Shown here: positions 1 through 35,819 of the stretch, in pieces | How the letters are laid out: each line of letters opens with the position of its first letter | How positions within the stretch are numbered: the stretch's first letter is position 1 | NCBI GenBank assembly: GCA_004195635.1 | Contig: PSPT01000028.1 | Location: forward strand, 1 to 35,819 | Source: Methanobacteriota archaeon | GTDB lineage: Archaea > Thermoplasmatota > Poseidoniia > Poseidoniales > Poseidoniaceae | Direction of reading: 5' to 3' | DNA length: 35,819 bases | The notes under the pieces: generated by a model | What the model saw: the letters and a program-made list of their open reading frames with translations, nothing else | The model's database searches: none | What the model was told of the DNA's origin: nothing | Program-made: the position numbers and the translations under genes

Positions 1-24
1 AACTAATTGATTCGGATAAGTTGC

Positions 25-46
25 AAGGGGTCATCCGAAACCCCTT
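25..46. repeat. Short inverted repeat at window edge
   Basis: AAGGGG (25-30) and CCCCTT (41-46) can pair around a 10-base loop. No long T-run follows on either strand, so a terminator role is only possible. Bases 1-184 hold no gene I can support; the reading frame is open from 20 to 184 in frame with the kinase, but this stretch does not look like kinase sequence. Confidence 0.4.
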
Positions 47-184
47 CCAACCGAATATGGTAGTTTGATGGGCTTTGCGTGGGTCGGTTTGCTCGCTAGC
101 CTTCCAATTCCCGTCAATACAGAGGGGGCCCTTCCGAATAGTTTATCAAATACAGCATTAGGGGTTGAGTTGGAATTGGTGCAC

Positions 185-709
185 ATGAGGCAAAAAAATA
201 ATATTGCCTTGATGGGTATGGCCGGGGTTGGCAAAAGCTATATCGGTAAAAAAATAGCAACAATTTCAGATTATGAATGCATGGAGACCGACGAACTCAT
301 CGTAAAACAGGCGAATCAGGAGGGTAAAAGATACCACGACCTTTCTGATGATAACTTTTTGAGAATCGAGAAAGATGTTTTTATGAAACTGAGTGATTTG
401 TCAGGTAAGGTGATTGATACTGGTGCTAGCGTTATTTACGATCAAGATGTAATGTGTAAAATTGCAGATATTGCCCATGTTGTCTATATTGAAGATAGTA
501 TTGATGTTATTGAGGACCGTTTCATTGCCCGTGGCCCTGTGCCTTTGATGGGAATTAAGGGTAAGACATTCAAGCAGTTATTTGCTGAGCGGCAGCCGTT
601 GTATGAAAAGTATGCACAATTCACGGTAACTCGGAACAGTTTTCGTAAAAATGATGCGCGTCTGGTGGCGGAGCAAATACTTGAACTTGTAAGAGATGAT
701 AAATCTTAA
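185..709 (+). CDS. Shikimate-kinase-fold P-loop kinase
   Basis: A 174-residue P-loop kinase of the shikimate kinase (AroK/SKI) family, cytosolic, expected to transfer the ATP gamma-phosphate to a small substrate. Seen: Walker A GMAGVGKS at residues 11-18, an ETDEL motif where AroK has DTD, an FLRIE segment like FRxxE, and a late AERQPLYEKYA segment like the AroK ERxPLYxxxA segment. Two substrate-site motifs differ: TGAS stands where AroK has GGG, and the RPLL motif is replaced by RGPVPLMG. The frame is open further upstream, but ATG 185 places the beta strand right before the P-loop as in the family. Shikimate itself is therefore an uncertain substrate. It converges with secY across a 154-base gap in which I see no gene. 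Confidence 0.75.
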   Translation: MRQKNNIALMGMAGVGKSYIGKKIATISDYECMETDELIVKQANQEGKRYHDLSDDNFLRIEKDVFMKLSDLSGKVIDTGASVIYDQDVMCKIADIAHVVYIEDSIDVIEDRFIARGPVPLMGIKGKTFKQLFAERQPLYEKYAQFTVTRNSFRKNDARLVAEQILELVRDDKS

Positions 710-863
710 ATTTTGACTTTGAGAAAATATCTCTGAAGAAGAAATTGTAAATTAGTTGATGGACCTGATTGGTCAATAGTATGCACAATTACCACATATT
801 CATCTACAATATCAACAATAATATTGCTTGCCAAAGGGCAGTTCAAGTCAAAAGAGCGTATTA

Positions 864-2795
864 TCACTCAGCGCCGAAGAACTGCCGGAGCATTGGATGC
901 ATTTCCATCGCTTGCTCCTTTTGAATTTGCTCATAGGTACGTAATATAATTCCAACAGCCAGCAGCAATCCCGTTCCCGTGGCATTACCTACCGTTCCGA
1001 GTAAATCTGCACCTGCAGCCAAAAATCCTACGAAAGCACCAGAGAATGATGTAACTGGGGGGATATAACGGTCAAGAATCTTCTCCAATACCTTCGGATT
1101 CTTCCTAAATCCAGGTATTTGCATTCCTGTACGCTCAATCTGCTTTGCAACATCTTTTGCGCCCATGTTAGTTGTTTCAATCCAAAACTTAGCGAAAACC
1201 ATTGAACCGAGTGTCATTATTGTCACATAAACGACCACGTGAAGCAAAATTTGCCAAATTGAGTGGCCATATATATCGCCAGTTTGATCGAGAATTGGCA
1301 ACAGCCATGAACCAACTCCACTCACCATACTGGTGTACCAAGCAAGTCCGTCCGAGGGCGAACTTTGACCCGGCTCAAACACACCGATAAGGTGCGACTG
1401 CGACCACCAACCATTACTTCCCAATATAGGGAATTTAGACAATGTCGGGTGACTCCAAAAGAGTAGGGTAAACATGTTGATGTTTGCGAGTAAAGCAGCC
1501 ATCAAAATGACCGGAATGTTACTTGCGTAAACCAAACGAATAGGATATTGCCCTCTTTGCCCACGTACTTTTCCGTGAGTCAATGGTAATTCCAATTTAC
1601 TCGATTCAGCATAGGCAACTACGATGAATACTATCACCGAAGATACGAGTGCAATAATTGGATTGACGTGCGTCAATAGCATCATCTCGAATCCATTATT
1701 TGCAACCAGTTCAGAATTTGTTGCAGTACGGAACAAGTAGAAAATCATCGGCAGGGTACCTGCTGGAGGGTTTTGGATGGTGTAAGCCCCACCATTTGTG
1801 GAAAGAGGAGATAGAGTACCCACGAAAGTGGACTGAGCAACACCTGCTGCAATGAACAGAGAGATACCTGAACCAATACCCCACTTGCTGACCAATTCAT
1901 CAAGCAAGAATACAAGATAAGAACCAGCAAACAACTGAGCAACGATAACTGCATTCGCCCAGCCTAATCCATAGTTTGCAATCAAATCACCAGACGGGTC
2001 AAGGAAACCATAGGTTTGAGGAATAGATTCAACTGGAATCATTATTAGAACCAGTAATTTCTGCACACCTTGGTATAGTGCTTTGTCATCGGAATCTTGA
2101 AGATCAAGACGGATGATTTTTGCTCCTGCGAATAGTTGCATTATAATTGAACCTGTAACAATTGGTCCGATACCTAAGTGCATGATGGTACCAGATGCTC
2201 CAGCCATAATTGCTCGGAATCCACTGAATACGTCCAGAGCAGTTCCTGAAAGACCCCAAATCATCACATTTGTCATGCCGAAGTAAAGGATAAGGACGAA
2301 AGTTGTAGTCCATAATTTACTGTTGAAGCGAACGTGACCATCGGGTTTTGCAATTGCTGGGTAGACATCTACGAAGCGGCGCAGAGCATACAAACGACTG
2401 CTTTCTGGCCCACTATACATTAAAGCAACAAGTGAAGCAGTTGCTCCGAATCCCATTAGAATAACTCCTACGAAGAGATATCCTACTGCGTCAACATCGC
2501 CACCATTTGGCCTTGCGTACCAAGTACAAACCGCGACAATTCCGAGCCATACGAGGAGTTTGAATCCCTTTCCAATAATTGGAATGCTCTTTATTCCATC
2601 AGGGAGGTCTTTAGTGAAACACCATAGCAAATATGCCATGTGGATTAATGCCATTGCTAAGCCGAAGATTGCTCGGTCTCGTGCTACTTGCTCAATGCCC
2701 TCGCCAAACAGCTCATCTTGCTGCCAATATACGAGAATACCGAAATACATGAGCCCAATGAGGGTTACTGCCCAAGATATTGGTCGTCGATTCAT
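864..2795 (-). CDS. secY: Preprotein translocase subunit SecY with N-terminal membrane extension
   Basis: The central channel subunit of the Sec translocon, which passes unfolded proteins across, or inserts them into, the cytoplasmic membrane. At 643 residues it is far longer than usual archaeal SecY (about 430-490). The canonical SecY start is recognisable only from about residue 138: the PAIAKPDG loop, first helix around 160-182, then the plug and second helix region with FRAIMAGASGTIMHLGIGP. The first 130 residues form about four extra hydrophobic segments (roughly 7-25, 43-61, 78-95 and 104-127). A further long exported loop rich in Trp, Ser and Gly lies around residues 450-510. It is the last gene of the ribosomal block, after uL15, the conserved spc position. 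The assignment is secure; the role of the extension is unknown. Confidence 0.95.
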   Translation of the reverse strand: MNRRPISWAVTLIGLMYFGILVYWQQDELFGEGIEQVARDRAIFGLAMALIHMAYLLWCFTKDLPDGIKSIPIIGKGFKLLVWLGIVAVCTWYARPNGGDVDAVGYLFVGVILMGFGATASLVALMYSGPESSRLYALRRFVDVYPAIAKPDGHVRFNSKLWTTTFVLILYFGMTNVMIWGLSGTALDVFSGFRAIMAGASGTIMHLGIGPIVTGSIIMQLFAGAKIIRLDLQDSDDKALYQGVQKLLVLIMIPVESIPQTYGFLDPSGDLIANYGLGWANAVIVAQLFAGSYLVFLLDELVSKWGIGSGISLFIAAGVAQSTFVGTLSPLSTNGGAYTIQNPPAGTLPMIFYLFRTATNSELVANNGFEMMLLTHVNPIIALVSSVIVFIVVAYAESSKLELPLTHGKVRGQRGQYPIRLVYASNIPVILMAALLANINMFTLLFWSHPTLSKFPILGSNGWWSQSHLIGVFEPGQSSPSDGLAWYTSMVSGVGSWLLPILDQTGDIYGHSIWQILLHVVVYVTIMTLGSMVFAKFWIETTNMGAKDVAKQIERTGMQIPGFRKNPKVLEKILDRYIPPVTSFSGAFVGFLAAGADLLGTVGNATGTGLLLAVGIILRTYEQIQKEQAMEMHPMLRQFFGAE

Positions 2796-2830
2796 TTATT
2801 CATCTCCAATTGATTAGTTATTTGATGAGA

Positions 2831-3247
2831 TTACTCATCTTCCCATTCTTCATCGTCGCCTTCGATGCTGACTGAACCGCCTGCGGCTTCGACCTTTTCA
2901 ACGGCCTTGGCGCTTGCGTGAGCGACAGTGACATTGATTGCATGTTCAATGCGGCCGGAGCCAAGTAACTTAGTAATACCGTGTTCAGACAAGTTGATAC
3001 TGTCGGATTCACCGGCTAAGTGGTTAAGTTGAGAGACATTAACTGTAATGTGAACAGTTCGCAAACTTGGGTCACGGTTGAATCCATGCATACCCCAATG
3101 ATTTGGCATATACTTGATTCGAGTCATTACTCGGTGCTTGTTTATTCCAGCATTTCCACGGCCACCGCGCTTTCCAGCACCACGGCCTGCTTTCTTTCCA
3201 CGTCCGTGATAACGGCTACGTCCTCGGAATTTTCCAGTTCTACCCAT
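2831..3247 (-). CDS. rpl15p: 50S ribosomal protein uL15
   Basis: Large-subunit protein uL15, 138 residues, near the usual archaeal length. The N-terminus is the typical glycine/arginine/lysine-rich extension that threads into 23S rRNA (RGRSRYHGRGKKAGRGAGKR), followed by the KxxPNHWGMHGF segment seen in archaeal and eukaryotic uL15. The C-terminus ends in an acidic tail, GDDEEWEDE. It lies 11 bases after the uL30 stop and 35 bases before secY, the usual spc order. ATG 3247 follows a GAGGTGAT-type ribosome binding site. Confidence 0.96.
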   Translation of the reverse strand: MGRTGKFRGRSRYHGRGKKAGRGAGKRGGRGNAGINKHRVMTRIKYMPNHWGMHGFNRDPSLRTVHITVNVSQLNHLAGESDSINLSEHGITKLLGSGRIEHAINVTVAHASAKAVEKVEAAGGSVSIEGDDEEWEDE

Positions 3248-3258
3248 AATAAATCACC

Positions 3259-3729
3259 TCAAATCATTCGCTCTACTAGAGCCTCAATCGCGTCACCGCG
3301 TGCACCTAAAGCTCCGCCAACGACGAAACTTCTCTTTATGCCACCCCAGCCTTTTGCACCGGTTGGTGGTTGTAATCGGAAAATTCTCTTTAAATCGGTT
3401 AGATCCTTCATTACTGCATCACCGCTTGCAATTGCTTCGGAGAAAGATGCGATGTCAGAATACTCTGTTCCTTCTGAAACGATTTCATCAGTAACTGCTT
3501 TGTCGCCAACCATTCGTCCACGCTCAGAAATTAACTTTTGTGTCATTTCAGCTGAAACTTCACCCCAAGTGAGGTAATCTTTTGCCTTCTGAAGCATTCC
3601 TGCATATTGCGGGCGTTGAGGAATGATGGTTGCATGATTTACACGGGTTAAATTGAGCATATGCATAGTTTCCTTTATGCCATGTTCAACTCCAACGTCA
3701 GAACGTACTCTTACTACTAGCCAACTCAT
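3259..3729 (-). CDS. rpl30p: 50S ribosomal protein uL30
   Basis: Large-subunit protein uL30, 156 residues, the archaeal long form of about 155 rather than the 60-residue bacterial form. The opening WLVVRVRSDVGVEHGIKETM is the conserved strand-helix start, followed by LNLTRVNHATIIP. The C-terminal half carries the archaeal/eukaryotic extension with RLQPPTGAKGWGGIKRSF. Its start overlaps the uS5 stop by four bases (3726-3729), suggesting translational coupling. Confidence 0.96.
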   Translation of the reverse strand: MSWLVVRVRSDVGVEHGIKETMHMLNLTRVNHATIIPQRPQYAGMLQKAKDYLTWGEVSAEMTQKLISERGRMVGDKAVTDEIVSEGTEYSDIASFSEAIASGDAVMKDLTDLKRIFRLQPPTGAKGWGGIKRSFVVGGALGARGDAIEALVERMI

Positions 3730-4544
3730 TCTAATAACCTCCCTTTTGCAATAAACAAGCGATTCGCTTGGTCTTTTGATAATCGAGTACTGTTTAATGC
3801 GCAGAGTGCATTATAGGTTGCGAGAGCATAATTAATCGTGGTGCGAGTTTGTCCTTTTGAACGGCTGATAACGTCAGTTATTCCGGCCAATTCAAGAACA
3901 CGCTTTCCAGTATCCCCAACGACTAACCCCTTGCCGGATGGCGCAGGTGAAAGAGTCACACGGGTTGAACCTGCTCTTCCAGTAGTTGAGAAAGGAACAC
4001 TTGTACCAGGTCCTACGCTTGATTCCCAAGAACCATTTCCACGCATGACTGGAATAACATTCAGTTTTGCGGCAGTGATAGCCTTGCTGATAGTTCCTGC
4101 GACTTCCTTACCTTTTGCCATGCCAAGTCCAACATAGCCATCATGATTACCAACGCAAGCCATGACATTAAAGCGCACACGGCGACCACTGTCGGTCATT
4201 CTTTGAACCATGTTTACCTTGATGATTTCATCAGTTAGATTTGGTAATAGAGCATCAATGATTTCAACTTCACGAATTGGTATCCCGGTTGCAAGTGCTT
4301 GCTCCATGGATACGATTTTCTTTGAAAGAACCATGCGACCCAAGCGGGTGCGTGGAGTCCATTCACGAAGTGCCTTCATTGGATCTGGCCCTGCGCCACG
4401 TCGTCGTGGGCGGCCACCTTCTTCTTTGGCTTCTTGAGGAGTGAACGCAAGGATAAGTCCTGGCGCAGCCCCTTCCATTGCAGGTGGCACCGCTTGAACT
4501 TCAACAGGCATTTCTGTGGTTTCAGTAGTTTTTTCATCACTCAT
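3726..4544 (-). CDS. rps5p: 30S ribosomal protein uS5
   Basis: Small-subunit protein uS5, which acts in mRNA entry and decoding fidelity. The double-stranded-RNA-binding-like domain is clear (RRVRFNVMACVGNHDGYVGLG), followed by the C-terminal alpha/beta domain with the VPFSTTGRAGSTRVTLSPAPSGKG loop. At 272 residues it is longer than most archaeal uS5 because of a roughly 70-residue N-terminal extension, acidic and Pro/Thr/Glu-rich and then basic (RPRRRGAGPDP). It sits between uL18 and uL30 and overlaps uL30 by four bases. Confidence 0.96.
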   Translation of the reverse strand: MSDEKTTETTEMPVEVQAVPPAMEGAAPGLILAFTPQEAKEEGGRPRRRGAGPDPMKALREWTPRTRLGRMVLSKKIVSMEQALATGIPIREVEIIDALLPNLTDEIIKVNMVQRMTDSGRRVRFNVMACVGNHDGYVGLGMAKGKEVAGTISKAITAAKLNVIPVMRGNGSWESSVGPGTSVPFSTTGRAGSTRVTLSPAPSGKGLVVGDTGKRVLELAGITDVISRSKGQTRTTINYALATYNALCALNSTRLSKDQANRLFIAKGRLLE

Positions 4545-5056
4545 TAGAATGCCCCCTCAATTTTTGCTTTGGCTGCATCGACTGCCTTTGAAACATCACT
4601 ACTAATGTGTGAGCCACTAATTCTTTCATCGTCAGGAATAACGGATTCTCCGTGTGGAATATCCATTCCTGCATCAACCATACCCTTTACTGCTGCGAAA
4701 ACACGAGCACCTGGGGATGAAGCAGAAAGTCCAATGTCAAGAATGGCATCTTCATGTCCGGCTGCGAGCGCAGACTTTCCGAGAGCAAAACCAACTAGAT
4801 ATGCTGCTGAAATTGACTTCTTTGACATGTCTTCAGGCCATCCATACTTGCCAACCAATGAATCACCAGTTGCTGAGGCGACTATTTCATCACCCTCTGA
4901 ATTGTAGATTGCTAGCTGTGCACTAACTTGGGTGTTTGAAACACGCACGACTGCACGAGGTGCTCCCTTGCGTAGTAACTTCATGCGTCGGCGATAGTCG
5001 GTTTCGCCAGTTCGTCGGCGTCGGAATGCATTTCGTTGTTTTTTGCCATGTGCCAT
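4544..5056 (-). CDS. rpl18p: 50S ribosomal protein uL18
   Basis: 5S-rRNA-binding large-subunit protein uL18, 170 residues. The basic start (MAHGKKQRNAFRRRRTGETDYRRRMKLL) and the segment around residues 35-55 (VVRVSNTQVSAQLAIYNSEGD) match archaeal uL18. I use ATG 5056, which overlaps the eL19 stop (TGATG), rather than the GTG one codon upstream; a GGTGAT motif lies about 8 bases before it. Its stop overlaps the uS5 start. Confidence 0.95.
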   Translation of the reverse strand: MAHGKKQRNAFRRRRTGETDYRRRMKLLRKGAPRAVVRVSNTQVSAQLAIYNSEGDEIVASATGDSLVGKYGWPEDMSKKSISAAYLVGFALGKSALAAGHEDAILDIGLSASSPGARVFAAVKGMVDAGMDIPHGESVIPDDERISGSHISSDVSKAVDAAKAKIEGAF

Positions 5057-5517
5057 CACTCATCACCTGCCTTGAAAGTAATACCCTCTAATTCCATTTG
5101 AGTGCGCATGTGCGCAATTGAACGGTATGAACCACCCTTTGCTTTGCGATAATATCGGCGGTATTCTGAAGGGGTAAGAGTTTCATCTTCACGCATAACC
5201 TTCAATACGCGACGCTGAGAACGAATGAGTGACATCCACTTATTCTTTCGTGGTTGACGAGCATTGGCTGTACCCGAACGCTTTCCGTGTCCTTTACGTC
5301 GTCCTTTGGCCTTTTGTGCTGCAATAACACGAGCACGAACTCGGCTTGTGCCTTTAATTGGCATTGCTTTGATCCATCCATCCTCAATGTATTCACGAAT
5401 ATCGTCCTTCTGAACTGCTCCAGCAATCTGGTCAACACGGTGGGGGTCAACCCATACGCGATTAACTCCGCACTTTAGTAGGCGAGCCGCCATTTTCTTT
5501 TGATTAGTAATCTGCAT
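5056..5517 (-). CDS. rpl19e: 50S ribosomal protein eL19
   Basis: Large-subunit protein eL19, found in archaea and eukaryotes but not bacteria; 153 residues, normal length. Seen: the N-terminal core QKKMAARLLKCGVNRVWVDP, the very basic hinge KAKGRRKGHGKRSGTANAR, and the C-terminal helical tail with SEYRRYYRKAKGGSYRS. Start ATG 5517 overlaps the eL32 stop. This gene between eL32 and uL18 is diagnostic for an archaeal spc operon. Confidence 0.96.
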   Translation of the reverse strand: MQITNQKKMAARLLKCGVNRVWVDPHRVDQIAGAVQKDDIREYIEDGWIKAMPIKGTSRVRARVIAAQKAKGRRKGHGKRSGTANARQPRKNKWMSLIRSQRRVLKVMREDETLTPSEYRRYYRKAKGGSYRSIAHMRTQMELEGITFKAGDE

Positions 5518-6146
5518 CAAACATTCCTCCTGCGATTTAGAACACGAATACCTAATTCATCAGCCCGAGCATGAATTAATTCACGCTTTCGTCCACCAAC
5601 AGTAGCACCAACACGGGCTGCTTCAAGTTCAGGGTTCATTTCTTCGAGATCATTTGGGTTCTTCACAGCAACTTCACGGAAACCACTTGAGTGGAGTCCA
5701 CGGGCTGCAGCAACCTTACCATGGCCAATTCTAACAAGAGAGCCACGGTACTTGAGGTTCTTGCGCAATTTATTGTCCATGCCATTTGGATATCTCCAGC
5801 CGGATTTTGATAATCGCTTGTATCGGAACCATTCGGTTCGGCGGAAGGAAGGGGTCTTTTTCTTCTTTTCAGCACGCATCTTTAGAGCATCTTTCATTTC
5901 TTGGCTGAGAACAGGTTTCTGCTTGACCACATATACGTCGTCACCGGCATCCTCGTCCCAATCATCTTCATCATCCCAATCTTCATCGGAATCATCGGCT
6001 GCTTCGCTAGAAACAACTTCTTTCTCTTCAGCAGAATCACTCAAGCGAGCGATTAGGTCGGATTTCCTTCCAGAAACAGGTAGCCCTGCTTCCTTTAGAA
6101 GTACCTTCAATTCAGCAACAGTCATGTCTTCATATTCTTCACTCAT
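5517..6146 (-). CDS. rpl32e: 50S ribosomal protein eL32 with N-terminal SAP domain
   Basis: Large-subunit protein eL32 (archaea/eukaryotes), 209 residues. The C-terminal ~120 residues are the eL32 core (FRRTEWFRYKRLSKSGWRYP, then KLRKNLKYRGSLVRIGHG). Residues about 5-38 read as a SAP motif (MTVAELKVLLKEAGLPVSGR, KSDLIARL), a small helix-loop-helix module that in other proteins binds nucleic acid. An acidic linker with many Asp, Glu and Trp joins the two parts. Start ATG 6146 is supported by AAGGAG about 9 bases upstream (6156-6161); the GTG at 6164 has no such site. Confidence 0.94.
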   Translation of the reverse strand: MSEEYEDMTVAELKVLLKEAGLPVSGRKSDLIARLSDSAEEKEVVSSEAADDSDEDWDDEDDWDEDAGDDVYVVKQKPVLSQEMKDALKMRAEKKKKTPSFRRTEWFRYKRLSKSGWRYPNGMDNKLRKNLKYRGSLVRIGHGKVAAARGLHSSGFREVAVKNPNDLEEMNPELEAARVGATVGGRKRELIHARADELGIRVLNRRRNV

Positions 6147-6160
6147 ATGACCAACTCCTT

Positions 6161-6703
6161 TCACTCCTTACCTACCAAATATATTCCATCCTGGAATACA
6201 CGGCGGTCTCTGTTCTTTACTGTGCAACTGCGTTCAATATTTGCAGCGGTTTGTCCAACGACTTCTCTGTCCATGCCAGACACAACAACCTCTACTTTAT
6301 TTTCAATCTTGACGGTTGCACCATCGAGAATTTCTGCTCTTCGGGGAACTCGTTCTCCGAAATAATTGTTTACTACAAAATTATTTCCTTCGACCTTTAG
6401 AGTCATTGGAAAGTGAGAGTAAACTGCTTTCAAACGGTAAGTAAAACCATCTGTCACGCCTTTTACCATGTTATTTAGGTGAGCATTCCAAGTTCCAGCA
6501 ATGGCCTTTTCCTTTCGTCGAGGAATGTCTACACGAACGATAAGTCCTGGACCATCTTGAAGAACTGAAATCTTCGTATGGATGAAACTTCGAGTAAGAC
6601 TTCCACTTGAACCGGTTATTGTAATATCTCCATCTTCGGAAAGATTAGCACTCACGCCATCTGGTAAATTAACCAAATGATCTATTCTATCTAATTGTAC
6701 CAT
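6161..6703 (-). CDS. rpl6p: 50S ribosomal protein uL6
   Basis: Large-subunit protein uL6, 180 residues, which binds 23S rRNA near the sarcin-ricin loop and factor-binding site. The two-fold uL6 architecture is visible: first repeat with GSLTRSFIHTKISV, then KGVTDGFTYRLKAVYSHFPM and a second repeat with NYFGERVPRRAEIL. A GAGGTGAT box at 6708-6715 is best spaced for ATG 6703. ATG 6706 or an upstream ATG at 6724 inside uS8 are alternatives. Confidence 0.95.
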   Translation of the reverse strand: MVQLDRIDHLVNLPDGVSANLSEDGDITITGSSGSLTRSFIHTKISVLQDGPGLIVRVDIPRRKEKAIAGTWNAHLNNMVKGVTDGFTYRLKAVYSHFPMTLKVEGNNFVVNNYFGERVPRRAEILDGATVKIENKVEVVVSGMDREVVGQTAANIERSCTVKNRDRRVFQDGIYLVGKE

Positions 6704-6713
6704 CATAATCACC

Positions 6714-7103
6714 TCAGTAAACATAAGCCACTAAACGGCCACCAATACGATTGTCCTTTGCGTCATAGTGATTCATCACACCTTGATTGGTTGAAAGAAT
6801 CAATACTCCGAAATCTTGAGCTGGGAGGTAACGGCTTTCCCACTTGTCGTAATCCTGGCGCTTTACCGAGTAGCGAGGTTTTACCACACCACAGCGATTG
6901 ATTGTACCACGGAGTTCAACACGGAAACTTCCACCGCGTCCATCATCTGTAGTATCATATTCCCCAACGTATCCAGAGCGTTGCATAATATCAAGGACTG
7001 AACCTAGCAACTTACTTGCTGGGCTAATAACAACCTCGTATTTTCCTGCTTGCTCTGCATTGTAAATCTTGACTAATGCGTCATTTAATGTATCAAATTG
7101 CAT
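6714..7103 (-). CDS. rps8p: 30S ribosomal protein uS8
   Basis: Primary 16S-rRNA-binding protein uS8, 129 residues, standard archaeal length. Seen: DTLNDALVKIYNAEQAGKYE at the start, the GRGGSFRVELRGTINRCGVVKPRY middle, and a C-terminal domain with GVLILSTNQGVMNHYDA. The archaeal TNQGVMNH replaces the bacterial STSxGxMxx but keeps the loop. It lies 15 bases after uS14 and overlaps the extreme 5' end of the longest uL6 frame. Confidence 0.96.
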   Translation of the reverse strand: MQFDTLNDALVKIYNAEQAGKYEVVISPASKLLGSVLDIMQRSGYVGEYDTTDDGRGGSFRVELRGTINRCGVVKPRYSVKRQDYDKWESRYLPAQDFGVLILSTNQGVMNHYDAKDNRIGGRLVAYVY

Positions 7104-7118
7104 ATCTCATCCCTCCAT

Positions 7119-7271
7119 TCAACTGTATTTTTTGAAGCCAATCTCTGGGGCTACATCTCTAAAGCACTGGCGGCATAACCTTAGTCCGTGGCGGCGAATC
7201 ATTCCTCGCTTTCGGCCACAACGACGGCATCCATCAGTTCGTCCAATATCCATTCCATGTTCTCGTGCCAT
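7119..7271 (-). CDS. rps14p: 30S ribosomal protein uS14 (zinc-binding type)
   Basis: A short gene of 50 codons plus stop, found by translating the gap between uS8 and uL5. The product begins [20 protein letters not shown] and ends [13 protein letters not shown]. Cys15, Cys18, Cys33 and Cys36 form the two CxxC pairs of the zinc-binding uS14, used in archaea and eukaryotes. Start ATG 7271 follows GGAG directly, and the gene begins three bases after the uL5 stop. Position and motifs make it certain. Confidence 0.96.
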
Positions 7272-7273
7272 TT

Positions 7274-7801
7274 TCACTCCTCCATGATATTCAAACCATA
7301 TTCGCTCTTAAACCACTCACGGGATTCGCTTGTAGTTACTAAATGACTTCCTGCGACCTTTCTACTACGTCGTCGTCGACGACTAACACGGTGGCCTGGT
7401 CTTTCTAATACTACTGAAATATCCATTCCAAAGATACCGATGTCCGGATTATACTTCTGGTCTGGGAATTCAGTGTAATCACTGATGCCAAAGGACAAAT
7501 TTCCTTGGGCATCAAAGTTCCAAGCAGGAATTGTGTTTTCACGAACCCAAAAAGCATCGGTAAGGAATTTCTTGATTGTTTCTGAATCTCGCATGGTAGC
7601 CTTACAACCGATTGGAGCACCTTGGCGAACTTTAAGTTCGCGATTTTGAATGCGTCCAAGGGTTCGGACAGGAGTAACTCCTGAAACGAGTTCGAGAACT
7701 TTCTCAGCGTTTTGCAAACGATTTCCACCCTCGCCGACTCCGATGTTGATGCAAACTTTGGTGATGCGAGGTAGCATCATTGGATTTGCTGAATCACTCA
7801 T
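7274..7801 (-). CDS. rpl5p: 50S ribosomal protein uL5
   Basis: Large-subunit protein uL5, 175 residues, which contacts 5S rRNA and the P-site tRNA. Seen: the start [20 protein letters not shown], the [20 protein letters not shown] segment typical of archaeal and eukaryotic uL5, and a C-terminal [16 protein letters not shown] basic stretch. The start codon overlaps the eS4 stop (ATGA), so translation is probably coupled. Confidence 0.96.
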
Positions 7802-8502
7802 ACATTCACCTCCTTAAGTGGTAGAGGTGTGTCATCATTGACTATGAAAACATACTTTGCAATAGTTCCAAAGTCCTCAAAGTTGACTTCGTTTGGCATA
7901 CTTGAGCGCTTAATGATGTACTCTTTTATGATTTCATATACACCAACGTGAGAACCACCAGTAAGGTAAGCCCTTGCACCTTCAGTGAAAGGGAGGTGGG
8001 AGAGAATTTTTTGCTCAGGAAGAGAAATCTTCAAGGTATCTCCAGTACTGAATTCAGAAGCATCTTCAACGAGAATATTTCGTCCATCATGTAGACTAAT
8101 TTGGGTAATTCCGCCCTTGAGGGTTGACTTACCATTAATGCGACAAATTTTCCACTCTGCATCAGATGAAGAAATCTTGTTGTAGCGAAGACGGCCATTG
8201 GTGTCAATGACACAACGGTAATGATCTTCACCAAGAGTTAGGACATCCATGAAACCAACACCACGGCGGGCATCGGTAACTATACTTCCATCAACCTTTA
8301 CTTGGCGTGAATGTAAAATATGGCGAACTTCACGTTGATTTGTTGCAACTCCAACAATATCTCTCATAATAACACCAAGAGACATACTCATTTCGAGAGA
8401 ATGGCTTCCTGCGCGTGGGCGCTGAACCCAAGTTAGTACCTTTCGTGGCAAAGCCCAACTTCGCGGCATTGCAAGTCTTTTCAAGTGGCTACTAGATCCC
8501 AT
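7798..8502 (-). CDS. rps4e: 30S ribosomal protein eS4
   Basis: Small-subunit protein eS4, absent from bacteria; 234 residues. Seen: GSSSHLKRLAMPRSWALPRK at the N-terminus, an S4-like RNA-binding region with REVRHILHSRQVKVDG, and the central domain with GKSTLKGGITQISLHDGRN. A KOW-like C-terminal region follows. I take ATG 8502, which has AGGAG at 8514-8518, over the TTG at 8511. It lies between uL24 and uL5 as in other archaea. Confidence 0.95.
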   Translation of the reverse strand: MGSSSHLKRLAMPRSWALPRKVLTWVQRPRAGSHSLEMSMSLGVIMRDIVGVATNQREVRHILHSRQVKVDGSIVTDARRGVGFMDVLTLGEDHYRCVIDTNGRLRYNKISSSDAEWKICRINGKSTLKGGITQISLHDGRNILVEDASEFSTGDTLKISLPEQKILSHLPFTEGARAYLTGGSHVGVYEIIKEYIIKRSSMPNEVNFEDFGTIAKYVFIVNDDTPLPLKEVNV

Positions 8503-8507
8503 GTTAT

Positions 8508-8918
8508 TCAACTCCTATTCTCTGTGAGGCGAGTCAAGCGCCTCGGGTCTGTCTCATCCAACTTTGTTACAATAACATTGGATGCATTTACTGGAGTGGC
8601 CTCTTCTTTGTTGTCAGCAGTGGTAATTGTTAGTCCTTCTAAAAACAAACGGTTGGTATTTGAATCTACACGAATTACACGTCGTGAGTTCTTTGATTGT
8701 GCTACGCTCTTTCTCTTTCCACCATGGCGCTTGCCACCGTGTGCTCCATCTCCACGGACAATCTTGACTTCATCACCGGTACGAACTGTTACGGTTCGAA
8801 CAGATGCGAGTCGTGGGTCATCACTTTGAAGGCGGGCGCGAACACGCTTACGCTTGAGATGGATAGGTGCATTTGCTGCACTCTTTCGTTGCTTTCCTGG
8901 CTTCTTACTTTGTACCAT
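8508..8918 (-). CDS. rpl24p: 50S ribosomal protein uL24
   Basis: Large-subunit protein uL24, an assembly initiator with a KOW motif; 136 residues. The start SKKPGKQRKSAANAPIHLKR and the KOW segment VRTGDEVKIVRGDGAHGGKR identify it. The following VIRVDSNTNRLFLEGLTITT is the conserved strand after the KOW. A charged tail ending LTRLTENRS follows. Its stop overlaps the longest eS4 frame, and it starts 10 bases after uL14. Confidence 0.95.
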   Translation of the reverse strand: MVQSKKPGKQRKSAANAPIHLKRKRVRARLQSDDPRLASVRTVTVRTGDEVKIVRGDGAHGGKRHGGKRKSVAQSKNSRRVIRVDSNTNRLFLEGLTITTADNKEEATPVNASNVIVTKLDETDPRRLTRLTENRS

Positions 8919-8928
8919 AATTTACACC

Positions 8929-9327
8929 TCATACTATTTGCTTGGCTGTTGCTGCAATACGCGGCCAGCGCTCGGCCGCTTCACGGGAAACTGGCCCTTT
9001 GATATCTGAACCTTGCACTTCACCACGTTCATTGGTGATAACACAGGCATTATCTGCGAATTGAACCCAAGTTCCGTCAATACGGCGGAATGGGCGGCGC
9101 TGACGGATGACCACAGCATTGTACATTTGGCGTCTAGTTTCGGGAGTACCTTTCTTAACTGACACTTTGATCATATAGCCCACACCTGCAGAAGGCAAAC
9201 GGCGTAGAGTAAGACCCAACTTTGGAACATTGATTATTTCAACAATCTTTGCACCTGTATTGTCGGCACAGATTAGGCGGGCTGCGGTTGGTAAACCACG
9301 GGTGACTCGTCCTGGAATTCCCTTCAT
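8929..9327 (-). CDS. rpl14p: 50S ribosomal protein uL14
   Basis: Large-subunit protein uL14, which forms part of an intersubunit bridge; 132 residues from ATG 9327. The characteristic ARLICADNTGAKIVEIINV and VIRQRRPFRRIDGTWVQF segments are present, as is the C-terminal KGPVSREAAERWPRIA. A GTG at 9336 would add three residues, but ATG 9327 gives the usual MKGIPGRVTRGLPTAA start, with AGGAG about 11 bases upstream inside the end of uS17. Confidence 0.96.
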   Translation of the reverse strand: MKGIPGRVTRGLPTAARLICADNTGAKIVEIINVPKLGLTLRRLPSAGVGYMIKVSVKKGTPETRRQMYNAVVIRQRRPFRRIDGTWVQFADNACVITNERGEVQGSDIKGPVSREAAERWPRIAATAKQIV

Positions 9328-9328
9328 T

Positions 9329-9664
9329 TCAAGCACTCTCCTGAGTAGATTCTACAACACAAAACGAAATGGTTTTTGATAGAGGGCGGCATTCCATGAC
9401 CTTTACTCGGTCACCGACATTTAACTCGCCAATACAACTTGGTAGGTGAGCTGAAAGACGGCTGGTTCGCTTCTCATATCGTTCATACTTTTGCATGTAA
9501 CGAAGATTTGCTCGCTCAATAACAACTGTACTGGCCATTCCTGTTTTTGCAACTGTGCCTTCTAGGATCTGTCCGCGAAGTCGCAGGCTACCATAGAAAG
9601 GACAATTTCCGTCCCCGTCCCATTCACCCGAAGGCATTTTTACATCAATTCCGATATCACGCAT
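9329..9664 (-). CDS. rps17p: 30S ribosomal protein uS17
   Basis: Small-subunit protein uS17, an early 16S-rRNA binder with an OB fold; 111 residues, archaeal length. Seen: CPFYGSLRLRGQILEGTVAK, the NLRYMQKYERYEKRTSRLSA strand-loop typical of archaeal uS17, and GDRVKVMECRPLSKTISFCV near the end. Start is ATG 9664 with an AGGAAG box; the GTG at 9673 overlaps the Rpp29 stop and is less likely. Confidence 0.95.
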   Translation of the reverse strand: MRDIGIDVKMPSGEWDGDGNCPFYGSLRLRGQILEGTVAKTGMASTVVIERANLRYMQKYERYEKRTSRLSAHLPSCIGELNVGDRVKVMECRPLSKTISFCVVESTQESA

Positions 9665-9669
9665 ATTTT

Positions 9670-9924
9670 TCACGCTTCCTTACGATGAACTCTATTCTCG
9701 GAGCGAACTAGATAGTCCGCGCCGTTGATGACCGAGTTCGAGTCATCAAGTAGGAATTCAATGGCAGCCTTAGCAAAGGTCACCTTGTTTTGATTCTCCA
9801 AAATGGAGATTGTATTCTTTGTTTCATCCACAACGAGGCCGCTGCGACCGACGAGAGATGGGTCAGTGGAGTTGTAAACACTGAGGTTTCTACCTAACCA
9901 AGGCATATGTATATCGCTTACCAT
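9670..9924 (-). CDS. rnp1: Ribonuclease P protein component 1 (Rpp29/Pop4 homologue)
   Basis: Archaeal RNase P protein subunit Rpp29, which with Rpp21 binds the specificity domain of RNase P RNA and supports 5' maturation of tRNA. 84 residues. The family core is visible: DPSLVGRSGLVVDETKNTIS, where the family has an (V/I)GxxGxVxxETxxT Sm-like strand pair. The rest is short and poorly conserved, as is normal. Its place between aIF1 and uS17 is the conserved archaeal location and strengthens the call. Confidence 0.9.
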   Translation of the reverse strand: MVSDIHMPWLGRNLSVYNSTDPSLVGRSGLVVDETKNTISILENQNKVTFAKAAIEFLLDDSNSVINGADYLVRSENRVHRKEA

Positions 9925-9925
9925 A

Positions 9926-10225
9926 TCACCTCACCTCCACTACATATCCGTTCTTCTTGAGAACTTCTGCAGCCTTCTTCTTATGATCTCCTTGAAGTTC
10001 GATTACTCGACCTTTGACTGTCCCGCCAGCTGCGCAACGAGACTTGAGAGTTTTAGCCAACTTGTTGATGTCAATAGCAACATCATCAATTCCCTCAACA
10101 ATTGTAACGATTTTACCATAACGACGGCGGGCGGTAGAGATGAAAGCTCTCTGTTGTTCCTTGGCAATTTCCTGACAAATGCATAGCTCGGAAGGGAGCC
10201 CACACACATTACACATATTTGCCAT
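9926..10225 (-). CDS. Translation initiation factor aIF1 (SUI1)
   Basis: The archaeal homologue of eIF1/SUI1, which guards start-codon selection on the 30S subunit. 99 residues. The C-terminal SUI1 domain contains TIVEGIDDVAIDINKLAKTL, then KSRCAAGGTVKGRVIELQGD and HKKKAAEVLKKNGY. The N-terminus has four cysteines in CNVCGLPSELCIC (residues 5-17), a zinc knuckle common in archaeal aIF1. It precedes Rpp29 by one base and follows uL29 after a 43-base gap, one of the few real gaps in the block. Confidence 0.94.
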   Translation of the reverse strand: MANMCNVCGLPSELCICQEIAKEQQRAFISTARRRYGKIVTIVEGIDDVAIDINKLAKTLKSRCAAGGTVKGRVIELQGDHKKKAAEVLKKNGYVVEVR

Positions 10226-10268
10226 ATTATTTCACCTCGTTATTTTTAGTATTCTCATTATCAATAGT

Positions 10269-10460
10269 TCACTCTTTCATATGAGTTAGTAGGCGGGCAA
10301 TACTTCGGCGAGTTGCCTTGTATGCGCCGGGATTGGAAGGGTTTCCACCCAGTGATTGTTCAGCACGAAGTTGGAGCATTTCCTCACGGAGTTCCACTAA
10401 ACGTGCTTTTCGGGCGCCAGAACCCATTGCCTCAATATCTCTATTTGACAAGTAGGTCAT
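10269..10460 (-). CDS. rpl29p: 50S ribosomal protein uL29
   Basis: Large-subunit protein uL29 at the polypeptide exit, 63 residues, normal length. The helical hairpin is clear: ARKARLVELREEMLQLRAEQ, then the conserved GxxxNPGAYKATRRSIARLL turn and second helix. The start overlaps the uS3 stop by four bases. Confidence 0.94.
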   Translation of the reverse strand: MTYLSNRDIEAMGSGARKARLVELREEMLQLRAEQSLGGNPSNPGAYKATRRSIARLLTHMKE

Positions 10461-11140
10461 GCTTCTGCCTCCACAATTTCTTCAGATTCAACTTCAACAA
10501 CTTCGGTGTTTTCAGAATCCATAAGAGGCGCCTCTCCCTTTGCATATACTGTGATTTCGTGAGGAAGGACTGCATCGGGCTTCATGATAGCAACTGAACA
10601 ACCGATTGTTCCCAATTTCTTGACTGCTACTGAGTAGCCGCGGTCCATTAATTGAAGTGCGGTCTCACCACAAAACTTGATGTGGCCTGCAATAAACTTC
10701 TCAGTTCGGTTACGAGCACCGGTTAATTTGCCACTAAGAACAACTAATGCACCTTTTGCACCAGCATCCATGATACTGACTACAGTGCTGTGCCCTGCCC
10801 GGCGGAAGTACCATCCACGCTCAAGACTGCTAGATAATTTCTGAGCCATGATTTGTGCGTTTAATGCTGGATTTTCAACTTCAGCAACCTTCAACTTTGG
10901 ATTGTCCAAGTTAAACTCATCATCTAAGCGACGTTGAAGTTCATTGATTATCTTACCTTTACGGCCAATAACCATACCTGGGCGTTCTGCCTTGAGTGTT
11001 ACTTCAGTACCTTGAGGAGTACGGCGGATATCTAGTCCACCAAAACCTGCTCTCTTGGTATTGTCAATCAAGAATTCCTTGACTAAGTGACGCTCTACAT
11101 TGCGATTAATGATTCTACGAATTGTTGTATTTCCTGCCAT
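10457..11140 (-). CDS. rps3p: 30S ribosomal protein uS3
   Basis: Small-subunit protein uS3 at the mRNA entrance, 227 residues. The KH type II domain is clear (residues about 50-75, GMVIGRKGKIINELQRRLDD), followed by the second alpha/beta domain with GARNRTEKFIAGHIKFCGE and AVKKLGTIGCSVAIM. The C-terminal tail is acidic (NTEVVEVESEEIVEAEA). It overlaps uL29 by four bases and follows uL22 by 13. Confidence 0.96.
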   Translation of the reverse strand: MAGNTTIRRIINRNVERHLVKEFLIDNTKRAGFGGLDIRRTPQGTEVTLKAERPGMVIGRKGKIINELQRRLDDEFNLDNPKLKVAEVENPALNAQIMAQKLSSSLERGWYFRRAGHSTVVSIMDAGAKGALVVLSGKLTGARNRTEKFIAGHIKFCGETALQLMDRGYSVAVKKLGTIGCSVAIMKPDAVLPHEITVYAKGEAPLMDSENTEVVEVESEEIVEAEA

Positions 11141-11153
11141 AATTCACGCCTCC

Positions 11154-11717
11154 TCAGAATTCATCCTCATCATCTCCGGCGGAGAAGTCTTCGAGGAAAA
11201 TCTCTAGATTTGTCCTGTAGTGATTTTTTGGTGTGGCTCGACCACGGGCGCGAGGCATGAATGCTCGCTTCTGTGGACCACGGTGTGCTGCGAAATGAGT
11301 GATGATCATGTCTTCGGCTTCAATGCCCTCGTGCTCGTGACGAGCATTTTCCATTGCGCTAGTGATCAACTTGATAATTTCTCCAGCAGCCTTTGCTGGG
11401 TAACGACCAGGTCCCATCTTGCCTTTGCGGTGTCCGACCATTGATGGACCTGAGCGCTTTCGGCGCTTATTTCCAGATCCCTTGACGAAAGGAATTGCTT
11501 TTGCTTGGCGGCGGATATCAGCACGAGGGCTATCTATCTTCACTACTTGCTCGAGCAATTCAACCGCATGACCAGCAGTCATGTTCTTCACATGACGGGT
11601 GATTTCAATGCAGTGCTTTACGTGCATGTCAACATTGACTGCGCGTGCGGTAACCAAACGACTACCTTGCAATAATTGGGTGTATCCTTTTTGACTCTTT
11701 GTTCTGTCTCTACTCAT
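11154..11717 (-). CDS. rpl22p: 50S ribosomal protein uL22
   Basis: Large-subunit protein uL22, whose hairpin lines the nascent-chain tunnel. 187 residues, slightly long for the family. Seen: HVKHCIEITRHVKNMTAGHA, VELLEQVV, the GPGRYPAKAAGEIIKLITSA helix, and the C-terminal hairpin with PRARGRATPKNHYRTNLEIF. The tail ends in an acidic DEDEF. Order uS19-uL22-uS3 is conserved. Confidence 0.96.
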   Translation of the reverse strand: MSRDRTKSQKGYTQLLQGSRLVTARAVNVDMHVKHCIEITRHVKNMTAGHAVELLEQVVKIDSPRADIRRQAKAIPFVKGSGNKRRKRSGPSMVGHRKGKMGPGRYPAKAAGEIIKLITSAMENARHEHEGIEAEDMIITHFAAHRGPQKRAFMPRARGRATPKNHYRTNLEIFLEDFSAGDDEDEF

Positions 11718-11727
11718 TCATCTCACC

Positions 11728-12222
11728 TCACTTTAGTGGTACGTGCTTAGACGACTTTGTTGCACCAACACCTGGACCACTATGGGTCACGCTGCGGCGA
11801 GTCATTGCGTACTCACCGAGATAATGGCCAATCATTTCAGCCTTTATAGCAACATTAATGAACATTTGACCATTGTGAATGCCGATGGTACGGCCAACGA
11901 ATTCTGGAAGGACAATCATGTCACCACGGTGGGTGCGAAGTGCACCGCTACTGCGGCGAGTACGGTCCAAGAATTTTTGATTTTCAACTGAAAGTCCACG
12001 GCCGAGGGAACGGCGTGCGCGAGCAGATAATAGATTCAAAATGCATTCTTGTCCGGGGTTTTCCTCAGAAGCATATAGAGGCATAGCCTGCATTTCTTCA
12101 GAAGTTAAGCCACGGTATGTGAATTCCTTCTTGCTACGCTTACTTGTGCGTGAAAGCAACTTACGGGTTCGGCGGCGGGCCGCCTTTGGAGTCATGACAT
12201 TCTTCTTCTTCCTTCGTGCCAT
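11728..12222 (-). CDS. rps19p: 30S ribosomal protein uS19
   Basis: Small-subunit protein uS19 of the head domain, 164 residues, longer than most archaeal forms because of a basic N-terminus (ARRKKKNVMTPKAARRRTRK). The conserved core includes EFTYRGLTSEEMQAMPL (as in archaeal/eukaryotic uS15-type nomenclature), LRTHRGDMIVLPEFVGRTIG and MIGHYLGEYAMTRRSVTHSG. It starts one base before the uL2 stop region and leads into uL22. Confidence 0.95.
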   Translation of the reverse strand: MARRKKKNVMTPKAARRRTRKLLSRTSKRSKKEFTYRGLTSEEMQAMPLYASEENPGQECILNLLSARARRSLGRGLSVENQKFLDRTRRSSGALRTHRGDMIVLPEFVGRTIGIHNGQMFINVAIKAEMIGHYLGEYAMTRRSVTHSGPGVGATKSSKHVPLK

Positions 12223-12223
12223 A

Positions 12224-12955
12224 TCAGCTCACCTCTTCCTTCTTTGCTTTTCCACCACGACCAGTCTGGCGTGGAGCAATATTTCCTACCTTTGAACCAG
12301 GTGGAGCGCGTCGAGATACTGAGCTTGGTCCGTGGACCGCTTGGTGATTTCCTCCACCGTGAGGGTGATCTACAGGGTTCATTGCAACACCGCTAACACG
12401 AGGATATGCTTTTCCACGTGCCTTTGCCTTGTAATGAGCAGTTCCTGCTTTCATCAATGGCATTTCACTGCGGCCATGGCCAGCAAGAACACCGATTGTC
12501 GCACGGCAAGAACCTACTATTTCTTTGAGTTTACCACTTGGCATCTCAATGCGCACCTTACCATTATCTAAGCGGGCTACCAACAAACATGAGTTGCCAG
12601 CAGTACGGGCGATTTTTCCTCCGTCTCCTGGACGAAGTTCAACATTGTTGATTGGAGTCCCTTCTGGAATCTGAGACAATGTTGTCACATTTCCGGGGCG
12701 AATTGAAACATTACTACCTATAGCAATACTGCTTCCAACAGAAACACCTTCGGTACAAACAATAAGAGTTGTGTCACCATTATTGAACTTTACTCGGGCG
12801 AGAGGGGCGGTGTGAACTGGACTGTGAACCAATTCTGTAACCTTGCCAACTTCACCGTCAACACGAGGGATTCTACTGGCGCCGGGGAATCGGTGACTAG
12901 AAACCTTGTATCGAGGACTGCTACCTTTACGTTGTGCACGAATTCGCTTACCCAT
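12224..12955 (-). CDS. rpl2p: 50S ribosomal protein uL2
   Basis: Large-subunit protein uL2, needed for peptidyl-transferase-centre integrity; 243 residues, standard archaeal length. Seen: MGKRIRAQRKGSSPRYKVSS start, the OB-like strands with RVKFNNGDTTLIVCTEGV, and the signature loop GVAMNPVDHPHGGGNHQAVH with the conserved catalytic-centre histidine. The C-terminus ends in a basic Gly/Lys tail. Confidence 0.97.
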   Translation of the reverse strand: MGKRIRAQRKGSSPRYKVSSHRFPGASRIPRVDGEVGKVTELVHSPVHTAPLARVKFNNGDTTLIVCTEGVSVGSSIAIGSNVSIRPGNVTTLSQIPEGTPINNVELRPGDGGKIARTAGNSCLLVARLDNGKVRIEMPSGKLKEIVGSCRATIGVLAGHGRSEMPLMKAGTAHYKAKARGKAYPRVSGVAMNPVDHPHGGGNHQAVHGPSSVSRRAPPGSKVGNIAPRQTGRGGKAKKEEVS

Positions 12956-12968
12956 AATATCACCTCAA

Positions 12969-13241
12969 TTAGAATGCTCCCAACTTCATTGCAGCATCAC
13001 TTGCATCATAACCTTCTGAAAGTTTGACACTTGCATGCTTACCGTGCTTTGAAATACGAGTATTGACTTTTATTACCTCGACGTCAAATAGAGTTTCAAC
13101 AGCCTTGGCTACATCAGCCTTGGTTGCGGTTTTATGAACCAAAAATTCCAACCGGTTTCGGCGGTCATTATCGGAATTATTTCTTGCTTCCATGGATTTT
13201 TCTGTGATCCAAGGTCGTAGGATTACGCTATACGGATTCAT
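12969..13241 (-). CDS. rpl23p: 50S ribosomal protein uL23
   Basis: Large-subunit protein uL23 at the tunnel exit, docking site for signal recognition particle and chaperones. 90 residues, typical. Seen: VILRPWITEKSMEA start, RLEFLVHKTATKADVAKAVE, and the LFDVEVIKVNTRIS segment. It is two bases from the uL4 stop and 13 bases before uL2. Confidence 0.96.
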   Translation of the reverse strand: MNPYSVILRPWITEKSMEARNNSDNDRRNRLEFLVHKTATKADVAKAVETLFDVEVIKVNTRISKHGKHASVKLSEGYDASDAAMKLGAF

Positions 13242-13243
13242 TA

Positions 13244-14134
13244 TTACTCACTTCCTTGTAGAGACTTAATTGCTGATTTAGTAAAGACGGTTAATCGGCC
13301 CATGTCGCCACCAGGTGCTAAATCTTCAGCACACAAATCCTTGGCTGCAACACAATCTACACCAGGCAGATTATTTGCTGCTCGGGCTAAACCTTCTTTC
13401 TGTGAAACTACGATAAGTATTGATTTTGGAGTCTTGTAGCGTCGTCCGCGCATTGTACCCTTACCTGGGCGAACTTTACGGCCATTCTTAGCACGAGATA
13501 AATCATCACCAAGTCCCAATCCCTCGAGGATAGTAACCAATTTGCGGGTTGAGTGCTTAGCGGAGAAAGTCTCGATGTCCATCTTTGTGGATTTACCATC
13601 TTCAACTTCTGAATAGTCTCCGAGAATAATTGGTAGAGCCTTGATTTCATCAACGAATTTATGTCCGCGGGCAGAAACGATTTCTACATCGGTAGTTGCG
13701 GCCAATGCACTATCGCGAGCAGCGTTTTTCTCACTGGTGTTCATTTTCTGAGTCCAGTCCTTCTCGACCTTTGGGCCATGAGCCCGGCGTCCACCTTGAG
13801 TGTGTGGGCTTTGAGCCGCACGACGTGAACCGGTTCGGCGCATGATACGAGAAACACCACGGCCTTTACCCCACCATTCAACGGAGAGTTTCATACCGGG
13901 CATTGGATTACGCTTTCCGCCATGTACGTGTGAACCATAGGCTTGGCGACGATTTGCACGAGCAGAAAGAACTGCACGACGAATTAAATCTTCACGGATT
14001 GGGCTATCAAAGGAATCCGGCATCTCTACCTTTCCCTTCTGAGCAATACTGATGTCAAAGACTTGGGCGAGAGGCCCTGCTTCAACTTCTTCTTGAATGA
14101 TTTCTAGAGTAATATTGTTTACACTTGCCTTCAT
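13244..14134 (-). CDS. rpl4p: 50S ribosomal protein uL4
   Basis: Large-subunit protein uL4 with a tunnel-lining loop; 296 residues, slightly longer than many archaeal forms. Seen: IREDLIRRAVLSARANRRQA, the extended loop with GRGVSRIMRRTGSRRAAQSP, then RGHKFVDEIKALPIIL and the C-terminal GKGTMRGRRYKTPKSILIVV. It begins two bases after the uL3 stop. Confidence 0.96.
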   Translation of the reverse strand: MKASVNNITLEIIQEEVEAGPLAQVFDISIAQKGKVEMPDSFDSPIREDLIRRAVLSARANRRQAYGSHVHGGKRNPMPGMKLSVEWWGKGRGVSRIMRRTGSRRAAQSPHTQGGRRAHGPKVEKDWTQKMNTSEKNAARDSALAATTDVEIVSARGHKFVDEIKALPIILGDYSEVEDGKSTKMDIETFSAKHSTRKLVTILEGLGLGDDLSRAKNGRKVRPGKGTMRGRRYKTPKSILIVVSQKEGLARAANNLPGVDCVAAKDLCAEDLAPGGDMGRLTVFTKSAIKSLQGSE

Positions 14135-14136
14135 CT

Positions 14137-15156
14137 TCAGACCCCCTGCTTGGATGATGTACTAACATATGTGATGTCAATTGGATATTCATCCTTGCCT
14201 TGGGCACGGACTGCATCGCGGAAACGAATCAATCTCTTTGCTGGGCCGGGTATACTTCCACGCATCAAAATATAATTATTATTGACTTCACCATAGTGAA
14301 GGAAACCACCATCAGGGGTGATTTCATTATCTTCAGGATTTGAAATGCGCATTACTTGTTTGTTAAATTCAGTACGCTGATGGTAACCAGTTTGGCCACC
14401 CTGTCGGATACTCTTTCGAACATATCCGTCACCGAAAGCACCCATGTTACCGTGTTGTCGGCGTTTCTTAGAGTTCTTGTGAGACAGTAGTTTACCACCG
14501 AATCTGCGAATAACACCTTGCCATCCATATCCCTTGGTTACGGCGACAACATCTGTGTATGTGCCTTCACTAAAGGCATCTGTGAAATTGAATTCTTGAC
14601 CGATTTGTTCACGTGCCCAGATGAGTTGTTGTACTGTGTCCCCACCAGAGAGTCCGATTTCCATTACTTCTGGGGTTTTAGAGGGGGTTGCACTTACCTT
14701 GCTAGGCATTGTTGCTGCAATAAGACGAACTGAAACGAGATCTTCGCTTTCAAGTGCTTCAAAATGAGCATCTGCATCGTGGTTCTTACGCATTGGCATA
14801 CGACGACTGAGTTGAGGGAAAGACTCTGCGAGTTCTTCGCTTTGAATCCATGCTTCGCCTGCAGTTTGAAGACCATATGCGGTCGAGCGGTATCCACGGA
14901 CACCAAGAATATACATTGAAGGAACTTCAATTACGGTCACTGGGATTCTAACTTCTTGACCTGCGCTCTTTGACTTCGGATTCGTATCTTTTGCGAGTAC
15001 GTGAGTCATTCCTGCTTTCCAGCCAGCGAATCCTTGGATACGAACTTCGCTACCTTCACCCTCTGGCCATGACTTGACGCGCCCGAAATGACGTGAAGCG
15101 CGCTTGCGCGGGCTAAATGCCATACTTCCTCTGCGTGGATGGTTTCTCTTACCCAT
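14137..15156 (-). CDS. rpl3p: 50S ribosomal protein uL3
   Basis: Large-subunit protein uL3, the first gene of the S10-spc block; 339 residues from ATG 15156. The archaeal/eukaryotic start MGKRNHPRRGSMAFSPRKRA is immediate, and GKLLSHKNSKKRRQHGNMGA and RKSIRQGGQTGYHQRTEFNK mark the core. A longer open frame to 15258 would add 34 residues that run into the GC-rich leader. I reject it because the family start matches 15156 and GGAGG (about 15167-15171) is well placed. Expected transcription starts near 15321, giving a leader of about 165 bases. Confidence 0.96.
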   Translation of the reverse strand: MGKRNHPRRGSMAFSPRKRASRHFGRVKSWPEGEGSEVRIQGFAGWKAGMTHVLAKDTNPKSKSAGQEVRIPVTVIEVPSMYILGVRGYRSTAYGLQTAGEAWIQSEELAESFPQLSRRMPMRKNHDADAHFEALESEDLVSVRLIAATMPSKVSATPSKTPEVMEIGLSGGDTVQQLIWAREQIGQEFNFTDAFSEGTYTDVVAVTKGYGWQGVIRRFGGKLLSHKNSKKRRQHGNMGAFGDGYVRKSIRQGGQTGYHQRTEFNKQVMRISNPEDNEITPDGGFLHYGEVNNNYILMRGSIPGPAKRLIRFRDAVRAQGKDEYPIDITYVSTSSKQGV

Positions 15157-15179
15157 GTTTTTTTTCCTCCAGTTTTTAC

Positions 15180-15322
15180 AGCGCGGGTGCCTACAATGCA
15201 GGGCCCGCACAGGCTCAGAAAGCGAAGGAACGGCCGTGACGCCGGCCTTTTCCCACAAGTGGGGAAGAGGTTCAGGGATTCGTGAGAATTGCCCTAAGCG
15301 TCTGGTCGCTCACCTTCTAAGC
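15180..15322 (-). ncRNA. Candidate structured leader RNA of the S10-spc block (or separate small RNA)
   Basis: This stretch is much richer in GC than its surroundings and contains several hairpins, read here in plus coordinates. They are GCGGG/CCCGC with an inner TGC/GCA (15183-15208), GGCCG/CGGCC around a 6-base loop (15232-15247), CCC/GGG extended by flanking pairs (15246-15270), and AGGG-ATTC/GAAT-CCCT with a 4-base loop (15274-15295). The loop reads GTGA on the plus strand, so a plus-strand RNA cannot be excluded. I find no match by eye to RNase P, SRP, 5S or tRNA consensus. Position between the promoter and uL3 favours a regulatory leader on the minus strand. Confidence 0.45.
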
Positions 15323-15325
15323 AAC

Positions 15326-15350
15326 CCGCCGACCGACCGTTCCTATATGA
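15326..15350 (-). promoter_or_regulatory. Promoter of the S10-spc block: TATA box plus GTCGGTCGGCGG box
   Basis: On the minus strand TCATATAG (15343-15350) is followed after 5 bases by GTCGGTCGGCGG (15326-15337). The same two elements with the same spacing occur upstream of eL41 (34103-34127). With the usual archaeal TATA-to-start distance of about 25 bases the transcript would begin just downstream of the G-rich box, near 15321. Core-promoter identity is inferred; the shared motif is seen directly. Confidence 0.65.
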
Positions 15351-15658
15351 AATGAATGGTTCTGGTGAATGTCAATAACGGCACATAGAGCCTAAGTTTA
15401 GCCGCTAATTAATGACATTTTAACCTTGCCTTTAATCGACAAAAAGTGCACAAATATTGTTGTATTTTCCCATAATAAATACTGGGAATTATTTGGAATT
15501 ATTGACTTGGGAAAAACTATAGCATCCTAGGCCGGATAAATGAAAGTAAAGCCTAGTCGATTTAGGAGTGCAATTTTATTGCAAAATCAAAATTACTTTT
15601 GTGAAAGTGATGTCACCCCCCTCATCAAGGCTTTTGAACTGTGGGGACAGGAGAGGAG
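15351..15658. other. Divergent intergenic region
   Basis: An AT-rich spacer between the leftward ribosomal block and the rightward hef gene. I see no supportable gene or strong repeat. It should hold the hef promoter, but no single TATA box stands out. The end (15645-15658) is purine-rich with GGAGAGGAG just before the hef start. Confidence 0.5.
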
Positions 15659-17593
15659 ATGATGGCCCCTACAGTTGACCACCCGTTTCTCAAGGAAGGG
15701 GTGGCGGAAGCTAGGGCTTACCAATTGGATGCAGTGAGGTCAGCACTTGGCGCATTCACACTTCTTGTTTTACCAACTGGGCTAGGAAAAACTCCAATTG
15801 CTTGGATGACCGCTGCCGAAAGGTTACGAATCTCTGAAGGGTGGGTATTGATGGTAGCCCCTTCAAATCCATTAGTCAACCAGCATTTCAATGATGCAAT
15901 AGAGTGGCTCAATATTGCTGAAGAAGATATCTTAACTTTGACCGGAAGCATTAGTCCGGCAAAGAGAACTTCGCTATATGGTACTGCAAGGGTGATTATT
16001 GCTACTCCACAAATTATTCGAAATGATGTTGCATCGGGAATTCTAAGTTTAAGTCAATGTTCATTGCTAATTGTTGATGAAGCCCACCACGCAACTGGAA
16101 ATCACGCCGCCGCACAAGTAGGCGACCTTTACTGTGAAGCGGCTGCAAACGGACTTGTTTTGGCATGTACTGCAAGCCCAGGGTCAAAAGAAAAGCAGGT
16201 AGAGGAAGTTTGTGACCGACTTGGAATTGAGAGAATAATCACAAGACGAAATGATGATTACCTCGTCAAACCATATTTACAAAAAATGGATATTACCGAG
16301 ATAAGAATTCCCCCCAATGAAAAGATTACCCAAATGGCAGAACCTTTGCAACAATTATTGAATAACTATGTTGAAAGCCTGAGGCGCCAAGGTTTCTTAG
16401 TTACTCAACACGGTGTTTCGATGGGAGCACTTCGGCAAGCACAGGCGCGAATTAGTGACGCAATAGACAATGGACGTTCAACCGCATATACCGCGGCGAG
16501 GCAAAATGCCGATGCACAACGCCTCATGAATTTGTTATATCTCCTCAAAGGACAAAGTGTTGGCTCAGCACTTAGGCATCTCGAAAGATCAGATGAGAAT
16601 GCGGAGGCAGATAGCACCCAAGGGAGATTTTTGGCCCAGCCGCAAATAAGGGCATTAATCGGGCAACTTAGAGTATGTGAAATCACACATGAAAAATTGG
16701 CCAAAGTTTGCAGCCTTGTCAAGAAAGTAATCAATACAGGTGACGATAGTCGGATTATTGTATTCGCATCTTGGCGTGATAGCGTTTCTGAAATTGAATC
16801 AGAATTACAGAAGATCAAGGGCGTTAATGTTGAACAATTTATTGGACAATCAAGCAGAGGCGGACAAAAAGGAATGACGCAAAAGCAGCAAATATCGTGC
16901 CTGCAAAGATTCAGAGAGGGGCATAGTAATGTGTTGGTTGCGACTTCTGTAGGAGAGGAAGGTCTAGATGTTCCTGCTGCCGACCGAGTGATTTTCTATG
17001 AACCTGTTTCCAGTGAAATACGAACCATTCAAAGAAGAGGGAGAACTGCAAGACATCGCCAAGGAGATGTATTTGTTTTAGTTAGCGAAGATACCCGTGA
17101 CGAAGGCGTAAGACATGCCTCGGCTGCGAGGGAAAAAAGAATGCACTATGTCATTAGTAAAGTTAGGCGAAGAAGGAGGGCGCCACGTATCCACCCTTAC
17201 CCTGACCGATTTATTGAATCATTCATTGTAGATACTGCTGGAGAAAAAATGCCAGCAGCCGAATTTTTATTAGCAGAAGAAAAAAGATTGCAGCCCGAAT
17301 TAGGTAGTAAAGGACATACTATTGGTGGCTTACGCACAGATGGTGGCGAAAAACCAGATGTGCCGAGGACAAAAATCATCGGTAAGAGCCCAGCAACTAA
17401 TTCGGCATTAGTGCGCCCAAAACATCAAAATTCAATCTCAGATTACTTGAGTTCTGAACAATTAGATGCGCCGCCAACACCTCCCTCCACTCCATCGCCC
17501 ACACCTACCTCCCTCCACTCCATCGCCCACACCACAATCCAAACCGGCGAAATGGAGCAACCCTGTCTTGAATGCAGCAATAGAAGCGGCTGA
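15659..17593 (+). CDS. hef: Hef helicase part (SF2 DEAH, FANCM/XPF-type), interrupted
   Basis: The helicase half of archaeal Hef, a DNA repair protein that remodels and cuts stalled forks. Seen in the 644-residue product: Q-motif-like EARAYQLDAV, Walker A LPTGLGKT (39-45), DEAH (140-143), ACTASPGS, then the C-terminal RecA lobe with VATSVGEEGLDVPAADRVIF and QRRGRTARHRQGDVFVL. In intact Hef an ERCC4 nuclease and HhH domain follow in the same chain. Here the frame runs into a Pro-rich linker with a 28-bp tandem duplication and stops at 17593; the nuclease continues at 17684. The frame also opens with GTG 15641; I choose ATG 15659 (ATG 15662 is equal) because GGAGAGGAG lies upstream. Confidence 0.88.
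   Translation: MMAPTVDHPFLKEGVAEARAYQLDAVRSALGAFTLLVLPTGLGKTPIAWMTAAERLRISEGWVLMVAPSNPLVNQHFNDAIEWLNIAEEDILTLTGSISPAKRTSLYGTARVIIATPQIIRNDVASGILSLSQCSLLIVDEAHHATGNHAAAQVGDLYCEAAANGLVLACTASPGSKEKQVEEVCDRLGIERIITRRNDDYLVKPYLQKMDITEIRIPPNEKITQMAEPLQQLLNNYVESLRRQGFLVTQHGVSMGALRQAQARISDAIDNGRSTAYTAARQNADAQRLMNLLYLLKGQSVGSALRHLERSDENAEADSTQGRFLAQPQIRALIGQLRVCEITHEKLAKVCSLVKKVINTGDDSRIIVFASWRDSVSEIESELQKIKGVNVEQFIGQSSRGGQKGMTQKQQISCLQRFREGHSNVLVATSVGEEGLDVPAADRVIFYEPVSSEIRTIQRRGRTARHRQGDVFVLVSEDTRDEGVRHASAAREKRMHYVISKVRRRRRAPRIHPYPDRFIESFIVDTAGEKMPAAEFLLAEEKRLQPELGSKGHTIGGLRTDGGEKPDVPRTKIIGKSPATNSALVRPKHQNSISDYLSSEQLDAPPTPPSTPSPTPTSLHSIAHTTIQTGEMEQPCLECSNRSG
17479..17533 (+). repeat. 28-bp tandem duplication in the hef linker
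   Basis: Bases 17479-17505 and 17507-17533 are identical over 27 bases, separated by one T, giving a period of 28. Copy 1 read in the helicase frame and copy 2 read one frame on both spell PPSTPSPTP. This shows that a coding unit was duplicated and, not being a multiple of three, shifted the frame by one. Confidence 0.95.
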
Positions 17594-17647
17594 GGATAAT
17601 GTGCAATCACATATTGAGGACCCGGGGGAAGGCCAAAATGGCGAAGA

Positions 17648-17660
17648 GGGAAAAGTCTGA
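17648..17660 (+). other. GGGAAAA heptamer at the hef frame switch
   Basis: In the frame that continues copy 2 of the 28-bp repeat the codons read GAG GGA AAA GTC TGA. G GGA AAA has the X XXY YYZ layout of a minus-one slippery site. A minus-one shift here reads on as SLIVRLDHREM, the expected first strand of the ERCC4 nuclease. A lost A in the A4 run would give the same picture. I see no obvious strong hairpin downstream. Confidence 0.55.
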
Positions 17661-17683
17661 TTGTACGGCTTGACCATAGAGAG

Positions 17684-18394
17684 ATGGCGAGTTCAATCCT
17701 AGCAAATCTACGAGCGCTAAAAATTGACGTAGATATTGAAACCTTAGCAGTCGGCGATATTGCAATTGGAGATCTTATCATTATTGAAAGAAAAACCAGC
17801 CGCGATTTAATAGATTCATTATTGGATAAGAGAATATTCAGACAGGCAAGAAGACTGATTGCCTGTGCACCACAGGCCTTGTTGATAGTTGAAGGTGCAG
17901 ATTCAATGTCCAGAGCGGTTCATTCAAATGCAATTGCCGGACTATTAGCCCATCTTTCTGCAGACATTGGACTGACAATTATTCCTACCAAAAACACTCA
18001 AGCAACCGCGCGAGTTGTGGCTATGCTGGCAAAAAAAGAAAAACGACGGATTGACAAACTTGCAAAGAGACTCAATTCTCGACTAGTTAATTCAGAAGAA
18101 GAGAGAATTGAAAGAAGACCAAAATCTGCTTGGACCAAGCACCATGCTAGCGGGAGTCTTGGAGTTGAATCAAATATGACTAAAGGACAAAGTGACACTA
18201 AGGCAGCAAAGGAGAAATTTGCTAGAGGCGTAGAAGTCCTACAAGCATTCCCTTCAATAGGGCGAGTAAGGGCGAGGAAATTGATGCTTGAATTCGGCAG
18301 TCCGGCTAAAGTATTCAGTGCAAGTGAAGATAGATTGGCGAGGAATGGAATCTCACCTCAAAGACTTGCACAAATGCTAGAAATACTAGGATGA
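17684..18394 (+). CDS. hef: Hef nuclease part (ERCC4 domain plus HhH), separated by frameshift
   Basis: The XPF-family nuclease half of Hef, 236 residues from ATG 17684. Seen: GDIAIGDLIIIERKTSRDLI, the GDx(n)ERKxxxD catalytic motif, then KRIFRQARRL and ALLIVEG. The C-terminal tandem helix-hairpin-helix has FPSIGRVRARKLMLEFGS. The true domain begins upstream in the same frame (KSLIVRLDHREM, from about 17651), with a stop at 17615-17617 before that. Starting at ATG 17684 would remove the conserved DHRE aspartate, so an isolated product may be inactive. It converges with the CCG gene across 149 bases without a visible gene. Confidence 0.85.
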   Translation: MASSILANLRALKIDVDIETLAVGDIAIGDLIIIERKTSRDLIDSLLDKRIFRQARRLIACAPQALLIVEGADSMSRAVHSNAIAGLLAHLSADIGLTIIPTKNTQATARVVAMLAKKEKRRIDKLAKRLNSRLVNSEEERIERRPKSAWTKHHASGSLGVESNMTKGQSDTKAAKEKFARGVEVLQAFPSIGRVRARKLMLEFGSPAKVFSASEDRLARNGISPQRLAQMLEILG

Positions 18395-18543
18395 TGCTAC
18401 AAGTTAGCCCTTCTATAGAAATGCAATATCCGATAAAGGAATTTCCGAGCCAAGTCATTTGGCAATAAAAAAACAAGGATGAAAAAGACCAATAATACAG
18501 GTTCCTCTGTTTCAGTTGGGTGCTTACGCACCGCCGTCACATT

Positions 18544-19401
18544 TCAGTTTCCAATAACCAATACTCGTGTACGTAATTGTGCGAAACGGTCAACATGGTA
18601 TCCAAGAGCAAATGCAACTAACTCTGGCAGGTGAATAACAGGCATGCTTGTGTCCTTTCCACTCACACGGCCTGCTTGAACTTGGTAAGTATCTAAGTTA
18701 AAATGAGATAACGGGCAAGCACTTGCCATAATTCTGGCTCCGGCTTGCTTGGCTTCGGACAAAACTGCACCAGTTTGACGCATTGCGGTTTTTTCTTGGT
18801 GTAATAATGCAGGGAATCCGACACTCTTTACTCGACCGTCATATTCGACTGGCTCGCCACCGAGGGCACTAATCAACTTCTCAAAATAAGTCGGATTAAA
18901 TGAATCATCATCTCCATTTGCATCTCCTTGAAGCATTGGTGCACCATAATATCCTGCGACAGGGAAATCAATTGGATTTAGAACTTTATCCTCTATTACA
19001 TCAAGACCAATATCCTCTACAAGGACATCCAAAAGATGGCGCATGCGCAAATTACCTTCGAATCGCATGCCGCAAGTCCTTTCAAGGACATCATTTATCT
19101 CGCCACGTAGAACTTCATCATCAAGGAGCATTTTCAGATCTTCATGCATGTTACCTTGACAGGTAGCACAAGGAGTCAAAACATCCAAGCCTTGCGACTC
19201 AGCAATAGCAAAAGTTCGGGCATTCAAAGCCAATTGTAGTTGGTGATTTGCCTGCTTCATTATCCCTGCACCACAACAAGCAGCACCTGGCATCTCAACA
19301 AGTTCAATATTCAAACCTTTAATCACTGCTTGCATTGCATCCTCAATTTCACGAGAGGAACCCTTAGCAACACAACCGGGGAAATATGCGAATTTTACCA
19401 T
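18544..19401 (-). CDS. CCG-domain protein (HdrB / SdhC-E / TfrB C-terminal-like), second motif degenerate
   Basis: 285 residues of the heterodisulfide-reductase subunit B family, whose CCG domains bind non-cubane [4Fe-4S] clusters in cytosolic or membrane-associated redox complexes. The first motif is complete: Cys10 (YFPGC), Cys42-Cys43 (ACCGAG) and Cys78/Cys81 (PCATC). In the second half the expected cysteine positions read GYYGAPM (150-156), GFPALL (196-200) and ACPLSHFNLD (228-237), so all but one ligand are gone. One cluster rather than two is inferred. The gene starts nine bases after the stop of the ferredoxin-flavodoxin-SdhB-like fusion, so the two form an operon and probably a complex, like the SdhB-CCG arrangement of thiol:fumarate reductase TfrB. 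Confidence 0.85.
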   Translation of the reverse strand: MVKFAYFPGCVAKGSSREIEDAMQAVIKGLNIELVEMPGAACCGAGIMKQANHQLQLALNARTFAIAESQGLDVLTPCATCQGNMHEDLKMLLDDEVLRGEINDVLERTCGMRFEGNLRMRHLLDVLVEDIGLDVIEDKVLNPIDFPVAGYYGAPMLQGDANGDDDSFNPTYFEKLISALGGEPVEYDGRVKSVGFPALLHQEKTAMRQTGAVLSEAKQAGARIMASACPLSHFNLDTYQVQAGRVSGKDTSMPVIHLPELVAFALGYHVDRFAQLRTRVLVIGN

Positions 19402-19410
19402 TTTATCACC

Positions 19411-21345
19411 TCAGAACCTCTTGTCAAATTCATTGAAAATTGCAACGACCTGATAATGTGATTGGTCGGGTAGAGAAAACATCGGGGGCATCTTTCCAAT
19501 ACTAGCAGGAGGAAGGAAAAGGGCTTGCTTATCCCTCATTAGTGGGCCACCTGTACGAGTGAATCCAGTTAACATCCGTAGGACTTGACGGCCGTTTGCA
19601 ATCATTCCGATTGGACCGGTTACAAGCGCAGGAACTAATGTTTCATTGACTTCACCGGTCATCTTGATGGTTCGGCTGAACCATTTTACATGCTTGCCAT
19701 GCTTACCGGTGAATTTGTTGCGGCGCAACAAGTCTGCTCGGCATTGATACAGGGCTTTGGCCATTGTTGCGCCATCGGCACCTTGACGAGTAATTGCAGA
19801 AATATCGGTTTCACTCCACAAACCACCCTTCGCTTCAAGACGATTCATCGAATCTTCAACTGCTGCCGCGGAAGTACGTGGGTCAGAAGCGCGACGCCAT
19901 AGACTCAAGCAGACTGCAGGGCCGAGGTAATTAGGGGAATAAGGTAGGGCATCGGAGTATGCTTGAGCGGTTTCAAGACTTGAAATATTGGACATTTGGT
20001 ATATATTCAATGCAGCTGTTGGCTCCATTGTACCAATTGCAATACCATTGTCTGCATATTCGCCCATTCGGTCGCGAGTGCGAGCCCAAACTTTCGCGCT
20101 AGAACGACGATTGTCATAGGTATCAGTAGCGACGATTAAATCACGCAGAACTTCATGACCAGGTAGTGGTTCTACATTGAGATAGAAACTGCCTTGCACA
20201 CCGCCAACCAAATCGAGAACACGACACTCATCGGCACGAACTACCCTTCCATTTACTAGAAGACCGGAAAGTTTCCCAGAACTACGGAAAGAAATACTAC
20301 CATCTTGGGATTCACGAATTGAATTTAATACTTCTGAAATTGATAAATGCCCAGGTACGGTGCAATCGTATGAATCCCAACCTCGGCTGGCTTCGGCAGG
20401 GTCATAGCGGAAAATCTTGACGGTGAGGTCAATATCTGCTTGCACAATTCCAGCAGCAGAAGCAACTGCACCTGCTTTCTTAGTAGGTGAAATAAGTTCT
20501 GCAAAGGTAGCGATGAAATCTTCATGCATATTGCCACTATCATCAATACATGCTAAGTTTGCAAGAGCGGCAGTTGACCAAGTCTTCCAAACTTGGTCAA
20601 AATCAACATCGCAATCAGCGCGGTCAACTACTCTCCTTGCGCCGAGTTCACTAAGACGGGTATCCCATTGCTTTCCGGCTTCACAGAACAAATCGTAAGA
20701 CAAGTCGCCAAGGGCACAAACTGAGAAACTAACACCTGACAAATCTGCACTACTTGCACTTGCTGCTTGCCAAAGGTCTTCGGCATTATCTGGTTGATCG
20801 CCTTCTCCCCAAGTTGAACAGATGATGAGCACGCGGCTTGCCGCAGAAATATCGTCCATGCTTGCACTTGCCATATCCTTCAAAGTTGCATTGAGGCCAG
20901 CATTTGCTGCAAGTTTCACAGTATTAACTCCTAAATCCTCTGAATTACCCGATTGAGAACCGAATAGAACCAGTAGGCCACGATCGCCTTCGGTCAATTC
21001 AGAAGGCAATTCCACTGCTTCTTCCACAGCAGGTGCGGCTTCGACTACTGGAGCTTCGGAAACTTCATCTCCACCAGCGAGTTCAGCACCAACTTTAACG
21101 TATTTGATTACATCAACCGGACAACCATCAACGGCATCGAGGATATCGTCATACATTGAAGAACCAATCTCATCCTTCAATGCAGATTTTGTGGATTCGT
21201 TGCTATCAAAGCCGCCATCAACCCTTGCAGCGGCAACAATAAAGCTTGAATCATCTTGAACTTCGAAGACATCTGGGGCGATTTCTTGACACGCATCACA
21301 AGTGATACATCCATCTTCAACCCAAACCATTGCTATTTGTGACAT
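19411..21345 (-). CDS. Ferredoxin-flavodoxin-SdhB-like fusion protein
   Basis: 644 residues from ATG 21345 (GGTGAGG upstream; a longer frame to 21420 adds 25 residues without family match). Domain 1, about 1-85: ferredoxin with Cys13, Cys16, Cys19 (CITCDAC) and Cys75 (DGCPVD). Domain 2, about 122-250: FMN flavodoxin of the sulfite/cytochrome P450 reductase type, with LFGSQSGNSEDLG, CSTWGEGDQPDNAEDLW and ALGDLSYDLFCEAGKQWDTR. Domain 3, about 306-545: an SdhB/fumarate reductase iron-sulfur subunit fold, with KIFRYDPAE, SISFRSSGKLSG (SdhB has SLSFRRSCREGVCGS), PLPGHEVLRDLIV and NYLGPAVCLSLWRRASDPR. Nearly all SdhB cluster ligands are absent: the CxxCxxC region reads YQMSNISSLETAQ. About 100 residues of unrecognised tail follow. 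Likely an electron-transfer scaffold; donor and acceptor are unknown. Confidence 0.85.
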   Translation of the reverse strand: MSQIAMVWVEDGCITCDACQEIAPDVFEVQDDSSFIVAAARVDGGFDSNESTKSALKDEIGSSMYDDILDAVDGCPVDVIKYVKVGAELAGGDEVSEAPVVEAAPAVEEAVELPSELTEGDRGLLVLFGSQSGNSEDLGVNTVKLAANAGLNATLKDMASASMDDISAASRVLIICSTWGEGDQPDNAEDLWQAASASSADLSGVSFSVCALGDLSYDLFCEAGKQWDTRLSELGARRVVDRADCDVDFDQVWKTWSTAALANLACIDDSGNMHEDFIATFAELISPTKKAGAVASAAGIVQADIDLTVKIFRYDPAEASRGWDSYDCTVPGHLSISEVLNSIRESQDGSISFRSSGKLSGLLVNGRVVRADECRVLDLVGGVQGSFYLNVEPLPGHEVLRDLIVATDTYDNRRSSAKVWARTRDRMGEYADNGIAIGTMEPTAALNIYQMSNISSLETAQAYSDALPYSPNYLGPAVCLSLWRRASDPRTSAAAVEDSMNRLEAKGGLWSETDISAITRQGADGATMAKALYQCRADLLRRNKFTGKHGKHVKWFSRTIKMTGEVNETLVPALVTGPIGMIANGRQVLRMLTGFTRTGGPLMRDKQALFLPPASIGKMPPMFSLPDQSHYQVVAIFNEFDKRF

Positions 21346-21487
21346 TGGCCTCACCTGCCGTGCCTTTACTGACCGACAAGTTACTCGACAGGCAAAGAGT
21401 CTTTCAAGGTTACCAGCCACTCATTACCGAGATAGAGTTTGAGATAATGCAAAAAGCATCAAAAAGCGGAGGTAGGAATACCTCAAA

Positions 21488-23143
<1,656 letters not shown>

Positions 23144-23398
23144 CAGTAATCACCTGCACTGGGGCGCAGGGTGAACAAGGCTTGAACCCTACGCTTGAAT
23201 AAATAACTAATAATTCATCAATATTGGAGGTGAGACGAATAATATTAGAGGTGTGAAGGGAGGATGTCACTACGAATAATTGCGAAAATGAACTGAAAAA
23301 AGGCAGAAGATAAGAAGACGCCATGAGATGCAGGTAATGGATTGAGATGAAAAAACATCTTTACGGAGGCAAACTTTAGCATGCCGCCAGTCAGTCAA

Positions 23399-26300
23399 TT
23401 ACAATTCTTGCTGACTCAACCATTGCTCGCCATAATGTTCCCACTGATCCATTGACCAGCCAGGTGGTAATCCTTCAGCGGGCACAGGCGGTGGACCGGC
23501 TGGAGCGGAGGGCGTAGGTTCGGGAGCCACAACAGGAGGTTCTGAAATAACACTACCATCAATATTCGGAGTGATATCAGTGGCGACCTGTGTTTCAGTC
23601 GAAGGGAAAGACGGAACATCCTTCACGAGAGATGCTCCAAGCATTGAGGTATCTGGACCAAGAGGCATTGGGCTGCCTCCGATACTTGAGAAGTCTGAAG
23701 TCATGTCGGGTGCGGCTTGAACCTCCCCATACATGGAAGCGCTTGCACTTTCATATCCATCCATATCTTCCTCCTCAAATTCTGGTTTTAAGACTCTGAT
23801 TAAGGTGACCAATAAGGCAATGATAACCAATGAACCGAAGCCGATTGTAAGAATATTAATCACAACACTTGATGAACCTCCTTCATCATCAACTTCTGAA
23901 CCACCAGTTGGAGACATCCGTTGCAAGGTAATTTCCATTGTTGAAGATTGAGCATCTTCAACTGTATTTGATTTAGCCCAAAGAATGAACGAAACGGTCA
24001 CTTCTTCCGAATCCAAGTTAATGAGAGTTCCTTCACTTACTTCAACGGTAACATGGATTATTCTTTCATCACCAGGTGCACTTGTTTCAAGAACAACAGT
24101 TCGGTCTTGCTGATTTATTCGAACTGTCATGTAATTAGAAGATTCGCCGGCGGTGTAAGAAATATCCACGCTTTGAACTCCAGTGTATTGATTTCTCAAC
24201 ACGAAAAGTAACTCCAATTCTTCAGTTGGCTCAGAGATTGTAACCGGAGATGGCTCAATCAAACGAAGCCAGTTTTGGCTACCAACACTAAAAATTGCAG
24301 TTCCAGAGCCGCTTTGAGTCGGGTCATTTACACTTGTCGAAACTACATCCATAGAGATTTGACCAGAAATGTCACTATCAAAAGCAAACTTAACAGTCAC
24401 GTTTGTTGAAGCTCCAGGGGCAATAGCAATAGTCGTATTATCATTCAAACTGTCAATGAACGCACTCATTCCATCGGGGGTCACCAATGAAAGCTCAAAA
24501 CTATCATCCTCATTACCGTCATTTCGTATTTCAAACTGAATTGATTTCTCGCGGTCACCGGGAATGTAGGACTCCTCGGGGTCTTCATCACTTACCCAAG
24601 GGGCTGATGTAGGCAAAACCTCAACAGAAATTATTGCCGAATCATAAACACTTGGATCATCAATGGAGGCAACATTAACTCTTGCACTGTATAATCTAGG
24701 AGGCAACATTAGAGGCATAGGTAAATTAAGAGTTATAGAAGTTGAACCTTCCCAAGCATCTAAAACAGTTGTTTCGGAAGTTGACAATACACCCCTTAAA
24801 ATCCAATCTGACTGGACTAATTCAACAGAAAATTGCTCATCATCATTGCCCAAATTGAAGATGTCAATATTGATGCTTTGTGCAACACCATTTGCACTTG
24901 CAGTAACTGACAAAGTATCGGCAACAACATTAACGAGGCGCAATTCCGGCACATTGATATTACGTATCAAAACATCATTTCCGTGTACTGTCCCTACACA
25001 TGAGGTGCAGGATGCACGAATTGAGACAGAGGTAAGACCAGGTGCGGCATCAGCGGCAGCTGTAATATTAACAACGAAATCAAAAGACTCGCCCTTTGAA
25101 AGAACAATTGGCAAAAAGGATGCACCAGTTTCATTTTTGAAAGCGGTAGCCCACCCTGCAGAAGGGAAACTCGGAAGTAAATTATACTCGGCATCTAAGT
25201 TCCCTGAATTTTGTAAGCGCATAATAATTTCACCAGATTCACTTGGCAATAAATCAAGTGCCAATAATGGTGAAAAGGAAGATAGCATGACTCCATATTG
25301 CTCTGACACTACAACAGAGGAAGATATACTACCTTTGACATCGGCATTTTGAGGAGTGCCTTCCTCAAACCAAACATTCCATGTTACTGATTGAACGTCT
25401 GCACCAGGCGGGATGCTGAGATTAATCCACATTTCAGTGGTCTCACCGGCGGGGATTGCTGGAAGAAGAACTGCATTTCCATGCTGATTTTGGTTCGCAG
25501 AATCAATTCGAAGCATTGGATTCATAGGATCCATCCAAGATTCATTTGAAACATTGGTATTAACTTCAAAAGTTTGTGATTTGTATCCATTATTGGTAAC
25601 CATACAATGTAAACTGATAGTTTCGGCTGGAACTGCAGTATAACCTGCTTCGGGATTATTACAATTTGTAGTCAATGTGTATTCGTCAACTTTTTCAACG
25701 GCGAAAATAATCCAATCATCTATGTGTAATCCTTCATCAGCAAACGCAGAATCACTTGAGAACAAGAGACCGTATGACCATGTCTGCCCTCCCAATTCAA
25801 CAGAAGATGGCCTCCAAGTAATGTTGGACCATTGGTCATTGCCTTGATTGGGTGAATAATCGGTTAGATTTTTGACAAGACTAGAACCGCCGGTACGCCA
25901 TAATTCGATAGCCACTTCATCACCAATGGACATGGTACCCCATGTTGAAAGGTGGAAGTCGAGTGAAACATATTCAACAGTATACAATTGTCTTTTACAA
26001 TAATAATAACTGTAAACGAGAGGAGCGCCTGGCTCTTGAACATCTTGGTTACAGCCACCACTTTGAGGTGCAGTAGCAGGCCAATATCCACGAACTAAGC
26101 GATCTGCATTTCGTCCACTGGCATATTGACTTCCCGGGTCGGAGTGACGCCAATGCTTTGAACCAACAACACCACCATTGTCCTCTTGCCATGCACCTAC
26201 TGCTTCTGCATCTCCCCCGCCTTGGTATCCGAGAGGGAGGAAGGTAAGACGGTCAGCAGACAGTTCAGTTCCATCCATCACGTCTGAATCAAAAGCAACT

Positions 26301-26830
26301 GGGATTCGAGATTCAATGACGTCATCATCGTTTTTAGTATCAGCAAAATAGTTGATTGATGCGCGGATAATCCAGCCGCCTTCTAGTGAATCATTGATCA
26401 ATTCCGAATGTGCTGCCGAAGGAGTCCACAGATATTGATTTGAATCCTGTTGTCCACCATACAAATCAGTTGCAGTCCAATTGACCGACCAATCAACATA
26501 GCCAATTGGATGAACCGCTTCAACCATCACCAATGCAGATTGCGGAGTTGCGGAGGTACCTGCGCGTTGTACTGTAATAGTTAGAGGCAATGTCGTTCCA
26601 GCGAAAATAAAAGGCACAGGAGTTCCATCTGGATTGTACCAAGTATCGGTATGAACAGAAGCATTACCTAGTTCAACAGAAACGATGTAAAAATTGTCAT
26701 TAGTACCGCCTCGAGCAGAAGCCGCATCGGCGAGTGGTGCAGTAAAAAGCACGCCAGCGGCTTGGCCGATAAGGATTGCCAAGAGGAGGAAGGATACTGC
26801 AGTTCGCGAGCGCATATCATTGCCCAGCAT
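23399..26830 (-). CDS. Large secreted, membrane-anchored beta-sandwich protein (NEW3/CARDB-type)
   Basis: 1143 residues. A signal peptide lies at the start (MRSRTAVSFLLLAILIGQAA after an alternative ATG at 26815). The bulk is a series of extracellular beta-sandwich repeats with phrases such as RLQNSGNLDAEYNL, FNLGNDDEQFSVELVQSDW and IRNDGNEDDSFELSL, typical of NEW3/CARDB-like adhesion domains. A segment around 230-380 resembles a jelly-roll. One transmembrane helix near the C-terminus (INILTIGFGSLVIIALLVTL) leaves an acidic, Pro-rich cytoplasmic tail ending in GLPPGWSMDQWEHYGEQWL, a WW-like short motif. Function is probably cell-surface binding. Exact ligand unknown. The 169 bases upstream hold a TTTAATTTTA element near 26915-26928 and no gene. 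Confidence 0.75.
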   Translation of the reverse strand: MLGNDMRSRTAVSFLLLAILIGQAAGVLFTAPLADAASARGGTNDNFYIVSVELGNASVHTDTWYNPDGTPVPFIFAGTTLPLTITVQRAGTSATPQSALVMVEAVHPIGYVDWSVNWTATDLYGGQQDSNQYLWTPSAAHSELINDSLEGGWIIRASINYFADTKNDDDVIESRIPVAFDSDVMDGTELSADRLTFLPLGYQGGGDAEAVGAWQEDNGGVVGSKHWRHSDPGSQYASGRNADRLVRGYWPATAPQSGGCNQDVQEPGAPLVYSYYYCKRQLYTVEYVSLDFHLSTWGTMSIGDEVAIELWRTGGSSLVKNLTDYSPNQGNDQWSNITWRPSSVELGGQTWSYGLLFSSDSAFADEGLHIDDWIIFAVEKVDEYTLTTNCNNPEAGYTAVPAETISLHCMVTNNGYKSQTFEVNTNVSNESWMDPMNPMLRIDSANQNQHGNAVLLPAIPAGETTEMWINLSIPPGADVQSVTWNVWFEEGTPQNADVKGSISSSVVVSEQYGVMLSSFSPLLALDLLPSESGEIIMRLQNSGNLDAEYNLLPSFPSAGWATAFKNETGASFLPIVLSKGESFDFVVNITAAADAAPGLTSVSIRASCTSCVGTVHGNDVLIRNINVPELRLVNVVADTLSVTASANGVAQSINIDIFNLGNDDEQFSVELVQSDWILRGVLSTSETTVLDAWEGSTSITLNLPMPLMLPPRLYSARVNVASIDDPSVYDSAIISVEVLPTSAPWVSDEDPEESYIPGDREKSIQFEIRNDGNEDDSFELSLVTPDGMSAFIDSLNDNTTIAIAPGASTNVTVKFAFDSDISGQISMDVVSTSVNDPTQSGSGTAIFSVGSQNWLRLIEPSPVTISEPTEELELLFVLRNQYTGVQSVDISYTAGESSNYMTVRINQQDRTVVLETSAPGDERIIHVTVEVSEGTLINLDSEEVTVSFILWAKSNTVEDAQSSTMEITLQRMSPTGGSEVDDEGGSSSVVINILTIGFGSLVIIALLVTLIRVLKPEFEEEDMDGYESASASMYGEVQAAPDMTSDFSSIGGSPMPLGPDTSMLGASLVKDVPSFPSTETQVATDITPNIDGSVISEPPVVAPEPTPSAPAGPPPVPAEGLPPGWSMDQWEHYGEQWLSQQEL

Positions 26831-26999
26831 TCAATGGGTGATAAGTATTCACCACTATTGCGTAACCCAAAAAGCCCGCTGCAATCAAGCCCAAGCAATT
26901 TCTCAGCACTCATCGTAAAATTAAACTAACGCCAACAACCAACTAACCAACGTCTCATCCAATACGCAATTATTGCAAAGAAAACTCTCAACCGTGGGG

Positions 27000-28376
27000 T
27001 TAGTCAAACCTCTCAAACAAAGACATCATTACCTCAGAACCAATCCCGCCATCACTCAAATCGCTTCCACCTGAACTTTCGGCAATGCCATCGCCAAGGC
27101 CTGTGCCCTCTGGCTCAAAACTCAAATTGGAAACCATCTCTGCCGAAGCCCCCCCAACCGCTTTACTCGCAGCCCATGCAGTTCCGGCAACAAGACCAGC
27201 ACCTGCGGCCATACCGGCAGCCATATTGGCTCCTTTACTGACAATACCTTCCGCTTCAGCCCCATCGGTTTCGACGGGTTGGACGCCACCATCTTCCGCC
27301 GAAGAATAATAAGTATCATCTCCGAAAATAGGATTATCTTCGTCCTGTGAGGAAACAGCCTCACTGCCGCCAAGTATCCCTCCACTTGCAATCCCATCAC
27401 CGGTTGCACTTCCATAGCCACCATCCTCGTCTTCATCATCATCCTCTGGACTCTCCCAACCATCCCCCTTCTCAAGGTTCATCCATACCGGAAGAGGGCC
27501 ATTTGCTCCTCCTAATGTAGCCAAGGTAGTAAAAGCGGAAAGAGGCATAACCGCCAGCGCTGTAAGCAAATCTAAAAACGAATTTTCTGGCACCGTGCCA
27601 ATTCCCAACCAATCTTCAAACAGTGCTTTTTCTACTGCTATTGATGCACCAATATCTGGTCCTATCCATGTCACTACGATGACACTTGCCATTCTACCCA
27701 ATAACCAAAGAACTAATATTGGAGCCAACCAAGACAAACGAGTCATTGATTTTAGCCATCTGCGGGTAAATGCTGCTGCAGTTACGAATTTTTTTGCGAA
27801 TTTGGGGAAAATTTGCATTACAGAAATGAGAATTACGACATAAGAAACAAGGGAAAACTCCAGCATAGTATTGGGCGCCATCCAATCCTTTGGAATAAAA
27901 AGTATTGTCGCAAGTGGCACTACTACCATGATTAACTGAAATGGTATTGCTAACAGCACAAGACCTCCGTGAATTGACAAAATATGATGCCCTGCTTCCT
28001 TCCGATCACTGACTACTCTAACCATCTTACCTTGAGGCGAATGATATGCTTTCAGTTTCGCACGTAATACAGCATCCGACTGCCTCCTTCCTCTAATCAA
28101 ACCTAATGCTCTCAACCATCCACCTTGCAAGGTGACGAAACGAGGCACAAAGCCGCCCATTAGAAGAGCCAAAAAGAGGGCGAGCATTCCATAAGCGAGG
28201 GATGCAGAGATAATCCAAGGAATCATTGATTGCTGGAAATTAAGTGAAAAACCATCAGCCGTTTTGTCAAATTCAAGTAAATATGTAATCGAAAAGGCGA
28301 CAATAGGAGTGATAATTATTTGTCCGATTACAATAATTGTCAGCCACAAGCGGGCAATTAATGAACTCCGCTCCAC
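27000..28376 (-). CDS. Multi-pass membrane protein with acidic low-complexity tail, unknown function
   Basis: No family recognised. About six hydrophobic segments lie in the first 300 residues (for example LWLTIIVIGQIIITPIVAF, LAYGMLALFLALLMGG and GGLVLLAIPFQLIMVVVPLA). A long Asp/Glu/Gly/Ser-rich region (ESPEDDDEDEDGGYG) follows, then an Ala/Gly-rich hydrophobic patch (GANMAAGMAAGAGLVAGTAW). The frame opens with TTG at 28433, but GTG 28376 has AAGGAG nine bases upstream (28386-28391), so I use it; this gives 458 residues. It lies downstream of, and in the same direction as, the small membrane protein and aminotransferase. Confidence 0.7.
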   Translation of the reverse strand: MERSSLIARLWLTIIVIGQIIITPIVAFSITYLLEFDKTADGFSLNFQQSMIPWIISASLAYGMLALFLALLMGGFVPRFVTLQGGWLRALGLIRGRRQSDAVLRAKLKAYHSPQGKMVRVVSDRKEAGHHILSIHGGLVLLAIPFQLIMVVVPLATILFIPKDWMAPNTMLEFSLVSYVVILISVMQIFPKFAKKFVTAAAFTRRWLKSMTRLSWLAPILVLWLLGRMASVIVVTWIGPDIGASIAVEKALFEDWLGIGTVPENSFLDLLTALAVMPLSAFTTLATLGGANGPLPVWMNLEKGDGWESPEDDDEDEDGGYGSATGDGIASGGILGGSEAVSSQDEDNPIFGDDTYYSSAEDGGVQPVETDGAEAEGIVSKGANMAAGMAAGAGLVAGTAWAASKAVGGASAEMVSNLSFEPEGTGLGDGIAESSGGSDLSDGGIGSEVMMSLFERFD

Positions 28377-28519
28377 CGACACATGCTCCTTGCAGTTTGC
28401 TTTGCTCTTGAGTCTTGGCCTATTTTCTAACAATAAAAAGGCGATTAGAATCTACTTGCATGTTGGCCAGCATCAATTTTGCTGCATTCTTCACGACGGC
28501 CCGAAAACTCCGCACTGAA

Positions 28520-29095
28520 TTATACAATTGGCTCTCCATCCGTAATCCAAAGTCGCAAAAAACCCATTATTTTGCCATCACTGCGAGGGCGACCAAGGTC
28601 TGGCCGTGATTTTTGAATTATTATTTCCCTACATGAAATACAACGCACAGCAGTCAACTCCCAATACAGAGAAGGAGAGGAACAACAGGAATCCTCGGAC
28701 TCAGAACGGTTAATCTCAATTTGTAACTCCTCAGCAACTTTACGGGTCCAAGGTGAAGAAGAAGTAGTAAAGATTCGCATAGGCAAAACCCAAGAGAGCA
28801 AAGTCCAACCACCGGCCAAAAATAACCCCATGCCAAGTGCTGGCTGACCATAAGTCAGCATCATTATTCCAAAACCAATAGGAAATGAGGTGAAAAGCAC
28901 GCCTAATCTGCGTGCCAATTGCAGATGTAATACGCGGGCAATAAGATGAGCATCTACAGGAATTGCCCGTGGGTGTTCAGGGAATTGCTGATTTACAGAT
29001 TTCATTCGCGTCAAAATTATCTGTGGAACACGAGGGATTATTTGACCAATGAAAAGCCCAACAAAAATCAATCCTAAACTTGCGAAAAAACCCAT
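28520..29095 (-). CDS. Small membrane protein with C-terminal cysteine motif, unknown function
   Basis: 191 residues. An N-terminal hydrophobic helix (FASLGLIFVGLFIGQIIP) and a helical pair around 63-105 (FPIGFGIMMLTYG, LGMGLFLAGGWTLLSWVLP) place it in the membrane. The soluble end contains DSCCSSPS and, about 15 residues later, CISCRE, which could bind a metal. No family recognised. It starts four bases after the aminotransferase stop, so the two are probably cotranscribed and may be translationally coupled. Confidence 0.7.
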   Translation of the reverse strand: MGFFASLGLIFVGLFIGQIIPRVPQIILTRMKSVNQQFPEHPRAIPVDAHLIARVLHLQLARRLGVLFTSFPIGFGIMMLTYGQPALGMGLFLAGGWTLLSWVLPMRIFTTSSSPWTRKVAEELQIEINRSESEDSCCSSPSLYWELTAVRCISCREIIIQKSRPDLGRPRSDGKIMGFLRLWITDGEPIV

Positions 29096-29099
29096 CGGA

Positions 29100-30248
29100 T
29101 CACTCCGCTTGTAATCGCCTTAGTACGGTTTCCACTTTATCCATCCCGCGGGAAATATCCTCCCGTGAAATCGTATAGGCAAAGCGCAGGTGACCCTCAC
29201 CCGATTGACCGAATGCAGAGCCAGGAGAGCAAAGTACACCGCCCTCAAGAAGAGCTATTGCGACCTCCTCGGAGTTCATCCCTTTCACCTCGACCTTGGG
29301 GAACACGTAGAACGCTCCCTTTGGCACATGACAGGAAACCCCCGGCATGTCATTTAGGCGGGAACAAATGAGGTTGCGTCGAGCCTTGAATTCAATCGCC
29401 ATCTTTGCAGGATAGTCATTTGCTTTATCAAATGCCGCCAAAATCGCGTACTGCATAGCGTCGTTTGAACAAGCGGTAATGTAATATTGAATCTTAATTA
29501 TTTGTTTCATCGCTTCTAAATCAGGAGACAATATATAGCCAATTCGCCAACCAGTCATGGCGAAAGTTTTGCTAAAACTATTGATTAATAGTAGTTTGTC
29601 ATAGCCACTTCCAAGGAAGGAAACATGTTTTTCTTCAAACACAATTCGGTCATATACTTCATCCGAAATTAGCCATAAATCGTGTTTGACTGCAAAAGCC
29701 AAAAGTTCATCGCGTTGCTTATCATTGAGCATTGCTCCGGTCGGATTGGAAGGGAAATTGTAAAGAATTGCAACTGTATTCTCATCAACAAGAGATTCCA
29801 AAACATCTATTTGAGGAATAAATTCATTCTCAAATAAACACGGATAAAAGCGCGGCTCACCATCACAGAGTGTAACATCCGGCCCATATAAAGGGAAGTA
29901 TGGTTCAGGGAGGAGGACATTTTTTCCTGCATCTACAAGGGTCATAAAACAGTTCAGCAGGGCATTTGTACCACTCATCGTCATACAAACATTGTCGGAA
30001 GTTAGACCCTCCTGATATGGAGCCCAAGATTCAGCAATCCGCTGACGAAGTTCAGGTAGGCCGGCAGTTGTAGTGTATTTGTTATGACCGCGGCGCATTG
30101 CATCGGCCATCGCCTCAATCGCGACCGCAGGGGGTTGGAAATCAGGTTCACCCAAACCAAAGGAAATTGTGTCATCACCAGCCATGTCAAACATCTTGCG
30201 CACACCCGTAGGTTGAATTGCAAGGGCTCGTTTTGAATAATCACCCAT
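29100..30248 (-). CDS. PLP-dependent class I/II aminotransferase
   Basis: 382 residues from ATG 30248 (an upstream ATG at 30263 adds five). Fold-type I aminotransferase of the aspartate/aromatic group, moving an amino group between an amino acid and a 2-oxo acid with pyridoxal phosphate. Seen: SFGLGEPDFQPP near the start, YNFPSNPTGAML with the NPTG motif (168-171), SDEVYDRIVF with Asp196, and SFSKTFAMTGWRIGY with the Schiff-base Lys227. Substrate cannot be told from sequence alone. First gene of a leftward set with two membrane proteins. Confidence 0.92.
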   Translation of the reverse strand: MGDYSKRALAIQPTGVRKMFDMAGDDTISFGLGEPDFQPPAVAIEAMADAMRRGHNKYTTTAGLPELRQRIAESWAPYQEGLTSDNVCMTMSGTNALLNCFMTLVDAGKNVLLPEPYFPLYGPDVTLCDGEPRFYPCLFENEFIPQIDVLESLVDENTVAILYNFPSNPTGAMLNDKQRDELLAFAVKHDLWLISDEVYDRIVFEEKHVSFLGSGYDKLLLINSFSKTFAMTGWRIGYILSPDLEAMKQIIKIQYYITACSNDAMQYAILAAFDKANDYPAKMAIEFKARRNLICSRLNDMPGVSCHVPKGAFYVFPKVEVKGMNSEEVAIALLEGGVLCSPGSAFGQSGEGHLRFAYTISREDISRGMDKVETVLRRLQAE

Positions 30249-30390
30249 ACAACCACCCAACATGAAGGTTCATTTCAACCCAGCGGCGAACACCCTTCGT
30301 CCTTCGTAACGAAAGAGCGCTCTGTCCTGTGACTCATATTACCTGCCTCAACAATGTTCGTAGCCCTTTGAATAATTGTCTTGACGGCTT

Positions 30391-30450
30391 GTCAACTATG
30401 CTAGTCAACAATGCTAGTCAACTATGCTAGTCAACTATGCTAGTCAACTA
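30391..30450. repeat. 13-bp tandem repeat at the 3' end of the subtilase gene
   Basis: Four full copies of GTCAACTATGCTA (30391-30403, 30404-30416 with one T-to-A change, 30417-30429 and 30430-30442) plus a partial GTCAACTA (30443-30450). On the minus strand the array starts within the last codons of the protease (GTTGAC = Val-Asp), includes its TAG stop, and runs into the gap before the aminotransferase. Each unit carries a TAG. Confidence 0.95.
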
Positions 30451-32707
30451 ATTCGGCTTCCACTACTTCATCAATCATTGATTTTGCGGTTTTGGCTTTG
30501 CTGGCCTTGGCTTTGCTTGTTTTGGCTTTGCTTGCCTTGGCTTTGCTGGCCTTGGCTTTACTTGCCTTGCCTTTGGCGATTTTTAAGGTGCCTTTATTGG
30601 AAGTTGTTTTGGTGGTTTTTTCTTCTTGACTAATGGCCCTAACGAGCACATCTGGTTGGTCAATTCTAGATTGATAGAAAGCATAAGCCCCAGCGACTCC
30701 AACCAGAGCAATCAGTCCGAGCATGAATGCCAATGGGCTACTTGCTTGCCCACCTAATCCCCCGCCAGTCCCCATTACAGTCAGCAATACCGGCAAACTC
30801 TGTCCATCGTCACCATTTGAACGGATTTCAATAGATTGGTTTCCAGAGTTCACTTTGGATTGCAGAAGTGAAATTGACCAGTTGAACGGCTGACCTGCAA
30901 CCATTTCTTCTAATGGTATTTCATAAGTCACTTCTGCCCAGTCGCCGCCTTCAATGCTAAATTCAATGCTGTTGACAATACCCGATTGTGACCATGCATG
31001 ACCAGAAATTGTTATCACACCCCCGCTCGTATTTACGTCGATAATATGATTCTGCAATGTCACATCAATGTCAGAGGAAGCCACACCGCTTTGGTTAATT
31101 TGTAAGGCTAATTCAACTGCTGCTCTTGCATCAATCATGCCGTAACCGAAGTCACGATTCCAATATGGGTCCACATCCGGCACACTTGCTTCTCCTCTAC
31201 GTTCAGCAGTTTGCTTGAGAACTTCCTTGATGACCATTGGATCTAAATCGGGGTTAGCCTCCATGATGAGGGCAATGACTCCAGATACTGCGGGAGTAGC
31301 GTATGATGTTCCAGAGCCTCTTCCAGTGTATGTATTTCCAGAGGCATCTTGGCCGATATTATTGTTACAACTTCCTGTGGTAACACAACCCTCTGCTTGA
31401 ATAATGTTTGAACCTGGGGCTGAAAGTTCAGGTTTAAGTTCATTGTATGGGTTACCATCGCCATTATCTCGGCGTGGTCCACGAGAAGAGTATCCGGCGA
31501 TTGTATCATCACTTCGGTCAATGGTGTTTTGATCATCTGTTGCAGCGATTGTCATTGAAATAGATGATGAACCCATGCCGGAAAGGCCATCATTATCTGG
31601 GCCGTCATTTCCGGCAGCAACCGAAACGGCAACACCTGCTTCAGTTGCCTCGTTGAGGATTCTACTGTGCATGTCTTCACCATCAGAACCACCAGCCTCA
31701 TGGCTGGTTATTCCCCAAGACAGAGAAATAATATCAATGCCAAATAATGACTCATTAACACCTGCCCATTCGGTATCCTTGTGGTCAATAATCCATTGCA
31801 ACCCATTCATGGCCGACTCATAGAATTCTTGACTTAGGAAGTAATTTTCGAATGGCCCAGCGCCGGCATCGGTTCCGATGCGCACATCAATTAGACTTGC
31901 ATCTGGTGCACTGCCATAAAACTCGGATTGGCTGCCATCGGCTTCAAGACCCGTTGCACTTGCCATGCCTATACAAGCAGTACCATGCTGGTTTCCATCA
32001 TCTGGGTCAAAAGAGCCATCATCTTCGCGGGCACCAAAACCTGCAAGAATACATTCAGGAATATCCGTATGAAGATAACAAACCGCATCATATCCGGCAA
32101 CGAATTTGTCAACAAGACCGGGGTGTTCATTGTCAACGCCGGTATCGGTCATGGCGATATTGATGCCTTTGCCTGTTACTCCAAACTGCCAAGCACCATC
32201 TGGATAAACCGAAGAATTTCTCGCCTTAACCGCTTGAGTTTGCACATCGCCATAGAATACTACTTCGCCATATCTCTCGACCATTACTACTCCGTCAAGT
32301 TGAGCAAGAATCGGTACGAGTTCAACACTGATTCGCCCCAATAGCACCGCATCTATAGATTCTATTACATCAACAGGGCTTAATCCCAACCCAACTAATA
32401 TATCGAGGTCAGCATGAGTTGGCAAGTGATCATATGAAAGTCCAACTCCGACCAATCCCGAATAAGTCTCCAGACTGTCGTGAATTGAATTTCGATTAGA
32501 ATCAAGAGCGGTATAAGTCCACCATGGACCAGCATTTGCAATCAGCACGGGAATCTGTTGCGGGATTTCAAGCGAGTTACCAGACCGCAATAATTGAGCA
32601 TCATATAATCCACCCACAGAAGAATAATTTGTAGGTGAAGAAGGAACTAATGTACCGGTTAACGGAACAAGTAATATCAAAATAACAATCACGGCTGCCT
32701 TACGCAT
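30440..32707 (-). CDS. Membrane-anchored subtilisin-like serine protease (S8) with Lys-rich tail
   Basis: 755 residues. Signal peptide (AAVIVILILLVPLTGTLV), an inhibitor I9-like propeptide region (about 85-150), then the S8 catalytic domain: Asp188 in MTDTGVDNEHPG, His241 in NQHGTACIGMAS, Asn367 in AAGNDGP and Ser468 in GSGTSYATPAVSG. All four catalytic positions are intact. A beta-sandwich follows, one transmembrane helix near 655-680 (LAFMLGLIALVGVAGAYAF), and a cytoplasmic tail of repeated SKAKA units resembling histone H1 tails. Likely an exported, outside-facing protease. A GAGGG motif precedes ATG 32707, and ATATAATG on the minus strand near 32814-32821 may be its TATA box. Confidence 0.93.
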   Translation of the reverse strand: MRKAAVIVILILLVPLTGTLVPSSPTNYSSVGGLYDAQLLRSGNSLEIPQQIPVLIANAGPWWTYTALDSNRNSIHDSLETYSGLVGVGLSYDHLPTHADLDILVGLGLSPVDVIESIDAVLLGRISVELVPILAQLDGVVMVERYGEVVFYGDVQTQAVKARNSSVYPDGAWQFGVTGKGINIAMTDTGVDNEHPGLVDKFVAGYDAVCYLHTDIPECILAGFGAREDDGSFDPDDGNQHGTACIGMASATGLEADGSQSEFYGSAPDASLIDVRIGTDAGAGPFENYFLSQEFYESAMNGLQWIIDHKDTEWAGVNESLFGIDIISLSWGITSHEAGGSDGEDMHSRILNEATEAGVAVSVAAGNDGPDNDGLSGMGSSSISMTIAATDDQNTIDRSDDTIAGYSSRGPRRDNGDGNPYNELKPELSAPGSNIIQAEGCVTTGSCNNNIGQDASGNTYTGRGSGTSYATPAVSGVIALIMEANPDLDPMVIKEVLKQTAERRGEASVPDVDPYWNRDFGYGMIDARAAVELALQINQSGVASSDIDVTLQNHIIDVNTSGGVITISGHAWSQSGIVNSIEFSIEGGDWAEVTYEIPLEEMVAGQPFNWSISLLQSKVNSGNQSIEIRSNGDDGQSLPVLLTVMGTGGGLGGQASSPLAFMLGLIALVGVAGAYAFYQSRIDQPDVLVRAISQEEKTTKTTSNKGTLKIAKGKASKAKASKAKASKAKTSKAKASKAKTAKSMIDEVVEAELVD
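30492..30566 (-). repeat. 15-bp tandem repeat coding for the (SKAKA) tail
   Basis: Five 15-base units (first and fourth identical TTGGCTTTGCTGGCC in plus reading, the others with one to three changes) encode the Lys-Ala-Ser repeats. The length is a multiple of three, so copy-number change would keep the frame. Confidence 0.9.
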
Positions 32708-32826
32708 AGTCTGCCCTCAAACCACGCTGAGAGCCGCCTCATCATCAACATGACGCACACTCATGCCGCAAGTATTCGCTGGACGCAAATGGCAAAATGC
32801 AGGTCCAAAATTAACATTATATCCCC

Positions 32827-32875
32827 CTATAAAGCATTTAGATGCCTTAATGTAATAGCAATAGTTGGGGAGGGC
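32827..32875 (+). promoter_or_regulatory. Probable promoter and ribosome binding site of the TM2 gene
   Basis: CTATAAAG at 32827-32834 could be a TATA box, which would put transcription start near 32855. GGGGAGGG at 32867-32874 lies 12 bases before ATG 32887, a somewhat long spacing. Inferred from sequence only. Confidence 0.4.
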
Positions 32876-32886
32876 GAGGCAACTCT

Positions 32887-33369
32887 ATGAGCGAAGCACA
32901 GACTTACTATAACGGATTAATGACACAAGGATATACTGCGGAACAAGCGCAAGAATACACTGCGCAGCATTACCCCGGATTTGCACCGTCAACCGTAGCG
33001 CCTGTTATGGCAGCGCCTGTTGCCGCAGCGCCTGTAATGGCCCAACCTATGGCCCAACCTATGGCCCAACCTATGGCTCAACCTATGGCTCAACCTATGG
33101 CTCAACCTATGGTTGCTGCACCAATGGTCGGAACACAAGTAGTAGTTGCTGGTGGAAGCCAACCCAATACACTCGTTGCATACCTACTTTGGTTCTTCCT
33201 TGGTTTCTTAGGGATTCATCATTTGTATATTGGACGCGGAGTTGGAATCTTCATTCTTGCATTAATTACATTTCAAGGACTTGGCATCTGGTGGCTAATT
33301 GACGCACTCCTTATCCCAGGCTCAATTGCAAAGAACAACCCAGTTGGGCAACAAGTAGTCATGATGTAA
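32887..33369 (+). CDS. TM2-domain membrane protein with MAQP repeats
   Basis: 160 residues. The C-terminal TM2 domain is clear: two hydrophobic helices (AYLLWFFLGFLGIHHLYIGR and GIFILALITFQGLGIWWLID) joined by a short loop, ending LLIPGSIAKNN. The N-terminal ~35 residues (MSEAQTYYNGLMTQGYTAEQ) look like a small helical, UBA-like segment. Six MAQP repeats link them. TM2 proteins are membrane proteins of unclear role. It is divergent from the subtilase. Confidence 0.85.
   Translation: MSEAQTYYNGLMTQGYTAEQAQEYTAQHYPGFAPSTVAPVMAAPVAAAPVMAQPMAQPMAQPMAQPMAQPMAQPMVAAPMVGTQVVVAGGSQPNTLVAYLLWFFLGFLGIHHLYIGRGVGIFILALITFQGLGIWWLIDALLIPGSIAKNNPVGQQVVMM
33037..33108 (+). repeat. 12-bp tandem repeat coding for MAQP
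   Basis: Six units of ATGGCCCAACCT or ATGGCTCAACCT. The first three share GCC and the last three share GCT, suggesting stepwise duplication within the array. In-frame, so length changes preserve the protein. Confidence 0.95.
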
Positions 33370-33553
33370 GGCTTAGTCCTGCAATCATCACACCCTTGTT
33401 TTCCCTTCATAGGCAATGTGAGGCACTGAATACTCAACCTCACAAATGTAGTGAACATAAGACTTGATTAGAATCAAGCCTGCCAATTGTAGCAAAATTT
33501 ACGAGTGTATTTGTAAGCACGACTTTCTACGATTCTTAAAAACCAAAATCAAA
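33370..33553. other. Intergenic region downstream of the TM2 gene
   Basis: An AT-rich stretch with no gene, RNA or repeat I can support. The rest of the gap up to 33783 holds the partial tRNA copy and inverted repeats listed separately. Confidence 0.4.
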
Positions 33554-33584
33554 ATGATTCAAGCAAAAAGGTGGGAGCACAGGG
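33554..33584 (-). repeat. Partial copy of the tRNA-Trp 3' end and terminator
   Basis: Nearly identical to 33764-33796, the real tRNA 3' end, differing by one substitution and a two-base indel. It includes the 3' half of the T stem, the acceptor strand, the T-rich tract and a following GCTT(G/A)AATCAT. The match ends inside the T loop. Such 3'-end copies often mark integration (att) sites. Confidence 0.85.
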
Positions 33585-33586
33585 TC

Positions 33587-33707
33587 TGAGCACTTGACCG
33601 AAAAACATCAATAAGAATTAGAGGGAAGTGCGAACTTTTCGATTAATCAAAATGAATTGAAAAGCACTCGCTCAAGAGTCAGTATTATGCGAGTGGGCAT
33701 GTGCTCA
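33587..33707. other. Nested inverted repeats between the two tRNA 3'-end copies
   Basis: TGAGCAC (33587-33593) pairs with GTGCTCA (33701-33707), and inside it CACTCGC (33665-33671) pairs with GCGAGTG (33689-33695). A short AAGT/ACTT hairpin with a GCGA loop also lies within. On the plus strand ACA follows the outer GAGCAC/GTGCTC stem, as in H/ACA RNAs, but the hairpin is too large for a typical one. Weak candidate for a structured RNA. Confidence 0.2.
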
Positions 33708-33783
33708 CATCTTTCGCTGAAATCAAACAATAACTTGAGATTATTGAGTCAATACGATTCCATATGATTTAAGCAAAGAAAGG

Positions 33784-33962
33784 TGGGAGCACAGGGATTT
33801 GAACCCCGACCAGCGGATATCTTCTGATTGCCGAGACACCAAAGGGCTTCGGCTCGAGATGCTTCGGGTCAGCGCTCCAGTTGATCATCAACTTCAGCGT
33901 TTTCCTTTCGTCATTCCCGTGCAACTGGAGCCCGCGATACTACCAGGTTATACTATACTCCC
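33784..33962 (-). tRNA. tRNA-Trp (anticodon CCA) with a 106-base intron
   Basis: Exon 1 is 33925-33962 and exon 2 33784-33818, 73 bases when spliced. Seen: acceptor GGGAGTA pairing with TGCTCCC, a 3-bp D stem, anticodon stem GCGGG/TCCGC (one G-T pair), loop CTCCAGA, T arm CGGGG-TTCAAAT-CCCTG, discriminator A, no encoded CCA, and a T-rich tract after the 3' end. The intron (33819-33924) interrupts between positions 37 and 38, the normal archaeal site. TTGC at its 5' end can pair with GCAA near its 3' end. The intron boundary is deduced from folding of the mature tRNA. eL41 lies 22 bases upstream on the same strand. Confidence 0.93.
33869..33914 (-). ncRNA. Box C/D methylation guide inside the tRNA-Trp intron
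   Basis: On the minus strand the intron reads C box ATGACGA (33908-33914), D' CTGA (33894-33897), C' TTGATGA (33885-33891) and D CTGA (33869-33872). The 10 bases CAACTGGAGC before box D (33874-33883) are exactly complementary to GCTCCAGTTG across the exon 1/intron junction (33922-33931). The D-plus-5 rule puts the methylation target on C34, the wobble base of CCA. Comparable intronic guides are known in haloarchaeal and other euryarchaeal tRNA-Trp. The D' guide (AAGGAAAACG) has no target that I can find in this tRNA. Confidence 0.88.
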
Positions 33963-33984
33963 AGATTTATTCTCCACTGCGTGA

Positions 33985-34092
33985 TTATTGCTTTGCTTGA
34001 CGGCGAGCACGCTTTCGTCGGCGTAGTTTCTTCTTACGCCACTTCCAACGCTGGTTACCAGTCTTTTTCCAAGCACGTGAACCTCGCTTCAT
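33985..34092 (-). CDS. rpl41e: 50S ribosomal protein eL41
   Basis: A 35-codon gene. The product MKRGSRAWKKTGNQRWKWRK continues KKLRRRKRARRQAKQ; the WKWRKKKLRRRKRARR part is the signature of eL41, a tiny helical ribosomal protein of archaea and eukaryotes. The N-terminus is about ten residues longer than the common 25-residue form. The ATG lies 10 bases past the GTCGGTCGGCGG promoter box, so the mRNA should have almost no leader. It is 22 bases upstream of tRNA-Trp on the same strand and may be cotranscribed with it. Confidence 0.9.
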   Translation of the reverse strand: MKRGSRAWKKTGNQRWKWRKKKLRRRKRARRQAKQ

Positions 34093-34102
34093 GGTGAACA
34101 TT

Positions 34103-34127
34103 CCGCCGACCGACTTCCCCTATATGA
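34103..34127 (-). promoter_or_regulatory. eL41 promoter with the same TATA and G-rich box as the S10-spc block
   Basis: Minus strand: TCATATAG (34120-34127), five bases, then GTCGGTCGGCGG (34103-34114). Twenty of 25 positions, including all of both boxes, match 15326-15350. TATA-to-ATG distance is about 32 bases. Confidence 0.7.
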
Positions 34128-34213
34128 GCACATCGTCCGAATAAGACGGTTTTACGAAGTGAAAATGAAATGGCCATTGCGCCACCAATCCTCACTTTCA
34201 CAATAAGGAGATT

Positions 34214-34291
34214 ATGAAAATTGGACGTTACGGCAACAAAGGCCTTAAAATGACTAATTATTTGTTGCCTATGTCCACCATTGATTGTTAA
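34214..34291 (+). CDS. Possible 25-residue open reading frame
   Basis: ATG 34214 follows AAGGAG at a short spacing of three bases and encodes MKIGRYGNKGLKMTNYLLPM plus five residues before TAA. No homology recognised and no promoter stands out. It could equally be chance. The rest of 34128-34445 is AT-rich spacer without other support. Confidence 0.2.
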   Translation: MKIGRYGNKGLKMTNYLLPMSTIDC

Positions 34292-34445
34292 TGATGGATT
34301 AAATGGTGCATCTAAACTCTTGAAATAAAGGGGCCCTTTGATTCACTTTGAAATAGAGAGTATTTTATCGAAATTATTGTTTTTTTCCAAAAACAGCGCC
34401 ATATTTGCGCCTTATGCGGCAAAAATGTTATTTTTTTTAACCGAA

Positions 34446-34457
34446 AAGTATAAATAC
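34446..34457 (+). promoter_or_regulatory. TATA box of the SprT-like gene
   Basis: AAGTATAAATAC is a near-ideal archaeal TATA element. Its centre lies about 28 bases before ATG 34479, the distance expected for a leaderless mRNA. This decides the start against an in-frame upstream start at 34338. Confidence 0.7.
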
Positions 34458-34478
34458 TACCACTTCCTTGTCCCTACA

Positions 34479-35063
34479 ATGGCGGCAAAAACGGGAGTAG
34501 TGGCAAGTGTGATTGGAACGATATGTGATTTTTACAAGAGGCCGAAATTTATCCTTTGGCCAAAGGCTGATTCTTGTTCAGATGTCCAAGCGTTTATAGA
34601 CGCTATGTGTGAAGAATATGATGTTCCTTATATTGAAGTTATGGTTAAGTCTAAACAATGGGTAGAATGGTTTGTTGGACAGAAAGCCTGTGCTTGTGCA
34701 TTTTGGTCAGAATTGGAAAAGAAAGAGGACTCGGTAAGATATATTGCATTTGATGGAGAAACTTGTAGGATTTCTGGAAGAGATAGGAATACTCCTATTA
34801 GGATTGACCATAGATGGCAGGTTGCAGAAAAAATACACACTATTATTCATGAATTCATCCATCATTATTTCTCTCACCACCATAATATGGATACTAAGGA
34901 CCATTGTAGGAAATTTAGGAAAATGGAAAAGAAAATTAATGCAAAATATGGAATATACTTTATTTATGTATATACTAAATTTGGAAAACATTTTCATAAT
35001 TTTTGGGGATGGCCTTATGGATACTCTAAACCTACTGCAAAAGATAGAGGATGGCTAGTATAA
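34479..35063 (+). CDS. SprT-like zinc metalloprotease
   Basis: 194 residues. HEFIHH (His124, Glu125, His128) is the zincin HExxH site with catalytic Glu, and His142 in KDHCRKFRKMEKKINAKYGI is placed like the third zinc ligand of the SprT/Spartan family (HGxxF after HExxH). The N-terminal half is unrecognised, with FILWPKADS. SprT-like proteases act on DNA-protein crosslinks in cells and are common on plasmids and viruses; which applies here is unknown. The gene and those after it are more AT-rich than the ribosomal region, suggesting an accessory or transferred stretch. Confidence 0.7.
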   Translation: MAAKTGVVASVIGTICDFYKRPKFILWPKADSCSDVQAFIDAMCEEYDVPYIEVMVKSKQWVEWFVGQKACACAFWSELEKKEDSVRYIAFDGETCRISGRDRNTPIRIDHRWQVAEKIHTIIHEFIHHYFSHHHNMDTKDHCRKFRKMEKKINAKYGIYFIYVYTKFGKHFHNFWGWPYGYSKPTAKDRGWLV

Positions 35064-35080
35064 GAGAAAGAGGTGAATGA

Positions 35081-35479
35081 ATGACAATGAATGATGTAGA
35101 AAGAGATGAGGATGAAAGAGAGAATGGAATGAATGATGTAGAATGGCTTGTTGATGAAGAAGATGATTGCAAAGAACAAGAGATGACGACCAAACCCAAC
35201 TCAAGGTCTTGTGAATACGAAGGTTGCTCAAATGAAGCTGAATTCGAATGCGAGGGAGTTTATTGTGATGGATCGGGTAGAGTTTGTAGTTTGCATTGGA
35301 ATTGCATTGATACCAATTATCTTGCGACTGGAATGGGGTGTGCGAAATGTTGGCAGGAAGTCGGTGTAGGAGAGGATACCTGGGTGGTGACTGTTTCCGA
35401 TAGGATAGTGCCCCCCTCTTTGGATGAGGGAAGGGTCAAGTGCTGGAATGGTTGTAAGGATGAAAAAACCCATGAATGA
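35081..35479 (+). CDS. Cysteine-rich protein, C-terminal zinc ribbon cut by a frameshift
   Basis: 132 residues with an acidic N-terminus and about 11 cysteines. The middle (CEYEGCSNEAEFECEGVYCD, CSLHWNC, CAKCWQ) resembles a zinc-binding B-box-like module. The end, KCWNGCKDEKTHE, matches CWQGCYDEE of the 35554 gene, where a CxxC pair follows; here the matching CTTCCTAW lies in another frame in 35472-35552. Start ATG 35081 has AGAGGTGA upstream. No known family. Eighteen bases after the SprT-like gene, probably cotranscribed. Confidence 0.65.
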   Translation: MTMNDVERDEDERENGMNDVEWLVDEEDDCKEQEMTTKPNSRSCEYEGCSNEAEFECEGVYCDGSGRVCSLHWNCIDTNYLATGMGCAKCWQEVGVGEDTWVVTVSDRIVPPSLDEGRVKCWNGCKDEKTHE

Positions 35480-35552
35480 AAAAAGTCATGATTTTTGTAC
35501 CACTTGTTGTACTGCATGGTTAGTATCAGGATTAGTTGAAGGAGAGAATTAA
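35472..35552 (+). pseudogene. Displaced second half of the 35081 zinc ribbon, or a 26-residue peptide
   Basis: The frame MNEKSHDFCTTCCTAWLVSG overlaps the end of the 35081 gene (ATGAATGA). Its CTTCCTAW aligns with CPKCHQTW of the 35554 protein. Removing one A from the A6 run at 35463-35468 would fuse it to CWNGCKDEK and restore a complete Cx3C...CxxCxxxW ribbon. It could also be translated alone by coupling. Confidence 0.5.
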
Positions 35553-35553
35553 G

Positions 35554-35814
35554 ATGAAAGAAAATAATGAAAATAAAAAAGAAAAAAATGAAAATGATGA
35601 AAGCGAAAGATATGAATATTGTTGGCAAGGATGTTATGATGAAGAAACTGATTGGATTGTTGAAACTACAATTCTTGAAGTTGAAGGTGAAGGCTATGAA
35701 AAACTTGTTTATTGTCCTAAGTGTCATCAAACTTGGGATATAGACCATGTGCAAATTAAAAAGTATCCTAGAAATCTTAGACAAAGAGGAATTTCAAGCC
35801 AATATGAGGGGTGA
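35554..35814 (+). CDS. Small zinc-ribbon protein
   Basis: 86 residues from ATG 35554, with GGAGAG at 35541-35546. After a Lys/Asn/Glu low-complexity start, Cys23 and Cys27 (CWQGC) and Cys54 and Cys57 (CPKC) form a four-cysteine zinc site, with WDIDHVQIKKYP after it. No family recognised. It is paralogous in motif to the end of the 35081 protein. The reading ends five bases before the window end, so the operon may continue. Confidence 0.6.
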   Translation: MKENNENKKEKNENDESERYEYCWQGCYDEETDWIVETTILEVEGEGYEKLVYCPKCHQTWDIDHVQIKKYPRNLRQRGISSQYEG

Positions 35815-35819
35815 TTCAG

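Follow-up and report, generated by a model that had tools for sequence, protein, structure and literature searches.

How is an archaeal Hef protein made when its helicase and nuclease halves are encoded in different reading frames? Hef is the archaeal relative of FANCM and XPF, and in eukaryotes the active helicase (FANCM) and the active nuclease (XPF) reside on separate proteins. Hef itself unites a helicase domain with a nuclease domain and works at forks that have stalled; in Haloferax its role overlaps in part with that of Hjc (PMC7776575). In the window, by which we mean the whole 35,819-nt stretch of DNA that was analyzed, these two domains occupy two ORFs and would be joined in a single polypeptide only through the frameshift proposed below. 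The first ORF encodes an SF2 helicase with Hef-type sequence (XPF/Mus81/FANCM family), and the euryarchaeal Hef of Pyrococcus is the best match for both halves: the closest solved structure to the helicase half is 1WP9 (Pyrococcus Hef helicase), and the best solved match to the nuclease half is the Hef nuclease 1J22 (E = 2.8e-22). The nuclease half carries the GDxnERKx3D motif and a helix-hairpin-helix (HhH) region, for which the HHH_5 match (E = 6.5e-4) falls under the Pfam cutoff. The identification of the split gene as hef in the initial annotation is therefore borne out by the Pfam, NCBIfam, and structural matches. As to the start of the helicase ORF, the ORF list gives a GTG at 15641, but an ATG at 15659 or 15662 is more likely. 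The L3 ribosomal operon lies divergent from hef (14137 to 15258 versus 15659 onward), a neighborhood found again in most relatives. Elsewhere in the window, a 1,143-aa ORF on the minus strand (23399 to 26830) recovered no Pfam match at E 0.001.

Table 1. Features of the hef locus, in window coordinates
Feature	Position	Strand	Remarks
hef helicase ORF as assembled	15659..17593	+	Pfam DEAD, Helicase_C; NCBIfam Hef nuclease PRK13766, E 2e-160
PCNA-box-like motif QNSISDYL	17426..17449	+	upstream of the break
Two exact 27-bp copies, 28-bp period, in Pro/Thr-rich linker	17479..17533	+	frameshift specific to the window
25 codons up to and including the slip codons, synonymous positions conserved between g1 and g11	17580..17654	+	candidate cis signal
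SD-like GGGGG (GGAGG in L032)	17624..17628	+	19 nt upstream of slip; candidate stimulator
Slippery heptamer G GGA AAA	17648..17654	+	
ERCC4 nuclease plus HhH region (SLIVRLDHREM...)	17654..18394	+	-1 frame; stop 18392-18394
TGA ending the linker helicase frame	17658..17660	+	one codon past the slip

The initial annotation attributed the split to a 28-bp duplication and a slip site that compensate for each other. The duplication is present in the sequence as assembled, as an exact direct repeat (27/27 bases, 17479-17505 and 17507-17533, start to start 28) for which TRF reports a period of 28 and a 100% match, and, as had been claimed, each copy encodes PPSTPSPTP in its own frame, copy 1 in the helicase frame and copy 2 in the next. 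Because of this frameshift, the helicase ORF ends early at TGA 17591-17593, and three stops in the helicase frame (17591, 17597, and 17615), rather than the two originally counted, lie between the repeat and the slip site; the window copy as assembled would thus stop ahead of the slip. A same-genus relative (G001, locus L032; contig JABIHC010000127.1, MAG SI053_bin59), whose nuclease domain is 97% identical to that of the window, carries at the position of the repeat an in-frame Pro/Thr array with a 45-bp unit; this array is longer than the one in the window, and the difference in length is no multiple of 3. In the relative the helicase frame stays open across the array, yet the ERCC4 domain is still in the -1 frame. 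Since this relative needs the slip alone, the repeat and the slip site are rejected as a compensating pair: the -1 step occurs in both genomes, and the frameshift in the repeat in the window alone, as a local repeat-length mutation or an assembly error. The likeliest reading of the 28-bp repeat is a minisatellite that has recently gained or lost bases or has been misassembled, and its frameshift is separate from the slip-site mechanism.

At the slip site, the helicase and ERCC4 ORFs overlap, the second in the -1 frame, with an in-phase X XXY YYZ heptamer within the overlap. The linker frame reads GAG GGA AAA GTC TGA, and the -1 frame from the slip reads GGG AAA AGT CTG ATT GTA and runs into the ERCC4 domain, in agreement with the frames first assigned to a -1 slip at G GGA AAA. 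This heptamer does not occur in phase in 9,701 codons of window genes or in the longest ORFs (18,102 codons in all) at 21 Hef loci outside g1, g4, g10, and g11 (see below). Any in-phase X XXY YYZ heptamer was encountered 11 times in the 9,701 codons, so about 0.016 would be expected in the 14-codon overlap. Among 312 genomes of the order, a 29-base composite of the upstream and slip sequences, allowing up to 2 mismatches, is found only in the four genomes of g1 and g11, in all of them at hef; a search of viral contigs recovered no match to it. A scan of genome contigs recovered only the relative already known.

The case for recoding is built on four genomes, all of them draft assemblies, two each from g1, which includes the window, and g11; these are sister genera, about 48% identical in the nuclease domain. 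In all four, the ERCC4 domain is in the -1 frame of the helicase and is joined to it at the same in-phase heptamer, and the site, the frame, and the missing start codon are all kept across the two genera. The helicase frame of L032 ends in EEGKV* at GAG GGA AAA GTC TGA, and the g11 junction reads CCG or CAG GGA AAA GGC, with a stop after four further codons; the codon before the heptamer varies freely among the four genomes (GAG, CCG, or CAG). No ATG, GTG, or TTG precedes the nuclease domain in g1 or g11. In g1 the first such codon lies 8 codons into the domain; in g11 it is codon 65 of L033 and codon 19 of L034. Each of these is at or past the DHRE strand.

The ERCC4 frame is open and its catalytic residues are kept in all four genomes, and its dN/dS of 0.05 in g1 and 0.12 in g11, near the helicase value, indicates a nuclease under strong purifying selection. 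This selection and the kept catalytic residues, combined with the lack of a canonical start, imply that the nuclease must be made. Over the 30 codons upstream of the slip, 12 of 15 residues conserved between g1 and g11 use identical codons, compared to 29 to 30% gene-wide (log10 P = -4.8); this agreement ends at the slip, and no better stretch was found elsewhere in the gene. There was no such excess in a control of 56 pairs of single-ORF Hef genes (122 of 319 same-codon positions versus 112 expected). Within this region, GGRGG lies 19 nt before the heptamer in 4/4 recoded genes, with a predicted duplex with the anti-SD of -8.4 to -9.5 kcal/mol, and the G/A difference between the g1 genomes keeps the pairing. 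SD-like sequences also precede 25 of the 31 window genes. In dnaX the spacing from SD to slip is about 10 nt, shorter than the 19 nt here, and the SD-like element is therefore a candidate only. An internal ATG with an SD in the region 17624-17640 was rejected as a start, as it is in the +1 frame, the wrong one, and is ACG in L032. Past the slip, we found no significant RNA fold and no structure shared among the genes (z of -0.45 to +2.4). The genome, a MAG that is about 80% complete, encodes tRNA-Gly(UCC) and tRNA-Lys(UUU), each of which can pair again after a -1 shift.

We consider it likely, judging from these sequence comparisons, that hef of g1 and g11 uses programmed -1 ribosomal frameshifting to yield a helicase and a helicase-nuclease fusion. 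It would be one gene in two frames, helicase then nuclease. A ribosome that has passed the helicase and the disordered linker would meet G GGA AAA with tRNA-Gly(UCC) on GGA and tRNA-Lys(UUU) on AAA. The majority of ribosomes would stay in frame and stop within one to five codons, releasing a helicase with a PCNA-box-like motif, and a fraction would move back by one base onto GGG AAA and read on through the ERCC4 nuclease to give full Hef. The upstream sequence, perhaps including the SD-like GGRGG, would raise the slip rate. We infer the slippage, its rate, the stimulator, and the use of the gene as a nuclease-optional, PCNA-tethered fork helicase.

To place this arrangement, we surveyed hef in 171 genomes of the family and in a second family of the order. 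Unlike in g1 and g11, Hef elsewhere in the order, and mostly in the phylum too, is a single ORF: it is mostly one ORF of about 830 to 1,010 aa in g3, g5, g7, g8, and g9, and mostly single in the second family as well. Short ERCC4 frames overlapping the helicase end were recovered in g1 (2 genomes), g11 (2), g10 (4), and g4 (2). In g10, where the helicase end is fully visible in 3 of the 4 genomes (L035, L036, and L038), the ERCC4 domain is a separate cistron, also in the -1 frame, with an ATG that shares bases with the helicase stop (TAATG or ATGA), and is likely translationally coupled to the helicase. The g4 junction has A8 in L039 (G034), with the nuclease in +1, and A9 in L040 (G035), with the nuclease in -1; these runs are candidates for slippage on poly-A or for phase variation of the homopolymer, and the case is separate from that of g1 and g11. 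The nuclease domain is gone in a helicase-only Hef beside L3 in one g10 genome (L130, G163), g6 (L131, G111), and g2 (L132, G003). In other families of the phylum, the short ERCC4 frames of L120 to L122 are cut by or near contig ends, and those of family f5 (L123 to L128) are stand-alone nucleases with no overlapping helicase. The f5 XPF-type nuclease is 215 to 222 aa long, and in L123 (G385) it is preceded, at a distance of about 2.3 kb, by a C-terminal fragment of a helicase. The Hef tree and the L3-L4-L23-L2 tree agree in uniting g1 and g11 as sisters (100/99 in both), with g10 as sister to the pair (94/93 in the Hef tree and 91/91 in the ribosomal-protein tree) and g4 grouping with g3. From the trees and the distribution of single ORFs, a fused Hef is therefore the ancestral state; a single origin of the -1 overlap, before g10, g1, and g11 split, is probable, and the g4 break is independent of theirs.

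This distribution bears on how else the g1 and g11 junction might be read. The nuclease could be a separate, coupled cistron created by gene fission, reinitiating near the helicase stop on a noncanonical start. The sister genus g10 offers a precedent in its overlapping ATG, likewise in the -1 frame, and in g1 a CTG overlaps the TGA of the helicase (CTGA), so reinitiation there could occur. However, g11 has no ATG, GTG, or TTG, and L034 has CTC where L033 has ATC; hence, there is no shared near-cognate start, and fission leaves both the shared in-phase heptamer and the synonymous conservation that ends there unexplained. We regard it as unlikely. Absence of the nuclease domain in g2, g6, and one g10 genome shows it to be dispensable in related lineages and might suggest that the nuclease half of g1 and g11 is a pseudogene decaying after a frameshift, but the low dN/dS, the open frame, and the conserved catalytic residues in all four genomes make this very improbable.

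Error and slippage of other kinds fare no better as accounts of the -1 step. The A4 run might be a sequencing or assembly error: all of the genomes are drafts, and the repeat of the window may itself be an error. The initial annotation held that relatives with one repeat unit and AAAAA would point to an ordinary intact gene; an in-frame repeat was indeed seen, but the run in the relatives is AAAA. The same frame and site recur in four separate assemblies of different species that diverge by 5.5% to far more. This refutes sequence error at the A4 run, which has a negligible probability as an explanation, although the repeat may still hold an error or a mutation found in this genome only. Slippage could instead occur during transcription, which is established on 9-A runs in bacteria (PMC5009743) and would suit the A8/A9 runs of g4; with a run of only four A in g1 and g11, and with upstream codon conservation and a tandem XXXYYYZ form that fit ribosomal slippage better, we think this highly improbable. 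The tandem array of the window, offset in length from that of L032 by a number not divisible by 3, might alternatively suggest phase variation, one of the options in the initial annotation, with hef turned on and off by the 28-bp unit. The out-of-frame state is seen in the window only, the 45-bp unit of L032 keeps the frame, and the -1 step is left unexplained, so that we give this idea very little credence.

Programmed -1 frameshifting at hef would be a predicted addition to what is known of such recoding in archaea. The only demonstrated archaeal case is fucA1 of Saccharolobus solfataricus (PMC8211752), which like hef has -1 overlapping ORFs and a slippery heptamer in an archaeal chromosome. 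Its split, however, is listed only for the two S. solfataricus strains (PMC8211752), whereas that of hef is common to two genera and, unlike that of fucA1, parts two whole enzymes. Mg-chelatase of Methanocaldococcus and Methanococcus likewise has a conserved predicted -1 site in overlapping ORFs, but in another gene and at A_AAA_AAR (PMC5009743). In viruses of halophilic archaea, G_GGA_AAG and G_GGA_AAC serve as shift sites; the viral -1 cases are predictions, partly at G_GGA_AAN, and G_GGA_AAG is highly shift-prone in Escherichia coli (PMC5009743). The bacterial dnaX gene (tau/gamma) resembles hef in making, from one gene with a slippery heptamer, two products with a common N terminus, and in some bacteria it is the longer product that arises by frameshifting, with a zero-frame stop directly after the site, as in hef (PMC5009743). 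It is nevertheless a different gene in a different domain of life, and hef has no detected downstream stem-loop and a more distant SD-like element. A search for Hef frameshifting found no paper in the literature library used.

What the two products might do is suggested by a PCNA-box-like motif upstream of the break. Of 15 Hef loci checked, 14 have a Qxx[IL]xx[FY] sequence at the corresponding position; in the remaining one, L033, the helicase ORF is interrupted by an N-run. The motif is kept in the helicase-only Hef of g2, g6, and one g10 genome. The short product would therefore be a PCNA-tethered, FANCM-like helicase, to which the long product would add the nuclease. Tentatively, and as a possibility that we do not favor outright, the Hef nuclease may be an optional module in the order, which selection uncoupled from the PCNA-tethered helicase at one junction in several ways: -1 ribosomal frameshifting in g1 and g11, coupled reinitiation in g10, poly-A slippage in g4, and loss in g2, g6, and part of g10. 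A 2021 review counts one demonstrated archaeal -1 frameshift, and hef is a candidate conserved across genera in a replication-fork repair gene. If the proposal is true, archaea adjust the proportions of two forms of an enzyme by recoding, and the locus would let one ask directly why a fork helicase is at times without its nuclease.

Follow-up and report, generated by a model that had tools for sequence, protein, structure and literature searches.

A conserved SdhB-SdhE-like gene pair of Poseidoniales that lacks the SdhB clusters: a putative scaffold for ferredoxin- and flavodoxin-borne electron delivery

What role is left to an SdhB-type subunit once its cluster ligands have gone and ferredoxin and flavodoxin domains stand at its N-terminus? 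This question is raised by two adjacent genes in a Poseidoniales genome (assembly GCA_004195635.1, contig PSPT01000028.1). The window, that is, the whole stretch of DNA analyzed, comprises 35,819 nucleotides. One gene encodes a fusion protein, P0001, whose third domain is herein referred to as SdhB', and the other encodes P0002, herein referred to as SdhE' (Table 1). An earlier note on this DNA described the pair as a new soluble electron-transfer complex in which ferredoxin and FMN had replaced the SdhB cluster chain. In surface ocean waters, few archaea are more abundant than Poseidoniales, an order of which we know no cultured member.

Table 1. Features of the gene pair in the window
Feature	Position	Strand	Evidence
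P0001, ferredoxin-flavodoxin-SdhB' fusion, 644 aa plus stop	19411..21345	(-)	Open reading frame at this place; homologues in 58/59 relatives and in 81/82 of the order's genomes sampled
N-terminal single [4Fe-4S] ferredoxin module, residues 1-90, Cys13/16/19/75	21076..21345	(-)	Fer4_13, 1.5e-10
Central FMN flavodoxin module, CysJ/P450-reductase type, residues 118-275	20521..20994	(-)	Flavodoxin_1, 8.7e-27; cysJ, 5.5e-34; Foldseek matches to CPR/CysJ FMN domains
N-terminal half of SdhB', predicted [2Fe-2S] ferredoxin fold minus its four cysteines, residues 303-400	20146..20439	(-)	Fer2_3, 1.6e-9
C-terminal helical half of SdhB' minus eight cluster cysteines, residues 401-545	19711..20145	(-)	dhsB/PRK12576; AlphaFold/Foldseek to SdhB/FrdB
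Conserved C-terminal extension of P0001 (GFTRTGG, PPA..GK.P, ..VVAIFNE.D.RF)	19414..19710	(-)	First part homologous to the archaeal SdhB extension
P0001/P0002 junction, TGAGGTGATAAA	19402..19413	(-)	P0001 stop codon overlaps a GAGGTGA ribosome-binding-like motif
P0002, SdhE'/HdrB-like protein, 285 aa	18544..19401	(-)	CCG, HdrB, and MFR SdhE models

Both redox modules of P0001 proved to be intact in the window, as had been claimed. The Fer4_13 model covers residues 9-81, and the four ligands of a [4Fe-4S] ferredoxin (Cys13, Cys16, Cys19, and Cys75) are invariant in 21 relatives that carry this module. The Flavodoxin_1 model covers residues 126-248, with CysJ as the best model; this domain, in which the FMN-site motifs GSQ.GN and STWGEG are conserved, is predicted to bind FMN. 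A search of a viral structure library returned flavodoxin-type matches only.

The third domain follows SdhB in profile searches as well as in structure prediction. The Fer2_3 model matched residues 308-409, and SdhB models matched about 260 residues in the range 306-569 (TIGR00384, 6e-15; PRK12576, 9e-18). A profile of the domain, built from 43 relatives and compared with PDB, retrieved essentially only SdhB/FrdB (best E-value 1.2e-16). Among the listed PDB matches, all but one were SdhB/FrdB, and the last match of the SdhB type was weak. The AlphaFold model of the domain was built from an alignment that comprised sequences of the order itself and excluded true SdhB, and its 32 best Foldseek matches were all SdhB/FrdB chains, with target TM values reaching 0.84. 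The domain is predicted to contain both parts of the SdhB fold, a plant-type ferredoxin domain and a helical domain. The C-terminal extension of P0001 was modeled with low confidence.

Cluster-ligand columns were read from 47 homologues aligned with a true SdhB from within the phylum. The 12 cysteines that bind the [2Fe-2S], [4Fe-4S], and [3Fe-4S] clusters of SdhB are absent in all 47 homologues, with zero to two stray cysteines per column; the [2Fe-2S] columns are empty in 47/47 except for two stray cysteines. Several ligand positions are uniformly substituted, by Ser (47/47) or by Glu (47/47). The earlier note had read the [2Fe-2S] and the C-terminal cluster motifs of the window as replaced, and had named two possible observations against its reading: a third domain predicted without an SdhB fold, and relatives that keep the SdhB cysteines. 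Neither was seen, since no relative from the order among the 47 keeps these cysteines and the structural matches are those of SdhB.

Homologues of P0001 were found by a whole-protein search in 58 of 59 relatives, G029 through flavodoxin matches only. The gene pair, whose survey across marine euryarchaea had been proposed, is conserved there with constant synteny: SdhB' was found in 81 of the 82 sampled Poseidoniales genomes, and SdhE' is likewise order-wide. No SdhB' was found in the six genomes sampled from f3, a sister family in the same class, and the remainder of the phylum gave weak matches to true SdhB only. Internal stops are present in none of the P0001 homologues. Between the two nearest genomes, dN/dS was 0.042 for SdhB', 0.077 for SdhE', 0.21 for the ferredoxin, and 0.23 for the flavodoxin, and thus constraint is strongest on the cluster-free parts of the system. 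If the pair were an assembly artefact, or an sdhB/sdhE copy that is chimeric or in decay, the absence of every SdhB cluster ligand would be explained, but the occurrence in 81/82 genomes, the uninterrupted frames, dN/dS values of 0.04-0.08 on the cluster-free parts, and the constant synteny leave this explanation virtually no probability. Decayed copies and chimeras were accordingly rejected on distribution and dN/dS.

Junctions of the TGAGGTGA type, in which the stop codon overlaps a ribosome-binding-like motif, were found repeatedly across the order, and at some loci the stop codon overlaps the start codon instead (TGATG). The form of these junctions suggests that translation of P0001 and P0002 may be coupled. 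In G037, both genes are fused in one open frame of 997 aa (L054) with the arrangement Fld-Fld-SdhB'-SdhE'. A read-through alignment (A4), with the single TGA between the genes read as Trp, was possible since the two share a reading frame at 25 of the loci read. From the one natural fusion, in G037, we infer that P0001 and P0002 form a physical, soluble complex. A model in which the two proteins of the window were tethered by an artificial 4-residue linker was of modest confidence (pLDDT 74, pTM 0.58), and its Foldseek matches were to HdrB, SdhB/FrdB, and P450-reductase FMN domains.

The neighborhood of the pair is constant. In all neighborhoods read that reach that far, it consists of a gene for a large secreted-type protein, a thermosome gene, the pair, and a convergent helicase gene, and in the order neighborhoods read the pair always adjoins the thermosome gene. 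These constant neighbors are housekeeping genes only; no functional neighbor is constant. As the earlier note had observed for the window, no SdhA-type flavoprotein is adjacent: SdhA was absent from the operon in all 32 neighborhoods, and no SdhA/TfrA-type neighbor was present in the neighborhoods read.

P0002 is a CCG protein, as had been stated. It matched the CCG (1.4e-16), HdrB (TIGR03288, 4.8e-49), and MFR SdhE (8e-46) models, the latter two over its whole length, and it has the HdrB fold according to Foldseek (TM 0.85-0.88). In P0002, the N-terminal motif is intact (C10, C42, C43, C78, and C81), and the C-terminal motif is reduced to C229. Its earlier description as a one-motif CCG protein is therefore true of P0002 but not of the system: all five cysteines of the N-terminal motif are present in only 11 of the 47 homologues, a lineage-specific state, and the motif is incomplete in the other 36, including most genera. 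To judge from the aligned homologues, the intact motif is an ancestral remnant that survives in the branch of the window and a small number of others. The C-terminal motif is lost in 47/47, with one of its five cysteines kept (C229, 47/47) and CCG now reading SVG. Two complete CCG motifs, as in HdrB and SdhE, are thus lacking in the P0002 family, and two-cluster HdrB chemistry was excluded because its ligands are missing in the homologues.

The closest relatives of the pair were found in family f6 of the same phylum, where sdhA, sdhB, and sdhE follow in this order in one operon and every cluster cysteine is present. P0002 shares 43% identity with the f6 SdhE over 268 residues, compared with 27-37% for other HdrB/SdhE-type proteins of the phylum, and the alignment of P0001 with the f6 SdhB (22%) runs from where domain 3 begins into the C-terminal extension. 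The SdhE' proteins of Poseidoniales form one clade (100/100) in an unrooted tree, and the case for descent from SdhE is therefore one of similarity and gene order. The unrooted tree is also compatible with descent from another HdrB-like protein. The pair appears to descend from, or at least to be closest to, the sdhB-sdhE genes of sdhABE operons in related Thermoplasmatota. Consequently, the TfrB/HdrD logic seen in the earlier note stands insofar as an SdhB scaffold is paired with a CCG protein, but the nearest relatives are SdhB and SdhE of these operons, not HdrD. The source genome also has a separate succinate dehydrogenase, with SdhA on contig C29 and an adjoining canonical SdhB that has all cysteines and is interrupted by a frameshift. 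This makes SdhB' a paralogue that has taken on a new role.

The modules upstream of SdhB' vary. Among the 59 relatives, the N-terminal arrangement of P0001 is ferredoxin-flavodoxin in 38, flavodoxin-flavodoxin in 11, flavodoxin only in five, and ferredoxin only in two, one of the latter at a contig end; three relatives lack the N-terminal region or are cut. Three additional flavodoxin-only genomes were found later, making eight in total. The central flavodoxin is missing in G044 (ferredoxin only) and G015, and thus none of the redox modules is indispensable by itself.

A CysJ-type FAD/NADP(H) protein about 430 residues long, mostly without an FMN domain, was found in all 59 relatives; the copy of the source genome, L092, matches Escherichia coli CysJ with an E-value of 6e-82. 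Sulfite reductase was rejected as a partner, as there was no NIR_SIR match, and hence no CysI, in 29/29 genomes. In most genomes, the FMN and FAD/NADPH halves that make up the single chain of CysJ lie on two loci; in some, an FMN domain is fused to the FAD part in addition to that of P0001. Such reductase-fused flavodoxins occur in none of the 40 genomes with a ferredoxin in P0001, in two of the 11 flavodoxin-flavodoxin genomes, and in all five flavodoxin-only genomes (the fusion in G036 being counted from two contig ends), as well as in the three flavodoxin-only genomes found later. The association of this fusion with ferredoxin absence gave a one-sided Fisher value of about 5e-5, calculated by hand for genomes that are not independent. 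Flavodoxins at the N-terminus of P0001 share clades with those fused to the reductase, with support of 100/100 in family f1 and 99/97 in family f2. The shared f2 clade also holds two standalone and two central flavodoxins. On the simplest reading, the same carrier can be attached to either end of a single electron route. The reductase was also found in five of the six sampled f3 genomes, which lack the pair; thus, the electron route predates the pair and is not confined to it, and the reductase has other partners.

These modules stand upstream of the scaffold, are exchangeable and singly dispensable, and track a separate NADPH/FAD reductase; they therefore resemble an input side and not a replacement wire. 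The claim that ferredoxin and FMN replaced the cluster chain keeps its modules, but the replacement itself is not demonstrated by carriers that are interchangeable, of which one may be missing, and whose exchange follows the reductase. The SdhB'-SdhE' body is the only element that is never exchanged and has no conserved cluster wire, from which its role as a docking scaffold is inferred. The reading toward which we lean is accordingly that of an exapted SdhB-SdhE heterodimer serving as the docking scaffold of an NADPH-fed electron-delivery complex, with both the scaffold role and the direction of electron flow proposed on the basis of the comparisons above. In the ancestor of Poseidoniales, an sdhB-sdhE pair of the sdhABE-operon kind would have parted from SdhA, lost every SdhB cluster site, and acquired redox modules at its N-terminus. 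At present, NADPH would reduce the separate CysJ-type FAD reductase, which would hand electrons one at a time to the module of ferredoxin or flavodoxin type and from there to the FMN of the central flavodoxin, and the cluster-free SdhB'-SdhE' body would hold the carriers against an acceptor enzyme. A wider proposal appears more doubtful, though possible: that the pair is a modular platform without SdhB clusters on which ferredoxin, flavodoxin, and NADPH reductase have been freely exchanged across the order, possibly as an adaptation to the iron-poor surface ocean, and which serves one essential acceptor.

The main rival of the scaffold reading places catalysis in SdhE'. Cys78 (46/47) and Cys229 (47/47), located at pseudo-symmetric positions of the HdrB fold, are kept while the other eight ligands are gone in most or all homologues, and H233, D237, Y239, Q240, E18, R62, and H122 are invariant or nearly so. 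The two cysteines could then be a redox-active pair or a metal site reduced directly by the flavodoxin FMN, and the whole would be a flavodoxin-dependent disulfide or thiol reductase derived from a heterodisulfide-reductase-like fold. Each of the two cysteines is the first of a former CxxC, and several of the invariant polar residues are common to the f6 SdhE. The protein L010, however, has no Cys78, and the bridging cysteines that are displaced by the substrate in HdrB are Cys81 and Cys234 (PMC13083937), of which the counterpart of Cys234 is lost in all homologues and that of Cys81 in most. We regard a catalytic SdhE' as unlikely.

Less likely still is the chain proposed at first, in which electrons would run from ferredoxin through FMN to a noncubane or linear cluster of the partner CCG protein as the outlet. 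One CCG-type cluster may be possible in the window's branch, where the N-terminal motif is complete, but in the 36 homologues with an incomplete motif the rest of the complex remains, the C-terminal motif is gone in all, and either carrier may be missing. A further alternative has the pair feeding electrons into complex I of the order, which has no NADH module: a NuoD-type subunit was found in 55/59 genomes and NuoF (PF01512) in only 10/59, and complex I and the pair are both near-universal. Enzymes of the 11-subunit complex I type accept electrons from ferredoxin elsewhere, and by analogy such feeding may be conceivable here. No gene linkage connects complex I with the pair, however, and G037 and G050, both incomplete genomes, have the pair and no NuoD match; we consider this alternative very unlikely, and complex I is mentioned as a candidate acceptor by way of suggestion only. 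A NuoF-type donor to complex I was rejected, given the low count of this family and the position of the one match whose neighbor was examined, which adjoins a gene for a formate dehydrogenase alpha subunit.

This near-universal pair, built from a complex II remnant, points to an unrecognized part of the core redox metabolism of Poseidoniales. It also offers an unusually clear case of stepwise metal-site loss in an iron-sulfur protein pair, with the body under strong selection and intermediates extant, and the natural swaps of ferredoxin and flavodoxin provide ready constructs for testing how carriers and partners are matched. The parts are of known kinds, and in the literature searched we found no description of the pair; the fusion is not described in the searched passages of a paper on MGII metabolism (PMC6336850) and of a survey of archaeal fusions (PMC11237513). 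The pair lacks the clusters by which SdhB, HdrB, SdhE, and TfrB are defined, and there is a fair chance that this repurposed complex II remnant, bearing flavodoxin/ferredoxin electron delivery, represents a separate kind of system.

Among known systems, the sdhABE-type succinate/fumarate reductases (8-methylmenaquinol:fumarate reductase and archaeal SdhABE) share with the pair the folds, the sdhB-sdhE order, the C-terminal SdhB extension, and, in Thermoplasmatota, the SdhE identity of 43%; the pair differs by the absence of SdhA and of 12 SdhB and at least four SdhE ligands, and by its N-terminal ferredoxin and flavodoxin modules. TfrB, HdrD, and HdrBC likewise bring SdhB-like (TfrB) or HdrB-like domains side by side, and P0002 has the HdrB fold. 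However, HdrB requires two noncubane clusters with the bridging Cys81 and Cys234 (PMC13083937), whereas the second CCG motif is lacking in all homologues of the pair, which also has no clusters of the HdrA/HdrC type. TfrB of the CoM/CoB fumarate reductase differs from SdhB' by its clusters and its SdhA/TfrA-type partner. Compared with diflavin reductases of the CysJ and cytochrome P450 reductase type, each half of CysJ has a counterpart here, one in the flavodoxin of P0001 and the other in the separate FAD/NADPH protein; these counterparts are encoded by different genes, no CysI hemoprotein was detected, and the flavodoxin is joined to an SdhB scaffold.

An uncharacterized bacterial protein of Helicobacter pylori (PDB 3kwl, 514 residues) matches SdhB' and SdhE' as a single chain in one alignment of 638 columns (TM 0.68 on the target) and SdhB' alone with a Foldseek E-value of 3.4e-5; no sequence match of 3kwl to the SdhB'/SdhE' profiles was found. 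This likeness of fold suggests that a body similar to SdhB'-SdhE' may have arisen or persisted elsewhere. CCG domains are also common to electron-transfer proteins of the EtfD, LdhH, and GlpC type, which, unlike the pair, keep their Fer4 and CCG clusters. The source genome has two large Fer4-CCG proteins of its own, with the motifs present.

Genes for a CysJ-like FAD/NADP(H) reductase, the proposed electron donor to the ferredoxin-flavodoxin-SdhB' fusion protein P0001 and its SdhE'/HdrB-like partner P0002, were found in 80 of the 82 sampled Poseidoniales genomes, as well as in 5 of the 6 genomes sampled from the sister family (f3). Most copies of this reductase lack the FMN domain. A search of 29 Poseidoniales genomes for the sulfite reductase hemoprotein gave no hit. 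The reductase from one genome (G036:C41, locus L115) has an N-terminal stretch, judged winged-helix-like by eye, that follows the inferred flavodoxin and precedes the FAD portion.

Complex I of the NuoD type is nearly universal, being found in 55 of 59 Poseidoniales genomes (that of the window together with its relatives), and NuoF was found in only 10 of these 59. In genome G001, the only one of the 10 NuoF cases inspected, the NuoF gene adjoins the gene for a formate dehydrogenase alpha subunit. The NADH module appears to be missing from complex I in these genomes, even though a 2019 paper terms the complex canonical (PMC6336850).

The genes surrounding the P0001/P0002 pair were also compared (see table). 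The Hef-type helicase and ERCC4 nuclease (together window 15641-18394) are encoded by two genes in the genus of the window and in one neighbour. Other genomes of the order have a single long frame of about 860-940 aa or a helicase-sized frame alone. The secreted or membrane-anchored protein, having no Pfam match, is encoded upstream of the thermosome gene in every neighbourhood read that extends that far.

Coordinates of the neighbouring genes and of the reductase gene
Feature	Location
Hef-type helicase	window 15641-17593
ERCC4 nuclease	window 17684-18394
Secreted or membrane-anchored protein, 1143 aa	window 23399-26830
CysJ-like FAD/NADP(H) reductase, own copy of the window's genome	L092:6938-8227

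The canonical sdhB of the window's genome (L037, G000:C29) adjoins an intact sdhA and is split by a frameshift, possibly an assembly error. Additionally, a contig labelled Deltaproteobacteria (L151, JAOMAZ010000036.1) encodes an SdhE' with 78% identity to P0002 and is probably a misassigned Poseidoniales contig.
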